Part shown: piece by piece, positions 1 through 51,985 of the stretch
Layout of the letters: every line of letters begins with the position of its first letter
How positions within the stretch are numbered: position 1 is the first letter of the stretch
Source: Gammaproteobacteria bacterium
GTDB lineage: Bacteria; Pseudomonadota; Gammaproteobacteria; SZUA-140
Assembly: GCA_015491865.1 (NCBI GenBank)
Contig: WFVD01000016.1
Location: 1-51,985, forward strand
Direction: 5' to 3'
DNA: 51,985 bases
Position numbers and translations under genes: made by a program
Notes under the pieces: model-generated
What the model saw: only the letters and a program-made list of their open reading frames with translations
Databases searched by the model: none
What the model was told of the DNA's origin: nothing

Positions 1-129
1 GCAACAGTAAGTTTAATGCTGGCGCTTGAGGAAGAGTTTGATATCGAATTCCCTGATTCAATGCTGAGCCGAAAAACTTTTGGAAGCATTGAGTCGATTG
101 TTGATGCCATTGAAGAGTTGCAGGGCTAA
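1..129 (+). CDS. Acyl carrier protein, C-terminal part (cut by window start)
   Basis: An open frame runs from base 1 to a TAA at 127-129 and encodes 42 residues. They match the second half of an acyl carrier protein: an amphipathic helix LMLALEEEFDIEF, a short loop PDSML, and a last helix SIESIVDAIEEL. The phosphopantetheine serine (DSL-type motif) would lie just upstream and is not in the window. The acyl-CoA dehydrogenase-like gene follows 42 bases later and the amino acid:carrier-protein ligase after that, so this is the likely carrier for the aminoacyl group made by that ligase. The family call is firm; the partner is inferred from position. Confidence 0.85.
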   Translation, partial: ATVSLMLALEEEFDIEFPDSMLSRKTFGSIESIVDAIEELQG

Positions 130-171
130 GCCGCTATGGTAAGCATGTAAAAGCCAGAGAAGGGGCCAGAA

Positions 172-1359
172 ATGCAGGATCATGAGTCGCTAAACTCAAC
201 AGCATTCGTTGCGTTGATTTCTGAAGTCAGGCGAGTTGGCAAGGAAATTGTCGCCCCTCATGCGGCTGATGTTGATGAGAAATCGCGTTTCCCAGGCGAA
301 AGCATCGACGCGCTAAGAAAATTAAAGCTCCTAAGCGCTTATGTCCCAGAAAAAAATGGTGGCATGGGGCTGAACGTGGTGCAAGTTGCGAAAATCTGTG
401 AGGTGCTGGGGCACTACTGCGGCTCCACCGCGATGATCTATGCGATGCACAAGATCCAGGTGGCCTGTCTTGTTCACCATGCTAGCGGGTCAAATTACGC
501 CAAGTTGTATCTTGATAAATTAGCTTCAGAACAAAGGCTTATTGCCTCCGCAACAACTGAAATCGGCATCGGTGGCGATTTGAGGTCGAGCATTTGTGCG
601 GTTGAGAGTAACGGAGCCTCTTTTGATCTGGTTAAAAAAGCACCTGTAATCTCATATGGTGTTGATGCGGATGACTTGATGGTAACCGCACGCCGTCACC
701 CTGAGGCTGCGAAAAGTGACCAGGTTCATGTCCTGCTGCATAAAGAGCAATATAGCCTGGAGCAAATTTCAGATTGGGATGCGTTGGGTTTCAGAGGCAC
801 CTGTAGTGCCGGTTTCATCGTGACAGCTAAGGGTAATGATGAGCAAATCCTCCCCGTTCCATTTGCGGATATCTTAAGTCAAACCATGCACCCTTTTGCC
901 CATATCACCTGGAGTGCGCTGTGGTTAGGGATTGCGGCTGATGCTGTTAACATGGCGCGTAAATTTGTTAAAAATGAGGCTAAACGCAATCTTGAAATGC
1001 CACCTATATCGGCAATCAGGCTAGGTGAAGTTGAGAGTGTGCTGCAAACGATGCGTAATAATATTTCTGTGACTGCAGCAGAGTATCAGAGTATGTTGCT
1101 CAAGAATGATGCGGAGGCCTTTACAAATTTTGGATTTGGAATCCGTATGAATAATTTGAAGGTGACAAGTTCGCAATTAATTGTTGATATTGTTGGGAAG
1201 GCGATGCTGATATGCGGGATTTCGAGCTATCGGAACGATTCAGCGTTCAGCTTGTGCCGCCATCTGCGTGATGCTTATGGCGCAGCGCTCATGGTCAATA
1301 ATGATCGCATATTACTGCATAATTCTACTTTGCTTCTGATGCACAAAGGAGATGAGTAA
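172..1359 (+). CDS. Acyl-CoA dehydrogenase-like flavoprotein
   Basis: The 395-residue protein has the acyl-CoA dehydrogenase layout: a helical N-terminal domain to about residue 115, a middle beta domain containing ATTEIGIGGD, and a C-terminal four-helix domain. The family oxidises acyl thioesters with FAD and can act on carrier-protein-bound substrates. The start ATG follows a GA-rich stretch (AGAAGGGG). The next gene begins at the base after this stop, with its Shine-Dalgarno AAAGGA inside this gene, so the two are translationally coupled. Sitting between a carrier protein and an aminoacyl:carrier-protein ligase, it probably oxidises a carrier-bound aminoacyl or glyceryl thioester rather than a fatty acyl-CoA. 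That substrate is inference. Confidence 0.85.
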   Translation: MQDHESLNSTAFVALISEVRRVGKEIVAPHAADVDEKSRFPGESIDALRKLKLLSAYVPEKNGGMGLNVVQVAKICEVLGHYCGSTAMIYAMHKIQVACLVHHASGSNYAKLYLDKLASEQRLIASATTEIGIGGDLRSSICAVESNGASFDLVKKAPVISYGVDADDLMVTARRHPEAAKSDQVHVLLHKEQYSLEQISDWDALGFRGTCSAGFIVTAKGNDEQILPVPFADILSQTMHPFAHITWSALWLGIAADAVNMARKFVKNEAKRNLEMPPISAIRLGEVESVLQTMRNNISVTAAEYQSMLLKNDAEAFTNFGFGIRMNNLKVTSSQLIVDIVGKAMLICGISSYRNDSAFSLCRHLRDAYGAALMVNNDRILLHNSTLLLMHKGDE

Positions 1360-2289
1360 GTGTGCTTGTCTCACGCTGTTTTGGATGATGACTACAGGCA
1401 ATATCAGCAAGCGTTATTAGGCGCAGGGTTATTGGTGTCGTCAGGTGTGCCTGGTGTCTATGGGCTGAGCGGCCTGTTTGAGGGCATTGTAGAGGCGTTC
1501 GAGCGATATGTGACGCGCATGGGTCAGCATCTGACGCCAGAGGTCATTCGATTCCCCCCGCTGTTGAGCAGGGAAACCTACCTTCGGACCGATCACATTG
1601 AGACATTCCCTGATTTAATGGGGTCTGTGCACTCCTTTGTGGGAAACGAGGGGGATCATCTGAGATTAGTTCAAAAAAAAGAGAATGGCGAGGCGTGGAC
1701 TGAAAACCTGGAGCCGACCGATGTCATGCTGGTGCCCGCCGCGTGTTACCCCTTATACCCGGCAGCGGCGAATACTACCCTGCCTGAAGAGGGGCGGGTG
1801 GTCGATTTGCGGGCATTTGTTTTTCGCCACGAACCCTCTCCAGACCCTGCACGCATGCAGACCTTCAGGCAGCGTGAGTATGTGACGCTTGGCACCGCTG
1901 AACAGGCGCTCGCGCACAGAGACTACTGGTTAAAACGTGGTGAAGAGCTGTTGGGTGCGCTTGGCCTTGATGTGAAGCCGGTGATTGCAAACGACCCCTT
2001 TTTTGGCCGTGGCGGACGTGTGATGGCGGCAACACAGAAAGAGCAGGCGCTTAAATATGAGCTTGTCGCCCCTATCGCCTCGACAGAAAAACTTACCGCG
2101 ATCTCCTCCAGTAACTGTCATCTGGACCATTTCGGGCGTGAATTTAATATCAAAACGCCAGACGGCCAGTTTGCTCATACGGCTTGTATCGGTTTTGGTC
2201 TGGAGCGAATCACCCTCGCGCTGCTAAAAAAACACGGTTTTGATCCGGCTACCTGGCCCTCTGAAACGCGCTCGCTGCTGGAAATCTGA
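1360..2289 (+). CDS. Amino acid--[acyl-carrier-protein] ligase
   Basis: This 309-residue protein has the catalytic core of a class II (seryl-type) aminoacyl-tRNA synthetase but no tRNA-binding arm. Motif 2 is seen as FRHEPS (155-160) and motif 3 as GFGLERI (278-284). Cys129, Glu173 and Cys276 fall where the zinc ligands Cys131/Glu176/Cys279 of the Bradyrhizobium Bll0957 enzyme lie. Known members activate small amino acids (glycine, alanine) with ATP and load them onto the phosphopantetheine arm of a carrier protein. The start is a GTG directly after the upstream TAA. The stop overlaps the next ATG (TGATG). The carrier at the window start is the expected acceptor; the amino acid cannot be read from sequence. 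Confidence 0.88.
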   Translation: MCLSHAVLDDDYRQYQQALLGAGLLVSSGVPGVYGLSGLFEGIVEAFERYVTRMGQHLTPEVIRFPPLLSRETYLRTDHIETFPDLMGSVHSFVGNEGDHLRLVQKKENGEAWTENLEPTDVMLVPAACYPLYPAAANTTLPEEGRVVDLRAFVFRHEPSPDPARMQTFRQREYVTLGTAEQALAHRDYWLKRGEELLGALGLDVKPVIANDPFFGRGGRVMAATQKEQALKYELVAPIASTEKLTAISSSNCHLDHFGREFNIKTPDGQFAHTACIGFGLERITLALLKKHGFDPATWPSETRSLLEI

Positions 2290-3260
2290 TGGAGCGGCTA
2301 CTGGCACTGGATCCTGCGTCATACACCAGGCACCGTATTCATACACAGGAGCGCGACTGGGCTGAGACGAATTGCTATGTTGATATCTGGATAGAGTTGT
2401 TGCATGCGCTGGGGCACGAGCCACTCGCGGTGATGCCGTTTACATTGGCGATCGATTTTGAGGGCGACCAATGGACCTTTTTTAAGCCCCCGCTCGCCGA
2501 TATTTATGAGCTCTACGGTATCGATGTGCAGGAGCTGGCGCTCTGGCAGCCGCTCGTTCAGCATGTTGAGCAGCAGGTAGCGCTCGGCAAACCGGTGCTG
2601 GTTGAGCTGGATTCTTACTACCTGCCCGATACCGCGGGGATGGCCTATCGGCTTGCCCATGTCAAATCGACGGTTGCCGTTGTTGAGATTGATGTGGCGC
2701 AGCGGCATCTTGGCTATTTTCATGGGCAGGGCTACTACCACCTGAATGGCGATGATTTTGCGAGCGTGTTTCGTCTGTGCGACAAGCCGGATCCGGCGAT
2801 ATTACCCCCCTATGTTGAAATAGCTAAACAGCGGCGAAAAAATAAGCTCGATGATGCGCAGACGCTGGAGATTTCACTGTTGCTGCTGCGAAAACAGCTA
2901 AAGCTACTGCCTGAAGCCAACCCTTTTTATGCTTTTAAAGATAAGCTGGGAAAAGATCTCGACTGGCTAATGAAGCAGGATATCGAAACCTTCCATCAAT
3001 ACTCATTCGCGACTTTGAGGCAGTTTGGTGCCTGCTATGAGTTGGCCGCGACCTACCTCGACTGGCTGGCCGGACAGGGAGAGGCGGGGCTTGCAGAGGC
3101 CAGGCAATCTATCAAATCTATTTCTGAGACGGCAAAGTCGTATCAGTTTCAGCTCGCAAGGGCGATGAGCCGTAAGAGACCGCTAGACCTTGCGCCGATT
3201 GATGCGATGGGGGATCATTGGGCATCAGGGATGGAGAGGCTGGTCGCTAAATACCAGTAG
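2289..3260 (+). CDS. DUF1839 family protein (possible BtrH-like aminoacyl transferase)
   Basis: This 323-residue soluble protein of the DUF1839 family has no signal peptide or membrane segment. The N-terminal half resembles papain-like/BtrH-type folds: Cys29 in TNCYVD, a strand PVLVELDSYYLP (102-113), and His124. The C-terminal half (about 185-320) is helical. It overlaps the aminoacyl:carrier-protein ligase start-to-stop, and DUF1839 genes are known companions of that ligase. BtrH-type enzymes move an aminoacyl group from a carrier protein to an acceptor, so this protein may transfer the amino acid to a sugar or other acceptor. The family is recognised with good confidence; the chemistry is inference. 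Confidence 0.75.
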   Translation: MERLLALDPASYTRHRIHTQERDWAETNCYVDIWIELLHALGHEPLAVMPFTLAIDFEGDQWTFFKPPLADIYELYGIDVQELALWQPLVQHVEQQVALGKPVLVELDSYYLPDTAGMAYRLAHVKSTVAVVEIDVAQRHLGYFHGQGYYHLNGDDFASVFRLCDKPDPAILPPYVEIAKQRRKNKLDDAQTLEISLLLLRKQLKLLPEANPFYAFKDKLGKDLDWLMKQDIETFHQYSFATLRQFGACYELAATYLDWLAGQGEAGLAEARQSIKSISETAKSYQFQLARAMSRKRPLDLAPIDAMGDHWASGMERLVAKYQ

Positions 3261-3380
3261 TCATTTTTACAACTATTACTAGCTTTAGATATGTACTGGT
3301 TTGAATGTGATTTGCATAAGAGGGGATGAGAGAAACGCGTATAGATTAGCGTAGCTGAGTAAATTAAAAGACCGCACTAA

Positions 3381-5870
3381 ATGATTCAACTTGTCGATGA
3401 CTGGCACCTGATCGAAACGGCCCCGGATCTCTTTCTGGAGCCAGCAAACCTTGTGAGCGACGATTTTGACTGGATTCCTGCCAGTGTTCCCGGCACAGTA
3501 GCGCAAGCGATGTCGGCGGCGGGACGTTGGTCGCTCGGTGATCAATTTGATTTTGATAGTCGGGATTACTGGTATAAAACAGAGTTTAAGCTGCTGGAGA
3601 GTGAGCAGCAGAGGAGTTTGCTCCATTTAGATGGGCTGGCGACGCTTTGCGAAGTGTGGGTGAATGGCCGGCGAGTGGTTGAGTCTGATAATATGTTTCT
3701 AGCTCATCAGGTCGATATTTCTGATTTCGTTCAGGCTGACAACAGCCTCTATTTATGTTTCCGCTCATTGACAGCGGCGCTTGCTCAGCGCAGAGCGCGT
3801 CCACGCTGGAAAACCGGGCTGGTTGATCGCCAGCAGTTGCGCTGGTTTCGAACGACATTGCTCGGTCGGATAGCGGGCTGGACACCGCCGGTCGCGCCTG
3901 TTGGGCCATGGAAGGCGATCTCGATTAGCCAGCAGCTCACCCCGTTAAATGTCAATGTTATGCCAGTACTCCATGGCAAGCGAGGCGTGGTTCAGTTTTC
4001 ATGTGATTTAAACCATGTTGATGGTGAGCCAGTAACCGCGGTTCTGTCGGTAAATGGTACGGAAGTCACGCTTGATCTGAAAGAACTAGATTCTGGAAGC
4101 CATGTTTATGGTGAGCTTCATCTCGACAATGTTACACCCTGGCTGCCACATACGCATGGCACCCCCCAGCTTTATGAAGCTTCTCTTAGCATTAAGACGC
4201 CGACCACAGCGCGACTACACCCGCTGGCACCTGTTGGGTTTAAAAAGGTCGCTATAGATAGAAGCAATAATAATTTTAGTATTGTTGTTAATGATAAAAA
4301 GATTTTCTGCAGGGGGGCATGCTGGACCGTAAATGATATCGTTTCACTGATGGGTGATCTGCGTTCACTTGAGCGTACCTTACTGTTAATGCGGGATGCG
4401 GGTGCCAATATGATCCGCATCGGCGGCACGATGGTCTATGAACAGGATCGCTTTTATCAGCTATGTGACGAGTTGGGTATGATGGTCTGGCAGGACTTTA
4501 TGTTTGCCAATATGGACTACCCTGTCGAGGATGAAGATTTTAACGCATCAATTATCTCCGAAGCTCGTCAACTCCTTACGCGGCTGCGTAAACATGTGTG
4601 TGTCACCATTTACTGTGGTAACAGTGAGGTTGAGCAGCAGGTAGCGATGCTGGGTATGCCGGCAGAGATCGGGAGTAATGATTTTTTCAGATCGCAGTTG
4701 GCCGCGCTCTGCCGAGAGCACCACCCTGCCGTACCCTATCTCACCTCAACCCCCTCTGGTGGTGATCTCCCTTTTCATACCGATGTTGGTGTTACACACT
4801 ATTATGGGGTTGGGGCTTACCGGCTGCCAGTCAGTGATGTGCGGCAACATCAGGTGAAGTTCTCGCCGGAGTGTCTCGGTTTTTCCAATATGCCTGTTGC
4901 ACAGACGCGCAATGGTCTGTTTGATGGCAAGATCCCTGTGATTCACCATCCAAAATGGAAGGAGAGAGTCCCGCGAGATAGCGGTGCCGGCTGGGACTTT
5001 GAGGATATTCGAGACCACTATTTAGCGCAGCGGTTTTTGGTCAACCCGGTAAGATTGCGCAGTGAGGATAACGCGTTCTATCTGGCGTTGAGTGAAATCA
5101 TTAGCGGCGAGGTGATGGCGCAGGTTTACGCCGAATGGCGCAGTAAGCAGAGCTGTTGTGCGGGTGCCCTCGTCTGGTTTTTAAAAGATCTCTGGCCGGG
5201 CGCTGGCTGGGGGGTGATCGATAGTCGTGGCCTGCCCAAGGCGGTTTATTACTACTTAAAGCGTAGTTGGCAGCCTGTAAATGTTGCTATTACAGATGAG
5301 TCGTTGAATGGGCTGCATATCCATATCAATAATGAAACCGAGCGCGAACTGAGTGGTGAGCTGGAAGTTTTATTGCTGAATGAATTTAGCACCGTTATTG
5401 CCAGCAAAAAAGTAGCGGTGGTTATCGTCCCAGGTTCAATAGCGCGGGTGAGGCTAGATCAGCTACTCGCCATGTTTCTGGATACCACTTACACCTACCG
5501 TTTTGGCCCATCAAAACATGTGGTTGTCGCGGCGCGCTTAACAGACTCCGCGGGCAGTGAGCTCGGTTGTGCTCATTACTTTCCTGATGATTCGTTACCG
5601 CGCATCGAAGATCGCGTGAAGCTCGAGGCCGAAATGGCCGCTAGTGGGGATGATGGCTATCTATTAAGATTGTTATGCGATAAATCTCTCTATGCAGTGA
5701 ATATCGATATTCCAGGCTTTCTGCCGGACGAAAACTTTTTTCATTTACTGCCAGGTGTGGAAAAAACGGTCAGAATATTCAGAGATAATCACCATGTGAA
5801 AAAAATCCGAGGCTATGTTGGTGCTGTCAATCTACGTGACGATATCAGAATTAAAGTTTCTGCTGATTAA
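3381..5870 (+). CDS. Glycoside hydrolase family 2 (beta-mannosidase-like)
   Basis: The 829-residue protein shows the GH2 order: a jelly-roll sugar-binding domain (about 1-180) with DYWYKTEF, an immunoglobulin-like domain (about 185-285), and a TIM barrel (about 295-600) followed by beta-rich C-terminal domains. The barrel has NMIRIGG (343-349), CDELGMMVWQDFMFAN (362-377) and YCGNSE with the expected acid/base Glu416. SPECLGF contains the likely nucleophile Glu497. No signal peptide is visible, so a cytoplasmic role in trimming or editing a glycan or lipid-linked intermediate is plausible. It stands 120 bases after the DUF1839 gene on the same strand. The sugar specificity is not determined. 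Confidence 0.85.
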   Translation: MIQLVDDWHLIETAPDLFLEPANLVSDDFDWIPASVPGTVAQAMSAAGRWSLGDQFDFDSRDYWYKTEFKLLESEQQRSLLHLDGLATLCEVWVNGRRVVESDNMFLAHQVDISDFVQADNSLYLCFRSLTAALAQRRARPRWKTGLVDRQQLRWFRTTLLGRIAGWTPPVAPVGPWKAISISQQLTPLNVNVMPVLHGKRGVVQFSCDLNHVDGEPVTAVLSVNGTEVTLDLKELDSGSHVYGELHLDNVTPWLPHTHGTPQLYEASLSIKTPTTARLHPLAPVGFKKVAIDRSNNNFSIVVNDKKIFCRGACWTVNDIVSLMGDLRSLERTLLLMRDAGANMIRIGGTMVYEQDRFYQLCDELGMMVWQDFMFANMDYPVEDEDFNASIISEARQLLTRLRKHVCVTIYCGNSEVEQQVAMLGMPAEIGSNDFFRSQLAALCREHHPAVPYLTSTPSGGDLPFHTDVGVTHYYGVGAYRLPVSDVRQHQVKFSPECLGFSNMPVAQTRNGLFDGKIPVIHHPKWKERVPRDSGAGWDFEDIRDHYLAQRFLVNPVRLRSEDNAFYLALSEIISGEVMAQVYAEWRSKQSCCAGALVWFLKDLWPGAGWGVIDSRGLPKAVYYYLKRSWQPVNVAITDESLNGLHIHINNETERELSGELEVLLLNEFSTVIASKKVAVVIVPGSIARVRLDQLLAMFLDTTYTYRFGPSKHVVVAARLTDSAGSELGCAHYFPDDSLPRIEDRVKLEAEMAASGDDGYLLRLLCDKSLYAVNIDIPGFLPDENFFHLLPGVEKTVRIFRDNHHVKKIRGYVGAVNLRDDIRIKVSAD

Positions 5871-5916
5871 CGTCGCCATAACTAACTAATTGATGACGAT
5901 ATTGAAATGATCTGGT

Positions 5917-7761
5917 ATGCCTGACATAGCCCTGAACGAGCCGTTAGAGGTTGAGCTAGCGCTTGAGTCAGTCGTGCGCACACCACTCTATTTTGGCCCA
6001 GACGAAAAACAGCTGCTGGGCTGGTTGCATCAGAGCCACTTACCATCACAGTATGATATTGGTGTCGTTATCTCTCCCCCTTTAGGAACGGAATATCTGA
6101 GCGCATATCGTGCGATGCGTTATGCGGCTGACTATTTTGCACTTGCAGGGATACCGGCCTTTCGTTTTGACTACCACGGTACTGGGGACTCTTCAGGTTT
6201 TAACGATGATGGTAATCGTCTTGAGGCGTGGCTGTGGAGTATCGAACAGGCAAATAGCGAACTCAAACGGCTGACGGGGTGTTCAAGAACGGGGATTCTG
6301 GGTTTGCGGATGGGGGCAACACTGGCCTCATTGGCATCGGAAAAGATCGCATTCGATTTTTTAGTGCTCTGGGCTGCGCTTGAAAGCGGTCGAAAATATC
6401 TGCGTGAAATAAAAGCGATTCAGATGACCGGTATCGCTCAGGATAGCGAAGGGGAGTCGGGCCTGCTTGAGGCGGGTGGAATGGCCTACTGGGCTGAGAC
6501 AGAAGCGGCGATAGGCAAGATTGAGCTGACACAAATAGTGCCGCAGGCCTTACGTACACTTGTTATTCCGCGGGATGACCTTCGTACGAACAGCAGGGTC
6601 TGCGATGCATGGCGAGCAGCAGGGGTGAATGTAGAGCAGTTAGCGTATAGCGGCTCTGCTGAGATGCTTGTGGATGTGGGAGAGACTACGGTTCCCCATG
6701 AGAGCATTATCAAAGTGACGGAATGGGTCAAAGAAAATATCGATGCGCCAGTTAAAGAGCAACATGACGTTTTACAGGTGGACATTACGACAAGCGCATT
6801 AGTTCGGGCAGGCTCCACGACAGGCTGTGGTGTAAAAGAGTCATTTATTAAATTTGGAAAAGATCGTGACTGTTTCGCAATTCTATCTGAACCGACTATC
6901 TCTACTAGTCATGCTGGCTTACCGGTGATAGTGATTGTTAACTCTGGTGCTAACCATAGAGTTGGACCGGGTCGGCTATATGTAACGATCGCCAGGGAGC
7001 TCGCCCATCTGGGTTTTCGTAGTTTAAGAATAGATATACCCGGGCTAGGCGATAGCGTGGTTAATGAGCGTAGTCGGGAAAACAGAGACTATATCAGTAA
7101 TTCAAGCGATGTTATTCATGATGCGATCAAGGCGCTGGGTGAGGATTATCGAGACTATCGATATGTGATGACAGGCTTGTGTTCAGGCGCATACGCTTCC
7201 TTTCATGCGGCGCTTGATCTCAAAGATGTGAATATTGCGGAAGCTGTTTTAATTAATCCACTGACCTTTTATTGGCATGAAGGTATGGCGCTTGAAGGCA
7301 CATCGATCGAGAACTTTGGTTACTGGAACTGGTACAGAAAAGCTGCGAGAGATATGGAAAGCTGGAAGAAGCTGCTCAGAGGAAGAGCGAATTATAGTAC
7401 GCTTGTGAAGACAATCAGAAATAGAGTTCGTGTTGTCGTTTCAGCGAAAACAAGGAGAATTCGGAGAAAAGGTTATGCGCGCAGCAAGTCTCTCTCTGAA
7501 GTTGCTGAGGGAGATTTAAGTCAGGATCTTGCGAAAATCACATCGAACAGTAGGCATCTCACCTTTGTGCTGGCGAGCAGTGATCCGGGGTATGATATTT
7601 TGATGACGGATGGGGGTAAAATGGCTCGCAGGTTATTAACCTCTGGAAAAATGTCGCTTTACATGATAGAAGATAGCGACCATACTTTTTCAAAATATAA
7701 ACCTCGATCTCACGCCATCAACACAATCGTGAACCATATTGTTAATCGATATAAAAAATGA
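5917..7761 (+). CDS. Double alpha/beta-hydrolase protein 1, exosortase-locus type
   Basis: The 614-residue protein contains two alpha/beta-hydrolase domains. In the first (about 35-275) FRFDYHGTGDSSG is canonical, but the nucleophile elbow reads GLRMG (129-133), with Arg131 where serine should be, as in exosortase-system hydrolase families. In the second (about 305-610) the elbow is GLCSG (420-424), giving Cys422 as nucleophile, with Asp556 and His589 (SDHTFS) completing a Cys-Asp-His triad. A basic segment around 490-525 lies in the lid region. It ends in an ATGA overlap with the methyltransferase gene. A homologue occurs at 11711-13453. A thioesterase or acyltransferase acting on carrier-bound groups is inferred. 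Confidence 0.8.
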   Translation: MPDIALNEPLEVELALESVVRTPLYFGPDEKQLLGWLHQSHLPSQYDIGVVISPPLGTEYLSAYRAMRYAADYFALAGIPAFRFDYHGTGDSSGFNDDGNRLEAWLWSIEQANSELKRLTGCSRTGILGLRMGATLASLASEKIAFDFLVLWAALESGRKYLREIKAIQMTGIAQDSEGESGLLEAGGMAYWAETEAAIGKIELTQIVPQALRTLVIPRDDLRTNSRVCDAWRAAGVNVEQLAYSGSAEMLVDVGETTVPHESIIKVTEWVKENIDAPVKEQHDVLQVDITTSALVRAGSTTGCGVKESFIKFGKDRDCFAILSEPTISTSHAGLPVIVIVNSGANHRVGPGRLYVTIARELAHLGFRSLRIDIPGLGDSVVNERSRENRDYISNSSDVIHDAIKALGEDYRDYRYVMTGLCSGAYASFHAALDLKDVNIAEAVLINPLTFYWHEGMALEGTSIENFGYWNWYRKAARDMESWKKLLRGRANYSTLVKTIRNRVRVVVSAKTRRIRRKGYARSKSLSEVAEGDLSQDLAKITSNSRHLTFVLASSDPGYDILMTDGGKMARRLLTSGKMSLYMIEDSDHTFSKYKPRSHAINTIVNHIVNRYKK

Positions 7762-8528
7762 TGTTTGATTCTGTTAATAAAGCGCTCTATACGAGCAGCG
7801 ATGGTGTTGCCTCGTACGTCAGTACAACGCTTCAGCCGCCAGAAGTATCTATTCTGGTCGACTATAAAGATGCTTTTTTTGGGAAAAAAATCCTGGATAT
7901 CGGTTGTGGGGCCGGGCGGACAAGCCACTATTTCCGGAATTTCACAGATCAATATATCGGCGTTGATTACTCAGAACCGATGGTGGATGTTTGTAAAGAT
8001 AAGTACCCTGATCTGGTGTTTATGCATTGTGATGCTAGAGACCTGAGTTGTTTTTCAGAGAATGAATTCGATTTTGTCATGTTTTCATATAACGGACTGG
8101 ACTATATTAGTCATGATGAACGTTTGCACGTACTAAAGGAGATAAAACGGGTTTTAAAAACAGGCGGCACATTTGTTTTTTCTTCTCACAACCGTCATTA
8201 CAATAATATTCAGATGGAACCTTCGCTACTATTATCGCTTAACCCGGTTCGCTTGATTAGAAATATCTTCTCGTATTATCAGCAACTAAACAACCGAAGA
8301 AGGTTATTGCCAAAAGAGGTGACTAGTGAACAGTATGCTATCTATAACGATAGTGGTAATAACTTTGGCCTGCTGACCTACTACATTGACAAAGAAAGCC
8401 AAACTAAACAGTTATCAGCGGCTGGCTTTGAGTTGTTAGAGATGTTTCAGTTAAATGGTCAAAGCCTGTCTGCCGACGAAGATGATTCAAATAGCGGTTG
8501 GATTTATTATGTATCGAAATCCATATGA
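7758..8528 (+). CDS. Class I SAM-dependent methyltransferase
   Basis: The 256-residue protein has the SAM-binding motif ILDIGCGAGRTSHYF near residue 45, an acidic residue after IGVDYSEP, and DFVMFSYNGLDYI for the later Rossmann strands. This is methyltransferase-11 type. It starts inside the stop of the upstream hydrolase (ATGA), so the two are co-translated; a second ATG three bases later is an alternative start. In the polysaccharide locus it would methylate a sugar or a carrier-bound acyl group. An O-methyltransferase is also part of FkbG-H-I-J-K type pathways, but no sequence link to FkbG is claimed. Confidence 0.85.
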   Translation: MMFDSVNKALYTSSDGVASYVSTTLQPPEVSILVDYKDAFFGKKILDIGCGAGRTSHYFRNFTDQYIGVDYSEPMVDVCKDKYPDLVFMHCDARDLSCFSENEFDFVMFSYNGLDYISHDERLHVLKEIKRVLKTGGTFVFSSHNRHYNNIQMEPSLLLSLNPVRLIRNIFSYYQQLNNRRRLLPKEVTSEQYAIYNDSGNNFGLLTYYIDKESQTKQLSAAGFELLEMFQLNGQSLSADEDDSNSGWIYYVSKSI

Positions 8529-8615
8529 CGGTAATTCTTCTCCTGTTTATCAGAATCAACGCTTGTGAAGTTGAGGGTAACATTTTAAGTTCCGCCTGGT
8601 ATTTGTAGCGTATTT

Positions 8616-9662
8616 ATGATGAGAATAGATAGCCTTGATGGGTTGCGAGGGCTGGCCATTTTACTGGTATTGATTTACCACAGTTATGCACCATCCACAC
8701 AGGGTGGATTTATTGGTGTGGATATTTTTTTTGTGCTGAGTGGGTTTCTTATTACTACTCTACTGATGAAAGAGCACGATACTCATGGAACCATTCGCTT
8801 TAAGAAATTCTATATGCGTCGATTTTTAAGGCTTGCTCCGGCCCTTTTTCTGGTTCTCCTCTCTTTTTACATCTATAGTCAATTCTATATGTCTGGTGAA
8901 AGGCAAGAAGATGCCCTGCTGTCCATTATGGGGGCGCTGTTTTATGTCGCAAATCTTGCGAAAGCCTTTGAATGGTTCTCAATGGGCTACTTACTTCCGA
9001 TGTGGTCTCTGTCGGTTGAGGAGCAGTTCTACCTGATCTGGCCTGTACTGCTTCTCTCGCTACTCGCTTTTTTTAGTTGCCGGAAAAGTCTGATGATCGT
9101 TATTGCGCTTATGATTATCTCTGTGTGGGTCAATCGCTCACTGTTAGCGATAGATGGTGTTTCGCTAGAGCGCCTTTATTACGGTTCAGACACTCATTGT
9201 GATGGTTTGCTGGTGGGTTGTTTGGCAGCATTATTGACCATTGAGTATAAGCATAAATTAGCTCGTATTAGTGGGGCCGTGAAGAAATATACAGTGTGCA
9301 TTCCTGTGATTATTCTGTTGTTTTATATTTTGTCCACGATTGTTATGGGGCGGGATATCAGGTCTATTTATATCTGGTATCTTCCACTGTTAGAGGTGCT
9401 ATCTGCTGTCTTGATCGTTTATTTATATTTAAGAAAGGATGGTCGAGTGGTATTTTTTTCAAATAAATACCTGGTTTGGTTTGGTTCTATCTCCTATGGC
9501 TTATACTTGTGGCACTGGATTGTGTACAGGGTGATAGCAGACATAGGAGGAACGGGGATTGATATTGCAATTTATGGGAGCCTGATTTCAATTCTGCTGG
9601 CAACGATCTCATACTATTTTATTGAGAAGCCTGTTTTAAGGATTAAAAAAAGGTTCTACTAA
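8616..9662 (+). CDS. Acyltransferase 3 family membrane O-acyltransferase
   Basis: The 348-residue polytopic inner-membrane protein begins with the family signature DSLDGLRGLAILLVLIYH and GVDIFFVLSGFLI, followed by FYMRRFLRLAPAL and SLSVEEQFYLIWP. About ten hydrophobic helices follow. OafA/YrhL-like members acetylate or acylate sugars of envelope polysaccharides using cytoplasmic acyl donors. Two in-frame ATGs (8616 and 8619) are possible starts. The C-terminal SGNH domain of longer members is absent. It is followed by the small carrier protein gene. Confidence 0.9.
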   Translation: MMRIDSLDGLRGLAILLVLIYHSYAPSTQGGFIGVDIFFVLSGFLITTLLMKEHDTHGTIRFKKFYMRRFLRLAPALFLVLLSFYIYSQFYMSGERQEDALLSIMGALFYVANLAKAFEWFSMGYLLPMWSLSVEEQFYLIWPVLLLSLLAFFSCRKSLMIVIALMIISVWVNRSLLAIDGVSLERLYYGSDTHCDGLLVGCLAALLTIEYKHKLARISGAVKKYTVCIPVIILLFYILSTIVMGRDIRSIYIWYLPLLEVLSAVLIVYLYLRKDGRVVFFSNKYLVWFGSISYGLYLWHWIVYRVIADIGGTGIDIAIYGSLISILLATISYYFIEKPVLRIKKRFY

Positions 9663-9777
9663 TGGTCTGGATCGATGCAAGGGCAGTCTCCTGTTGATCA
9701 GGCAGATTCAAGAATGTGCCTGCCTGTTCGTGTGAGCAGGTTCTAGTAAGGGTGGTGGTTAAGGCAAGGTTGTAATC

Positions 9778-10014
9778 ATGATAGATGAAACAGTAAAAGA
9801 GATTCTGATTGTTGTGCTTGAGTTAGACCCCAGCACTCCAATGGGCCAGGTTAACTCTGAGAATATTGCTTTGTGGGATTCAATGCGGCAGCTTGCTATT
9901 GTGACAGCATTAGAGAGTGAGTTTGGGTTATTTATAGATGCTGCGGATGCTGTAAGTTTGACATCATATAATAATATAATTAAGTTCTTAGAGGCCCACC
10001 CGGAAGTAGGCTGA
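9778..10014 (+). CDS. Stand-alone acyl carrier protein
   Basis: The 78-residue acidic protein has a four-helix carrier-protein pattern. The phosphopantetheine site is LWDSMRQ with Ser35, followed by helix ALESEFGLFID and a last helix NNIIKFLEAHP. AAGGCAAGG precedes the ATG by a usual distance. It lies 32 bases upstream of the FkbH-like gene, matching the FkbJ-FkbH style pairing in which the HAD-IIIC protein loads a glyceryl group from 1,3-bisphosphoglycerate onto the carrier. It is distinct in sequence from the carrier at the window start, so the locus has two carriers. Confidence 0.88.
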   Translation: MIDETVKEILIVVLELDPSTPMGQVNSENIALWDSMRQLAIVTALESEFGLFIDAADAVSLTSYNNIIKFLEAHPEVG

Positions 10015-10046
10015 GTGGAAACTATCGTCTGGAAGGGCTGCATGTT

Positions 10047-11714
10047 ATGTCGCTGAGTTTTTTAGAGGCAAACAAGATCGTGGTGGCTGGTAATAACCTG
10101 CCTACTGAAAATTTTGTATTGGCAGCTTCAGGGCAGACAGAGAAGCTAACTCTTTTTATTAAGGCGGCCAGTATTCAACAGGGGTTTAACAGTAGCTATA
10201 AGGCATTACCCTTTAATACACTGCAGCAATATATTATTTCGCCAGCGACGACAGATGCCCATCATGTTTTTATTCTTTTTCCGTGGGACGTGTTTCCTGA
10301 TATGGACTGGCGTTCGGGTGTGACGACAAGAGAGGTAAATAAAGGGGTCGTGTTTCAGGAGGCCGATGACTTCATTGAAAAGCTCGCTCGATTTCCATCT
10401 AAATCACTTCTCTACATCCCGGCAGCGGCAGCGCCTGCAACCTCTACTTATCAGTTTTTTATGGCGCTTGCGCACCACCTACAGGCATCATTTTTAAAAG
10501 CCGGGGCGACGCTATTGCCAGCTGATTTTTTCTCTTTGGCGAGCTATCTTTCAAGCGGTAGTCCGTTTGCCGGAAAGTTTCTCTCTCCAATTGCTGATGC
10601 AGTTGTTAGTGCGCTTCCACGGCAATCTACAGTGGCTAAGAAAGTACTTGTAACGGACTTCGATAATGTTATGTGGCGCGGCGTGGTCAGCGAGGATGGT
10701 ATCGATGCGATTCAATGTTCGAATGAAAGTGCCGGGTATATTCACTATATATATCAGTCTTACCTGCTTAAACTAAAATCGCAAGGTGTCTTGATTGCAG
10801 GAGTGACCAGGAACGACCATGAAGGTGCTCTTTTGCCTTTTCGTCAGGGTGTAACGCTATTTAAAGAGCATGATTTTGTCTCCGTGCATGCAAGCTACCA
10901 ATCTAAGTCAGCACAAATTAAAGCGCTAAGCAGTAATCTGAATGTTTCCATGGATAGCATAGTTTTTGTAGATGATAACTTGCTGGAGCTAGAGGAGGTC
11001 AGGCGAGCACTGCCTGCTGTCGAGTGTCGGATGTTTCCGGGAAGCTGTGAAGATGCGCCCGGTTTTTTCGCTTATTTACAACAGCAATTTAGTTTCATGC
11101 AGATCACCGATGAAGATAGGCAGCGTACTGAACTCTACAAAACTCGCTTTAAGGCGGCGGAGATCAGTTATTTGCCCGGAGCAGACATCACAGATTATCT
11201 GCGATCCCTGGAGATGGTATTGACGGTTACAAAATGTGATGCTTCGAACTATAGTCGCCCCCTGCAACTTATCAACAAAGCAAACCAGTTTAGTTTAAAT
11301 GGTTTGAGAGTTAGCGAAGATCAGCTGAGGGATCTTATCGCCTGTGGTGCGACGCTATACTCCTGTTCTCTGGCTGATAAGTTTGGTGATCATGGGCAGA
11401 TCAGTAGCATTCTCGTTTCTGAGCAGGGGGTCGTGAGTTATTTTGTCATCTCCTGCCGGGTCTTCCAGAGAAAAGTTGAATATGCGGTGTTATTGCTGCT
11501 GGCTGATGTTATCCCTGTTGATACATTGATGTTTGATTATTATAAAACGGATAAAAATATTCCCTTTCAGATGTTTATTAGTGATGCCGGGTTTTCACTT
11601 AATGGCAGTGAACTGCTTCTTGATCTGAGAGCATTTGTTAATAAAAACCAGACGTATCTTGAATTGTTTGATATTGATAGCGCTCTGTTGCGTATTCCGG
11701 AAGATTCACCATGA
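10047..11714 (+). CDS. FkbH-like HAD-IIIC protein (probable glyceryl loading onto ACP)
   Basis: The 555-residue protein has an N-terminal domain (about 1-190, SGNH-like region of FkbH proteins) and a HAD core starting VLVTDFDNVMW (200-210), with Asp204/Asp206 as the catalytic DxD pair and the FkbH-type tryptophan. Further HAD motifs are VTRNDHEGA and IVFVDDNLLELEEVR. The GNAT-like C-terminal part includes LINKANQFSLNG, a family hallmark. FkbH-type enzymes dephosphorylate 1,3-bisphosphoglycerate and transfer the glyceryl group to a carrier thiol. The carrier gene lies directly upstream and the stop overlaps the next gene (ATGA). The usual Thr in DLDNTLW is Val here. Confidence 0.87.
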   Translation: MSLSFLEANKIVVAGNNLPTENFVLAASGQTEKLTLFIKAASIQQGFNSSYKALPFNTLQQYIISPATTDAHHVFILFPWDVFPDMDWRSGVTTREVNKGVVFQEADDFIEKLARFPSKSLLYIPAAAAPATSTYQFFMALAHHLQASFLKAGATLLPADFFSLASYLSSGSPFAGKFLSPIADAVVSALPRQSTVAKKVLVTDFDNVMWRGVVSEDGIDAIQCSNESAGYIHYIYQSYLLKLKSQGVLIAGVTRNDHEGALLPFRQGVTLFKEHDFVSVHASYQSKSAQIKALSSNLNVSMDSIVFVDDNLLELEEVRRALPAVECRMFPGSCEDAPGFFAYLQQQFSFMQITDEDRQRTELYKTRFKAAEISYLPGADITDYLRSLEMVLTVTKCDASNYSRPLQLINKANQFSLNGLRVSEDQLRDLIACGATLYSCSLADKFGDHGQISSILVSEQGVVSYFVISCRVFQRKVEYAVLLLLADVIPVDTLMFDYYKTDKNIPFQMFISDAGFSLNGSELLLDLRAFVNKNQTYLELFDIDSALLRIPEDSP

Positions 11715-13453
11715 GTGTCATCCGAAAGCCATTCTGGTTAGAGGTTAAGCAACATGAGCGGCTATTTTGCTGGCTTCATTACCCTGAAGAAAAGCTGAAA
11801 AAAACAGCGATTATTATTATTGGTGCAGTTGGGCCTGAATATTCACACTGTTTCCGGACTATTCGCCTGCTGGCTGATGAACTGGCTGAAGCGGGTTATG
11901 CAACGCTAAGATATGATCCGGCTGGTATGGGGAATTCTACTGGAAGGCTCGAAGATGCTGGTATCTGGAATGTATGGCTGAGCTCCCCATGTCGACTGAC
12001 ATTATTATTAAAATCACTCGGTTTTGATCATGTTGCTTTAATCGGTTTTAGGTCGGGGTCTCTTATTCTCGGAGAACACATAAAACGGAACCCAGTTGAT
12101 AGTGCAATGTTTTTCTACCCTTACTTACAGGGGCGAGCTTATTATCGAGATATGCAGATGCTTGATTTAGGGTTGAATCTTTATAGTGATAGTGATGCAA
12201 CCATTGAGGGTGGAGGTTATCCGGTAACTGAAGATATTAAAATAGCACTGGCAGAGATCAACCTGGCATCGCAGCCGTTTGATCAACTCAGCAATGCATT
12301 AGTGATAGGTGATGGTGGGAATATAGCCACTTCAAAGTTTGCACAGCATCTTGTCAGTGGTGGTGTGACGGTTGAAACATACGCTATTGATGGGTTGGCC
12401 GCAATGACTCGCCCTGCTGCTCTGTCAGTGGCGCCGGAGTCGGCTATTCGTGCCCTCTGCACCTGGATGTTGAAGCACGACACATTGGCTGAGTTTCATG
12501 TTGACTTTGCACCGAAATTATATGAGCCACTGCGGACAGAAACCTGCACAGAGGCTGTTTTTCAGTTAGCTAATGAACGGAGCGTATTTGGGATTCTGAC
12601 ATCGCCATTAAATAGCTCGGCGAACACGATTGTTTTGCTTGTGAATGCTGGATCGGGGCACCATGCCGGGCCAAACAGACTGCATGTAGATCTGGCGAGA
12701 GCGCTTGCTGAAGATGGCGTTGCCTCTTTACGGATCGATCTTTCGAATCTCGGTGACAGCGTAAATGTGTATAACAGAGAGTCCTATCACCCTTATCCAC
12801 CTAATGCAGCTGGTGATATTGGGGATGTTTTAAATTACCTGGAGCAGGCGTTCGAGTATAAAAATATAGTACTGTGCGGACTCTGTTCTGGAGCGCACAA
12901 CGTTTTTCATGCAGCACTTAGGGGGAGGGGTGCTCATTTAAGCAAAGTGATACTGATTAACCCATTGACCTTTTACTGGACCCCTGGACAGTCGATATTG
13001 GCTCCCGAAGAGAATCAGAGTGAAATTGATGAGGCGTACTATCAGGGGCAGGCTTATGATTATAGGAAATGGTTGGCATTGTTAGTCAACCCGGCCAAGG
13101 TCATTAGTGTTCTGAAATTCATAATGCGCTTCGTTCAGCGAAAATTAAGCCGCCTGTTCTCGCTGTTTTCTGAATGGCTGGGTTTTGGTAGTTTAGATCG
13201 GATGAACAGCGATCTCCTGCAGCTGCTTGAGGCGGGGGTTCACATATCACTCATTACATCAGAAGGTGACCCTGGAGAAAAAATAATGCTGGCCAATGTT
13301 TCGCGAGCAGTTGGAAAGTTCAAGAGGAGAGGGGCGCTGCTCTGTTTAACAATCGCTGGTGCAGACCACACCTTTTCTTCACGCGCCTCACGTAAAAGAC
13401 TGGTCAATGAATTAGTTCGGGAGGTGACTAAGGGGGGTAGCATCACTCAATAA
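11711..13453 (+). CDS. Double alpha/beta-hydrolase protein 2, exosortase-locus type
   Basis: This 580-residue homologue of the 5917-7761 protein has the same two-domain layout. Domain 1 has LRYDPAGMGNSTG and the elbow GFRSG (112-116), with Arg114 replacing the serine. Domain 2 has the elbow GLCSG (390-394) with Cys392, plus Asp520 (EGDPGEKIM) and His553 (ADHTFSS). The segments INPLTFYW and GAGSGHHAGPNRLHVD-like stretches are shared with protein 1. Translation is coupled to the FkbH-like gene by ATGA, which ties this copy to the glyceryl-carrier branch. Whether domain 1 is catalytically dead or a docking module is unknown. Confidence 0.8.
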   Translation: MSVIRKPFWLEVKQHERLFCWLHYPEEKLKKTAIIIIGAVGPEYSHCFRTIRLLADELAEAGYATLRYDPAGMGNSTGRLEDAGIWNVWLSSPCRLTLLLKSLGFDHVALIGFRSGSLILGEHIKRNPVDSAMFFYPYLQGRAYYRDMQMLDLGLNLYSDSDATIEGGGYPVTEDIKIALAEINLASQPFDQLSNALVIGDGGNIATSKFAQHLVSGGVTVETYAIDGLAAMTRPAALSVAPESAIRALCTWMLKHDTLAEFHVDFAPKLYEPLRTETCTEAVFQLANERSVFGILTSPLNSSANTIVLLVNAGSGHHAGPNRLHVDLARALAEDGVASLRIDLSNLGDSVNVYNRESYHPYPPNAAGDIGDVLNYLEQAFEYKNIVLCGLCSGAHNVFHAALRGRGAHLSKVILINPLTFYWTPGQSILAPEENQSEIDEAYYQGQAYDYRKWLALLVNPAKVISVLKFIMRFVQRKLSRLFSLFSEWLGFGSLDRMNSDLLQLLEAGVHISLITSEGDPGEKIMLANVSRAVGKFKRRGALLCLTIAGADHTFSSRASRKRLVNELVREVTKGGSITQ

Positions 13454-13486
13454 TGGTATCGGTTTTTCGTATTCCTGGAGGCATCT

Positions 13487-14584
13487 CTATCTGGTGAAAT
13501 AGTCATATAATCGGTAGGCAAGCTTTACAACAGGGTTTCGGATTACCTGTAAGTCAACAATCTCAATGCTCGATTGAGTCAGGCGTTCTTTATAGGGGGT
13601 GTTCTTTCCGTCCCCCGCTAAAAAATCATAGCGGTTGGCGGTGCTGTTGCAGGCACTCTCAATTTCATATCCAAAATGCAAGTACCCTGGCGCCAGCTTC
13701 TTATGAAACGCCTCTTTGAAGCCGGCCTGCAGATTGTAGATATGATTGTTGATAAGGTAGTTATACTGGATCGAGACTGTCTCTCCGCTGACTGATAATG
13801 TTGAAAATCTCAGGGCATTCCTCTGGGCCATGAGTTTGGCAACAGCCACATTAAATTTTAGTCTTTTATTCTGGAAGACATGAGTTCCCCATCTTTTTTT
13901 ATGCAGATGATTAAGGTGTGCAAAGCTGGTTTCAATGTCGTCGGTGCTGTTGTTATCGAAATGAACTTCGCCGAGCTTCTCGAGAAGCTTGCGCCGGTTA
14001 AATAGCCGAAGTCTGGTGTTCTTCCCTAGCGCCTTGATGTAATTTTCAAAGCTTCCATCTGTATTGACGAAAAAGCTATTGTACTCTTCGGCGTGGCGAT
14101 AATAGCTTCCAGGTAAAAGGTTGTCAGCAATTAATAGCTGATAGGTTGTTGAGTCTTTTTTCAGGTCTGATAATACCAGTTCATCCCAGTGATCTAGACT
14201 GTTTAAATGATGATAAAAGGCTTTCACCACTTTATCAGAGTTCAATTTGTCTGTAATAAAGTCAAGCAGCTCGGTTCGCATTGTTACCTTTCCGCGCCAG
14301 TAATTACCGATAAACTGTAGTCGACGGGTAGTCAGAACCCTCTTTGATCTGGTTTTAGATAAGTAGAGGGGGGCAATTCCCACTAATTTATTACTGCTAT
14401 CTCGGGCGATAAAGAGTTGCAGTGAGACCGATTCATTTTGTGCAAAAACATTCCACCATGTCTGTTGCCATTCCCAGCTCATGAACAGAGGATCAGAAGT
14501 GCTTCTGGCGAGCAGCTCATTCCACTCTTCCTTGCAGCTCCTAAAGTCATCTTCATCCCAGTTGTGAATGGTAATTTTTGTCAT
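13487..14584 (-). CDS. CelD/FemAB-like GNAT acyltransferase
   Basis: This roughly 365-residue cytoplasmic protein resembles the CelD/BcsL acetyltransferase group (FemAB-like double GNAT). Features are DPLFMSWEWQQTWWNVF near the N terminus, FIARDSSNKLVGIAPLYLS, and a second GNAT fold with LHKKRWGT, VSIQYNYLINNHIYNLQAGF and YDFLAGDGKNTPYKERL. Members are common in polysaccharide loci and acylate amino sugars or aminoacyl groups. I chose the ATG at 14584; the frame is open six codons further to a TTG at 14602 without a ribosome site. It is the only minus-strand gene in the polysaccharide region and converges on the second hydrolase gene. Confidence 0.8.
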   Translation of the reverse strand: MTKITIHNWDEDDFRSCKEEWNELLARSTSDPLFMSWEWQQTWWNVFAQNESVSLQLFIARDSSNKLVGIAPLYLSKTRSKRVLTTRRLQFIGNYWRGKVTMRTELLDFITDKLNSDKVVKAFYHHLNSLDHWDELVLSDLKKDSTTYQLLIADNLLPGSYYRHAEEYNSFFVNTDGSFENYIKALGKNTRLRLFNRRKLLEKLGEVHFDNNSTDDIETSFAHLNHLHKKRWGTHVFQNKRLKFNVAVAKLMAQRNALRFSTLSVSGETVSIQYNYLINNHIYNLQAGFKEAFHKKLAPGYLHFGYEIESACNSTANRYDFLAGDGKNTPYKERLTQSSIEIVDLQVIRNPVVKLAYRLYDYFTR

Positions 14585-14789
14585 GTTGTTATCAGCTAGC
14601 AATTTTTTGATTTAGACGGCTCTGAAACAGGATTGTACTGATGTTTGATGGTTGTGGGGTATACAAATAACAGTTTTGTGATCAGATTGGCAGCCACTGC
14701 TGTATATTATATACCGGTTGGCGTTAGCATATGATGATGTATGATACTAGAATTTATCGTCTCATTAGGAATAAGAGGGCACAGATATT

Positions 14790-15584
14790 ATGTTTATCAG
14801 TATATTGCGACGAATGAAAATACTGTTTCTTGCTTTGGTGATGTTTACTGTCGGCTGTTCAAAGGATCTTGAGAGTTTATCAATAGAGGAGCAGGCGGTT
14901 TATCAGCCGGATCGTTATGCCGATGACAAAGACAGGGATAAGAGCAGGAAGCCGCTGGAGGTGCTGAAATTCTCCGGTGTTAAGCCAGGCGATACTGTTA
15001 TTGATCTGCTTGGTGGTGGCGGCTATTACAGCGAGCTATTCAATTATATTGTTGGTGATGAGGGGAAGGTGTATCTGCAGAACAACTCATTATTTTTACG
15101 TTTCTCTACAGAAGAATTAGAGCAACGTCTGGCAAATGGGCGTTTGAAGAATGTGGTGCGCCTGGATAGTGAGTTTGCTGATATGCAGCTCCCAGCCAAT
15201 GTGGACCTGATTTTTATCGGTTTGAGTTATCATGATATTTACGTGCCGCGTAAAGACCCTGTTATTACAGCAAAAAGGGATGAGTTCTTTAGTCAAATCC
15301 GGGATGCGCTGAAACCGGGTGGGGCGCTGCTCATCATCGATCATGCCGCGGAGCCTGGAACGGGCAAGGATACTACGGCAAAGCTGCACCGTATTGATGA
15401 AGCGTGGGCGAAGCAGGATATTGAAAGTGCAGGTTTTCGATTTGAAAAGGGGCTGGATGTGCTAAGAAACCCGAATGACAATTATCAGCTGGATATCTGG
15501 AAGAAAGGGATCATGAGGAAGACAGATCGTTTTATTCATTTATATCGCAAGCCGGATCTGAACCAGGGTGCAGAAGGCGAATGA
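14790..15584 (+). CDS. Lipoprotein with SAM-methyltransferase fold
   Basis: The 264-residue protein starts with a lipoprotein signal: basic residues, a hydrophobic run ILFLALVMFTV, then the lipobox cysteine in TVGCSK. After this comes a class I methyltransferase domain with GDTVIDLLGGGGYYSELF and KPGGALLIIDHAAEPGTG, resembling the predicted-methyltransferase group of periplasmic proteins. An AAGAGGG ribosome site precedes the ATG; an internal ATG at 14814 would give a shorter signal peptide. The predicted location outside the cytoplasm is odd for a SAM enzyme. Its stop overlaps the sulfotransferase start (ATGA). Confidence 0.75.
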   Translation: MFISILRRMKILFLALVMFTVGCSKDLESLSIEEQAVYQPDRYADDKDRDKSRKPLEVLKFSGVKPGDTVIDLLGGGGYYSELFNYIVGDEGKVYLQNNSLFLRFSTEELEQRLANGRLKNVVRLDSEFADMQLPANVDLIFIGLSYHDIYVPRKDPVITAKRDEFFSQIRDALKPGGALLIIDHAAEPGTGKDTTAKLHRIDEAWAKQDIESAGFRFEKGLDVLRNPNDNYQLDIWKKGIMRKTDRFIHLYRKPDLNQGAEGE

Positions 15585-16396
15585 GGCGGAACGCCATCAT
15601 TGTTGGGCCGCCGCGTTCAGGCACTAGCATGACTGCCATGTTTTTTAAGAATAGTGGCTATTTTGTAACTGAAAATGAGGTAGACCAGCTACAACCTGCC
15701 AATGAATTTAATCCCCATGGTTTCTGGGAGGCTGAAGCTTTAAAGCAGTGTAACCGTGAAATCCTCAATGCTGCCGGTTTTGAGTTCAACAATACATGGA
15801 TGTATCCGGCCATCACTCAACAGCAGGCAGATAAAATCTCAACGCTACCGCATGCTGACCATCACAGGAAATTGATTGAAGATTTTAATGGGAACGCCCC
15901 GTGGTTATGGAAAGACCCCTGCCTGTCATACACGATTGGTTACTGGTGGCCATTACTGGAGCCGCATAATGCGAGGGTCCTGTTATTGAAGCGTGATCCT
16001 GAGGAGATTTATCAGAGCTTTCTTCGTCTGAAGTGGCTTGAGCTAAATAAGGATGATAAAGAGGCCGCACTTCAGCGAATTATACATCATATGGAGGCGG
16101 CACAGAGTGCAGTAGAGCAGTTTGATATTCCCCATGTGACGGTCGACTATGCAGATTATGCGAACGCTGCTGATACGACTGCCAGGAAAATAGGCGATTT
16201 TTTTGAGCTAGAACTATCTGCTCATGATCTGGGTTATGATAAAAAGCTAAAAACCAGTGGGTACCGTGGTCGATATTTACGCCTGTTAGATAGTGCTATT
16301 GGAATGGTCCCAGATGGGTTACGTAAGCGACTCAAACAGATGCTACCCGTTGCTCTTTTGAAGGTTATTTTTCCTCACCGTTATTTAAAAAAATAA
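15581..16396 (+). CDS. Sulfotransferase family protein
   Basis: The 271-residue protein opens with IIVGPPRSGTSMTAMFF, the 5'-phosphosulfate loop that binds PAPS. The 3'-phosphate region is expected around VLLLKRDPEEIYQSFLRLKW (about 132-151). The short motif WLWKDPCLSYT matches bacterial sulfotransferases. No signal peptide is present. It is translationally coupled to the lipoprotein methyltransferase. In this locus it would sulfate a sugar of the exopolysaccharide or its lipid-linked repeat unit; the acceptor is unknown. Confidence 0.8.
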   Translation: MRRNAIIVGPPRSGTSMTAMFFKNSGYFVTENEVDQLQPANEFNPHGFWEAEALKQCNREILNAAGFEFNNTWMYPAITQQQADKISTLPHADHHRKLIEDFNGNAPWLWKDPCLSYTIGYWWPLLEPHNARVLLLKRDPEEIYQSFLRLKWLELNKDDKEAALQRIIHHMEAAQSAVEQFDIPHVTVDYADYANAADTTARKIGDFFELELSAHDLGYDKKLKTSGYRGRYLRLLDSAIGMVPDGLRKRLKQMLPVALLKVIFPHRYLKK

Positions 16397-16455
16397 CGGT
16401 GGCAATCTCGACACGAGATAAACCGTTGAGTTAAGCGATAACTTTGCCGCTTAAC
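16395..16455 (+). other. Two consecutive hairpins after the sulfotransferase gene
   Basis: Directly at the sulfotransferase stop, AACGGT (16395-16400) pairs with ACCGTT (16422-16427) and encloses a second stem ATCTCG-ACA-CGAGAT (16405-16419). Three bases later GTTAAGCG (16430-16437) pairs with CGCTTAAC (16448-16455). No T-run follows either, so these are not typical intrinsic terminators. They could stabilise the 3' end or separate expression of the next gene. Confidence 0.5.
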
Positions 16456-16592
16456 ACCTCGTCGTGACAATTAAGTCAGAGGTTCTTTAAGTTAAAAGTA
16501 CTGCTAGTAGTGTTACCTGGCGGCTCCTTAGTTTGTTGTGGTTTGCATGATATGTTTATTTGGAAAATAGAGATGTTGGTGATAGTAAATCT

Positions 16593-17726
16593 ATGAAAAT
16601 ACTTTTTTTCTTATCAGCTTTTTTTTGCAGTTTTAGCTACTTTATCTACCCTTTTCTCTTAATGATCACGCCGCGGCGTAATAGTCAGGGGGGTGATACG
16701 TTAGTGGATGCTCGGCCAATAGTTAGTCTAATTGTTACGGCGCATAATGAAGAGGCGAGGATTCGAGAGAAGCTAGAAAATACTCTTGCAATAGCCTATC
16801 CAGGTGAACTGCTTGAGATCATTATTGCATCCGATTGCTCTACAGATAAAACAGATGAGATTGTAGCCTCTTATAGCCAGCGTGGTGTTCGCCTGGTTCG
16901 TGCTGATGAACGGAAAGGCAAGGAGTATGCGCAGTTATGTGCAATCCGAGAGGCTAAAGGCGATATTCTGGTCTTTTCGGATGTGGCCACACAGATTGAG
17001 CCTGATGCATTGAATAAACTGGTACGCCACTTTAACGACCCTTCTGTTGGGGCCGTTTCGAGCGAAGACCGTTTTGTCAGTCAGGACGGTACCATTGCGG
17101 GAGAGGGGGCGTATGTTAAATATGAGATGTGGCTGCGGCGACTGGAGTCGCAGCGAGCTGGCCTGGTGGGGTTGAGCGGTTCTTTTTTTGCGGCCAGAAA
17201 AGAGATCTGTGATGAGTGGGATATCGCCTCCCCAAGTGACTTCAATACTGCACTGAACTGTGCAAAGCGGGGGCTGGTAGCGATCTCTGTGCCCGATGTG
17301 GTTGGGATCTATAGTGATGTAAAATCTCCTGCTCTAGAATATCGACGGAAGCTACGAACCATCATTCGTGGTATGACTGCTATTTCGCGCCATCTCGAGG
17401 TGCTGAATCCACTAAAAATGGGGCTGTTTTCATTTCAGGTGTGGAGCCATAAAATTTTGCGATGGGCAGTGCCGTGGTTTATGGCGTTACTGCTTTTTAC
17501 CTCTGCTCTCTTAAGTGCTCAACACTGGCTGTATGCTGCTGTACTGGTGGCGCAGCTCGGGTTTTATGCGCTGGTGGTGGTGGGTTATCTCTCGCAAGAT
17601 TTGCGCTCACATACGTTGATTAAGATCCCTTATTTTTTCGTTCAGGTGAATCTCGCCATTGCGTCGGCAACTGTTATGTTTTTACGCGGTGAGCGGATGA
17701 CGACCTGGACACCGTCGAAGCGCTAA
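16593..17726 (+). CDS. Family 2 glycosyltransferase, membrane-bound
   Basis: This 377-residue protein has an N-terminal membrane helix, a GT-A domain and about three C-terminal helices. The GT2 signatures are VSLIVTAHNEEARIREKLEN (Rossmann start), IIIASDCSTDKTDE, a DxD-like FSDVATQ, SSEDRF, and RRKLRTIIRGM as the Q/RxxRW-like element. It would transfer a sugar from a nucleotide donor to a lipid-linked or growing glycan at the cytoplasmic face. The frame is open to a TTG at 16560, but the ATG at 16593 gives the natural hydrophobic N terminus. The stop shares a base with the next start (TAATG). Confidence 0.88.
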   Translation: MKILFFLSAFFCSFSYFIYPFLLMITPRRNSQGGDTLVDARPIVSLIVTAHNEEARIREKLENTLAIAYPGELLEIIIASDCSTDKTDEIVASYSQRGVRLVRADERKGKEYAQLCAIREAKGDILVFSDVATQIEPDALNKLVRHFNDPSVGAVSSEDRFVSQDGTIAGEGAYVKYEMWLRRLESQRAGLVGLSGSFFAARKEICDEWDIASPSDFNTALNCAKRGLVAISVPDVVGIYSDVKSPALEYRRKLRTIIRGMTAISRHLEVLNPLKMGLFSFQVWSHKILRWAVPWFMALLLFTSALLSAQHWLYAAVLVAQLGFYALVVVGYLSQDLRSHTLIKIPYFFVQVNLAIASATVMFLRGERMTTWTPSKR

Positions 17727-18868
17727 TGTTTTATCAACTGCCACCTGTCGGTCATCAGATCGGTTGCCGTTCTCAAGCGGCTTCTCCGCAGGGAGTCGCT
17801 GGATATTTCGCATCGGATTGCTATTTTTTTAACTCTGGTGCGGCTTCACTGGCCACTGCTGTGCTGGCGACTGTTCAGCAAACTGGCTTAAAGGATCCTG
17901 AAGTGCTGCTTCCGGCCTACGCATGCCCTGAACTGGTGAGTGCCGTTCTCTGGGCAGGAGCCAGGCCTGTTCTTGTTGATTTTGCTGTTGATCGCCCGTG
18001 GATGGCACTGGATGAGATCTCAAAAAAACTGACGCCACGCACCTGCGCCATTATTGCGGTGAGCCTGTTCGGTATACCGGAGCGCATAGGGGAGATAAAA
18101 GCGCTGTTAAGTGGGCGCGAAATTTACCTGATTGAAGATAGCGCACAGGCTTTTCCTGAGAAAACCTCAATGGAGGTCCTGCAGAGCGACCTTAAGATCT
18201 ACAGTTTTGGGCGTGGCAAGCCCGTTAGTGTGCTCGGGGGGGGGGCAGTGGTGGTGGAGCATGGGGCGCTGAGTGATCGGATTGCCCATATTCACCATGA
18301 GGCAGCGCGTAGCGACTCCCGGCCGTGGTTACGCAGGTTAAAAATAGCCCTCTATAATCGCCTGATCTCTCCTCGCCTCTACTGGCTGCCCAATAGTGTG
18401 CCGTTTATTCAGCTTGGCGCTACCGTGTATAAACCCCTGCAAAAGATAGAGAAGATGGGTGAATTTGAGATGGGGTTGCTTGCCCAGAATATTGAGCGTT
18501 ACTGGTCGCGTGGAGAGGAAATTCAGGAGCTTCTAATGGCAGGAATCGCAGCTTCTGAGTGTAAGAAAGTGATGGATCTTGCGGCGGTCAGTTGCAAGGA
18601 GAGGCAGCCGAGACTGCTTCGTTATCCGTTGTTGGCAAAAAGCCCGGCGGTGCGTGATGAATTGTGTGACAAGCTTAATCGAGAAGGGATAGGCGCTTCC
18701 AGAATGTACCCCGCAATATTGCCGAAGGTTAGAGATATGGTTGCCGTATTTGATCACTCTGATGAAGCCCCGAATGCAGCAGCATTTTCTCAAAGAATAT
18801 TGACGCTGCCTGTGCATAGTGGGGTAACTAAAGAGGTTGTTAATAAGATGCTAAAGATAGTCCTTTAG
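17726..18868 (+). CDS. DegT/DnrJ/EryC1/StrS-family PLP enzyme
   Basis: The 380-residue fold-type I PLP protein has the sugar aminotransferase layout: FFNSGAASLATAVLA near residue 34, VLLPAYACPELVSAVLWAGARPVLVD-type strands, LIEDSAQAF with Asp138 to hold the pyridine nitrogen, and IYSFGRGKP with Lys165 as the Schiff-base lysine. DegT members aminate keto-sugars; this one is divergent and its sugar is unknown. It is translationally coupled to the glycosyltransferase. An amino sugar made here could be the acceptor for the acyl or aminoacyl groups activated upstream; this is inference. Confidence 0.8.
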   Translation: MFYQLPPVGHQIGCRSQAASPQGVAGYFASDCYFFNSGAASLATAVLATVQQTGLKDPEVLLPAYACPELVSAVLWAGARPVLVDFAVDRPWMALDEISKKLTPRTCAIIAVSLFGIPERIGEIKALLSGREIYLIEDSAQAFPEKTSMEVLQSDLKIYSFGRGKPVSVLGGGAVVVEHGALSDRIAHIHHEAARSDSRPWLRRLKIALYNRLISPRLYWLPNSVPFIQLGATVYKPLQKIEKMGEFEMGLLAQNIERYWSRGEEIQELLMAGIAASECKKVMDLAAVSCKERQPRLLRYPLLAKSPAVRDELCDKLNREGIGASRMYPAILPKVRDMVAVFDHSDEAPNAAAFSQRILTLPVHSGVTKEVVNKMLKIVL

Positions 18869-19173
18869 TCATCCTTGTTAGCAGCTATGTTGTGCCAGCG
18901 GGAAGTCTTATTCCCTTTAAATATCCTATAGTTTAAGTAAACCTTCTGGTTTTACCCTCTTAGTTGATAGGGTGGATAAACCCGAAAGTAGCGACCGCTT
19001 AATATGCCTTAATTATGTCTGTTTTTTTGTGGTCGCGATTATCGTGATGGGTATCACATAGTTCTTTCTATGTTCGACGATAGTTTTCTAACTGTGACCA
19101 GCATCGCGTAGATAAATATCCCGGTGCCGTTAAATGTGTCAGAGCGATATTGGTTGACACAGGAATGCAGATA
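18869..19173 (+). other. 305-base intergenic region with alternative hairpins
   Basis: No gene is seen here. GTAAACC (18937-18943) can pair with GGTTTTAC (18948-18955). The same GGTTT can instead pair with AAACC (18978-18982) around an inner stem ACCCT/AGGGT (18954-18958 with 18969-18973). Further on, GCGACC (18991-18996) pairs with GGTCGC (19031-19036). The mutually exclusive stems resemble a regulatory leader for the fn3 lipoprotein gene, but no known riboswitch consensus fits. I compared it with the c-di-GMP-I motif and the conserved core strings are absent. Confidence 0.35.
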
Positions 19174-19593
19174 ATGAACATATCAGAAAACATAATTCCC
19201 GGGATGAAGGTAAAGGCTCGCAGTGGTTTGTTTCTGGTGCTGCTTTTTGTATTGGCAGGCTGTGGAGGTGGTACTGGTGGTGAAGGTGACGGCTCACCAG
19301 TGGGTATTGGTGCTGAGGAGCGTGATGGCACCGCAACTTTATCCTGGGTGGCCCCTTCGACACGTGTCGATAACTCAGCGCTGTCAATGAGTGAGATTGG
19401 GGGTTACAAGGTCTATATGGGAACGAGTGCTAGCACCAGCGATCTGTCGCTATATGAGGATATTAATGACCCTTACCAGATGGAGTTAGTAGTTGAGGAT
19501 CTGTCACCTGGCACCTACTACTTTGCGGTAACGGCCTATGATCAATATGGTGTTGAGAGTGATTTCTCGGTGGTTGCGAGTAAGACCATCTAA
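19174..19593 (+). CDS. Fibronectin type III domain lipoprotein
   Basis: This small secreted lipoprotein has the signal segment KVKARSGLFLVLLFVLAGC, lipobox LAGC, a Gly-rich linker GGGTGGEGDG, and then a single fn3 domain (GTATLSWVAPS ... YKVYMGTS ... LSPGTYYFAVTAYDQYGVES). The start is uncertain: AGGA at 19161-19164 is nine bases before the ATG at 19174, while ATG 19165 is too close and ATG 19204 would start right at the signal peptide. It probably binds or organises surface polysaccharide. It carries no PEP-CTERM sorting tail. It is followed by a strong terminator. Confidence 0.78.
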   Translation: MNISENIIPGMKVKARSGLFLVLLFVLAGCGGGTGGEGDGSPVGIGAEERDGTATLSWVAPSTRVDNSALSMSEIGGYKVYMGTSASTSDLSLYEDINDPYQMELVVEDLSPGTYYFAVTAYDQYGVESDFSVVASKTI

Positions 19594-19617
19594 ATCCACC
19601 ACAAAGTATTTCAATCA

Positions 19618-19646
19618 AGCCTCAGCCATTGGTTGGGGCTTTTTTT
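19618..19646 (+). terminator. Rho-independent terminator after the fn3 lipoprotein gene
   Basis: AGCCTCAGCC and GGTTGGGGCT form a 10-bp stem (with G-T pairs) around a three-base loop ATT, followed directly by a run of Ts. It lies 25 bases after the fn3 gene stop and before the ATPase start, so the ATPase needs its own promoter or read-through. Confidence 0.85.
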
Positions 19647-19734
19647 CTGGTTTTCCCATAGAATAGGCGCTAGTTTTGATGGCTGGTTTTTCTCGGCTGG
19701 TTGCATCACTACGCGTTTATGTTATGAGGGAGCT

Positions 19735-20730
19735 ATGTACGAGTCATTCTATCACCTGCACGCCAGGCCTTTTCAGCTTAGTCCAGATGCCCGGTTTTTT
19801 TATAATAGTCGTGGTCACAAGCGCGCGATGTCTTATCTTCGTTACGGTATCACTCAGGGAGAGGGGTTTATCGTTATTCTGGGGGGGATCGGCACGGGTA
19901 AAACGACCATGGTGCAGGCGCTTTTTGATCAGCTTGAAGATGACGGCATCATCGCTGCAAAACTGGTTACCACGCAGCTGGAGGCCGACGATCTATTGCG
20001 CCTGGTCGCCACCTCATTTGGTCTGCCAGATAATAGCGCCTCAAAAGCGAGGCTGTTGACACAATTGGAGGCTTTTTTGGTGGAGAAGTCTCGCGAAGGG
20101 AAGCGGGTTCTTCTTGTGGTTGATGAGGTGCAGAACATTCCGATAAAGTCGCTGGAAGAGCTGCGAATGTTGTCAAACTTTCAGATTGGCGGCACCGCAT
20201 TACTGCAAATATTTTTACTTGGACAGCAAGAGTTCATCAAGACCCTGCAGGCGGACGGGCTGGAACAGTTGCGTCAGCGGATCATCGCATCGCATTATCT
20301 TAAGGCGCTGGAGAGTGACGAGGTTAAAGGGTATATCGAGCATCGTCTGACCTCGGTGGGCTGGGAGGGCGACCCGCTATTTGATGAGGCAGCTTATAGT
20401 GAGATCTACTCTTATACTTCAGGTGTACCTCGCAAGATCAATACGCTGTGTGATCGTTTGATGCTGTTTGGCTACCTTGAGGAGATACATCAATTTGATG
20501 CGAACATCGTAAAAGTGGTGACTAGTGAGTTGCAGGGGGAGATCACTGCCGTGCAAACAGAGAGCCCTGTGCTGCCTCGTCAGGAGTCAAAAGTGAGTCA
20601 GAAACTGGTGGATGTGGAGCAGCGGCTCTGTGTGCTGGAGGAGAAAGTTAGCGATTTTAGTGAGGGGTTCAAGTCGCAGCGTTCACTATTGGCCCGATTG
20701 TGGCCATCTGCTGGAGATAAAAATCACTGA
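19735..20730 (+). CDS. XrtA/PEP-CTERM system-associated ATPase (ExeA-like)
   Basis: This 331-residue AAA-type ATPase starts MYESFYHLHARPFQLSPD, the typical opening of ExeA-like and exosortase-locus ATPases. Walker A is GGIGTGKTT (50-58) and Walker B is VLLVVDEVQN (125-134). The sensor region contains LGQQEF and a winged-helix-like part with SGVPRKINTLCDRLM. The C terminus has a short coiled-coil (VDVEQRLCVLEEKVSDF). GAGGG lies just before ATG 19735; the longer open frame upstream overlaps the terminator and is rejected. These ATPases are markers of the exosortase exopolysaccharide locus and may energise polymer assembly. Confidence 0.88.
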   Translation: MYESFYHLHARPFQLSPDARFFYNSRGHKRAMSYLRYGITQGEGFIVILGGIGTGKTTMVQALFDQLEDDGIIAAKLVTTQLEADDLLRLVATSFGLPDNSASKARLLTQLEAFLVEKSREGKRVLLVVDEVQNIPIKSLEELRMLSNFQIGGTALLQIFLLGQQEFIKTLQADGLEQLRQRIIASHYLKALESDEVKGYIEHRLTSVGWEGDPLFDEAAYSEIYSYTSGVPRKINTLCDRLMLFGYLEEIHQFDANIVKVVTSELQGEITAVQTESPVLPRQESKVSQKLVDVEQRLCVLEEKVSDFSEGFKSQRSLLARLWPSAGDKNH

Positions 20731-20775
20731 AGCTGAAAGGTGCGTGCTAATTAATGATAATTTGAATCAAGCGGA

Positions 20776-20804
20776 TTGACGTAGCGCAGAGAGATTGATA
20801 GTGT
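20776..20804 (+). promoter_or_regulatory. Possible sigma70 promoter for the cytochrome c4 gene
   Basis: TTGACG (20776-20781) and TAGTGT (20799-20804) are separated by 17 bases, and the start codon is about 70 bases downstream. The -35 box is good and the -10 box is weak. Confidence 0.4.
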
Positions 20805-20875
20805 AAACGAGTTCATGTGCATCCATGTCATATGGTGTTTGGGGAGCACAATATAAAAATAAAAGGGTCCATTTT

Positions 20876-21526
20876 ATGATCAAGAAATCACGCGTTTTGA
20901 TAGCACTTTTGGGGGGGCTAGCGTCATTACTGCTAGTCAGTGGGGCGCACGCTGGTAAGCCAGGTGATCCTGTTGCTGGTGAAATGCAGGCGGGGCTGTG
21001 TGGCGGTTGTCATGGTTTTGATGGAAATAGTCCTGATGCAACTTTTCCTCGTCTTGCGGGGCAATATGAGATGTATATTGTTAAGCAGATCAGGGACTTC
21101 CAGAAAGGGCATCGTGCAAATAACGATACAATGGCTGGCATGGCTGCGATGGTAGCGTCACTACAGGACGCCAAAGATATTGGCGCCTTTTTTGAAAAGC
21201 AGCCAATGGCGAAAAAGCCTATTGCCCCGGTTGATAAAAAACTGGCAGCCAAAGGCAAGAAACTGTTCTATAACGGTAATCCAAAATCGGGTGTTTATGG
21301 TTGTGTAAACTGTCATGGTGATCGAGGTATGGGGAAATCACCAAATATTGCTGTTTTTCCACGTATTGGTGGTCAGCATCGTGACTATCTCATTAAGCAG
21401 CTAAAGGATTTCAAGAGCAATGCTCGAGCAAATGATCCTGCCGGGATGATGGCTGATATTGCGAAAAAGCTGTCAGATAAAGAGATTGTAGCTGTTTCTC
21501 ATTACTTATCCGCACAACTGCCCTGA
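20876..21526 (+). CDS. Di-heme cytochrome c4
   Basis: This 216-residue periplasmic protein has the signal peptide MIKKSRVLIALLGGLASLLLVSGAHA and two class I cytochrome c domains. The heme motifs are CGGCHG (Cys42, Cys45, His46) and CVNCHG (Cys143, Cys146, His147), with likely methionine ligands in the later TMAGM and PAGMM stretches. The two halves share FPRLAGQ/FPRIGGQ, showing internal duplication typical of c4. It passes electrons to terminal oxidases. AGGG lies upstream of ATG 20876; an ATG 51 bases earlier would only add residues before the signal peptide. Confidence 0.9.
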   Translation: MIKKSRVLIALLGGLASLLLVSGAHAGKPGDPVAGEMQAGLCGGCHGFDGNSPDATFPRLAGQYEMYIVKQIRDFQKGHRANNDTMAGMAAMVASLQDAKDIGAFFEKQPMAKKPIAPVDKKLAAKGKKLFYNGNPKSGVYGCVNCHGDRGMGKSPNIAVFPRIGGQHRDYLIKQLKDFKSNARANDPAGMMADIAKKLSDKEIVAVSHYLSAQLP

Positions 21527-21576
21527 AAAAAATTGTAGTGTTTCAGCCCGCAACAGGCTGATTCAGGTCGTGAATC

Positions 21577-21612
21577 AAAAAAAGCGGTGGACTATCGGTT
21601 CACCGCTTTTTT
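21577..21612. terminator. Bidirectional terminator between cytochrome c4 and ABC ATPase genes
   Basis: AAAAAAGCGGTG and CACCGCTTTTTT form a stem around an 11-13 base loop, with T-runs on both strands. It serves the two convergent genes. A smaller hairpin CAGCC/GGCTG lies just before it at 21544-21560. Confidence 0.85.
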
Positions 21613-21681
21613 GTTAGTGACCGGACGTTAAGTAACCGAGGTTTAGAGGATGGCAAGTTGCTCTTCAGCGGCTCTCTTCTC

Positions 21682-22731
21682 TTATGGTTCTACCGGAAAG
21701 GCGACCAGGTGGTCAGCCGCAATGCGAATGCCTACCTCATCACCTACGGCGTGGTGCAGGTGGCTGGGGAAAAGTGAGAGTACGCGGCTGCCGTTGGGTA
21801 GCTTGAGCGTGTACATGATCTCCGCTCCCTTAAAGGCTTTATCGACCACCTCGGCGCGCAGGCTGCTCTCGCTTTCGGCAACGATATCATCTGGGCGAAT
21901 CAAGACCTCTATATTTGAATTGATTGGCCAGGGGTAGGCGCGATCCCCCTGGATCTTCCCGATATCTGTTTCAACCAGATTGGGTGCCAGTAAGGTCCCC
22001 TTCAGGAAAACGCCCTGCCCGATGAAATTGGCGACAAAGTGGTTGGTCGGTTCATGGTAGAGATTAAAAGGGGTGTCCCACTGGAGGATGCGACCTTCAT
22101 TCATAACACCGACCATGTCTCCTAGCGCAAAGGCCTCTTGTTGATCGTGGGTGACCAGTAATGCGGTGATCTTCTGGCTCTTCAGGATATCACGAACCTT
22201 ATGGGCAAGCTTCTCGCGCAGGTCGATGTCCAGATTGGAGAAGGGCTCATCAAGCAGGAGCAGGTCGGGTTTGTTTGCAATGGCGCGCGCCAGCGCGATG
22301 CGTTGCTGCTGGCCGCCAGAGAGCTCGTGAGGATAGCGCTTACCAAAGCCCTCCAGGTTTACGAGTGCCAGCAGTTCATCGGCACGCTGCTGTTTCTCAT
22401 TTTTACCCATTTGGCGCAGGCCAAAGGTGATGTTGTTATAAACACTCAGGTGGGGAAAAAGCGCATAGTCCTGAAACACCATGCCCAGCTTGCGCCGCTC
22501 TGGAGCCAGCATCTGCTGAGGCGTTGATACTGGCTGGTTACGCAGCAAAATGCTGCCACTATGGATCGGCTCAAAACCCGCGATTGCGCGCAGCGCCGTT
22601 GTTTTACCGCAGCCGCTGGGGCCAAGCAGGCAGGCGATGTCTCCGGAGTTGATATGAAAGGAGAGCTTGCGAATGACGGTTTGCCCTTGATAATGGCATT
22701 CAATATTTTTGATATCGAGCAGCGCAGTCAT
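21682..22731 (-). CDS. ABC transporter ATPase, Fe3+/spermidine-putrescine type
   Basis: The 349-residue ATPase has Walker A GPSGCGKTT (37-45), Q-loop VFQDYALFPHLSV, signature LSGGQQQR, Walker B LLLLDEPFSNLD and switch His in VTHDQQEA. A C-terminal TOBE domain (about 240-349) places it with FbpC/PotA-like importers. No permease or solute-binding protein gene is adjacent, so its partners must be encoded elsewhere. It starts 13 bases after the argF stop, so it is probably the last gene of an argD-argF-ABC transcript. Confidence 0.88.
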   Translation of the reverse strand: MTALLDIKNIECHYQGQTVIRKLSFHINSGDIACLLGPSGCGKTTALRAIAGFEPIHSGSILLRNQPVSTPQQMLAPERRKLGMVFQDYALFPHLSVYNNITFGLRQMGKNEKQQRADELLALVNLEGFGKRYPHELSGGQQQRIALARAIANKPDLLLLDEPFSNLDIDLREKLAHKVRDILKSQKITALLVTHDQQEAFALGDMVGVMNEGRILQWDTPFNLYHEPTNHFVANFIGQGVFLKGTLLAPNLVETDIGKIQGDRAYPWPINSNIEVLIRPDDIVAESESSLRAEVVDKAFKGAEIMYTLKLPNGSRVLSLFPSHLHHAVGDEVGIRIAADHLVAFPVEP

Positions 22732-22744
22732 CGTTTAGCGCCTG

Positions 22745-23644
22745 TCATCTAAGTAAAAATTCGAGCAGTGCTTTTTGTGCATGCAGTCGATTTTCTGCCT
22801 CATCCCAGACCACACTTTGAGGGCCATCAATAACATCTGCGCTCACCTCTTCACCGCGGTGCGCGGGCAGGCAGTGCATGAATAGCGCGTCGCTATGTGC
22901 CGCTGCCATTAATTCTCGGTTGACCTGATAAGCCTCAAAGGCGAGTGCTCGCTCATTGCTCTCCTCCTCCTGCCCCATGCTGGCCCAGACATCAGTGACG
23001 ATTAAGTCGGCCCCGTCGGCGGCAGCGAATGGATCATCAGTGAGGGTGACGCACCCCTTGTTTGACGCGAGCAGGTTGGAATCTGGCTCATAGCCTTCAG
23101 GCGCTGCGATATGCAGATTAAAGCCAAACTGGCGCGCAGCATTGATGTAGGAGTGACACATGTTGTTACCGTCACCGATCCAGGCGACCTTCCTGTCGCG
23201 AATAGTGCCACGCTGTTCATACCAGGTCTGCATGTCAGCTAGCAGCTGACAGGGGTGATACATATCAGTTAAGGCGTTGATCACCGGTACGGCTGAGTGT
23301 GCTGCAAAGGTCTCGATGGTCTCATGGGCGTAGGTGCGGATCATAATAATATCGACCATGCTGGAGAGCACACGGGCGGTGTCTTCAATCGGCTCACCAC
23401 GACCAAACTGGGTATCACGTGGCGACAGAAAGATCGCATCGCCACCAAAATGAGCCATGCCGGCCTCAAAGGAGACGCGGGTACGGGTTGATGATTTCTC
23501 AAACATCATTCCGAGCACTTTGCCACGGAACGGTTCGTAGTGCTCACCCTCAGTGCGCATCCGTTTTAGTTCGATCGCGCGTAGCAGCAATGTTTCGAGT
23601 TCAGCCGGTGTTAGGTCATTCAGGGTTAGAAAATGGCGGGTCAT
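22745..23644 (-). CDS. argF: Ornithine carbamoyltransferase
   Basis: The 299-residue enzyme makes citrulline from ornithine and carbamoyl phosphate in arginine synthesis. The carbamoyl-phosphate loop is SSTRTR, preceded by [13 protein letters not shown] and [11 protein letters not shown] follow, and [10 protein letters not shown] holds the ornithine-site cysteine. Length is normal for the anabolic enzyme. Its ATG overlaps the argD stop by four bases, so it is translated with argD. Confidence 0.95.
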
Positions 23645-24828
23645 GACGCTTTCTCAGATGCCAGAAATGAGGTGGTGATCGTCACCAGCCGCGCCACGAT
23701 CTCATCGGCTTCTTCATCGCTGATGATCAGCGGGGGGAGGAGCCGAATGACCTTGTCGGCCTGAATGCTGATGAGCAGTTCGGCGGCAAGTGCATCTGCT
23801 AATAGAGTGCCACATGGACGATCAAGTTCAACGCCGATCATCAGTCCTCTGCCGCGAACCTCGACCACGCCAGCTTCATCAGCAAATGCCTGTTTTAGCT
23901 TCTCGCAAATGCGCCTGCCTAGCTCTGCCGCATGTTGGGCAAGCTGCTCTTTTTCCATTGTTTCAAGCACGGTTAATGCGACGCTACAGGCGAGTGGATT
24001 GCCACCAAAGGTGGAGCCGTGGCTACCCGGTTGTAATACATTTGCGGCCGCCCCCTGAACCAGGCATGCGCCGATCGGAAAGCCGTTGCCGAGCCCTTTT
24101 GCCAGGGTCGCGACATCTGGCTTGATGTTGCTGTGTTGCCAGGCAAACCATTTTCCGGTGCGGCAGATGCCGGTCTGAACCTCATCCAGCATCATTAACC
24201 AGCCATACTCGTCGCAGAGTTCGCGTACGGCAGAGAGGTACTCTTTATCTGGAATATTGATGCCACCTTCGCCCTGAATGGGTTCGATCAGTATTGCGAC
24301 GGTGTCACTGCTATTTTTCGCGATCTCACGTAGCTCTTCAATATCGTTGAATTTTGCGCGCACAAACCCCTGTACCAGCGGCTCGAAACCGGCCTGGACT
24401 TTACGGCTGCCAGTGGCGCTCAGGGTGGCCAGTGTGCGCCCGTGAAAGCTACCTTCTGTAACGACGATTGTGGGAGTGGTGATCCCTCTATTATGTCCGT
24501 AGCGGCGCGCGACCTTAATCGCGGCTTCGCACGCCTCGGCCCCGGAGTTGGTGAAAAAGGCCTGTTCCATCCCCGAAAGGCGCATCAGTTCATCTGCCAG
24601 CTGCTGCTGCTGTGGAATATGGTAGAGGTTGCTGGTGTGGATTAGCGTGCCGCTCTGATGCGCCAGGGCCGTAGCAACGGCCGGGTGGGCGTGCCCCAGG
24701 CCGCATACGCCGATGCCGCTAAGGGCATCCAGATAGCGTTTACCATCGGTGTCCCATAACCAGGCGCCGGCGCCCTTTTTAAAGGTGACAGGCAGACGTG
24801 CATAAGTGGGCATTATTGAGTCGGGCAT
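23641..24828 (-). CDS. argD: Acetylornithine aminotransferase
   Basis: This 395-residue class III PLP aminotransferase interconverts N-acetylornithine and N-acetylglutamate semialdehyde. Visible motifs are [68 protein letters not shown], and [15 protein letters not shown] with the Schiff-base lysine. It is the first gene of the argD-argF pair. A terminator-like hairpin lies in its leader (24851-24882). Confidence 0.95.
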
Positions 24829-25181
24829 GATCGAGTTCTTCGCGTTCCATAAAACAAAAAGGCAGCCAGTTTACGGGCCGCCGCTGCTACAGCAAACGGG
24901 AAATTATAACGGATTTTGCTGTTTCGGATACGGTAAATTGCCCTGTTTTTGTCGTGGCCAATATCGTTGAAAAATGGCCAAAGGCTTCAATTTTAGCGTC
25001 AAATAGCCGATGTATGACTGAAGGGAAATCTTGTGAGTGTGGCCTGGTAGCGCTCGCAATATTGGCAGTGGTTGCCATTTATCAACCACCCCGAAAAGGC
25101 TTCTTCTTGTAACCAATTGATAATACTGGGTTAATATTGGTTGCTTTGGGGTGAAACTCAATCTGGATGGAATTTTGATCA
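24829..25181. other. 353-base divergent intergenic region, argD / cNMP-rhodanese gene
   Basis: The two flanking genes point away from each other, so promoters for both should lie here. The only clear element is the minus-strand hairpin with T-run close to argD. Two overlapping minus-strand open frames in this region have no family features and no ribosome sites I would trust, so no gene is called. Confidence 0.5.
24851..24882 (-). terminator. Terminator-like hairpin in the argD leader (possible attenuator)
   Basis: Read on the minus strand, GGCGGCC pairs with GGCTGCC (seven pairs, one G-T) around CGTAAACT, followed by TTTTTGTTTT. On the plus strand the stem has an A-C mismatch, so it is oriented toward argD. 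It ends 22 bases before the argD ATG, which suits attenuation or termination of an upstream minus-strand transcript. Confidence 0.55.
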
Positions 25182-26396
25182 ATGGTGAGCAATGTGAGCG
25201 GTGAGGCAGTCGTAGAGCCCCTGAGTACCCCCCCAAAAAAGCATCAGCAGCGGATTCCCGAATCTGTAGATCTCAGTGTTTTTGAGCCATTTAATGGTTT
25301 TACTGCTGAAATGCTTGCAACGATCGCGAGCAAGTCATCGGTGGAGCGCTTGCCCCCCGGGCGACGCATCTTCAACCAGGGCGATATGGATGGCAAGAGC
25401 GTTTTTCTGCTCTCTGGGCAGATTGCTTTGATTGCCGAAGGGCACCCTGCTATTACGATAAAGGCCGGTAGTAATGAGGCACTACAGCCGGTGGCTGAGA
25501 GTAGGCCACGTGAAGTGACGGCGCTTGCGAGAAGTAGCGTCACTCTGATGCTGGTGGCGACAGAGCTGCTTTATGAGATGACAAAGACAACCCCGATGGT
25601 CTCGGTGAGACGATCGCAGATAGAGGAGGGTAGCAAGGAGAGTCGTTCACGCGCAGCCCGAATTGAATGGGTGCTGAATTCGCCACTCTTTTTTCGTCTG
25701 CCCAGCCCCCATGTGCAGGTGCTGACGCGCCGCCTCGAAGAGATCTATGTTGAGGCAGGTCACATCGTGGTTAATGAGGGTGATGAGGGTGAGTATTATT
25801 ATGTGATTACCAAGGGCAGCTGCGTGGTGACCCGGACGATAAAGGGGACAGATAAAAAGAGCCGCCTGGCTGAACTTGGCATCGGTCGTGGTTTTGGCGA
25901 AGGGGCTTTGATTGGCGATATGCCACATAGCAGCACCGTTTCAATGCTGGAAGATGGGGCGCTGGTGCGTATCCCTAAATATGAATTTATGACGTTACTC
26001 GTGACCCCCTACATCAAGCGAGTCTCTTATGAACAGATGTTGATGATGCAGGATGAAGGGGCAGTGCTACTGGATGTGCGGATACACTCCGCCTTTGAGA
26101 AGATGAGCCTCCGTGGAAGCATCAATTTACCACTGGCCACTTTATGGAAAGCGGCATCCATCCTCGATAAAAGCAAAGAGTACATCGTCTGCTGTGATGT
26201 GGGTAAGCGCAGTACGATTGCGGCATTCCTAATGGCTCAGCAGGGGCTTAATGCGAGAATCCTGGAGGGTGGGCTAAGAAATCTCTATGAACAGCAGGAT
26301 GAAGGGGTGGTGGTCGTTCCTGATGCGGGGGGGGGTATCGACATGGAAAACGAGCTGCAACACGAGCTGGTAAAAGAGAACGAGCCCGATATTTAA
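25182..26396 (+). CDS. Two cyclic-nucleotide-binding-like domains fused to a rhodanese domain
   Basis: In this 404-residue soluble protein the first cNMP-like beta-roll covers about 35-145 and is degenerate. The second (about 168-280) has VVNEGDEGEYYYVITKG and the phosphate cassette FGEGALIGDMPHSSTV; the Glu is kept but the usual Arg is His249. A rhodanese domain (about 285-380) has LLDVR and the active-site loop CDVGKRS with Cys338. The Arg loss suggests a ligand other than cAMP or structural use. It probably links a sensed signal to sulfur transfer or redox; the function is not known. Confidence 0.82.
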   Translation: MVSNVSGEAVVEPLSTPPKKHQQRIPESVDLSVFEPFNGFTAEMLATIASKSSVERLPPGRRIFNQGDMDGKSVFLLSGQIALIAEGHPAITIKAGSNEALQPVAESRPREVTALARSSVTLMLVATELLYEMTKTTPMVSVRRSQIEEGSKESRSRAARIEWVLNSPLFFRLPSPHVQVLTRRLEEIYVEAGHIVVNEGDEGEYYYVITKGSCVVTRTIKGTDKKSRLAELGIGRGFGEGALIGDMPHSSTVSMLEDGALVRIPKYEFMTLLVTPYIKRVSYEQMLMMQDEGAVLLDVRIHSAFEKMSLRGSINLPLATLWKAASILDKSKEYIVCCDVGKRSTIAAFLMAQQGLNARILEGGLRNLYEQQDEGVVVVPDAGGGIDMENELQHELVKENEPDI

Positions 26397-26407
26397 CGAG
26401 GCAACGC

Positions 26408-26443
26408 CACCCCTGTTTCGCAGCGCGTTGCAACAGGGGGGTG
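26408..26443. terminator. Hairpin between convergent cNMP-rhodanese and sodB genes
   Basis: CACCCCTGTT (26408-26417) pairs with AACAGGGG..TG (26432-26443) with a two-G bulge. An alternative stem GCAACGC/GCGTTGC (26401-26407 with 26425-26431) overlaps it. No strong T-run follows, so termination activity is uncertain. Confidence 0.45.
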
Positions 26444-26493
26444 TAGTTTAATGCGACATAGAGGGCGCTGCGTTGCCCCGGTCCATATCCAGG

Positions 26494-27075
26494 CTATGAC
26501 TTGAAATTCTGCGCCACAAAGTCCCAGTTGACCAGTTTCCAGAACGCCTCAACATAGCCAGGTCGCGCATTGCGATAGTCGATGTAGTAGGCGTGTTCCC
26601 AGACATCGCAGGTGAGCAGCGCCGTCTGCCCCGAGGTCATTGGCGTGGCCGCATTGCTGGTGCTGACGAGAGCCAGCGAGCCGTCACTGTTCTTGACCAG
26701 CCAGCCCCAGCCTGAGCCAAAGGTGGTGATGGCGGTCTGACTAAACGCTGCCTTGAACTCATCAAAGGAGCCAAAGGCCTGGTTGATCGCATCCAGTAGC
26801 TCACCGTCTGGCTGGCCACCACCACTGGGGCTGAGACAGTTCCAGTAGAAGGTGTGGTTCCATATCTGCGCCGCGTTATTAAACATGCCACCACTGGACG
26901 ACATGATAATCTCTTCCAGCGACTTCGTTTCAAATGCCGTTCCCTTAATCAGGTTATTGAGGTTGGTGACATATGTCTGGTGATGTTTGCCGTGGTGGTA
27001 CTCAAGTGTCTCGGCTGAAATATGAGGCTCAAGCGCAGTTATCGCATAGGGCAGTTCGGGCAGTGTGTGGGCCAT
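26494..27075 (-). CDS. sodB: Iron superoxide dismutase
   Basis: This 193-residue cytoplasmic enzyme dismutates superoxide. The metal ligands are His27, His74, Asp157 and His161 ([13 protein letters not shown]), at the same numbers as E. coli SodB. Gln70 in AAQIWNH is the outer-sphere residue typical of the iron rather than the manganese form. It is divergent from the hydantoinase B gene. Confidence 0.95.
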
Positions 27076-27179
27076 GTCAGTCTCCTTCTGTTATCGATCT
27101 GGCATCTCAACGCTAGCGCTAAATGGCTTATAAAGCAATCGGATTCGCGCCGTCTGTCTGCTCTGATAAGATGGTCGGT

Positions 27180-28730
27180 ATGGATTCCATTTCGTTGACG
27201 ATCTTTGCCAGTCGCATCAATGCCATCTGTGAGGAGATGGGGGCCGTGCTGCAATCCACTGCACTTTCACCCAATATCAAAGATCGGCTCGACTTCTCCT
27301 GCGCGATATTTGATCACGCGGGTGAGTTGTGTGCGCAGGCAGCCCATATTCCGGTGCACCTTGGCAGCATGGCCTATGCGATGTCCACTATTGTGAGCAC
27401 ACTTCAGTGGCAGCCTGGCGATATGGTCGTGGTGAATGATCCCTATCTTGGTGGTACTCACCTGCCTGATGTGACGCTAATCGCACCGCTCTTTATCGGC
27501 GGCGAGCTAGTTGGCTTTGTCACCAATCGCGCGCACCATGCCGATATTGGTGCGACGACACCGGGTTCAATGCCGATCTCAACATCACTCGAAGAGGAGG
27601 GGGTGGTGATCCCGCCGACCTTTATCGTACGTGCCGGGGTGGTGGATGAGGCGATGTTATCAGCGATCACCCGGCAGAGTCGCAACCACTTTCAATCGTA
27701 TGGTGATTATTCGGCACAGCTCAGTGCTAACCGCTGCGGGGTGGCGCGACTTGAGGCGTTGGTTGAATTGATGGGCGTAGCGCCTTACCGAGCAGCGCTG
27801 GTGGCGCTAAATGACTATGCCGAGCGTCTTGCGCTCAGCACGCTTCGTCAGATTCCGGATGGTTGTTATCGCTTTCATGACCTTATGGATGATGACGGCA
27901 TGGGGCAGAAAGATATCCGCATAGCGCTATCGCTACATGCAGCGCAAGGGAAGATGCATCTCGACTTTAGCGGCACCGCAAAACAGGTTGCGGGCAATAT
28001 CAACTGCCCGTTGTCAGTGGCCGCCGCTGCTGTATTTTATGTTTTTCGCTGTTTGATGCCGGCGCACACCCCGGCCTGTGCCGGTAGTTTTCGCCCGATC
28101 ACTTTATCGATCCCGGCGGGGGCGCTGTTAAATGCCTCACGCCCAGCGGCAGTGGCAGCGGGGAATGTGGAAACCAGCACACGCACTGTTGATGTGGTGA
28201 TGGGAGCGTTGGCGCAGGCGATTCCCGATAAGATCCCAGCAGCCAGTCACGGTAGTATGAACAATGTTGCGATGGGTGGCTACGTTACATGTAGGGGAGA
28301 GCAGATCGCGTGGGATTACTACGAGACTATCGGGGGAGGCATGGGCGCAGGTTCGAGTGAAAATGGCCTTAGTGCGGTACAGACTCATATGACCAACACC
28401 CGCAACACTCCGATCGAAAGTCTGGAGATGCATTATCCGCTACGTTTAAGGCGTTATGCACTCCGTGATGAATCCGGCGGGGTGGGGCTGCATGGCGGGG
28501 GTGATGGCATCATCCGCGAATATGAGTTTCTCGCGGATACCACCGTGACACTGCTGACAGAGCGCCGTCGTCACGCGCCGTGGGGGCTTGCAGGTGGTGA
28601 GGCGGCAAGCCCGGGTCAGAACTATTTTGGTAATGAGGTGGTTGCACCGAAGTGCGCTATCAACGCACAGCCCGGCGATCGACTGGTCATCAAGACGCCG
28701 GGCGGTGGCGGCTGGGGGAGCGTAAAGTAA
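27180..28730 (+). CDS. hyuB: Hydantoinase B / oxoprolinase-type subunit
   Basis: This roughly 516-residue protein has the HyuB sequence: ICEEMGAVLQSTALSPNIKDRLDFSCAIFD, MVVVNDPYLGGTHLPDVTLIAP, NRAHHADIG and a glycine-rich C-terminal end TPGGGGWGS. HyuB normally works with HyuA in ATP-dependent opening of hydantoin or 5-oxoproline rings. No HyuA gene is next to it. The start at ATG 27180 fits homologues (MDSISLTIF); the frame is open to 27123 but those residues look non-native. Confidence 0.87.
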   Translation: MDSISLTIFASRINAICEEMGAVLQSTALSPNIKDRLDFSCAIFDHAGELCAQAAHIPVHLGSMAYAMSTIVSTLQWQPGDMVVVNDPYLGGTHLPDVTLIAPLFIGGELVGFVTNRAHHADIGATTPGSMPISTSLEEEGVVIPPTFIVRAGVVDEAMLSAITRQSRNHFQSYGDYSAQLSANRCGVARLEALVELMGVAPYRAALVALNDYAERLALSTLRQIPDGCYRFHDLMDDDGMGQKDIRIALSLHAAQGKMHLDFSGTAKQVAGNINCPLSVAAAAVFYVFRCLMPAHTPACAGSFRPITLSIPAGALLNASRPAAVAAGNVETSTRTVDVVMGALAQAIPDKIPAASHGSMNNVAMGGYVTCRGEQIAWDYYETIGGGMGAGSSENGLSAVQTHMTNTRNTPIESLEMHYPLRLRRYALRDESGGVGLHGGGDGIIREYEFLADTTVTLLTERRRHAPWGLAGGEAASPGQNYFGNEVVAPKCAINAQPGDRLVIKTPGGGGWGSVK

Positions 28731-28754
28731 CTGCAGCAGCGTAAAGTCTACCCG

Positions 28755-29048
28755 CTATTCATCGAGGTCCATCTGGTAGTGGTGAGTAATCTCTTCGCCT
28801 GCTTTGATGTTTTTCAGCGCAACCACTGTCAGATCATCGTAATAAGCTGCATTTGGCTTTGATGAGTGATTGATATATTTCATCTCGTTCTGAACCAGAA
28901 AGCCCTGCTTGTCGCTAATCCACAAAACATAATCACCGTTGCGTTTGGTTTTCTTTCCTTTAACGTTCCCGATCAACGTCCCTTTTTTGATGCGAGTGGT
29001 AGCGAAAAGCCCTTTGCCATGTATGGCGCTGTTGGCTACTTTATACAT
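28755..29048 (-). CDS. Small SET-domain protein
   Basis: This 97-residue protein consists almost only of a SET domain: IHGKGLFATTRIKKGTLIG at the start, YINHSSKPNA (the NHS motif of SAM and lysine-channel residues), and AGEEITHHY near the end. SET proteins methylate protein lysines; short bacterial ones have unknown targets. The ATG at 29048 is chosen; the open frame to a TTG at 29093 adds residues without homologous character. It converges on the hyuB gene. Confidence 0.8.
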   Translation of the reverse strand: MYKVANSAIHGKGLFATTRIKKGTLIGNVKGKKTKRNGDYVLWISDKQGFLVQNEMKYINHSSKPNAAYYDDLTVVALKNIKAGEEITHHYQMDLDE

Positions 29049-29178
29049 AGTTGTACCCAGCCTGAATGTGATTGAGAGAGGCCATTCTAACAAACTCCCT
29101 ATAACAGAAATAGTGAAGGGTTGTAGAAAAGCGTTGCAATCAACTCATCCAGGCTGAGGCTGTATCACAACTGCCGAA

Positions 29179-30261
29179 TCACTGCGCCGGTAATCGCGGT
29201 ATTGTGATTTCTACCGGGTCTCCGGTAAGCGCCCTCATAAACGCGACCAGAGCTTTTTTATCGCGGTCAGTTAACTCTAGCGAAGACTTCAGGTCCGTGC
29301 TGATTGTGCCAGCATTTTTAAAGCCACCGGTGTCGTAATGTTCGACCACTTCCTCCAGCGTATTATAAGCGCCGTTGTGCATATATGGTGCAGTGAGGGC
29401 GATATCCCGCAGGGTGGGGGTTTTGAATGCACCTTTGAGTGCCTCTTTTGGTTCGATGGCGTAGCGCCCTTCATTGGTAACGCCTTTCAGGCCGATATTA
29501 TGAAACTTGTCATCCGAGAAGTTGAAACCACTATGGCAGGCGTCGCAGTTGCCTTTGCCTTCAAATACTACGAAGCCCCAGGCTTCTTCTTTGGTGAGTG
29601 CCTTTGTGTCACCCTTTAACCAGCGGTCAAAATCAGATTCACTGGAGACGACGGTGCGTTCAAATGAAGCGATCGCCTTGCCAATCGAAGATGCTGAAAT
29701 ACCCTCTTCAGGGTAGGCGGCATTGAACATCTTAACGTACCCAGGAATCGCCTTAAGCTCGGCAACCAGCTCATCCAGTGGTTGGTTCATCTCACCAGCG
29801 GCCACAATCGGCCCCAGTGCCTGCTCCTCTAGCGTGGTTGCGCGCCCATCCCAGAACTGAAACTTCTGATAGGCGGTGTTGATGATGGTTGGGGTGGCCC
29901 GTCCTAGCACCTGCATGCCGTGACCGATCGCCGTGGGCTGGCCATCAGACCAGCCGAGTGCGGGGTTGTGGCAGGTGGCGCAGCTAATGAAGTTGGAACC
30001 TGACAGACGTGGATCAAAAAAGAGGTGTTTGCCCAGTTCAACGCGCTCGGGTGTGGTGGCATTATTATCTGTCTGAGGCACATCGTCGGGACGAGTATAA
30101 GTCACCAGGTCATCAAAGGTGGCTGTCATGTATTCACTTTCGTCTGGTTCCTGGCTGTTAGCAAATGCACTGCCGGCACCGAGCAACAGCGCGGTGGCGC
30201 TGATGAATGTTAATGCCAGTAATTTTGACCGTTTACCCCGTTGGATCTGACGCCGCTTCAT
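29179..30261 (-). CDS. Di-heme cytochrome c peroxidase (MauG/CcpA family)
   Basis: This 360-residue periplasmic enzyme has a signal peptide (to about residue 35, SAFA) and two c-type heme motifs, CATCHNP (94-100) and CDACHSG (239-245). LGKHLFFDPRLSGSN and FKTPTLRDIALTAPYMHNGAY are classic for bacterial cytochrome c peroxidases, which reduce hydrogen peroxide with electrons from small cytochromes. The cytochrome c4 at 20876 could supply electrons but is not linked by operon. Confidence 0.9.
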   Translation of the reverse strand: MKRRQIQRGKRSKLLALTFISATALLLGAGSAFANSQEPDESEYMTATFDDLVTYTRPDDVPQTDNNATTPERVELGKHLFFDPRLSGSNFISCATCHNPALGWSDGQPTAIGHGMQVLGRATPTIINTAYQKFQFWDGRATTLEEQALGPIVAAGEMNQPLDELVAELKAIPGYVKMFNAAYPEEGISASSIGKAIASFERTVVSSESDFDRWLKGDTKALTKEEAWGFVVFEGKGNCDACHSGFNFSDDKFHNIGLKGVTNEGRYAIEPKEALKGAFKTPTLRDIALTAPYMHNGAYNTLEEVVEHYDTGGFKNAGTISTDLKSSLELTDRDKKALVAFMRALTGDPVEITIPRLPAQ

Positions 30262-30433
30262 ATCCCTCTCCCCCTCATAGCAGTTTTAGTTAGATGGCGC
30301 ATCGCACCCCTCCCCAGAGATTGCTGAACACATCAGGAAGTGAATAACCTAGTATGGTCAGCACGATATAGCAAGCCCTGCAGCTGAGAAATCGCGGTAA
30401 AGCCCATGTGTCAAGTTTTAGTCATCGTTGATA

Positions 30434-31474
30434 TCAATAACCGATGACAGCACGACTATGTTTTCCCAGTATTTTTTTTCCAGCCCAGGCGGTGAGCACA
30501 CATAGAAAGAGGCTCGCACTCCCCCGTAGAAACCAGTTTCCCAGAGTGCCTTCAAACGTCTGATAGCCAAGCAAGACATTAAATGAGAAATAAAAATAGA
30601 CATGGAAAAAGAAAATAGTAAAGCTGATGCTGGCGAGATAATTTAAGGTTCGGTTGGAGAGGTTGGGGTATTTCATAAACAGCCCCATGATTAAGAAACA
30701 CAGAATTATCTTTTGTAGTAACAGCCAGTCAATGTAGCCGCGTGGAAATATAAACGGCACTGTTGTGTGATAGACGCCGTGGTAACTGTTTATCCCGATC
30801 TGTATGATTAAGATCCCCGCAAAGAGCGCGAAGACTATTCCCAGGTATCTTGTTAACAGGGGGTCAAATGTGGCCCTGTATTGGCAGGCCAGCATACCTG
30901 TCATGTAAATGGGAAGAAAAAATAGCGCATTTCGCAGAATATCCAGGTTTGGAAAGGGTTCACGATGAATGGCAAAAGAGAGCATGTAGAGCGGAATTAA
31001 AGTGAGGTATGAGACTGGGTTGCGTGAAATCCAGGCGAAAAGTGGTGCGCCAATAAAGAACAGCACGATCATGGGGATAAACCAGAGCGAGTAGTTAACG
31101 TGGGCGCCGCCAACCATGTAATACCAGAGTACCTGCATCGAGGTGTTCCATTCGGCTATTTGAGGGAAGGGCTGTGATGGATTGCTAAACCAGAAGGCGT
31201 AAATAATGGCGGGCAGGGAGACAATTATGTATGGAGAGATGACGTGATAGAATTTATTTTTTATATACTTCCCCCAGTGAAACTTCTCCAGTTTATACTG
31301 AAAAAGATAGCCTGCAACAAATACAAACATAATGGTGCCATTGGTCAGGATATCCTTTAAAGTGTTTAAGGTTTCGGTATTATTATCCCAGTCAAATTGA
31401 AAAAAGAGTGCGTGTCCAAAAACAATAAAGATAATCGCAATACCGCGTAGACTATGAATATGGGAAAGCTGCAT
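30434..31474 (-). CDS. Acyltransferase 3 family membrane protein
   Basis: This polytopic protein of about 346 residues starts MQLSHIHSLRGIAIIFIVFGHALFF, followed by TIMFVFVAGYLFQYK and about ten hydrophobic segments, as in fucose-4-O-acetylase-like acyltransferases. It lacks the SGNH extension. The ATG at 31474 is chosen because the longer frame begins with TTG (31651) and encodes a charged, non-membrane stretch. It lies apart from the polysaccharide locus, between a peroxidase and gnd, and its target is unknown. Confidence 0.82.
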   Translation of the reverse strand: MQLSHIHSLRGIAIIFIVFGHALFFQFDWDNNTETLNTLKDILTNGTIMFVFVAGYLFQYKLEKFHWGKYIKNKFYHVISPYIIVSLPAIIYAFWFSNPSQPFPQIAEWNTSMQVLWYYMVGGAHVNYSLWFIPMIVLFFIGAPLFAWISRNPVSYLTLIPLYMLSFAIHREPFPNLDILRNALFFLPIYMTGMLACQYRATFDPLLTRYLGIVFALFAGILIIQIGINSYHGVYHTTVPFIFPRGYIDWLLLQKIILCFLIMGLFMKYPNLSNRTLNYLASISFTIFFFHVYFYFSFNVLLGYQTFEGTLGNWFLRGSASLFLCVLTAWAGKKILGKHSRAVIGY

Positions 31475-31740
31475 CGATAACGGCCTGTTGATTGTTCGTA
31501 AAAGGCGTATATGTGCATCGGCAGAAACACTAATATCTATAGGGTAAACAGCTGACTTCGAATCGCTTTTTTCAAATTTCACGCAAGCTGAAAAGAGCGG
31601 CTGACGAAGGTAGTCTGACCTGTTTCTACTTCTGGTCTCGACTCCATTCAAGGCGTATGGTGTAAACTAGGCTACATAGATTGTTGTTCCCTTCAGTGGT
31701 TATAGCGGTGGTCTCATTAATCTCAGGTAAGGAAGGTTCA

Positions 31741-33162
31741 ATGGAAAAAGCAGATATCGGTCTCATCGGTCTGGCAGTCATGGGTCAGAACCTTGTTTTA
31801 AATATGGCGGATCACGGTTTTAAAGTTTCCGTCTATAACCGGTCCGCCCAGAAAACCTGTGACTTTCTTGCCGGTGAAGCCAAAGAGAAGTCAATTACTG
31901 GTGCAGATGGGATCAAGGCACTTTGTGACAGCCTCGCATCTCCACGGAAAGTGATGTTGATGGTAAAGGCGGGTCAGGTTGTTGATGACCTCATTGAGCA
32001 GCTTATACCGCACCTTGATGAAGGGGATGTAATTATTGATGGTGGTAACTCGCTCTTTTCTGATACGGAGCGAAGAACGAAAAGTTGTGAAGCGCAGGGC
32101 ATTCTGTTTCTGGGGGTGGGTGTTTCGGGTGGTGAGGAGGGAGCACGTCTGGGGCCATCTATTATGCCGGGTGGGAATAAAAAAGCGTGGGAACTGGTAA
32201 AAGATATTTTTCAGGCGATTGCGGCAAAGGTAGAAGGGGATGTCTGTTGTCAGTGGGTCGGTGAAGGGGGGGCTGGACACTATGTGAAGATGGTCCATAA
32301 TGGCATTGAATATGGTGATATGCAGTTGATCTGCGAAGCGTTTCACATTTTACGGGATACCCTTAAGCTGGATAGCGATGAGCTGGCTGATATTTTCAGT
32401 GAGTGGAATCGCGGTGACCTGAGCTCGTATCTGATAGAGATCACTGCGGATATCCTGAAGGTGAAGGAAAATGGAGAGTGGCTGGGCAACAAGATTCTGG
32501 ATACCGCCGGACAGAAGGGTACAGGCAAGTGGACCGGCATCAACGCGCTGGAGATGGGTGTACCATTAACACTGATTGGTGAGGCGGTTTTTGCGCGTTA
32601 CCTGTCGTCCCTGAAAGAGGTACGTGTTGAGGCATCACAGCTCTTTTCACCGCCGGTGCGCTGTGCTGGCATTGATAAAACAGCCTTTATCAATGCAGTG
32701 CGCGATGCGCTGTTTGCCTCAAAGATTATCTCTTATGCTCAGGGTTTTATGTTGATGCGAGAGGCGGCTGACCAGTATGGCTGGCGGCTCTCTTATGGCG
32801 ATATTGCGCTGATGTGGCGTGGTGGCTGTATTATACGCAGCCAGTTTCTGGGAGAGATTAAAACAGCCTACGACAACAACCCGGCACTGGAGAACCTGTT
32901 GTTAGATCATTATTTCAGGAGCGCAATTGTCAGGGCGCAGGATGGCTGGCGGCAAACGCTTGTGACCGCCGTTCAGGCGGGCGTACCCGTACCGGCAATG
33001 TCGTCAGCGCTATCTTTTTATGATGGCTTTCGTAGTGAAAAATTACCGGCTAATTTATTACAGGCGCAGCGCGACTATTTTGGCGCACACACCTATGAGC
33101 GAACCGACAGGCCGCGTGGGGAATTTTTCCATTCCGACTGGAAGGAGATGGTCAAGCAGTAG
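31741..33162 (+). CDS. gnd: 6-phosphogluconate dehydrogenase, decarboxylating
   Basis: This 473-residue enzyme of the oxidative pentose phosphate pathway yields ribulose 5-phosphate, CO2 and NADPH. The N-terminal Rossmann motif is IGLIGLAVMGQNLVLNMADHG; the substrate and catalytic regions include GVSGGEEGARLGPSIMPGG and GAGHYVKMVHNGIEYGDMQ, with the catalytic lysine in HYVKMVHN. GGAAGG lies seven bases before ATG 31741. The frame extends 60 bases upstream, but that part has no supporting ribosome site. Confidence 0.95.
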   Translation: MEKADIGLIGLAVMGQNLVLNMADHGFKVSVYNRSAQKTCDFLAGEAKEKSITGADGIKALCDSLASPRKVMLMVKAGQVVDDLIEQLIPHLDEGDVIIDGGNSLFSDTERRTKSCEAQGILFLGVGVSGGEEGARLGPSIMPGGNKKAWELVKDIFQAIAAKVEGDVCCQWVGEGGAGHYVKMVHNGIEYGDMQLICEAFHILRDTLKLDSDELADIFSEWNRGDLSSYLIEITADILKVKENGEWLGNKILDTAGQKGTGKWTGINALEMGVPLTLIGEAVFARYLSSLKEVRVEASQLFSPPVRCAGIDKTAFINAVRDALFASKIISYAQGFMLMREAADQYGWRLSYGDIALMWRGGCIIRSQFLGEIKTAYDNNPALENLLLDHYFRSAIVRAQDGWRQTLVTAVQAGVPVPAMSSALSFYDGFRSEKLPANLLQAQRDYFGAHTYERTDRPRGEFFHSDWKEMVKQ

Positions 33163-33215
33163 AAGATCGACCTCATGGGGGTGCCTTACGGCTGATGAAG
33201 TAGTGCTGTTTAGCG

Positions 33216-36200
33216 CTATTCGACCACCCCCTTTTTAATCAGTAGTTGAGAAAAGTCCTCGACTTCAACCGGTTTGCTGAAATAGTACCCCTGTGCAACC
33301 TCACACCCCATTTCACTTAGCAGGGCTAACTGCTGTGCAGTTTCCACCCCTTCAACAATAATCCCCATGCGTAGACTTTTTGCCATTGAAACGATCGCCT
33401 CTACCAGAGTGGTGCTATCTTGCACAGTCTGCATATCATGCACAAAGGTGCGGTCAATCTTAAGTGTTGTGATCGGTAGTCGTTTCAGATAACTAAGCGA
33501 TGAATAGCCGGTACCAAAATCATCGATTGAGAGGGCAAAGCCCATTTCACTGATGCGATCAAGTAACGCAATGGTCTCTTCATTTGTCTCTAATAGCAGC
33601 CCTTCTGTGATCTCAAGATCAATATTGGTAGCGTTGAGGTGGTATTTCTGAATGCTATGTCGAAGCGAAATTTCAAGCTCGTTGCCATGAAACTGACGGG
33701 TTGAAAGGTTGATCGACATGCGGAAGTCATCGGCTCCCATCTGTTGCCATGTGCTCAATTGCCGACATGCATTATCAATGATCCATTCACCCACCGGAAC
33801 GATAAGGCCTGTCTCTTCAAGGATGGGGATAAAATCCAGCGGTGAGATCGGTTTACTTCCTTCTGGTTGCCAGCGAATCAACGCCTCAGCACCAATAGGC
33901 TGGCCGTTGTTGATATTTACCAGCGGCTGGTAAAGCAGGTGGAATTCATCGTTTTCTAGCGCACGTCTTAATTTTGTTTCCAGTGCCAGGCGGTTGTCGG
34001 CAGTATCGCTCATCTTGAAATGATAAAAATCAAATGTATTCCGCCCATGTTCTTTTGCGTGATATACAGCGGTACCTGCATTTTTAAGTAGTGATTTTGA
34101 GTTGTCACCATCACGAGGATAGACGGTGATTCCGATGCTGGCACTTAAAAAGACTTCATGGCCATCGACCATCAGAGGCGAGGAAAAGGAATCGAGGATC
34201 CTTTGTGTGGTCTGGCCCGCTTCGCTAGCATCTTTTATGTTGTTTAAAACGATGGCAAATTCATCGCCACCGAAGCGCGCAATAATGTCATCCTCTCGCA
34301 GGCACTTGATAAGCAGCTTTGATACCTGCTGTAGTGAACTATCACCAATGTCATGTCCGAGTGTTTCATTAATGACTTTAAATCTATCCAGATCGAGAAA
34401 TAGCACTGCCAGCGATGAGCCGTTTTTCTCGGCAGTCACAATTACCTGGTCGAGCGCTTTAATTAATTCGATGCGGTTGGGGAGCTGGGTGAGTACATCA
34501 TGGTGGGCAAGAAATTCCAGATGTTCCTGAATCTTCATATGCCCTGAGATGTCTCGTGCAGTAGAGATAAAGTGTGTGATCTCACCGCCTGAGTTGTGGA
34601 GCGGGGTGATGGATTTCTCTTCATAATAGAGTGATCCATCTTTTTTCTGGTTCAGAAATACGTTACTAAATACCTCGCCTGCCGTGATAGTCTCCCAGAG
34701 CGTTTTGTAGAAGCTGGTGGTCTGATTGCCTGAGTTCAGAATATTAGGGGTCTTGCCAATAATATCCTGCTGTTGATAGCCGGTGATGATCTCAAATGAT
34801 CTGTTAACATACTCTATTATTCCCTCTTTGTTAGTGATCATTACTGCATCAGCCGTCTGTGCTAGCGCAGTTGATAGCTTGTGCATTCTGGTTTCCGCCT
34901 GCTTGCGTGAGGTGATATTGGTCACGCTGGCGCGGATGAGCCGTTTCTCCTGTGAGGGTAGCCGAATGAGATGGACCTCACATAGCAGCCGCTCTCCATT
35001 GTCTGTGATGAACTCCCACTCAAAGATAGGCGCTCCTCCATTGATGGCGTCGTTGATGAACGTTTCAACGGCTGGTCTGGAGCGGCTGCCACTGAGCTGA
35101 ACTTCGGGGCTGAATGAGGTGAAATTGCTCGTGAGTAACTCAGAACGTGTTTTCCTGAAGAGCGTTGCAGCATGATGGTTAGCATCAACAAAGCAGCCGC
35201 TATCACAATCGAAAATAAAGATCGCTTCAGGGGCGTGCTCAATAAACGTTTTTAAGCGAGCTTCACTCTCACGCAGATCACGTAGTGCGATAAGCGTAGT
35301 GAGCGAGTCGGCGATACGCCGTCCCACCGCTTCGAATAATTTCTGCTCACTGTCAGAGTAGCGAACTGGCTGGCGACAGTGATGTATACCAAGTAGCCAC
35401 GGTTTATCTCGCCTGGGAAAGAGCGGTACGACAAGCTGTGACTGAACATTATATTCTGCTATGACAGGGTCGTTGCCAAAATCGGGGTGCTCCTTCTGAT
35501 TAAATGCTGTTGCGCCATCTGAGCCGAGAGCGGCCTGCAATATCTGGCTATGCCCTTCACTCATACCGATTTCAATGCCAGCAGGTAACCCCGCCCATTC
35601 GCCACGATGTTGAGAGATAGGGACATGCCATACCGGTGCTGCAGGGTCGCATGGATAGAGTAGCCAGGCGCGGTCGCAATCAAAAATATCCAGCATCTCA
35701 GCAAGTACATTTTTCAGCATGATATCGATGGAGTCAGTGTTGAGCGTAAGGTTGCTGATACGCTCCATTGCATTCAGGGCGTGGTGGTCTCCTCGGGTGC
35801 GCTCATCTGCCTCCTGCATTGCCGTGACATCAGTAAATGTACTGATCACCTGTTGGGGCTCATTTCTACCCTGCTGTAACGGTACGGTATTGAGCATGAT
35901 CCAGCGATAGCGCTGTTCGTCGCTATGGAAAACACCCATCAGTGTGCCCTGTGATGGGGCGCCCGTCAGTAGTGTTTTGCGGGTTGGGTGCTCTTCTGGA
36001 GTGAAGTGGGTACCATCTTTATGGATCGGCGCCCCCCAGAATCCCGCCACTGTCGTTGCCTCAATATCAGTAGCCGTTAACCCTGAAATTGCCTGAGCGG
36101 TGGGATTGATCTCCAGAACCTTTCCCGCTCTATTCTGAACCAGAACCCCCTGGGCCATGGTTTCGAACAGCAGGCGATAGCGGTCTTCACTGTGGTTCAG

Positions 36201-36797
36201 GTTGGAGATGATCTGAATGGTACTGATTGCTGATTCAATGCGGCGGGCAACCTCGGTGAATAGCTGAATATCAAGTGCAGAGAGTTTACGGCGGCTGCCG
36301 CAAAAGTGCAGCCCCAGTATCGATGGTTGATTTTGAGTGGGATTAAGGGCAATACAGATCTGGGTATGTACCGAAAACTGCTTAAGCAGATCGGACTGAT
36401 TAACATCGTCACAGTTGACAAGATCAAGCAGCTGCGGCGTATCGGTTGCCAAACAGCTCCGTAGCAGTTCTTTAATCGTCTCATCCGTTCGGATCGGCAC
36501 TCCCTGTTCGGTCTCCCTCGGCCACTCTGGGTGAGTAGCTTCCGATTTCACTGCAAAGAACTCTATCTCTGGGTCACACGGGTGAATGATCCAGGCACGA
36601 TCAGCTGAAAAGATGGAAAGGAGTTCCTGCATAGAGTGGTGCAGTATGGAATCTAAATCTGTACAGTTATGGCTGATATCGCCAATGCGACGCAATGCCT
36701 TTATGATGCGAGGTTCGTACAGGGCTGTATTGCTGTCGTTATTATTATCTGGTGTTCGCATTTTATTAGCTGTCTTATAAAGTGGTAGGCCAATCAC
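33216..36797 (-). CDS. GAF-PAS-GAF-PAS-PAS-GGDEF-EAL cyclic-di-GMP protein
   Basis: This large 1193-residue protein has no membrane helices. The order is GAF (about 35-200), PAS (205-335), GAF (345-510), PAS (515-640), PAS (640-760), GGDEF (765-930) and EAL (940-1190). GGDEF is intact (RFGGDEFAIV, 841-850) with the product-inhibition site RxxD at 834-837. EAL is intact (GAEALIRW, about 969-976) with DDFGTGYSSLSYLKRLP. It may be bifunctional in making and degrading c-di-GMP. The two GAF domains share DRAWxxxPCDP, so they are a duplication. The start is GTG with GGGAG close upstream; ATG 36761 is an alternative. Confidence 0.88.
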   Translation of the reverse strand: MIGLPLYKTANKMRTPDNNNDSNTALYEPRIIKALRRIGDISHNCTDLDSILHHSMQELLSIFSADRAWIIHPCDPEIEFFAVKSEATHPEWPRETEQGVPIRTDETIKELLRSCLATDTPQLLDLVNCDDVNQSDLLKQFSVHTQICIALNPTQNQPSILGLHFCGSRRKLSALDIQLFTEVARRIESAISTIQIISNLNHSEDRYRLLFETMAQGVLVQNRAGKVLEINPTAQAISGLTATDIEATTVAGFWGAPIHKDGTHFTPEEHPTRKTLLTGAPSQGTLMGVFHSDEQRYRWIMLNTVPLQQGRNEPQQVISTFTDVTAMQEADERTRGDHHALNAMERISNLTLNTDSIDIMLKNVLAEMLDIFDCDRAWLLYPCDPAAPVWHVPISQHRGEWAGLPAGIEIGMSEGHSQILQAALGSDGATAFNQKEHPDFGNDPVIAEYNVQSQLVVPLFPRRDKPWLLGIHHCRQPVRYSDSEQKLFEAVGRRIADSLTTLIALRDLRESEARLKTFIEHAPEAIFIFDCDSGCFVDANHHAATLFRKTRSELLTSNFTSFSPEVQLSGSRSRPAVETFINDAINGGAPIFEWEFITDNGERLLCEVHLIRLPSQEKRLIRASVTNITSRKQAETRMHKLSTALAQTADAVMITNKEGIIEYVNRSFEIITGYQQQDIIGKTPNILNSGNQTTSFYKTLWETITAGEVFSNVFLNQKKDGSLYYEEKSITPLHNSGGEITHFISTARDISGHMKIQEHLEFLAHHDVLTQLPNRIELIKALDQVIVTAEKNGSSLAVLFLDLDRFKVINETLGHDIGDSSLQQVSKLLIKCLREDDIIARFGGDEFAIVLNNIKDASEAGQTTQRILDSFSSPLMVDGHEVFLSASIGITVYPRDGDNSKSLLKNAGTAVYHAKEHGRNTFDFYHFKMSDTADNRLALETKLRRALENDEFHLLYQPLVNINNGQPIGAEALIRWQPEGSKPISPLDFIPILEETGLIVPVGEWIIDNACRQLSTWQQMGADDFRMSINLSTRQFHGNELEISLRHSIQKYHLNATNIDLEITEGLLLETNEETIALLDRISEMGFALSIDDFGTGYSSLSYLKRLPITTLKIDRTFVHDMQTVQDSTTLVEAIVSMAKSLRMGIIVEGVETAQQLALLSEMGCEVAQGYYFSKPVEVEDFSQLLIKKGVVE

Positions 36798-37146
36798 ATC
36801 TCCCTGTGGTTGCCTCTGGTTTATCGACCTAATTAGTATATACCTTTAAGTGGAATTTATGGCTAACTATATGATTCCGAGAGCAATATATCTTACTTGG
36901 CATAACTGAGTAATGCACTGCGAGAACGGTTGCCTGCCCGCTTGTGGCGCTAATGAAGCGGCTGTTGAGCCGTTTTCGTACCTTTATATGATGGTAGCGT
37001 AACAGGGGAGGTGAAAATAGCGCCAGCCCGGTTGAAATGGTGCAGAGAAAGCGATATCAATACTGAATGTCCTGTTTTTATATGGGGGAACTGGCGTTAG
37101 AATGGCGCCTCTTTGAGACAGTTGTAGGCGAGAGGTTGAGTAAATT
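36798..37146. other. 349-base intergenic region before grxD, with a nested hairpin
   Basis: No gene is seen here. CGAGAACGG (36921-36929) pairs with CCGTTTTCG (36970-36978), nine pairs with one G-T, and encloses CCGCTT/AAGCGG (36938-36943 with 36956-36961). There is no T-run. It might be a structured leader or a small RNA. The part nearest grxD carries its ribosome site GAGG. Confidence 0.4.
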
Positions 37147-37464
37147 ATGGAAATAATGGAACGAATCAAGCAGCAGATTGAGGGCGCACCGATTGTGCTT
37201 TACATGAAAGGAACCCCGCAATTTCCGCAGTGTGGTTTTTCAAGTCATGTCGTGCAGGCGCTGGCGGCCTGCGATGCAGAGTTTACAGACATCAATGTTC
37301 TGGCTGATCCTGAGATTCGCGAAAACCTGCCGCGTTACGCCAACTGGCCCACATTTCCACAGCTCTATATCGATGGTGAGCTGGTCGGTGGGTGTGACAT
37401 CGTGATGGAGCTCTATCAACGCGGTGAGTTAAAGACGATGGTTGAGGCTGCGGGTAAGGGGTAA
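37147..37464 (+). CDS. grxD: Monothiol glutaredoxin (CGFS type)
   Basis: This 105-residue protein has the CGFS active site at Cys29 (QFPQCGFSSH), WPTFPQLYIDGELVGGCDIV for glutathione binding, and KGTPQFP with the conserved lysine. Grx4-type proteins carry and transfer [2Fe-2S] clusters. An ATG nine bases inside is an alternative start. A strong terminator follows. Confidence 0.95.
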   Translation: MEIMERIKQQIEGAPIVLYMKGTPQFPQCGFSSHVVQALAACDAEFTDINVLADPEIRENLPRYANWPTFPQLYIDGELVGGCDIVMELYQRGELKTMVEAAGKG

Positions 37465-37486
37465 TCTATCTGCTACTGAAGTCGAG

Positions 37487-37518
37487 AAAGGCGCGGCGCT
37501 TAACGCAGCGCCTTTTTT
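37487..37518 (+). terminator. Rho-independent terminator after grxD
   Basis: AAAGGCGC (37487-37494) pairs with GCGCCTTT (37508-37515) around a loop with a further short GCG/CGC pairing, followed by more Ts. The A-run on the other side makes it able to serve the convergent response-regulator gene too. Confidence 0.85.
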
Positions 37519-37531
37519 ATTGCGTTGAAAT

Positions 37532-38509
37532 TTAGAACATGACCTGATTGCGTCCTGCATCCTTTGCTTCATATAGTTTTTTATCGGCGGCTCTGAACAG
37601 GGTATCCAGACTGCACACCTCATCGTTTTTATGATAAGTGCTAACGCCGATTGAGACGGTTACCAGCACCTGCTGGCCATCGATATCAAAAGGCTTTTGA
37701 GCGATCGATTCTAGAATGCGCTCGAAGCGATCGGGGGTGCAGTGGCTGGCTTCCTGAAAATGCATCAGAATACAGAACTCCTCACCGCCAAAGCGCCCCA
37801 CCACATCGGTAGGGCGGGTTGCCTTGCGCAGACGGCTGGCGATCTTTTTGAGGATGGTATCTCCCGCTGCGTGGCCATATTGATCATTGATCTGTTTGAA
37901 GTGATCAATGTCGATCATCAAAAAGGCGAGGGTACCGCCGCGTGCATCTATATCAGCAAGGATCGCCTCAGAGCGCTGGGTGATGTAGCGACGATTGCCG
38001 AGGCTGGTTAGCGGGTCGGTCACCGCCAGCTCGCTGAGAATCTGGTTACTGGCCTCAAGGTCTCGCATTGTCTCCAGTAGTGAGTTCTGTAACATAGAGA
38101 TACGGCCGGCGGCATGAATACGTGCGGCGAGTTCGGATCTGTTGACAGGCTTGTTGAGGTAGTCATCCACGCCGTGATTAAAGGCCATGACCAGATGCTC
38201 GATCCCCTCTTTGCCGGTTAGCATGACAATTGAGGTGTAGTGACGACTTTGCTCGTCAAGCTCGCGGATGCAGGCGCATAGTTCAAGGCCGTTCATCTTT
38301 GGCATCACCCAGTCGAGCAGGGCGACATCCGCTGGACGCGCTGCAAGCGACTGCAGCACCTCTTCGGGGGCGGCAGCCAGACGGAGATCACGATAGCCCG
38401 CTTTTTGCAGTAATGTCTGAATCATCGTTCGAGTGAGCTCGACATCATCGGCAATAATGATAGAGAGGGCGTGCTCAGCATCGAGTCTGTTATTCTGGTT
38501 CACTGGCAT
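37532..38509 (-). CDS. Response regulator with GGDEF domain (diguanylate cyclase)
   Basis: In this 325-residue protein the receiver domain (about 15-135) has Asp21/Asp22, phospho-acceptor Asp66 in LLDWVMP, and Lys120. A linker helix (136-160) leads to a GGDEF domain (165-325) with DPLTSLGNRRY, GRFGGEEFCIL and the RxxD inhibition site (232-235). It should make c-di-GMP when phosphorylated. No histidine kinase gene is adjacent. It is the last gene of a minus-strand run after rnt. Confidence 0.92.
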   Translation of the reverse strand: MPVNQNNRLDAEHALSIIIADDVELTRTMIQTLLQKAGYRDLRLAAAPEEVLQSLAARPADVALLDWVMPKMNGLELCACIRELDEQSRHYTSIVMLTGKEGIEHLVMAFNHGVDDYLNKPVNRSELAARIHAAGRISMLQNSLLETMRDLEASNQILSELAVTDPLTSLGNRRYITQRSEAILADIDARGGTLAFLMIDIDHFKQINDQYGHAAGDTILKKIASRLRKATRPTDVVGRFGGEEFCILMHFQEASHCTPDRFERILESIAQKPFDIDGQQVLVTVSIGVSTYHKNDEVCSLDTLFRAADKKLYEAKDAGRNQVMF

Positions 38510-38524
38510 CCTCTGTTGGACTGG

Positions 38525-39184
38525 TTAAGCAGCGGGTTCTATATTATCAGGCAGTGCCGGGGGCGGGATGCCGATATGGCTATCCCACTGGTTAACGATA
38601 TTGCAAAATAGCTCGGCTGTCTGCTCGGCATCATAGATCGCCGAGTGTGCCGCCTTTCCATCCCACTCCATACCGGCTGCGATTGCGGCGCGCGCCAGTA
38701 CTGTCTGGCCATAGGCGAGGGCGCTTAGTGAGACAGTATCGAGCGTACTAAATGGGTGAAATGGGTTGCGTTTGATCCTGCTTCGTTCAACTGCCGCATT
38801 TAGAAAATTAAGATCAAACGCAGCGTTGTGCCCCACCAGGATGGCGCGAGTACAGCCATTTGCCTTGATCGCGCTGCGAATCGGTTTGAAGATCAACTGC
38901 AACGCCTCTTTCTCCGGGAGTGCCATGCGGAACGGATGGTAAGGGTCAATGCCGTTGAACTCCAGCGCTGCCGCTTCCAGGTTGGCCCCTTCGAACGGCA
39001 CAATGTGGTGGGCGATGGTGGTATCGGGCGCAAGCTTGCCGTCAGCGGTGACCTTAAGCAGCACCGCAGCAACCTCTAACAGGGCGTCGGTCTGCGCATT
39101 AAAGCCCGCGGTCTCTACATCGATAACAACCGGTAGATAGCCTCTGAAACGCGTTGCTAATGGCGGAGGGGTGTCATTTGTCAT
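38525..39184 (-). CDS. rnt: Ribonuclease T
   Basis: This 219-residue DEDD exonuclease trims tRNA and other RNA 3' ends. The motifs are [10 protein letters not shown] (Exo I), [13 protein letters not shown] (Exo II) and [14 protein letters not shown] (Exo III, DEDDh type with His). The ATG at 39184 is preferred over an in-frame GTG at 39208. It lies 62 bases after pyrC on the same strand and 15 bases before the response-regulator gene. Confidence 0.93.
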
Positions 39185-39246
39185 GGTATTTTTAAGGCCT
39201 GTTAACACGAATAGAAAAGCCGCAGTAGAGGCCGTTGAGTTGCCGA

Positions 39247-40308
39247 TTACTGAATAGTGCGATGCAAGTTGGCATAGAGTGTCCAGTCGAGCGCCTCTCC
39301 GGCGCGGAAAGGGCGCAACACGCCCTCATCGCCGAATTGATAGCTTTCCGGGCAGACCCAGGGGCGTTTTACCAGGCTGATGCTCTCTTTGTTACGCGGT
39401 AGTCCATAGAAATCTGCACCGTGAAAACTGGCGAATCCCTCCAGTTTGTCGAGCGCCCCGGCGGCCTCAAAGATCTCTGTGTAGAGTTCAAGTGCAGCGT
39501 GAGCAGAGTAGATGCCGGCACAGCCACAGCCACTCTCTTTGCTGCTGGTGTCGTGTGGCGCGCTGTCGGTGCCGAGAAAGAATTTTGGGTTACCACTGGT
39601 GGCCGCTTTAACCAGCGCCTGGCGGTGTACCTCGCGTTTTAAAACCGGCAGGCAGTAGTGGTGTGGGTGGATGCCACCCACCAGCATCGCATTCCGATTC
39701 AGCAGCAGATGATGCGGAGTGATGGTCGCCGCTAACGTTTCACCGCCCTCTTCAACATATTCGGCGGCATCTCTGGTGGTGATATGTTCCAGCACAATCT
39801 TTAGCTCTGGGTAACGGCGTGTTAGCGGTTCCAGATGCCGTTCGATGAAGATCTTTTCGCGATCAAAGACATCAATGCTGGGGTCGGTCACCTCGCCATG
39901 GATAAGCAGCGGCATATCAAACTCAATCATCTCTTCAAGGATCGAATAGGTACATTCGATATCGGTAACACCCGAGGCTGAGTGAGTCGTGGCGCCAGCC
40001 GGATAGAGCTTAAGTGCAACGATATGTTTATTGTTACCGGCGCGTTTGATCACTTCGATTGAGGTGTCATCAGTGAGATAAAGCGTCATCAGCGGACTAA
40101 AGGCGAGGCCGTCAGGAATTGCCGCCAGGATCCGGTCACGATAGGCCATCGCGAGCTCCGTGGTGGTGATCGGTATCTTCAGATTCGGCATCACAATCGC
40201 ACGGGCAAACTGTTTTGCACTATGAGCGACCGTTGTTGCCAGCGCTGCCCCGTCTCTTAGATGAAGGTGCCAGTCATCAGGTTGGATCAGGGTAAGTGGT
40301 TGCGGCAT
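39247..40308 (-). CDS. pyrC: Dihydroorotase
   Basis: This 353-residue zinc amidohydrolase of pyrimidine synthesis has [10 protein letters not shown] with the metal-binding Hx[18 protein letters not shown] with the lysine that is carboxylated in the family, and later histidines in EHITTRDA and [18 protein letters not shown] precedes the ATG. It follows the moeA-like gene by 32 bases. Confidence 0.95.
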
Positions 40309-40340
40309 GGTCTCTCCTTTACGCTCTTACTTAAATGATG

Positions 40341-41375
40341 TCACGCATTTGGTGCGGCTGGTGGCGGGTTGTTCTGGCTGTCCTGCGGCAATGCAGCGTT
40401 TCTGCCCAGCAGTCTGTTAATGGCGGCAACGCCAAATAGATGAAAGCCACGCAGCGCCTCGGGTGGATGGCCTGCAACGCAGACAACAGGGATCTCGCGC
40501 GCCTGCCCCATGATCAGCGGTCGACCAGAGCGCATCGGAACACCATCGATAATCAGCTCGCCCACCTCTTTTAATAGATCGGAGATAAAATCGCGCCCCC
40601 CCACCGCAGTACCACCGGAGATCACCACCATATCTGAATTGACCAGAGCGGTATTCACTGCCATCACGAATTTATCGAAATTGTCACCTTTAATCCCGCC
40701 AATAACCGGGATGCCACCCGCCTCTACCACGGCGCTGGCGAGCATGATGCTGTTGCTGTCGCGGATACTGCCGGGTTTGAGTGTGTCGGTGTAGGGGACC
40801 ACCTCGTCACCGGAGGAGAAGATTGTCACCATCGGCGCGCGTGCCACCTCAATCTCGTCGATACCGAGACTGGCGATGGTGCCGATTTCTGCGGCGGTGA
40901 TCAGCGTACCGGCGGCGACAGCCACCGCCCCCTGTTTAAGGTCGCAGCCCTGTTCTTCAATAAAGAAGCGGGGTGGGAATGGGCGCGAAATGGTCACCGT
41001 GTTGCCATCCTCTTTACCTTCCCATGGGCGTACAATCGAGACCGGGCCATCGGCCACGATACTGCCGGTGGCCACCCGAAGCGCCTCACCGCTGCCTGGT
41101 GCCGGGCAGCACTCGTCGCCGGGGATGATGTTGCCGGTGATGTTAAAACTGACCGGTGTATCCTCACCAGCCCCCGCCGTTTCGGCACTATTCACCAGCC
41201 ACCCCTCAACAATCGCGCGGTGGTAAGGGGGCATATCGGTAGGCGCTTTCACATCACGGGTCAGCGTGCGACCGATTGCAGCACTCAGGCGGCAGGTTTC
41301 GGTGGCGGTGGTTCTGCTGCTAAGGGCATCGACAAACTGCTGCTGAGCGTCGATGAGTGGCGAGCCGTCATTCAT
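40341..41375 (-). CDS. Divergent MoeA-like molybdopterin-binding protein
   Basis: This 344-residue protein aligns with MoeA domains I-III: SAAIGRTLTRDVKAPTDMPP at the start, VTIFSSGDEVV and PGSIRDSNSIML, and the MPT-binding core VVISGGTAVGGRDF. Typical MoeA is about 400 residues; here the C-terminal domain IV is missing. The usual SAMDGYA motif reads HRAIVEGWLV, and PGNPVSA reads AGHPPEALRG. It may be a specialised paralogue rather than the housekeeping insertase. AAGGAAG precedes the ATG. A MITE-like insertion starts 24 bases upstream. Confidence 0.75.
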   Translation of the reverse strand: MNDGSPLIDAQQQFVDALSSRTTATETCRLSAAIGRTLTRDVKAPTDMPPYHRAIVEGWLVNSAETAGAGEDTPVSFNITGNIIPGDECCPAPGSGEALRVATGSIVADGPVSIVRPWEGKEDGNTVTISRPFPPRFFIEEQGCDLKQGAVAVAAGTLITAAEIGTIASLGIDEIEVARAPMVTIFSSGDEVVPYTDTLKPGSIRDSNSIMLASAVVEAGGIPVIGGIKGDNFDKFVMAVNTALVNSDMVVISGGTAVGGRDFISDLLKEVGELIIDGVPMRSGRPLIMGQAREIPVVCVAGHPPEALRGFHLFGVAAINRLLGRNAALPQDSQNNPPPAAPNA

Positions 41376-41398
41376 GCGGTGCTTCCTTTAGTTAATGT

Positions 41399-41462
41399 GA
41401 GACCTTTGCACGATGTTCTTTTGTCCGGCCAGGGAACAAACTCCTACTCGTGCAAAGGTCTC
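41399..41462. mobile_element. MITE-like 64-bp element with perfect inverted ends
   Basis: GAGACCTTTGCACGA (41399-41413) and TCGTGCAAAGGTCTC (41448-41462) are perfect 15-bp inverted repeats. They are flanked by the direct repeat AATGT at 41394-41398 and 41463-41467, as expected for a target duplication. The inside is 34 bases and has no gene. The end sequence resembles ends of IS5-like elements as I recall them; the parent transposase is not in the window. Confidence 0.8.
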
Positions 41463-41553
41463 AATGTAATCGTTCTATCGTTAAAGAGTAACGGGGTGTG
41501 GTAGGGGTGTCAAAACTGTAGCCATCATTGACTGTTATGGCGAGGCGTGAAGC

Positions 41554-41606
41554 GGCGACACAATCTCCTCGTCTGGTGGACCCAGCGCGCTGGAGCCTGT
41601 GTCGCC
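41554..41606. repeat. Inverted repeat between slyX and the MITE
   Basis: GGCGACACA (41554-41562) pairs with TGTGTCGCC (41598-41606). The 35-base spacer contains the 12-base palindrome CCAGCGCGCTGG (41582-41593). It lies just past the slyX stop; no T-run follows. Confidence 0.5.
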
Positions 41607-41636
41607 TTGCACACAAAACAGCCATGTCACACGCAC

Positions 41637-41849
41637 TTAATAGTGCGGCGGTGGTGTCTCATCAGACTGATGGGCGATGTTTGACTCCGCCATCGCCTTC
41701 ATTCGTTCATTGAGCTGTTCAACGGCGAGGGTGAGTTGATCAATCATTCTCTGTTGATCAATGATCACCTGGTTGAGCGCTTCCAGTGTTGACTCCTGGT
41801 GGGTGAGCCGGATCTGTAGATCCGTAATATCGTTATCCATCGGGTGCAT
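41637..41849 (-). CDS. slyX: SlyX family protein
   Basis: This 70-residue protein is one coiled-coil (about 5-55, LQIRLTHQESTLEALN ... LAVEQLNERM) and ends with the family tail ETPPPHY. SlyX function is poorly known. AGAGG precedes the ATG by five bases. It follows the M17 aminopeptidase by 35 bases on the same strand. Confidence 0.9.
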   Translation of the reverse strand: MHPMDNDITDLQIRLTHQESTLEALNQVIIDQQRMIDQLTLAVEQLNERMKAMAESNIAHQSDETPPPHY

Positions 41850-41884
41850 TTTACCTCTAAGTTGGAAGGTCTCAATATGAAAGC

Positions 41885-43387
41885 TTAACAGTCTTTCAGT
41901 ATTGAAAGCGCGCCGTTATCAAAGAGTAGTTGAGTAGTAAAGCTCACCCCGAAACCGGTGATATCGGTTGGAATGTGTGCCAGCCCACCTTTGCTGTTGC
42001 CGGACGAGAGATCAAGGTGGAGCCACGGGGTGTCGGCGACAAAACGTTGCAAAAAGCGGCTGGCCAGGATATGGTCCGCTTCGCCACCGAGGGTACACTG
42101 CTTAACGTCTGCAATGTCACTTTTGAGTTCATGATCAAAATCTTTATCGATCGGGAATGGCCAGACACGCTCACCACTCTTGCGCCCGGCTGAGATCACC
42201 GCATCAATCAACACATCACGATTGGTAAAGCCACCACTGTAGCGCGCACTCAGTGAATAGTGGCACGCCCCGGTCAGGGTTGCGTAGTCGATGATCAGCG
42301 CCGGTTTACACCTGGCGGCCTGCACCAATGTATCGGCCAGCACCATGCGCCCTTCGGCATCGGTGTGCATCACCTCAATGGTAACACCGTTGCTGGCAGT
42401 CACCACATCGTTCTGTTTATAGGCGTTGGGGCCGATATGGTTCTGTGCCAGCGCCAGCCAGCAGTCAACCACATAAGGAACCTTGAGTTGCGACAGTGTC
42501 AGAAAAGTACCGAGCGCGACCGCGCTGCCCTGCATATCCTCATGCATGCCGTGCATATGCTGTGCTGGTTTAAGATTGGTGCCGCCGGTATCGAAGCAGA
42601 TCCCTTTGCCTACCAGTGCCAGCGGGGTCTGTTGGCGTCGCCCGCTCTTAGGGGTGTAGCGGAGATGGACGATCCCCGCATCGCGTTCGCTGCTCCCCTG
42701 GCAAACGGCAAGAAATGCCCCCGCTTTTTTACGTTTGAGCGCAGCCTGGTCGAGAAATGCCAGCTTCCAGCCATGCGCTTTCGATAGTTTCGCAATACGT
42801 CTGCGGTAGCTGGCGGGGGTCAGCTCATTCGGTGGCAGTGTTGTCAGTTGACGGGCGAGGTTGTTGCCATTGGCTTCGGCAATCGTGCGGCTGAAGTCGA
42901 TCCGCTTCGCAACACCGTGCAGTTGAATCGTGCGTAGCTTTGAGGGTTTTGCCGCCTTGCTTTTGAACGATGGCATCTCACTGCTGGCGGCGAGTAGCGC
43001 AGCAACCACGGCCTTGAAGAGCGGCGCGGCCGCTTCATCTGTAAAACCGGGGGCGATGACTGAAATGGTCGCGGGGTTGTGCGTGAGATGGGGTGCCACC
43101 AGTTGCCGCGCAAGCGTCAGCTGCTCAAAGCGGCTGCTGTCGCTCTTGATGCCGATGAGCGTGACATGGGTGCTCGCTTTATTGGGCAGGTCGGTGGTGA
43201 GTATCGCATCACGGTCGCCGCTGCGTTTCAGGCGCTGTTTTAGCACCGTCTCATAGGGAAGTTTGGGCCACGCCTGCTTTGAGCCGGTTTTAAGGCAACC
43301 ATAAGGCAGCAGAACAATCAGGTGGGAAATGGTGTTGAGCGCAGCCTGGCTGAGCGCGCTTTTTTGTTGTTTTAGCTCAATTTTCAT
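41885..43387 (-). CDS. M17 family leucyl aminopeptidase
   Basis: This 500-residue peptidase has an N-terminal macro-like domain (about 1-190) and a C-terminal catalytic domain with two metal ions. Motifs are VGKGICFDTGGTNLKP (metal-binding Lys/Asp), HEDMQGSA and the signature HTDAEGRMVLADTL. The family removes N-terminal residues from peptides as hexamers. The FDTGGTNLKP version differs from PepA FDSGG and is typical of a divergent branch, so no symbol is given. Confidence 0.9.
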   Translation of the reverse strand: MKIELKQQKSALSQAALNTISHLIVLLPYGCLKTGSKQAWPKLPYETVLKQRLKRSGDRDAILTTDLPNKASTHVTLIGIKSDSSRFEQLTLARQLVAPHLTHNPATISVIAPGFTDEAAAPLFKAVVAALLAASSEMPSFKSKAAKPSKLRTIQLHGVAKRIDFSRTIAEANGNNLARQLTTLPPNELTPASYRRRIAKLSKAHGWKLAFLDQAALKRKKAGAFLAVCQGSSERDAGIVHLRYTPKSGRRQQTPLALVGKGICFDTGGTNLKPAQHMHGMHEDMQGSAVALGTFLTLSQLKVPYVVDCWLALAQNHIGPNAYKQNDVVTASNGVTIEVMHTDAEGRMVLADTLVQAARCKPALIIDYATLTGACHYSLSARYSGGFTNRDVLIDAVISAGRKSGERVWPFPIDKDFDHELKSDIADVKQCTLGGEADHILASRFLQRFVADTPWLHLDLSSGNSKGGLAHIPTDITGFGVSFTTQLLFDNGALSILKDC

Positions 43388-43846
43388 GGTGAATCCCCCG
43401 TTTTAAAAATGGCCTTTTCTTGACCTGATGCGGGAAAAAAACGATCATATCGGGCCTGAGAGATCGCGCATCAATGTTTGTCCGTCAAAGATAGCAAAAT
43501 AGAGCGGGTAGAGCTGTTAAAATCTTAATAAAAACAAGCATGTCTGTATAAGCTGGTTGTTTGACGAGTGCCCCATTCATGGTGGCGGCATGGTGGGTGC
43601 AGTGCGGTGGCGATACAATAATAAGGATTATGTGGACAGGTTTTATGGCGGTAGCGAACAAAAAGAGCATTAATTTGATCTGTCAGCAGTGCCAGGCACC
43701 GCATCGGCCTCGCTTGTCCAGAATTTACCAATAAGATCTATCGCTGGTCTTGATGATCAGATTCCTGAATGTTTACTTTACGATTTCATTTTCACGATTT
43801 AACCGCGCGTCAACAGATGGCGGAATTCAATAAAGAGGTTGGATGA
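43388..43846. other. 459-base divergent region before aceE
   Basis: It should hold promoters for both the aminopeptidase and aceE. I see no PdhR-like palindrome and no clear sigma70 pair. The aceE ribosome site GAGG lies near 43832. The only possible coding unit is the small frame at 43630. The other open frames on the minus strand show no features. Confidence 0.5.
43630..43734 (+). CDS. Possible 34-residue peptide (very uncertain)
   Basis: An ATG follows AAGGA with usual spacing (AAGGATT-ATG), and the frame encodes 34 residues ending in TAA. It includes a CQQC pair (CxxC) and a basic tail PHRPRLSRIYQ. It has no recognised family and could be chance. It lies about 110 bases upstream of aceE on the same strand. 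Confidence 0.2.
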   Translation: MWTGFMAVANKKSINLICQQCQAPHRPRLSRIYQ

Positions 43847-46513
43847 ATGTCCCAGCAATCGCAGTTACCCGATATCGATGCCGTTGAAACCCAGGAATGG
43901 GTCGACTCACTGGAAGCGGTGATCGAAAACGAAGGGGTTGAGCGCGCTCATTTCCTGTTAGAACAGATGATCGACAAGGCACGCCGCAGCGGTGCCAATC
44001 TTCCCTATTCGGCCAACACCGCTTATGTGAATACCATTCCGACTCACCTCGAAGCACCACTGCCGGGCGATGTTGCGATTGAAGATCGCATCCGTAGCTA
44101 CATCCGCTGGAACGCGATGGCGATGGTGGTGAAGGCCAACCGCAAGAGTGCTGAACTGGGCGGCCACATCGCCAGCTTTGCCTCGGCCGCGACCCTCTAT
44201 GATGTTGGCTATAACCATTTCTGGCGCGCCCCCACGAAAGAGTTTGGCGGCGATCTGATCTTTTCACAGGGACACGCCTCGCCGGGCACCTATGCACGCG
44301 CCTTTCTTGAAGGACGCCTCACAGAGGAGCAGCTCGACAGGTTTCGCCAAGAGGTCGATGGCGGCGGTCTCTCCTCTTACCCGCACCCGCACCTCATGCC
44401 GGACTTCTGGCAGTTCCCAACAGTATCGATGGGGCTTGGGCCATTGATGTCGATCTATCAGGCGCGCTTTATGAAATACCTGCAGCACCGCAACCTTGCA
44501 AAGACCGAAGGGCGTAAGGTGTGGGCATTCATTGGTGATGGTGAGAGTGATGAGCCAGAGACCCTGGGTGCCATCTCACTCGCATCACGTGAAAAACTCG
44601 ATAATCTGGTGTGGGTAGTTAACTGCAACCTGCAGCGCCTGGATGGCCCGGTGCGTGGTAACGGCAAGATCGTTCAGGAGCTGGAGGCCAACTTCCGTGG
44701 CACCGGCTGGAATGTGATTAAAGTGCTGTGGGGCAGCTACTGGGATCCACTACTGGCCAGAGATAAAGATGGCCTGCTACAGAAACGGATGATGGAAGCG
44801 GTCGATGGCGACTTCCAGAACTACAAGTCCAAAGATGGTGCCTATGTGCGCGAACACTTTTTTGGCAAATACCCGGAACTGAAGGCGATGGTGTCGAAGA
44901 TGTCGGATGACGATATCTGGCGCCTTAATCGTGGTGGACATGATCCGCACAAGGTCTATGCCGCCTATCAGGCTGCGGTTAACCACAGTGGTCAGCCGAC
45001 GGTCATCCTGGCCCATACCGTCAAGGGTTACGGCATGGGTTCTGCCGGTGAAGCGCAGAACCGTACCCATTCACAGAAGAAACTTGATGATGATGACATG
45101 ATCGCCTTTCGTGACCGTTTCAACATCCCGTTAACTGATGAAGAGGCGGCGGCCGGCAAATACTATCTGCCCGCCGCAGACTCGGAAGAGATGCAATACC
45201 TGCATGCGCGGCGTCAAGCGCTGGGCGGCTACCTGCCAGTACGGAGTGATAAAGTTGATGCGCTAGCAATTCCACCGCTATCTATCTTTGAACCGCTACT
45301 CGCCGGCAGTGGTGAGAAAGAGATGTCAACCACCATGGGGTGGGTGCGGATGTTAACGCTGCTCTGCCGTGACAAAAAAATCGGTAAACATGTCGTGCCG
45401 ATTGTACCGGATGAGGCGCGCACCTTTGGCATGGAGGGGATGTTTCGTCAGCTCGGCATCTACTCATCGGTGGGGCAGCTTTACACCCCGCAGGATAAAG
45501 ATGAAATCATGTTCTACAAAGAGGACAAGAGCGGTCAGATCCTCGAAGAGGGGATCAACGAAGCGGGTGCAATGTCTTCATGGATTGCCGCGGCAACCTC
45601 TTATAGCTCGCACGGTGTGAGTACCATACCATTCTATATCTACTACTCGATGTTTGGCTTCCAGCGCATCGGTGATCTCGCCTGGGCCGCTGGCGATATG
45701 CAGGCGCGCGGTTTTATGATTGGTGGCACCGCTGGGCGCACCACCCTTGCGGGTGAAGGGTTGCAACATCAGGATGGCCATAGCTTGATTATGTCGGGCA
45801 CGATTCCAAATTGTGTCAGCTATGACCCCACCTTTAACTACGAGATGGCGGTGATCATTCACGACGGCATGCGCCGCATGTATGGTGAGCAGGAAAATGT
45901 CTTCTATTACGTCACTGCGATGAATGAAAACTACACCCACCCGGCGATGCCTGAAGGGGCTGAAGAGGGGATCATCAAAGGGATCTATCTGTTTAAAGAG
46001 GGTAGTGGTGAAAAGACAAATCGCGTGCAGCTGATGGGCTCCGGCACCATCCTGCGTGAAGTGATCGAAGCGAGCGAGCTGCTGCAGCGTGACTGGGGCA
46101 TCACCTCCGATATCTGGAGCGCGACCAGCTTTACCGAACTCTCACGCGAGGCGCAGCGGGTTGATCGCTGGAACCGTCTCCATCCAGCAGAGGATGCGCA
46201 AACACCCTATATCGCGCAGGCGCTGGCCGGCCGTGAAGGGCCGTTTATCGCCGCAACCGATTACATCCAGAGCTATGCGGAACAGATTCGCAAATGGGTG
46301 CCAGGGCGTTACGAAGTGCTGGGCACCGACGGTTTTGGTCGCAGTGATACCCGCGCACAGCTACGTCAACACTTTGAGGTCAACAGCCACCACGTAACGA
46401 TTGCTGCACTCAAGGCGCTGGCCGACGAAGGGAAGATTGCGACGACGACGGTCGCGGATGCGATCGCAAAATATGGCATCGACGCCGACAAACAGAATCC
46501 GGCATCGGCCTAA
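43847..46513 (+). CDS. aceE: Pyruvate dehydrogenase E1, homodimeric type
   Basis: This 888-residue thiamin diphosphate enzyme decarboxylates pyruvate and acetylates the lipoyl arm of E2. The TPP motif is IGDGESDEPE ... VNCNLQ, and FSQGHASPGTYARAF and GGTAGRTTLAGEGLQHQDGHS are typical of the alpha2 form. Length is normal. It is first of the aceE-aceF-lpdA operon, with aceF 12 bases later. Confidence 0.97.
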   Translation: MSQQSQLPDIDAVETQEWVDSLEAVIENEGVERAHFLLEQMIDKARRSGANLPYSANTAYVNTIPTHLEAPLPGDVAIEDRIRSYIRWNAMAMVVKANRKSAELGGHIASFASAATLYDVGYNHFWRAPTKEFGGDLIFSQGHASPGTYARAFLEGRLTEEQLDRFRQEVDGGGLSSYPHPHLMPDFWQFPTVSMGLGPLMSIYQARFMKYLQHRNLAKTEGRKVWAFIGDGESDEPETLGAISLASREKLDNLVWVVNCNLQRLDGPVRGNGKIVQELEANFRGTGWNVIKVLWGSYWDPLLARDKDGLLQKRMMEAVDGDFQNYKSKDGAYVREHFFGKYPELKAMVSKMSDDDIWRLNRGGHDPHKVYAAYQAAVNHSGQPTVILAHTVKGYGMGSAGEAQNRTHSQKKLDDDDMIAFRDRFNIPLTDEEAAAGKYYLPAADSEEMQYLHARRQALGGYLPVRSDKVDALAIPPLSIFEPLLAGSGEKEMSTTMGWVRMLTLLCRDKKIGKHVVPIVPDEARTFGMEGMFRQLGIYSSVGQLYTPQDKDEIMFYKEDKSGQILEEGINEAGAMSSWIAAATSYSSHGVSTIPFYIYYSMFGFQRIGDLAWAAGDMQARGFMIGGTAGRTTLAGEGLQHQDGHSLIMSGTIPNCVSYDPTFNYEMAVIIHDGMRRMYGEQENVFYYVTAMNENYTHPAMPEGAEEGIIKGIYLFKEGSGEKTNRVQLMGSGTILREVIEASELLQRDWGITSDIWSATSFTELSREAQRVDRWNRLHPAEDAQTPYIAQALAGREGPFIAATDYIQSYAEQIRKWVPGRYEVLGTDGFGRSDTRAQLRQHFEVNSHHVTIAALKALADEGKIATTTVADAIAKYGIDADKQNPASA

Positions 46514-46525
46514 GAGGACAAAGAG

Positions 46526-47803
46526 ATGGCAATAGCGATATTAGTTCCGGACATTGGTGACTTCGACAACGTTGAAGTGATCGAGATACTGGTCGCAGAA
46601 GGTGATACCGTGCAGGCGGAAGATTCTCTGATCTCAGTCGAGTCCGATAAGGCGGCGATGGAGATTCCAGCACCGCAGGGCGGTGTGATTACCGAGCTTA
46701 AGGTCGCCATCGGTGATCAGGTTTCAGAAGGCAGTGTGATCGCCATGCTGGAGCCTGCTGACGATGCGCCCGTTGCAGCGCCAGAGGCCGAGTCGTCACC
46801 CACACCCGTTGCGCCAGTAGCTCCACCTCAGCCAGCACCCCAGGCGGCACCTCGCCGGGCAGCGCCAGTGGTGCCGACAAAGATCGATGAGAGCAGTTTT
46901 GCCAAAGCGTACGCCAGCCCATCCGTACGAAAATTTGCACGCGAACTCGGGGTCAACCTGGGTAGTGTCAGCGGTAGTGGCCGCAAGGGGCGCGTCACGC
47001 AGGAAGATGTGAAGGCGTTTGTAAAGAATGTGATGATCCATGGCGGCGCCGCGACAGCGGGTGGTCTTGAAGTTGCGCCGATGCCAGAGATCGACTTCGG
47101 CCAGTGGGGGGAGGTAGAGAGCAAGAAGCTCACCAGGATCAATAAACTCACCGGCAAGTTCCTGCATCGCAACTGGGTCACCATTCCGCATGTCACACAG
47201 TTTGATGATGCCGATATCACTGAGTTAGAGGTGTTCCGTAAGGCGATGGTGGCTGAATACAAAGCGCAGGGAATTCGCATTACCATGCTCGCATTCCTCG
47301 TGAAGGCGGTGGTGGCGGCTCTGAAAGCGTTTCCCCGTTTTAACTCCTCACTTGATGCGGCTGGTGAAAATCTGATCTATAAAAAGTATTACAATATCGG
47401 TATCGCCGTCGATACGCCGGATGGGCTGGTGGTGCCGGTGATTCGTGACGCCGATAAGAAGAGCCTGGTTGAGATCGCCACCGAGATGGGCGAGATCAGC
47501 ATCAAGGCGCGTGATAAAAAACTTAAACCCGCTGATATGCAGGGCGGCTGCCTTACCATCTCCAGTCTGGGCGGAATCGGCGGTACTAAATTCACCCCGA
47601 TCGTCAATGCTCCGGAGGTTGCGATACTCGGGGTCTCCCGTTCGAAGATGCAACCGGTCTGGAACGGCGAAGGGTTTGATCCCCGGCTGATGTTGCCATT
47701 GGCACTGTCGTACGATCACCGTGTGATCGACGGCGCAGACGGCGCACGTTTTACCACTTTCCTCAGCAGTGTGCTCGCCGGCGCCGCTGAAGAACTGCTG
47801 TAA
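46526..47803 (+). CDS. aceF: Dihydrolipoyl acetyltransferase (E2)
   Basis: This 425-residue protein has a single lipoyl domain (1-75) with the lipoylated lysine in ESDKAAMEIP, and a Pro/Ala linker (75-110). A peripheral-subunit-binding domain (about 125-165, ASPSVRKFARELGVNLGSV, GRKGRVTQEDV) and the catalytic domain (190-425) with SYDHRVIDGADG follow. E. coli has three lipoyl domains; one plus the extra one on E3 is a common alternative layout. AGAGGA precedes the ATG. Confidence 0.96.
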   Translation: MAIAILVPDIGDFDNVEVIEILVAEGDTVQAEDSLISVESDKAAMEIPAPQGGVITELKVAIGDQVSEGSVIAMLEPADDAPVAAPEAESSPTPVAPVAPPQPAPQAAPRRAAPVVPTKIDESSFAKAYASPSVRKFARELGVNLGSVSGSGRKGRVTQEDVKAFVKNVMIHGGAATAGGLEVAPMPEIDFGQWGEVESKKLTRINKLTGKFLHRNWVTIPHVTQFDDADITELEVFRKAMVAEYKAQGIRITMLAFLVKAVVAALKAFPRFNSSLDAAGENLIYKKYYNIGIAVDTPDGLVVPVIRDADKKSLVEIATEMGEISIKARDKKLKPADMQGGCLTISSLGGIGGTKFTPIVNAPEVAILGVSRSKMQPVWNGEGFDPRLMLPLALSYDHRVIDGADGARFTTFLSSVLAGAAEELL

Positions 47804-47817
47804 CAGGAGATCATGCC

Positions 47818-49569
47818 ATGAGTCAGGTGATAGATGTTCCTGTGCCAGATCTGGGCGACTTCGAAGATGTTGAAGTGATCGAGGTGCTGGTCAATGAAGG
47901 TGACACCATTGAGGTCGAAGATTCGCTGATCTCAGTCGAGTCCGATAAGGCGGCAATGGAGATTCCAGCACCGCAGGGCGGTGTGGTGAAAGCCGTATTG
48001 GTTGCCGTGGGTGATAAGGTTTCAAAGGGTAGCCCTGTGATTAAGCTGGAGGTCGCGGAAGCGGCCGCCAAAACAGCCGCAGCAGCTACGCCAGCAAACG
48101 AGACAGCCCCCGTATCAAAACCGGTACCGCCCCCCAAAGTCGCAAGCTATCACGGTGCGGTAGAGAAAGAGGCAGAGGTCGTTGTGTTGGGCGCTGGTCC
48201 CGGTGGCTACACGGCCGCATTCCGCGCGGCAGATCTTGGCAAGAAAGTGATCCTGATTGAGCGCTATCAGAACATCGGTGGTGTCTGCCTGAACGTTGGC
48301 TGCATTCCATCAAAAGCGCTGCTGCACACCGCGCAGGTGATCAATGAAGCAGAAGCGTTTTCCGAGATCGGTGTTGCATTCAATAAGCCAGAGATCGATA
48401 TCGATAAACTGCGCGCCCACAAAGAGGGGGTGATCAATAAGCTGACCGGTGGCCTCAAAGGGCTGGCCAAACAGCGCAAGGTGGAGATTGTTCACGGCTA
48501 CGGCAAGTTCACATCAGGCAACACCATTGAGGTGGTAGCGGATGATGGTGCCAAGACGACGATTGGCTTTGAAAACTGCATTATCGCCGCAGGCTCCCGT
48601 GTTACCAAGTTACCGTTTATCCCGTGGGACGATCCGCGTGTGATGGATTCAACAGATGCGCTGGAGATTGCTGAAGTACCGAAGCGCTTACTCGTTGTCG
48701 GGGGTGGGATCATCGGGCTGGAGATGGCAACGGTCTATGACGCACTTGGTTCTGATATCACCATTGTTGAGCTATCATCCGGCTTGATTCCGGGGGTGGA
48801 CCGCGACGTGGTGCGGCCACTGGAGCGCCGTATCAAAAAACGCTATGAAAATATCTATCTCAATACCAGAGTCACCGCAATAGCGCCTTCGGATGACGGC
48901 ATGGTCTGTTCATTTGAAGGTAAGGGGGCGCCTGCACAGGAGACATTTGACCGCGTGTTAGTCTCAATCGGCCGCACACCTAACGGCCAGTTGATCGATG
49001 CGGATAAAGCCGGTGTTGCCGTCGATGAACGCGGCTTTATCAATGTCGATAACCAGCAGCGTACCAATGTTAGTCACATCTTTGCGATCGGTGACATCGT
49101 TGGTCAGCCAATGCTTGCACATAAGGCGACTCACGAGGCTAAGGTGGCAGCGGAAGTGATCGCAGGCATGAAGACTTTCTTCGATGCACGCACCATCCCC
49201 TCTGTCTGTTACACCGACCCCGAAGTCGCCTGGATGGGGAAAACAGAAGATGAGTGCAAAGCCGAAGGGATCAAGTATCAAAAAGGTGCCTTTCCGTGGG
49301 CTGCGAGTGGCCGCTCACTGTCGATTGGCCGCGATGAAGGGATGACCAAAGTGTTATTCGACGAGCACCATCGCATCATCGGAGCCGGTATCGTCGGCAC
49401 CAATGCAGGTGAACTGATCGCTGAAGCGGTACTGGCACTGGAGATGGGGGCCGATGTGCAAGACCTGGCACTGACCATCCATCCGCATCCAACCTTGTCA
49501 GAAACCCTCAACTTTGCGGCTGAAGTGGCAGAGGGCACCTGTACCGACATCTACTCACCTAAGCGGTAG
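47818..49569 (+). CDS. lpdA: Dihydrolipoyl dehydrogenase (E3) with N-terminal lipoyl domain
   Basis: This 583-residue protein has a lipoyl domain (1-75, ESDKAAMEIP), an Ala/Pro linker (78-112), and then a full flavoprotein disulfide reductase. The FAD motif is VVVLGAGPGGYTAAFRAADLG, the redox pair is GGVCLNVGCIPSKALL, the NAD motif is LLVVGGGIIGLEMATVY, and HPHPTLSE contains the catalytic His. It reoxidises the lipoyl arms. Its lipoyl coding region is nearly identical to that of aceF. AGGAG precedes the ATG. Confidence 0.96.
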   Translation: MSQVIDVPVPDLGDFEDVEVIEVLVNEGDTIEVEDSLISVESDKAAMEIPAPQGGVVKAVLVAVGDKVSKGSPVIKLEVAEAAAKTAAAATPANETAPVSKPVPPPKVASYHGAVEKEAEVVVLGAGPGGYTAAFRAADLGKKVILIERYQNIGGVCLNVGCIPSKALLHTAQVINEAEAFSEIGVAFNKPEIDIDKLRAHKEGVINKLTGGLKGLAKQRKVEIVHGYGKFTSGNTIEVVADDGAKTTIGFENCIIAAGSRVTKLPFIPWDDPRVMDSTDALEIAEVPKRLLVVGGGIIGLEMATVYDALGSDITIVELSSGLIPGVDRDVVRPLERRIKKRYENIYLNTRVTAIAPSDDGMVCSFEGKGAPAQETFDRVLVSIGRTPNGQLIDADKAGVAVDERGFINVDNQQRTNVSHIFAIGDIVGQPMLAHKATHEAKVAAEVIAGMKTFFDARTIPSVCYTDPEVAWMGKTEDECKAEGIKYQKGAFPWAASGRSLSIGRDEGMTKVLFDEHHRIIGAGIVGTNAGELIAEAVLALEMGADVQDLALTIHPHPTLSETLNFAAEVAEGTCTDIYSPKR

Positions 49570-49594
49570 TCTGGGCCGTCGATGCCTGCACAGA

Positions 49595-49618
49595 CAGCCC
49601 GGCAAGCCAGCCGGGCTG
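49595..49618. terminator. Perfect hairpin between lpdA and the integrase gene
   Basis: CAGCCCGGC and GCCGGGCTG form a perfect nine-pair stem around AAGCCA. There is no T-run on either side, so it may act as a weak or Rho-assisted terminator for the convergent genes. Confidence 0.55.
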
Positions 49619-49628
49619 CATCTTGCGC

Positions 49629-50639
49629 CTAAGTAGCATCGCTCAGCGCAAGTAACGGCGTCTTTAACGCATGGATATCCTTATTCATCACATGCGTGTA
49701 AATCTCGGTTGTCTTCACGTCATTGTGTCCAAGCAGTACCTGTAATTTCCTGATATTCACACCATCTTCAAGCATGTGTGTTGCAAAGCTGTGACGAAAC
49801 GTGTGACAAGAGATCTGCTTAGTCAGATTGATCTCTTTTCTCGCCCGGACGATCGCCTTTTGCAGACTAGTATGATGGGCATGATGTCGCCGTATCTCAT
49901 CAGACCTGGGGTCTTTAGAGAGGCGCCTGGAGGGGAAAGCGTATTGCCACCCCCACGCCCTCTTAGCGTTCGGGTATTTTCGGGCCAATGCAAAAGGGAG
50001 GTAAACACTCCCCAGCCCCTGCGCCAGATCTTTCTCATGCAGTGCCTTCACCCTGGCCAGGTGAGACTGGATGGCAGGGTGAATCTGCCTGGGTAAAAAC
50101 GTAGTACGCCCCTTACCCCCCTTACTATCTCGCACCAGAAATTTTTCATTGTCAAAATCAAAGTCCTGAACTCTGGCGCGAATCACCTCCATCAGTCGTA
50201 GCCCCCCCACATACATGAGGCGAGTCATCAGTTTATGAGTGCCGTGCATCGCGTTCATGACAGCAATGACCTCATCAATACTCATCACGGTTGGTACATG
50301 CTTATGTTTCTTTGTACGAACCGGCGAAACTCCTTTGACAGGCCTGTGGAGCACATCTTCATAGAGAAAAATGATAGCGTTAAGCGCCTGATTCTGAGTT
50401 GAAGCAGCCACATCACGATTAACCGCAAGGTGAGAGAGAAAACGCTCAATCTCCACTTTCCCCATCGTTTTTGGGTGCCTCATCTCATTAAAACGAATGA
50501 ATCTCAGGATCCAGCTAACATAGCTCTGCTCAGTACGAATCGCATAATGATAATAGCGAAGTGTCTCGCGTACCTGATCCATCAGCCGCGCAGAGCCAGG
50601 TGTAAACTGGCCGCGCGCACGACGTTTTCCTCCAGCCAT
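49629..50639 (-). CDS. intI: Integron integrase
   Basis: This 336-residue tyrosine recombinase has catalytic Arg148 (GGLRLMEV), His279/Arg282 (CHTFRHSFATH), His305 (LLGHND) and Tyr314 (TEIYTHV). The insertion WGWQYAFPSRRLSKDPRS with RRHHAHHTSLQKAI (about 229-264) is the extra domain found only in integron integrases and needed for attC binding. The N-terminal domain has YYHYAIRTEQSYVSWI. The start has a perfect AGGAGG five bases upstream. It points away from the cassette, the normal integron arrangement. No frameshift is visible, so it should be functional. Confidence 0.95.
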   Translation of the reverse strand: MAGGKRRARGQFTPGSARLMDQVRETLRYYHYAIRTEQSYVSWILRFIRFNEMRHPKTMGKVEIERFLSHLAVNRDVAASTQNQALNAIIFLYEDVLHRPVKGVSPVRTKKHKHVPTVMSIDEVIAVMNAMHGTHKLMTRLMYVGGLRLMEVIRARVQDFDFDNEKFLVRDSKGGKGRTTFLPRQIHPAIQSHLARVKALHEKDLAQGLGSVYLPFALARKYPNAKRAWGWQYAFPSRRLSKDPRSDEIRRHHAHHTSLQKAIVRARKEINLTKQISCHTFRHSFATHMLEDGVNIRKLQVLLGHNDVKTTEIYTHVMNKDIHALKTPLLALSDAT

Positions 50640-50644
50640 AGAAA

Positions 50645-50677
50645 CCTCCTTGTTTCCCTTTTATTCATCCCATTATA
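50645..50677 (-). promoter_or_regulatory. Integrase -10 box and ribosome-binding site
   Basis: On the minus strand TATAAT (50672-50677) is a consensus -10 box. It is followed 21 bases later by AGGAGG (50645-50650), five bases before the intI ATG. No good -35 box was seen, and no LexA box overlaps it. Confidence 0.5.
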
Positions 50678-50866
50678 TGGATATTAGTAATATGCAGAAT
50701 GGCATAAGTATGGTAGTTTTATCAAAAACAATGAACAATACAAGGAAAAGAATGATGCCAAATTACCCAGCCTATTCTGCATTTCTACCCCTATATCATA
50801 TTAGGCCGATTTAGCAGTTGTATATAGTTAATAATATGGTGCCGATAGCAGTCGGCTTATTACCAA

Positions 50867-50873
50867 GTTAGCT
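50867..50873 (+). other. Putative attI crossover core GTTAGCT
   Basis: This seven-base core precedes the first cassette gene by 13 bases. The cassette would begin at the TTAGCT part. The match to GTTRRRY is six of seven. Confidence 0.6.
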
Positions 50874-50886
50874 TTTAAGGAAGGGT

Positions 50887-51879
50887 ATGAAGTCTCGTTC
50901 AAGATTGATGCTAGAAAAATCTGTGGCGGCAATGATTTCTGCTATCGAGGTATACAATAAGCCGGATTTTAAATACCGTGAAGAAACTTTCTCTGTATTA
51001 TGTATTAATGCTTGGGAGCTATTGTTAAAAGCGAAGGTTCTACACCTTTCAAACAATAAAGCATCCTCGTTGTTTGTATGGGAGCACAAAACTCTTAAGA
51101 CAGGCGAAAAATCCAAGAAAAAGTATAGGAAACTAAATCGCTCGGGAAATCCGATGTCAATAAGCCTGTTTGAGGCTCATAGAATTATCCGTGAAGAGTT
51201 CGGGGTTAAAGTAAATAAATCAGTTATTGATAACATAACGGCCCTCACAGAAATACGAGATAACTCAATTCATTTCATAAATGATGACTTTCTCCTATCT
51301 TTAAAGGTGCAAGAGATTGGAACAGCGTCTCTTCAAAATTATCTTCATTTGGTTAAAGAATGGTTCGGTAGCCTTTTAGAGGACTACAACTTCTATTTAA
51401 TGCCCTTGTCATTTGTTAGAAATTTTGACTCGGTTGCAGGTGAAACTCTTAATGCAAATGAGAAAAAGCTTCTAAAATATATCAAAGAACTAGAAAAGAG
51501 CCATGATGAGGAGGAAATCGGGGATTATAATTTGACCTTGAGAATTGATGTTAAATTCCAAAAGGTTAAAAGTACAACTGGGGTTTCAGTTCAAATTACG
51601 AAAGACCCAAATGCTCCAAAGGTTAGATTGGCCGAAGAATACCTATTAGACAAATATCCTTGGACATATGATGTTTTAACTACGCGGCTAAAAAAGAGAT
51701 ATTCAGATTTCAAAATAAATAAAAAGTACCATGATCTTAGGAAAAAGTTTACTAAAGATGAAAGGTATTGTAGAGAGCGGCTGTATAATCCAACGAATCC
51801 GAAGGGTGGGAAAATGCCGATGTTCAACGCAAACATAGTGAAAGAATTTGATAAGCACTATACAAAAATCAAAAGCTAA
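50887..51879 (+). CDS. DUF3644 (HEPN-like) protein in the first gene cassette
   Basis: In this 330-residue protein the N-terminal part (about 1-160) reads SAIEVYNKPDFKYREETFSVL and NAWELLLKAKVL, matching DUF3644. An RX4H motif, R124-DNSI-H129, is the hallmark of HEPN ribonucleases. The C-terminal part (about 200-330) is Lys-rich and unassigned. Codon use is far more AT-rich than the aceE operon nearby. AAGGAAGGG gives a strong ribosome site. The stop codon lies in the attC left end, as in standard cassettes. A role in defence or toxicity is inferred. Confidence 0.82.
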   Translation: MKSRSRLMLEKSVAAMISAIEVYNKPDFKYREETFSVLCINAWELLLKAKVLHLSNNKASSLFVWEHKTLKTGEKSKKKYRKLNRSGNPMSISLFEAHRIIREEFGVKVNKSVIDNITALTEIRDNSIHFINDDFLLSLKVQEIGTASLQNYLHLVKEWFGSLLEDYNFYLMPLSFVRNFDSVAGETLNANEKKLLKYIKELEKSHDEEEIGDYNLTLRIDVKFQKVKSTTGVSVQITKDPNAPKVRLAEEYLLDKYPWTYDVLTTRLKKRYSDFKINKKYHDLRKKFTKDERYCRERLYNPTNPKGGKMPMFNANIVKEFDKHYTKIKS

Positions 51880-51985
51880 CAATTGCATTAACTCGGACCC
51901 ACCTTCGCGGTGCTTTTTGTATGCTAAAAGAGCCTAGCATACAAAAACCCCCACTACGGTGGTCCGGTTATGCTAAGCGTTATGT
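51874..51985 (+). other. attC recombination site of the first cassette
   Basis: The left end AGCTAAC/AATTGCATTAACTCGGACC (51874-51899) is imperfectly complementary to the right end ending GCGTTATGT (51977-51985), with R' core GTTATGT. The middle has a perfect 13-bp inverted repeat TTTTTGTATGCTA (51914-51926) and TAGCATACAAAAA (51935-51947) around an eight-base loop. At about 112 bases it is a long attC, similar in length to superintegron repeats. The window stops at the core, so the next cassette is not seen. Confidence 0.85.

Follow-up and report, generated by a model that had tools for sequence, protein, structure and literature searches.

Organization of the locus

The window analysed here, that is, the whole stretch of 51,985 nucleotides, opens with the following genes:

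1..129, + strand: ACP/PCP-like carrier protein, C-terminal 42 residues (PRK07081, 60 bits)
172..1359, + strand: non-canonical ACAD-fold flavoenzyme without the catalytic Glu (PF02771, 60 bits, N-domain; AF2 model)
1360..2289, + strand: amino acid:[carrier protein] ligase with a class II seryl-tRNA-synthetase-like core (NF005479, 427 bits)
2289..3260, + strand: DUF1839 protein, papain-like N-domain and helical C-domain, predicted carrier-dependent aminoacyl transferase (PF08893, 401 bits; AF2 model)
3381..5870, + strand: GH2 (beta-mannosidase-like) enzyme with both catalytic glutamates (PF22666, 88 bits, cut-off 27)
5917..7761, + strand: double alpha/beta hydrolase, sixth gene of the operon (related models TIGR03101, 61 bits, and TIGR03100, 119 bits, neither reaching its cut-off)
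7758..8528, + strand: class I SAM methyltransferase, optional accessory (PF13649)

Coordinates and family matches agree with a preliminary description of this DNA in placing the first five genes on one strand in this order. The close packing that it described is also present: the ACAD-like and ligase reading frames touch (1359/1360), and those of the ligase and DUF1839 overlap by one base (position 2289). The five genes are real, but the set was incomplete, as the operon continues beyond position 5870 into the overlooked double hydrolase at 5917-7761, and the carrier gene is only a fragment. The methyltransferase start overlaps the end of the double hydrolase by 4 bases. A scan for promoters and terminators returned signals no better than chance.

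The contig start cuts the carrier protein just past its phosphopantetheine serine, and its PRK07081 score (60 bits over 42 residues) lies below the full-length cut-off of 72, as a fragment would be expected to. A whole ACP is encoded in the close relative L012 (...GLTSLATV...), and full-length ACP relatives carry the attachment motif GLTSL or GMTSH.

The ligase, a protein of 309 aa, scores above the curated NF005479 cut-off of 357 bits (PRK07080 family) and matches the structures of Bll0957 with an E-value of about 1e-111, while its match to archaeal SerRS is limited to the C-terminal core and includes no tRNA-binding domain. The zinc ligands are conserved among homologues (C129 in 73/73, E173 in 70/73 with Asp in the other 3, C276 in 73/73) and are equivalent to C131, E176 and C279 of Bll0957. 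Ligases of the Bll0957 type from Bradyrhizobium and Agrobacterium (PDB 3mey and others) thus share with ours the family, the zinc site, the missing tRNA-binding domain and a carrier gene in the cluster; they differ from the present system in its constant GH2 and frequent hydrolase partners, and in one residue, Gly278, which is found in 73/73 homologues where Bll0957 has Ala281. Ala281 is reported by Marsavelski et al. (2014) to restrict Bll0957 to glycine. The invariant glycine at this place points to a substrate larger than glycine itself, with serine and alanine as candidates.

Conservation of the operon

We surveyed 80 DUF1839 loci from about ten phyla, with flanks of up to 10 kb. The ACAD-like flavoenzyme is found near 76 of them, and the ligase, the ACP and the GH2 enzyme near 72 each; the double hydrolase lies beside the operon in 49/80 loci, and the methyltransferase near 6/80. 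Median intergenic distances between successive operon genes are 3, -1, 22 and -4 nt. Because these partners recur throughout the survey, the clustering is not accidental. Hosts with ligase and carrier genes next to DUF1839 include Pleionea sediminis (L036) and Rhizobacter sp. Root1238 (L035); Pleionea sediminis and Reinekea sp. are culturable. The six-gene operon is common to about ten phyla with its gene order nearly kept, and is a self-contained module. Among the recurrent neighbors of the surveyed loci there is no constant glycosyltransferase or transporter partner, and no recurring downstream NRPS or PKS partner. PPTase genes are found near several loci, and genes for Bac_transf, polysaccharide deacetylase and UDP-glucose dehydrogenase recur in a few.

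The ligase is missing in five loci, of which only two have a clear A-domain replacement. In these two, L017 and L043, the ligase is absent from both operon and genome, and a stand-alone amino-acid A domain scoring above the TIGR01733 cut-off is encoded within 9 kb. The two A domains share 57% identity and near-identical pocket codes, with the Asp typical of alpha-amino-acid pockets. Their proximity in ligase-free loci suggests a loader swap, in which an NRPS-type A domain can stand in for the ligase, so that aaRS-type ligases and NRPS A domains are apparently interchangeable loaders for one kind of carrier. FkbH, considered as another substitute loader, was rejected, as it is present in only 3/5 of the ligase-free genomes.

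Fold and active site of DUF1839

The PF08893 match of the DUF1839 protein covers residues 9-318, far above the gathering cut-off (401 versus 22.5 bits), and the AF2 model is confident (pLDDT 95.9). The family has been described as papain-like with a C-(T/S)-H arrangement and a rearranged active site, and gene context led to the guess that it acts in acyl-CoA-dependent glycan processing (PMC10318531). The best fold matches of our model are CcbD (Z 19.7), AziU2/U3 (Z 18.0) and CtaG (Z 17.4). Matches to these proteins span both domains (Z 16.4-19.7, 269-287 aligned residues, rmsd 3.4-4.0), and the next unrelated structure scores Z 7.3. A profile search of solved structures found no chain of CcbD, CtaG or AziU at E <= 10, and we therefore describe DUF1839 as working like these enzymes rather than as a member of their family. 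C29, H124 and H145 are invariant in 81/81 homologues and T128 is found in 80/81; this conservation suggests that T128 and H145 take the places of His and Asp, a swapped triad order as in PMC10318531.

To our knowledge, AziU2/U3 is not a simple aminoacyl transferase, and the fold therefore does not fix the reaction of DUF1839. The CcbD/LmbD gene is required in lincosamide synthetase (PMC4351081), and the PDB titles of the matched CcbD entries name PCP and methylthiolincosamide complexes. In closthioamide biosynthesis CtaG serves as the peptidyl transferase, and a carrier-bound peptide amine is its proposed acceptor (PMC6772006). Given the full-length fold match to CcbD, AziU2/U3 and CtaG, the predicted role of DUF1839 is carrier-dependent transfer of an aminoacyl group, with a sugar as a plausible acceptor. 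Relative to the earlier account of the family (PMC10318531), the modelled full-length tie to carrier-dependent transferases and the definition of the six-gene operon are new.

The flavoenzyme, GH2 enzyme and double hydrolase

The AF2 model of the flavoenzyme (pLDDT 93.0) matches ACADs with Z about 41 over 371-375 residues and flavin monooxygenases with Z about 40, so that dehydrogenase and monooxygenase are not separable by structure. It also matches the acyl-ACP dehydrogenase TcsD (Z 41.0) and ColB1, which acts in carrier-tethered cysteine dehydrogenation (Z 39.6). The position of the catalytic Glu of SCAD is taken by an invariant Asn377 (75/75 homologues), and His93 and His244 are likewise invariant. 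The canonical FAD motifs RxxFG and QxxGGxG are absent: the alignment and the family consensus read EARKxPG and LLICGxxGY. The protein thus has an ACAD fold but is not a canonical acyl-CoA dehydrogenase, and with both catalytic Glu and FAD motifs missing, standard dehydrogenation is not supported.

The two GH2 catalytic glutamates, acid/base and nucleophile, are conserved among homologues (E416 in 61/66, E497 in 66/66), and no signal peptide is evident when the sequence is read by eye. The double hydrolase has an Arg at the nucleophile elbow of its N-terminal half, and Cys422, Asp556 and His589 in its C-terminal half.

Exosortase and polysaccharide context

An XrtA-type ATPase is indeed encoded in the window, at 19633-20730 (TIGR03015, 354 bits, cut-off 324.5). 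The placement of the operon within an exosortase polysaccharide locus does not hold: the 99.99%-complete genome contains no exosortase match to PF09721 or TIGR02602, and the survey shows no co-location of the operon with an XrtA ATPase (0/80 loci, flanks up to 10 kb). The ATPase scores above cut-off in only 7/49 host genomes; Reinekea has one weaker homologue about 18 kb from the operon. We conclude that the operon has no specific tie to exosortase polysaccharide loci. XrtA-associated AMP-ligase/ACP/hydrolase cassettes (TIGR03098, TIGR03100, TIGR03101) have homologous hydrolases and a parallel logic of ligase, ACP and hydrolase, whereas our operon has a hydrolase below the TIGRFAM cut-offs, another ligase and no exosortase. 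In locus L014 a similar cassette adjoins the operon.

Within 20 kb of the operon the window also encodes a GT2 glycosyltransferase, a sulfotransferase, a DegT aminotransferase and an acyltransferase, along with the XrtA-type ATPase. Glycosyltransferase enrichment was judged by a distance test on PF13692 instead of the Pfam neighbor tally, which gave 4 versus at most 2 glycosyltransferases per 140 proteins in control regions, a sample too small to decide. A GT4-type gene (PF13692) lies within 20 kb in 5/22 genomes, where no more than about 1.1 would be expected (P about 0.005), and the other 17/22 have none within that distance among the matches listed. Glycosyltransferase proximity is therefore modestly enriched; the same test on PF02397 gave no clear signal.

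Proposed pathway and alternatives

The operon probably loads an amino acid on the carrier, from which it passes to a second molecule, a sugar being the likeliest. On balance, we favor a self-contained, cytoplasmic, carrier-protein-based aminoacyl-transfer pathway. The ligase would adenylate a small amino acid and load it onto the holo-carrier, as shown for its relatives, and the ACAD-fold flavoenzyme would act on the carrier-bound aminoacyl group, probably by oxidation. Cys29 of DUF1839 may then accept the acyl group and deliver it to an amino or hydroxyl group on the acceptor, as suggested by the fold, whose other bearers CcbD and CtaG work with carrier-bound substrates. The constant presence of an intact GH2 enzyme would make a sugar or glycoside the most likely acceptor, and the modest glycosyltransferase proximity points the same way. 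Finally, the double hydrolase, with its Cys nucleophile, may edit, release or further transfer the acyl group. Of the earlier proposal that an amino acid is attached to a sugar of an exported polymer, carrier loading and transfer are supported, and the sugar is a reasoned hypothesis, since DUF1839 shares its fold with CcbD and CtaG; the link to exosortase polysaccharides is not supported.

Alternatively, an exported polymer could be the target, with the aminoacyl group added to one of its lipid-linked repeat units or nucleotide sugars. The polysaccharide-type genes within 20 kb in the window, the excess of GT4-type genes and the few loci with Bac_transf, polysaccharide deacetylase or UDP-glucose dehydrogenase are in keeping with such decoration, but we think it unlikely given the missing exosortase, the XrtA ATPase count of 0/80 in flanks of up to 10 kb, the 17/22 genomes with no GT4-type match listed within 20 kb, the slight Pfam difference and the lack of a constant glycosyltransferase or transporter partner. 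It is also conceivable, if rather improbable, that the flavoenzyme turns the carrier-held amino acid into an unusual one (dehydro-, hydroxy- or N-oxidised). DUF1839 or the Cys hydrolase would then set this product free or join it to a small-molecule natural product, and GH2 would take off a protecting sugar. Butirosin biosynthesis follows such a protect/deprotect scheme, no partner of DUF1839 is more constant than the flavoenzyme (76/80), and the flavoenzyme model resembles TcsD and ColB1; against this, the catalytic Glu and the canonical FAD motifs are missing from the enzyme, and no downstream NRPS or PKS recurs. That the acceptor is a protein or lipid and GH2 is unrelated to acyl transfer would fit a fold that leaves the acceptor undefined, and the peptide amine proposed for CtaG (PMC6772006), but is very unlikely, as a GH2 enzyme with intact catalytic residues near 72/80 DUF1839 genes is too constant for a bystander.

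Aminoacyl transfer to a sugar, the reading we prefer, has one of its closest parallels in lincosamide synthetase, where the LmbC/CcbC A domain, a carrier and LmbD/CcbD couple an amino sugar with an amino acid held on the carrier. In both systems the amino-acid activator stands alone, the carrier is free or loosely attached, and the CcbD-fold enzyme has a Cys nucleophile. In contrast to lincosamide synthetase, the operon has a class II aaRS-like ligase in place of an A domain as activator (L017 and L043 being probable exceptions), the catalytic residues are swapped, the ACAD-fold, GH2 and double hydrolase proteins are added, and counterparts of LmbE, LmbF and LmbV were not found among the recurrent partners. 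Closthioamide CtaG, with a fold like that of DUF1839, transfers a carrier-bound acyl group to an amine. Butirosin BtrH (PF14399), with a papain-like N-domain and a C-terminal region, transfers one to an aminoglycoside, although its profile matches DUF1839 weakly (hhalign probability 10%, E 0.003, collinear over 245 columns).

More speculatively, and with some doubt, the aaRS-derived ligase, free carrier, non-canonical flavoenzyme and CcbD-like transferase might build an oxidised aminoacyl-glycoside small molecule. This would be an undescribed, lincosamide-like class of pathway, found in about ten phyla, independent of polysaccharide export and able to exchange its loader for an NRPS A domain. 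As late as 2022, the biological role of amino acid:[carrier protein] ligases was given as unknown (PMC9437257). The fixed partnership of six genes, the function that its fold suggests for DUF1839 and the candidate class of acceptor make this role testable.

Composition and distribution of the operon

The operon comprises six genes, which occupy the first 7.8 kb of the window on a single strand:

1-129, + strand, carrier protein (ACP) fragment
172-1359, + strand, acyl-CoA-dehydrogenase (ACAD)-like protein
1360-2289, + strand, PRK07080 amino acid:carrier ligase
2289-3260, + strand, DUF1839 protein
3381-5870, + strand, GH2 enzyme
5917-7761, + strand, double alpha/beta hydrolase

The preliminary description gave these genes correctly but ended one gene early, omitting the hydrolase, whose end is overlapped by the next gene, encoding a methyltransferase. 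The window starts at the first base of its contig (genome of 2.54 Mb, 99.99% complete), and the ACP lacks its attachment serine solely because the contig begins at that point; the full-length ACP of a close relative (locus L012) carries ...DLYHAGLTSLATVGLML.... No signal peptide was seen at the N-terminus of any operon protein when the sequences were inspected by eye, and the steps are thus probably cytoplasmic.

Searching whole genomes with an alignment of DUF1839 sequences recovered 80 named loci. They span about ten phyla, and isolates of Pseudomonadota, Bacillota, Myxococcota and Chloroflexota are among the hosts. ACAD is encoded near DUF1839 in 76 of the 80 loci, ACP, ligase and GH2 in 72 each, and the hydrolase in 49; where successive genes are adjacent, the median gaps are 3, -1, 22 and -4 nt. 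Plasmids of Azospirillum and Mycetohabitans have the identical annotated order (ACP, ACAD, ligase, DUF1839, GH2, alpha/beta hydrolase). No further constant partner family was found among neighbors of the 80 loci, the commonest extra neighbors (glycosyltransferases, AMP-binding ligases, phosphopantetheinyl transferases, sugar transferases and deacetylases) each occurring at no more than 10. DUF1839 is sparse both in the phylum (20/397 genomes sampled) and in the genus (two of nine other genomes), and phyla are interleaved on its tree, a distribution that fits horizontal spread. Plasmid p3 of Rhizobium sp. NZLR1 (L004) carries a lone DUF1839 gene amid ParB and conjugal transfer genes, with operon partners absent within 9 kb. 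A putative tyrosine recombinase, integron-integrase-like by eye, is encoded at 49629-50639 of the window.

The predicted fold of DUF1839 resembles that of carrier-dependent transferases

The AlphaFold2 model of DUF1839 (pLDDT 95.9, built from 78 homologues) matches CcbD (Z 19.7, 281 residues, rmsd 3.5), AziU2/U3 (Z 18.0) and CtaG (Z 17.4) over essentially its full length, with Foldseek E-values of 6e-9 to 3e-5; the structures ranked after these are unrelated (Z 7.3). CcbD, like its homologue LmbD, is part of lincosamide synthetase, which couples an amino acid held on a carrier to an amino sugar (PMC4351081); titles of CcbD structures from 2023-2025 name methylthiolincosamide and a PCP domain as partners in the complexes. 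For closthioamide biosynthesis, CtaG is the proposed peptidyl transferase (PMC6772006). Cys29, His124 and His145 are invariant in all 81 DUF1839 sequences and Thr128 is present in 80, in agreement with the C-(T/S)-H site described for the family, for which glycan processing has already been proposed from gene context (PMC10318531). Judging from the model, DUF1839 may work like CcbD and CtaG; as no sequence-level link to either was found, we liken it to these proteins rather than file it as a member. We infer that DUF1839 performs aminoacyl transfer, for which the acceptor would be a sugar or glycoside.

Probable loading of the carrier and possible replacement of the loader

The ligase scores 427 bits against its own family model and is related to the Bradyrhizobium amino acid:[carrier protein] ligase Bll0957 (E about 1e-111), which suggests that an amino acid is loaded onto the carrier. 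Its Zn ligands are conserved across 73 homologues, except that Asp replaces Glu173 in three. All 73 have Gly at the equivalent of Bll0957 Ala281 (numbering assumes that the crystallised protein bears a tag of 20 residues); the A281G mutant of Bll0957 reportedly gains activity on larger amino acids, which would make serine or alanine a fair guess for the substrate.

Five loci (L015, L017, L037, L042 and the Reinekea locus L043) are ligase-free while retaining ACP, ACAD, DUF1839 and GH2, and none of their genomes has a ligase match elsewhere. Because they occupy about four places on the DUF1839 tree, some beside ligase-bearing sisters, the ligase has been lost repeatedly (four of the five genomes are metagenome assemblies). 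L017 and L043 each have, within 9 kb, a free-standing protein that exceeds the cut-off of the amino-acid adenylation model (350 and 353 bits against 317). These proteins share 57% identity, and alignment to a reference stretch gives them the pocket codes DNFFIAMVC and DNFFLAMVC. AMP-binding genes occur at 3/5 ligase-free loci versus 6/75 others (Fisher P 0.009, somewhat circular in that search seeds came from four ligase-free loci). We read this as an adenylation domain taking over the loading step, a replacement that independently supports the view that the carrier holds an amino acid.

At 10047-13453 of the window, an FkbH-domain protein gene overlaps a second double hydrolase gene, a pair also found behind the Reinekea operon (L043:15411-18747), which may constitute a second, glyceryl-type carrier-loading branch. 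In L014, the aaRS-type operon is directly preceded by a parallel cassette (384-4394) that encodes an AMP-ligase, an ACP, an ACAD-like protein and an alpha/beta hydrolase, so that two analogous carrier cassettes adjoin. Locus L098, on contig C15 of the window's own genome, encodes a BtrH_N protein of 341 aa adjoining apparent ketosynthase-like genes.

The remaining enzymes

The flavoenzyme certainly has the ACAD fold. It has neither the catalytic Glu, the corresponding stretch carrying an invariant Asn377, nor the RxxFG and QxxGGxG motifs; its structure by itself does not tell a dehydrogenase from a monooxygenase. In the GH2 enzyme the nucleophile E497 never varies, and 61 of 66 sequences retain E416, the acid/base residue. 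In the double hydrolase, Arg occupies the nucleophile elbow of the N-terminal half, while the C-terminal half has a Cys-Asp-His set with Cys as nucleophile; homologues share this division.

Relation to exosortase and polysaccharide genes

The operon had been placed inside an exosortase (XrtA) polysaccharide locus, and an XrtA-type ATPase (TIGR03015) is indeed encoded at 19633-20730. The tie is not borne out: no XrtA ATPase was found around the 80 DUF1839 loci in the flanking sequence available, which reaches up to 10 kb, and exosortase was not detected in the window's near-complete genome by PF09721 or TIGR02602. The ATPase is above cut-off in 7 of 49 host genomes, and in Reinekea alone a lower-scoring homologue lies at a distance of about 18 kb from the operon.

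Among the strongest GT4-type matches listed, counted by hand, one lies within 20 kb of DUF1839 in five of 22 genomes (G131, G104, G141, G098 and G103). A uniform model (about 158 listed matches, about 128 Mb, 40-kb windows) predicts at most about 1.1 genomes, giving a Poisson P of about 0.005 in this rough test. Therefore, the operon is modestly associated with sugar-polymer genes, though not bound to them.
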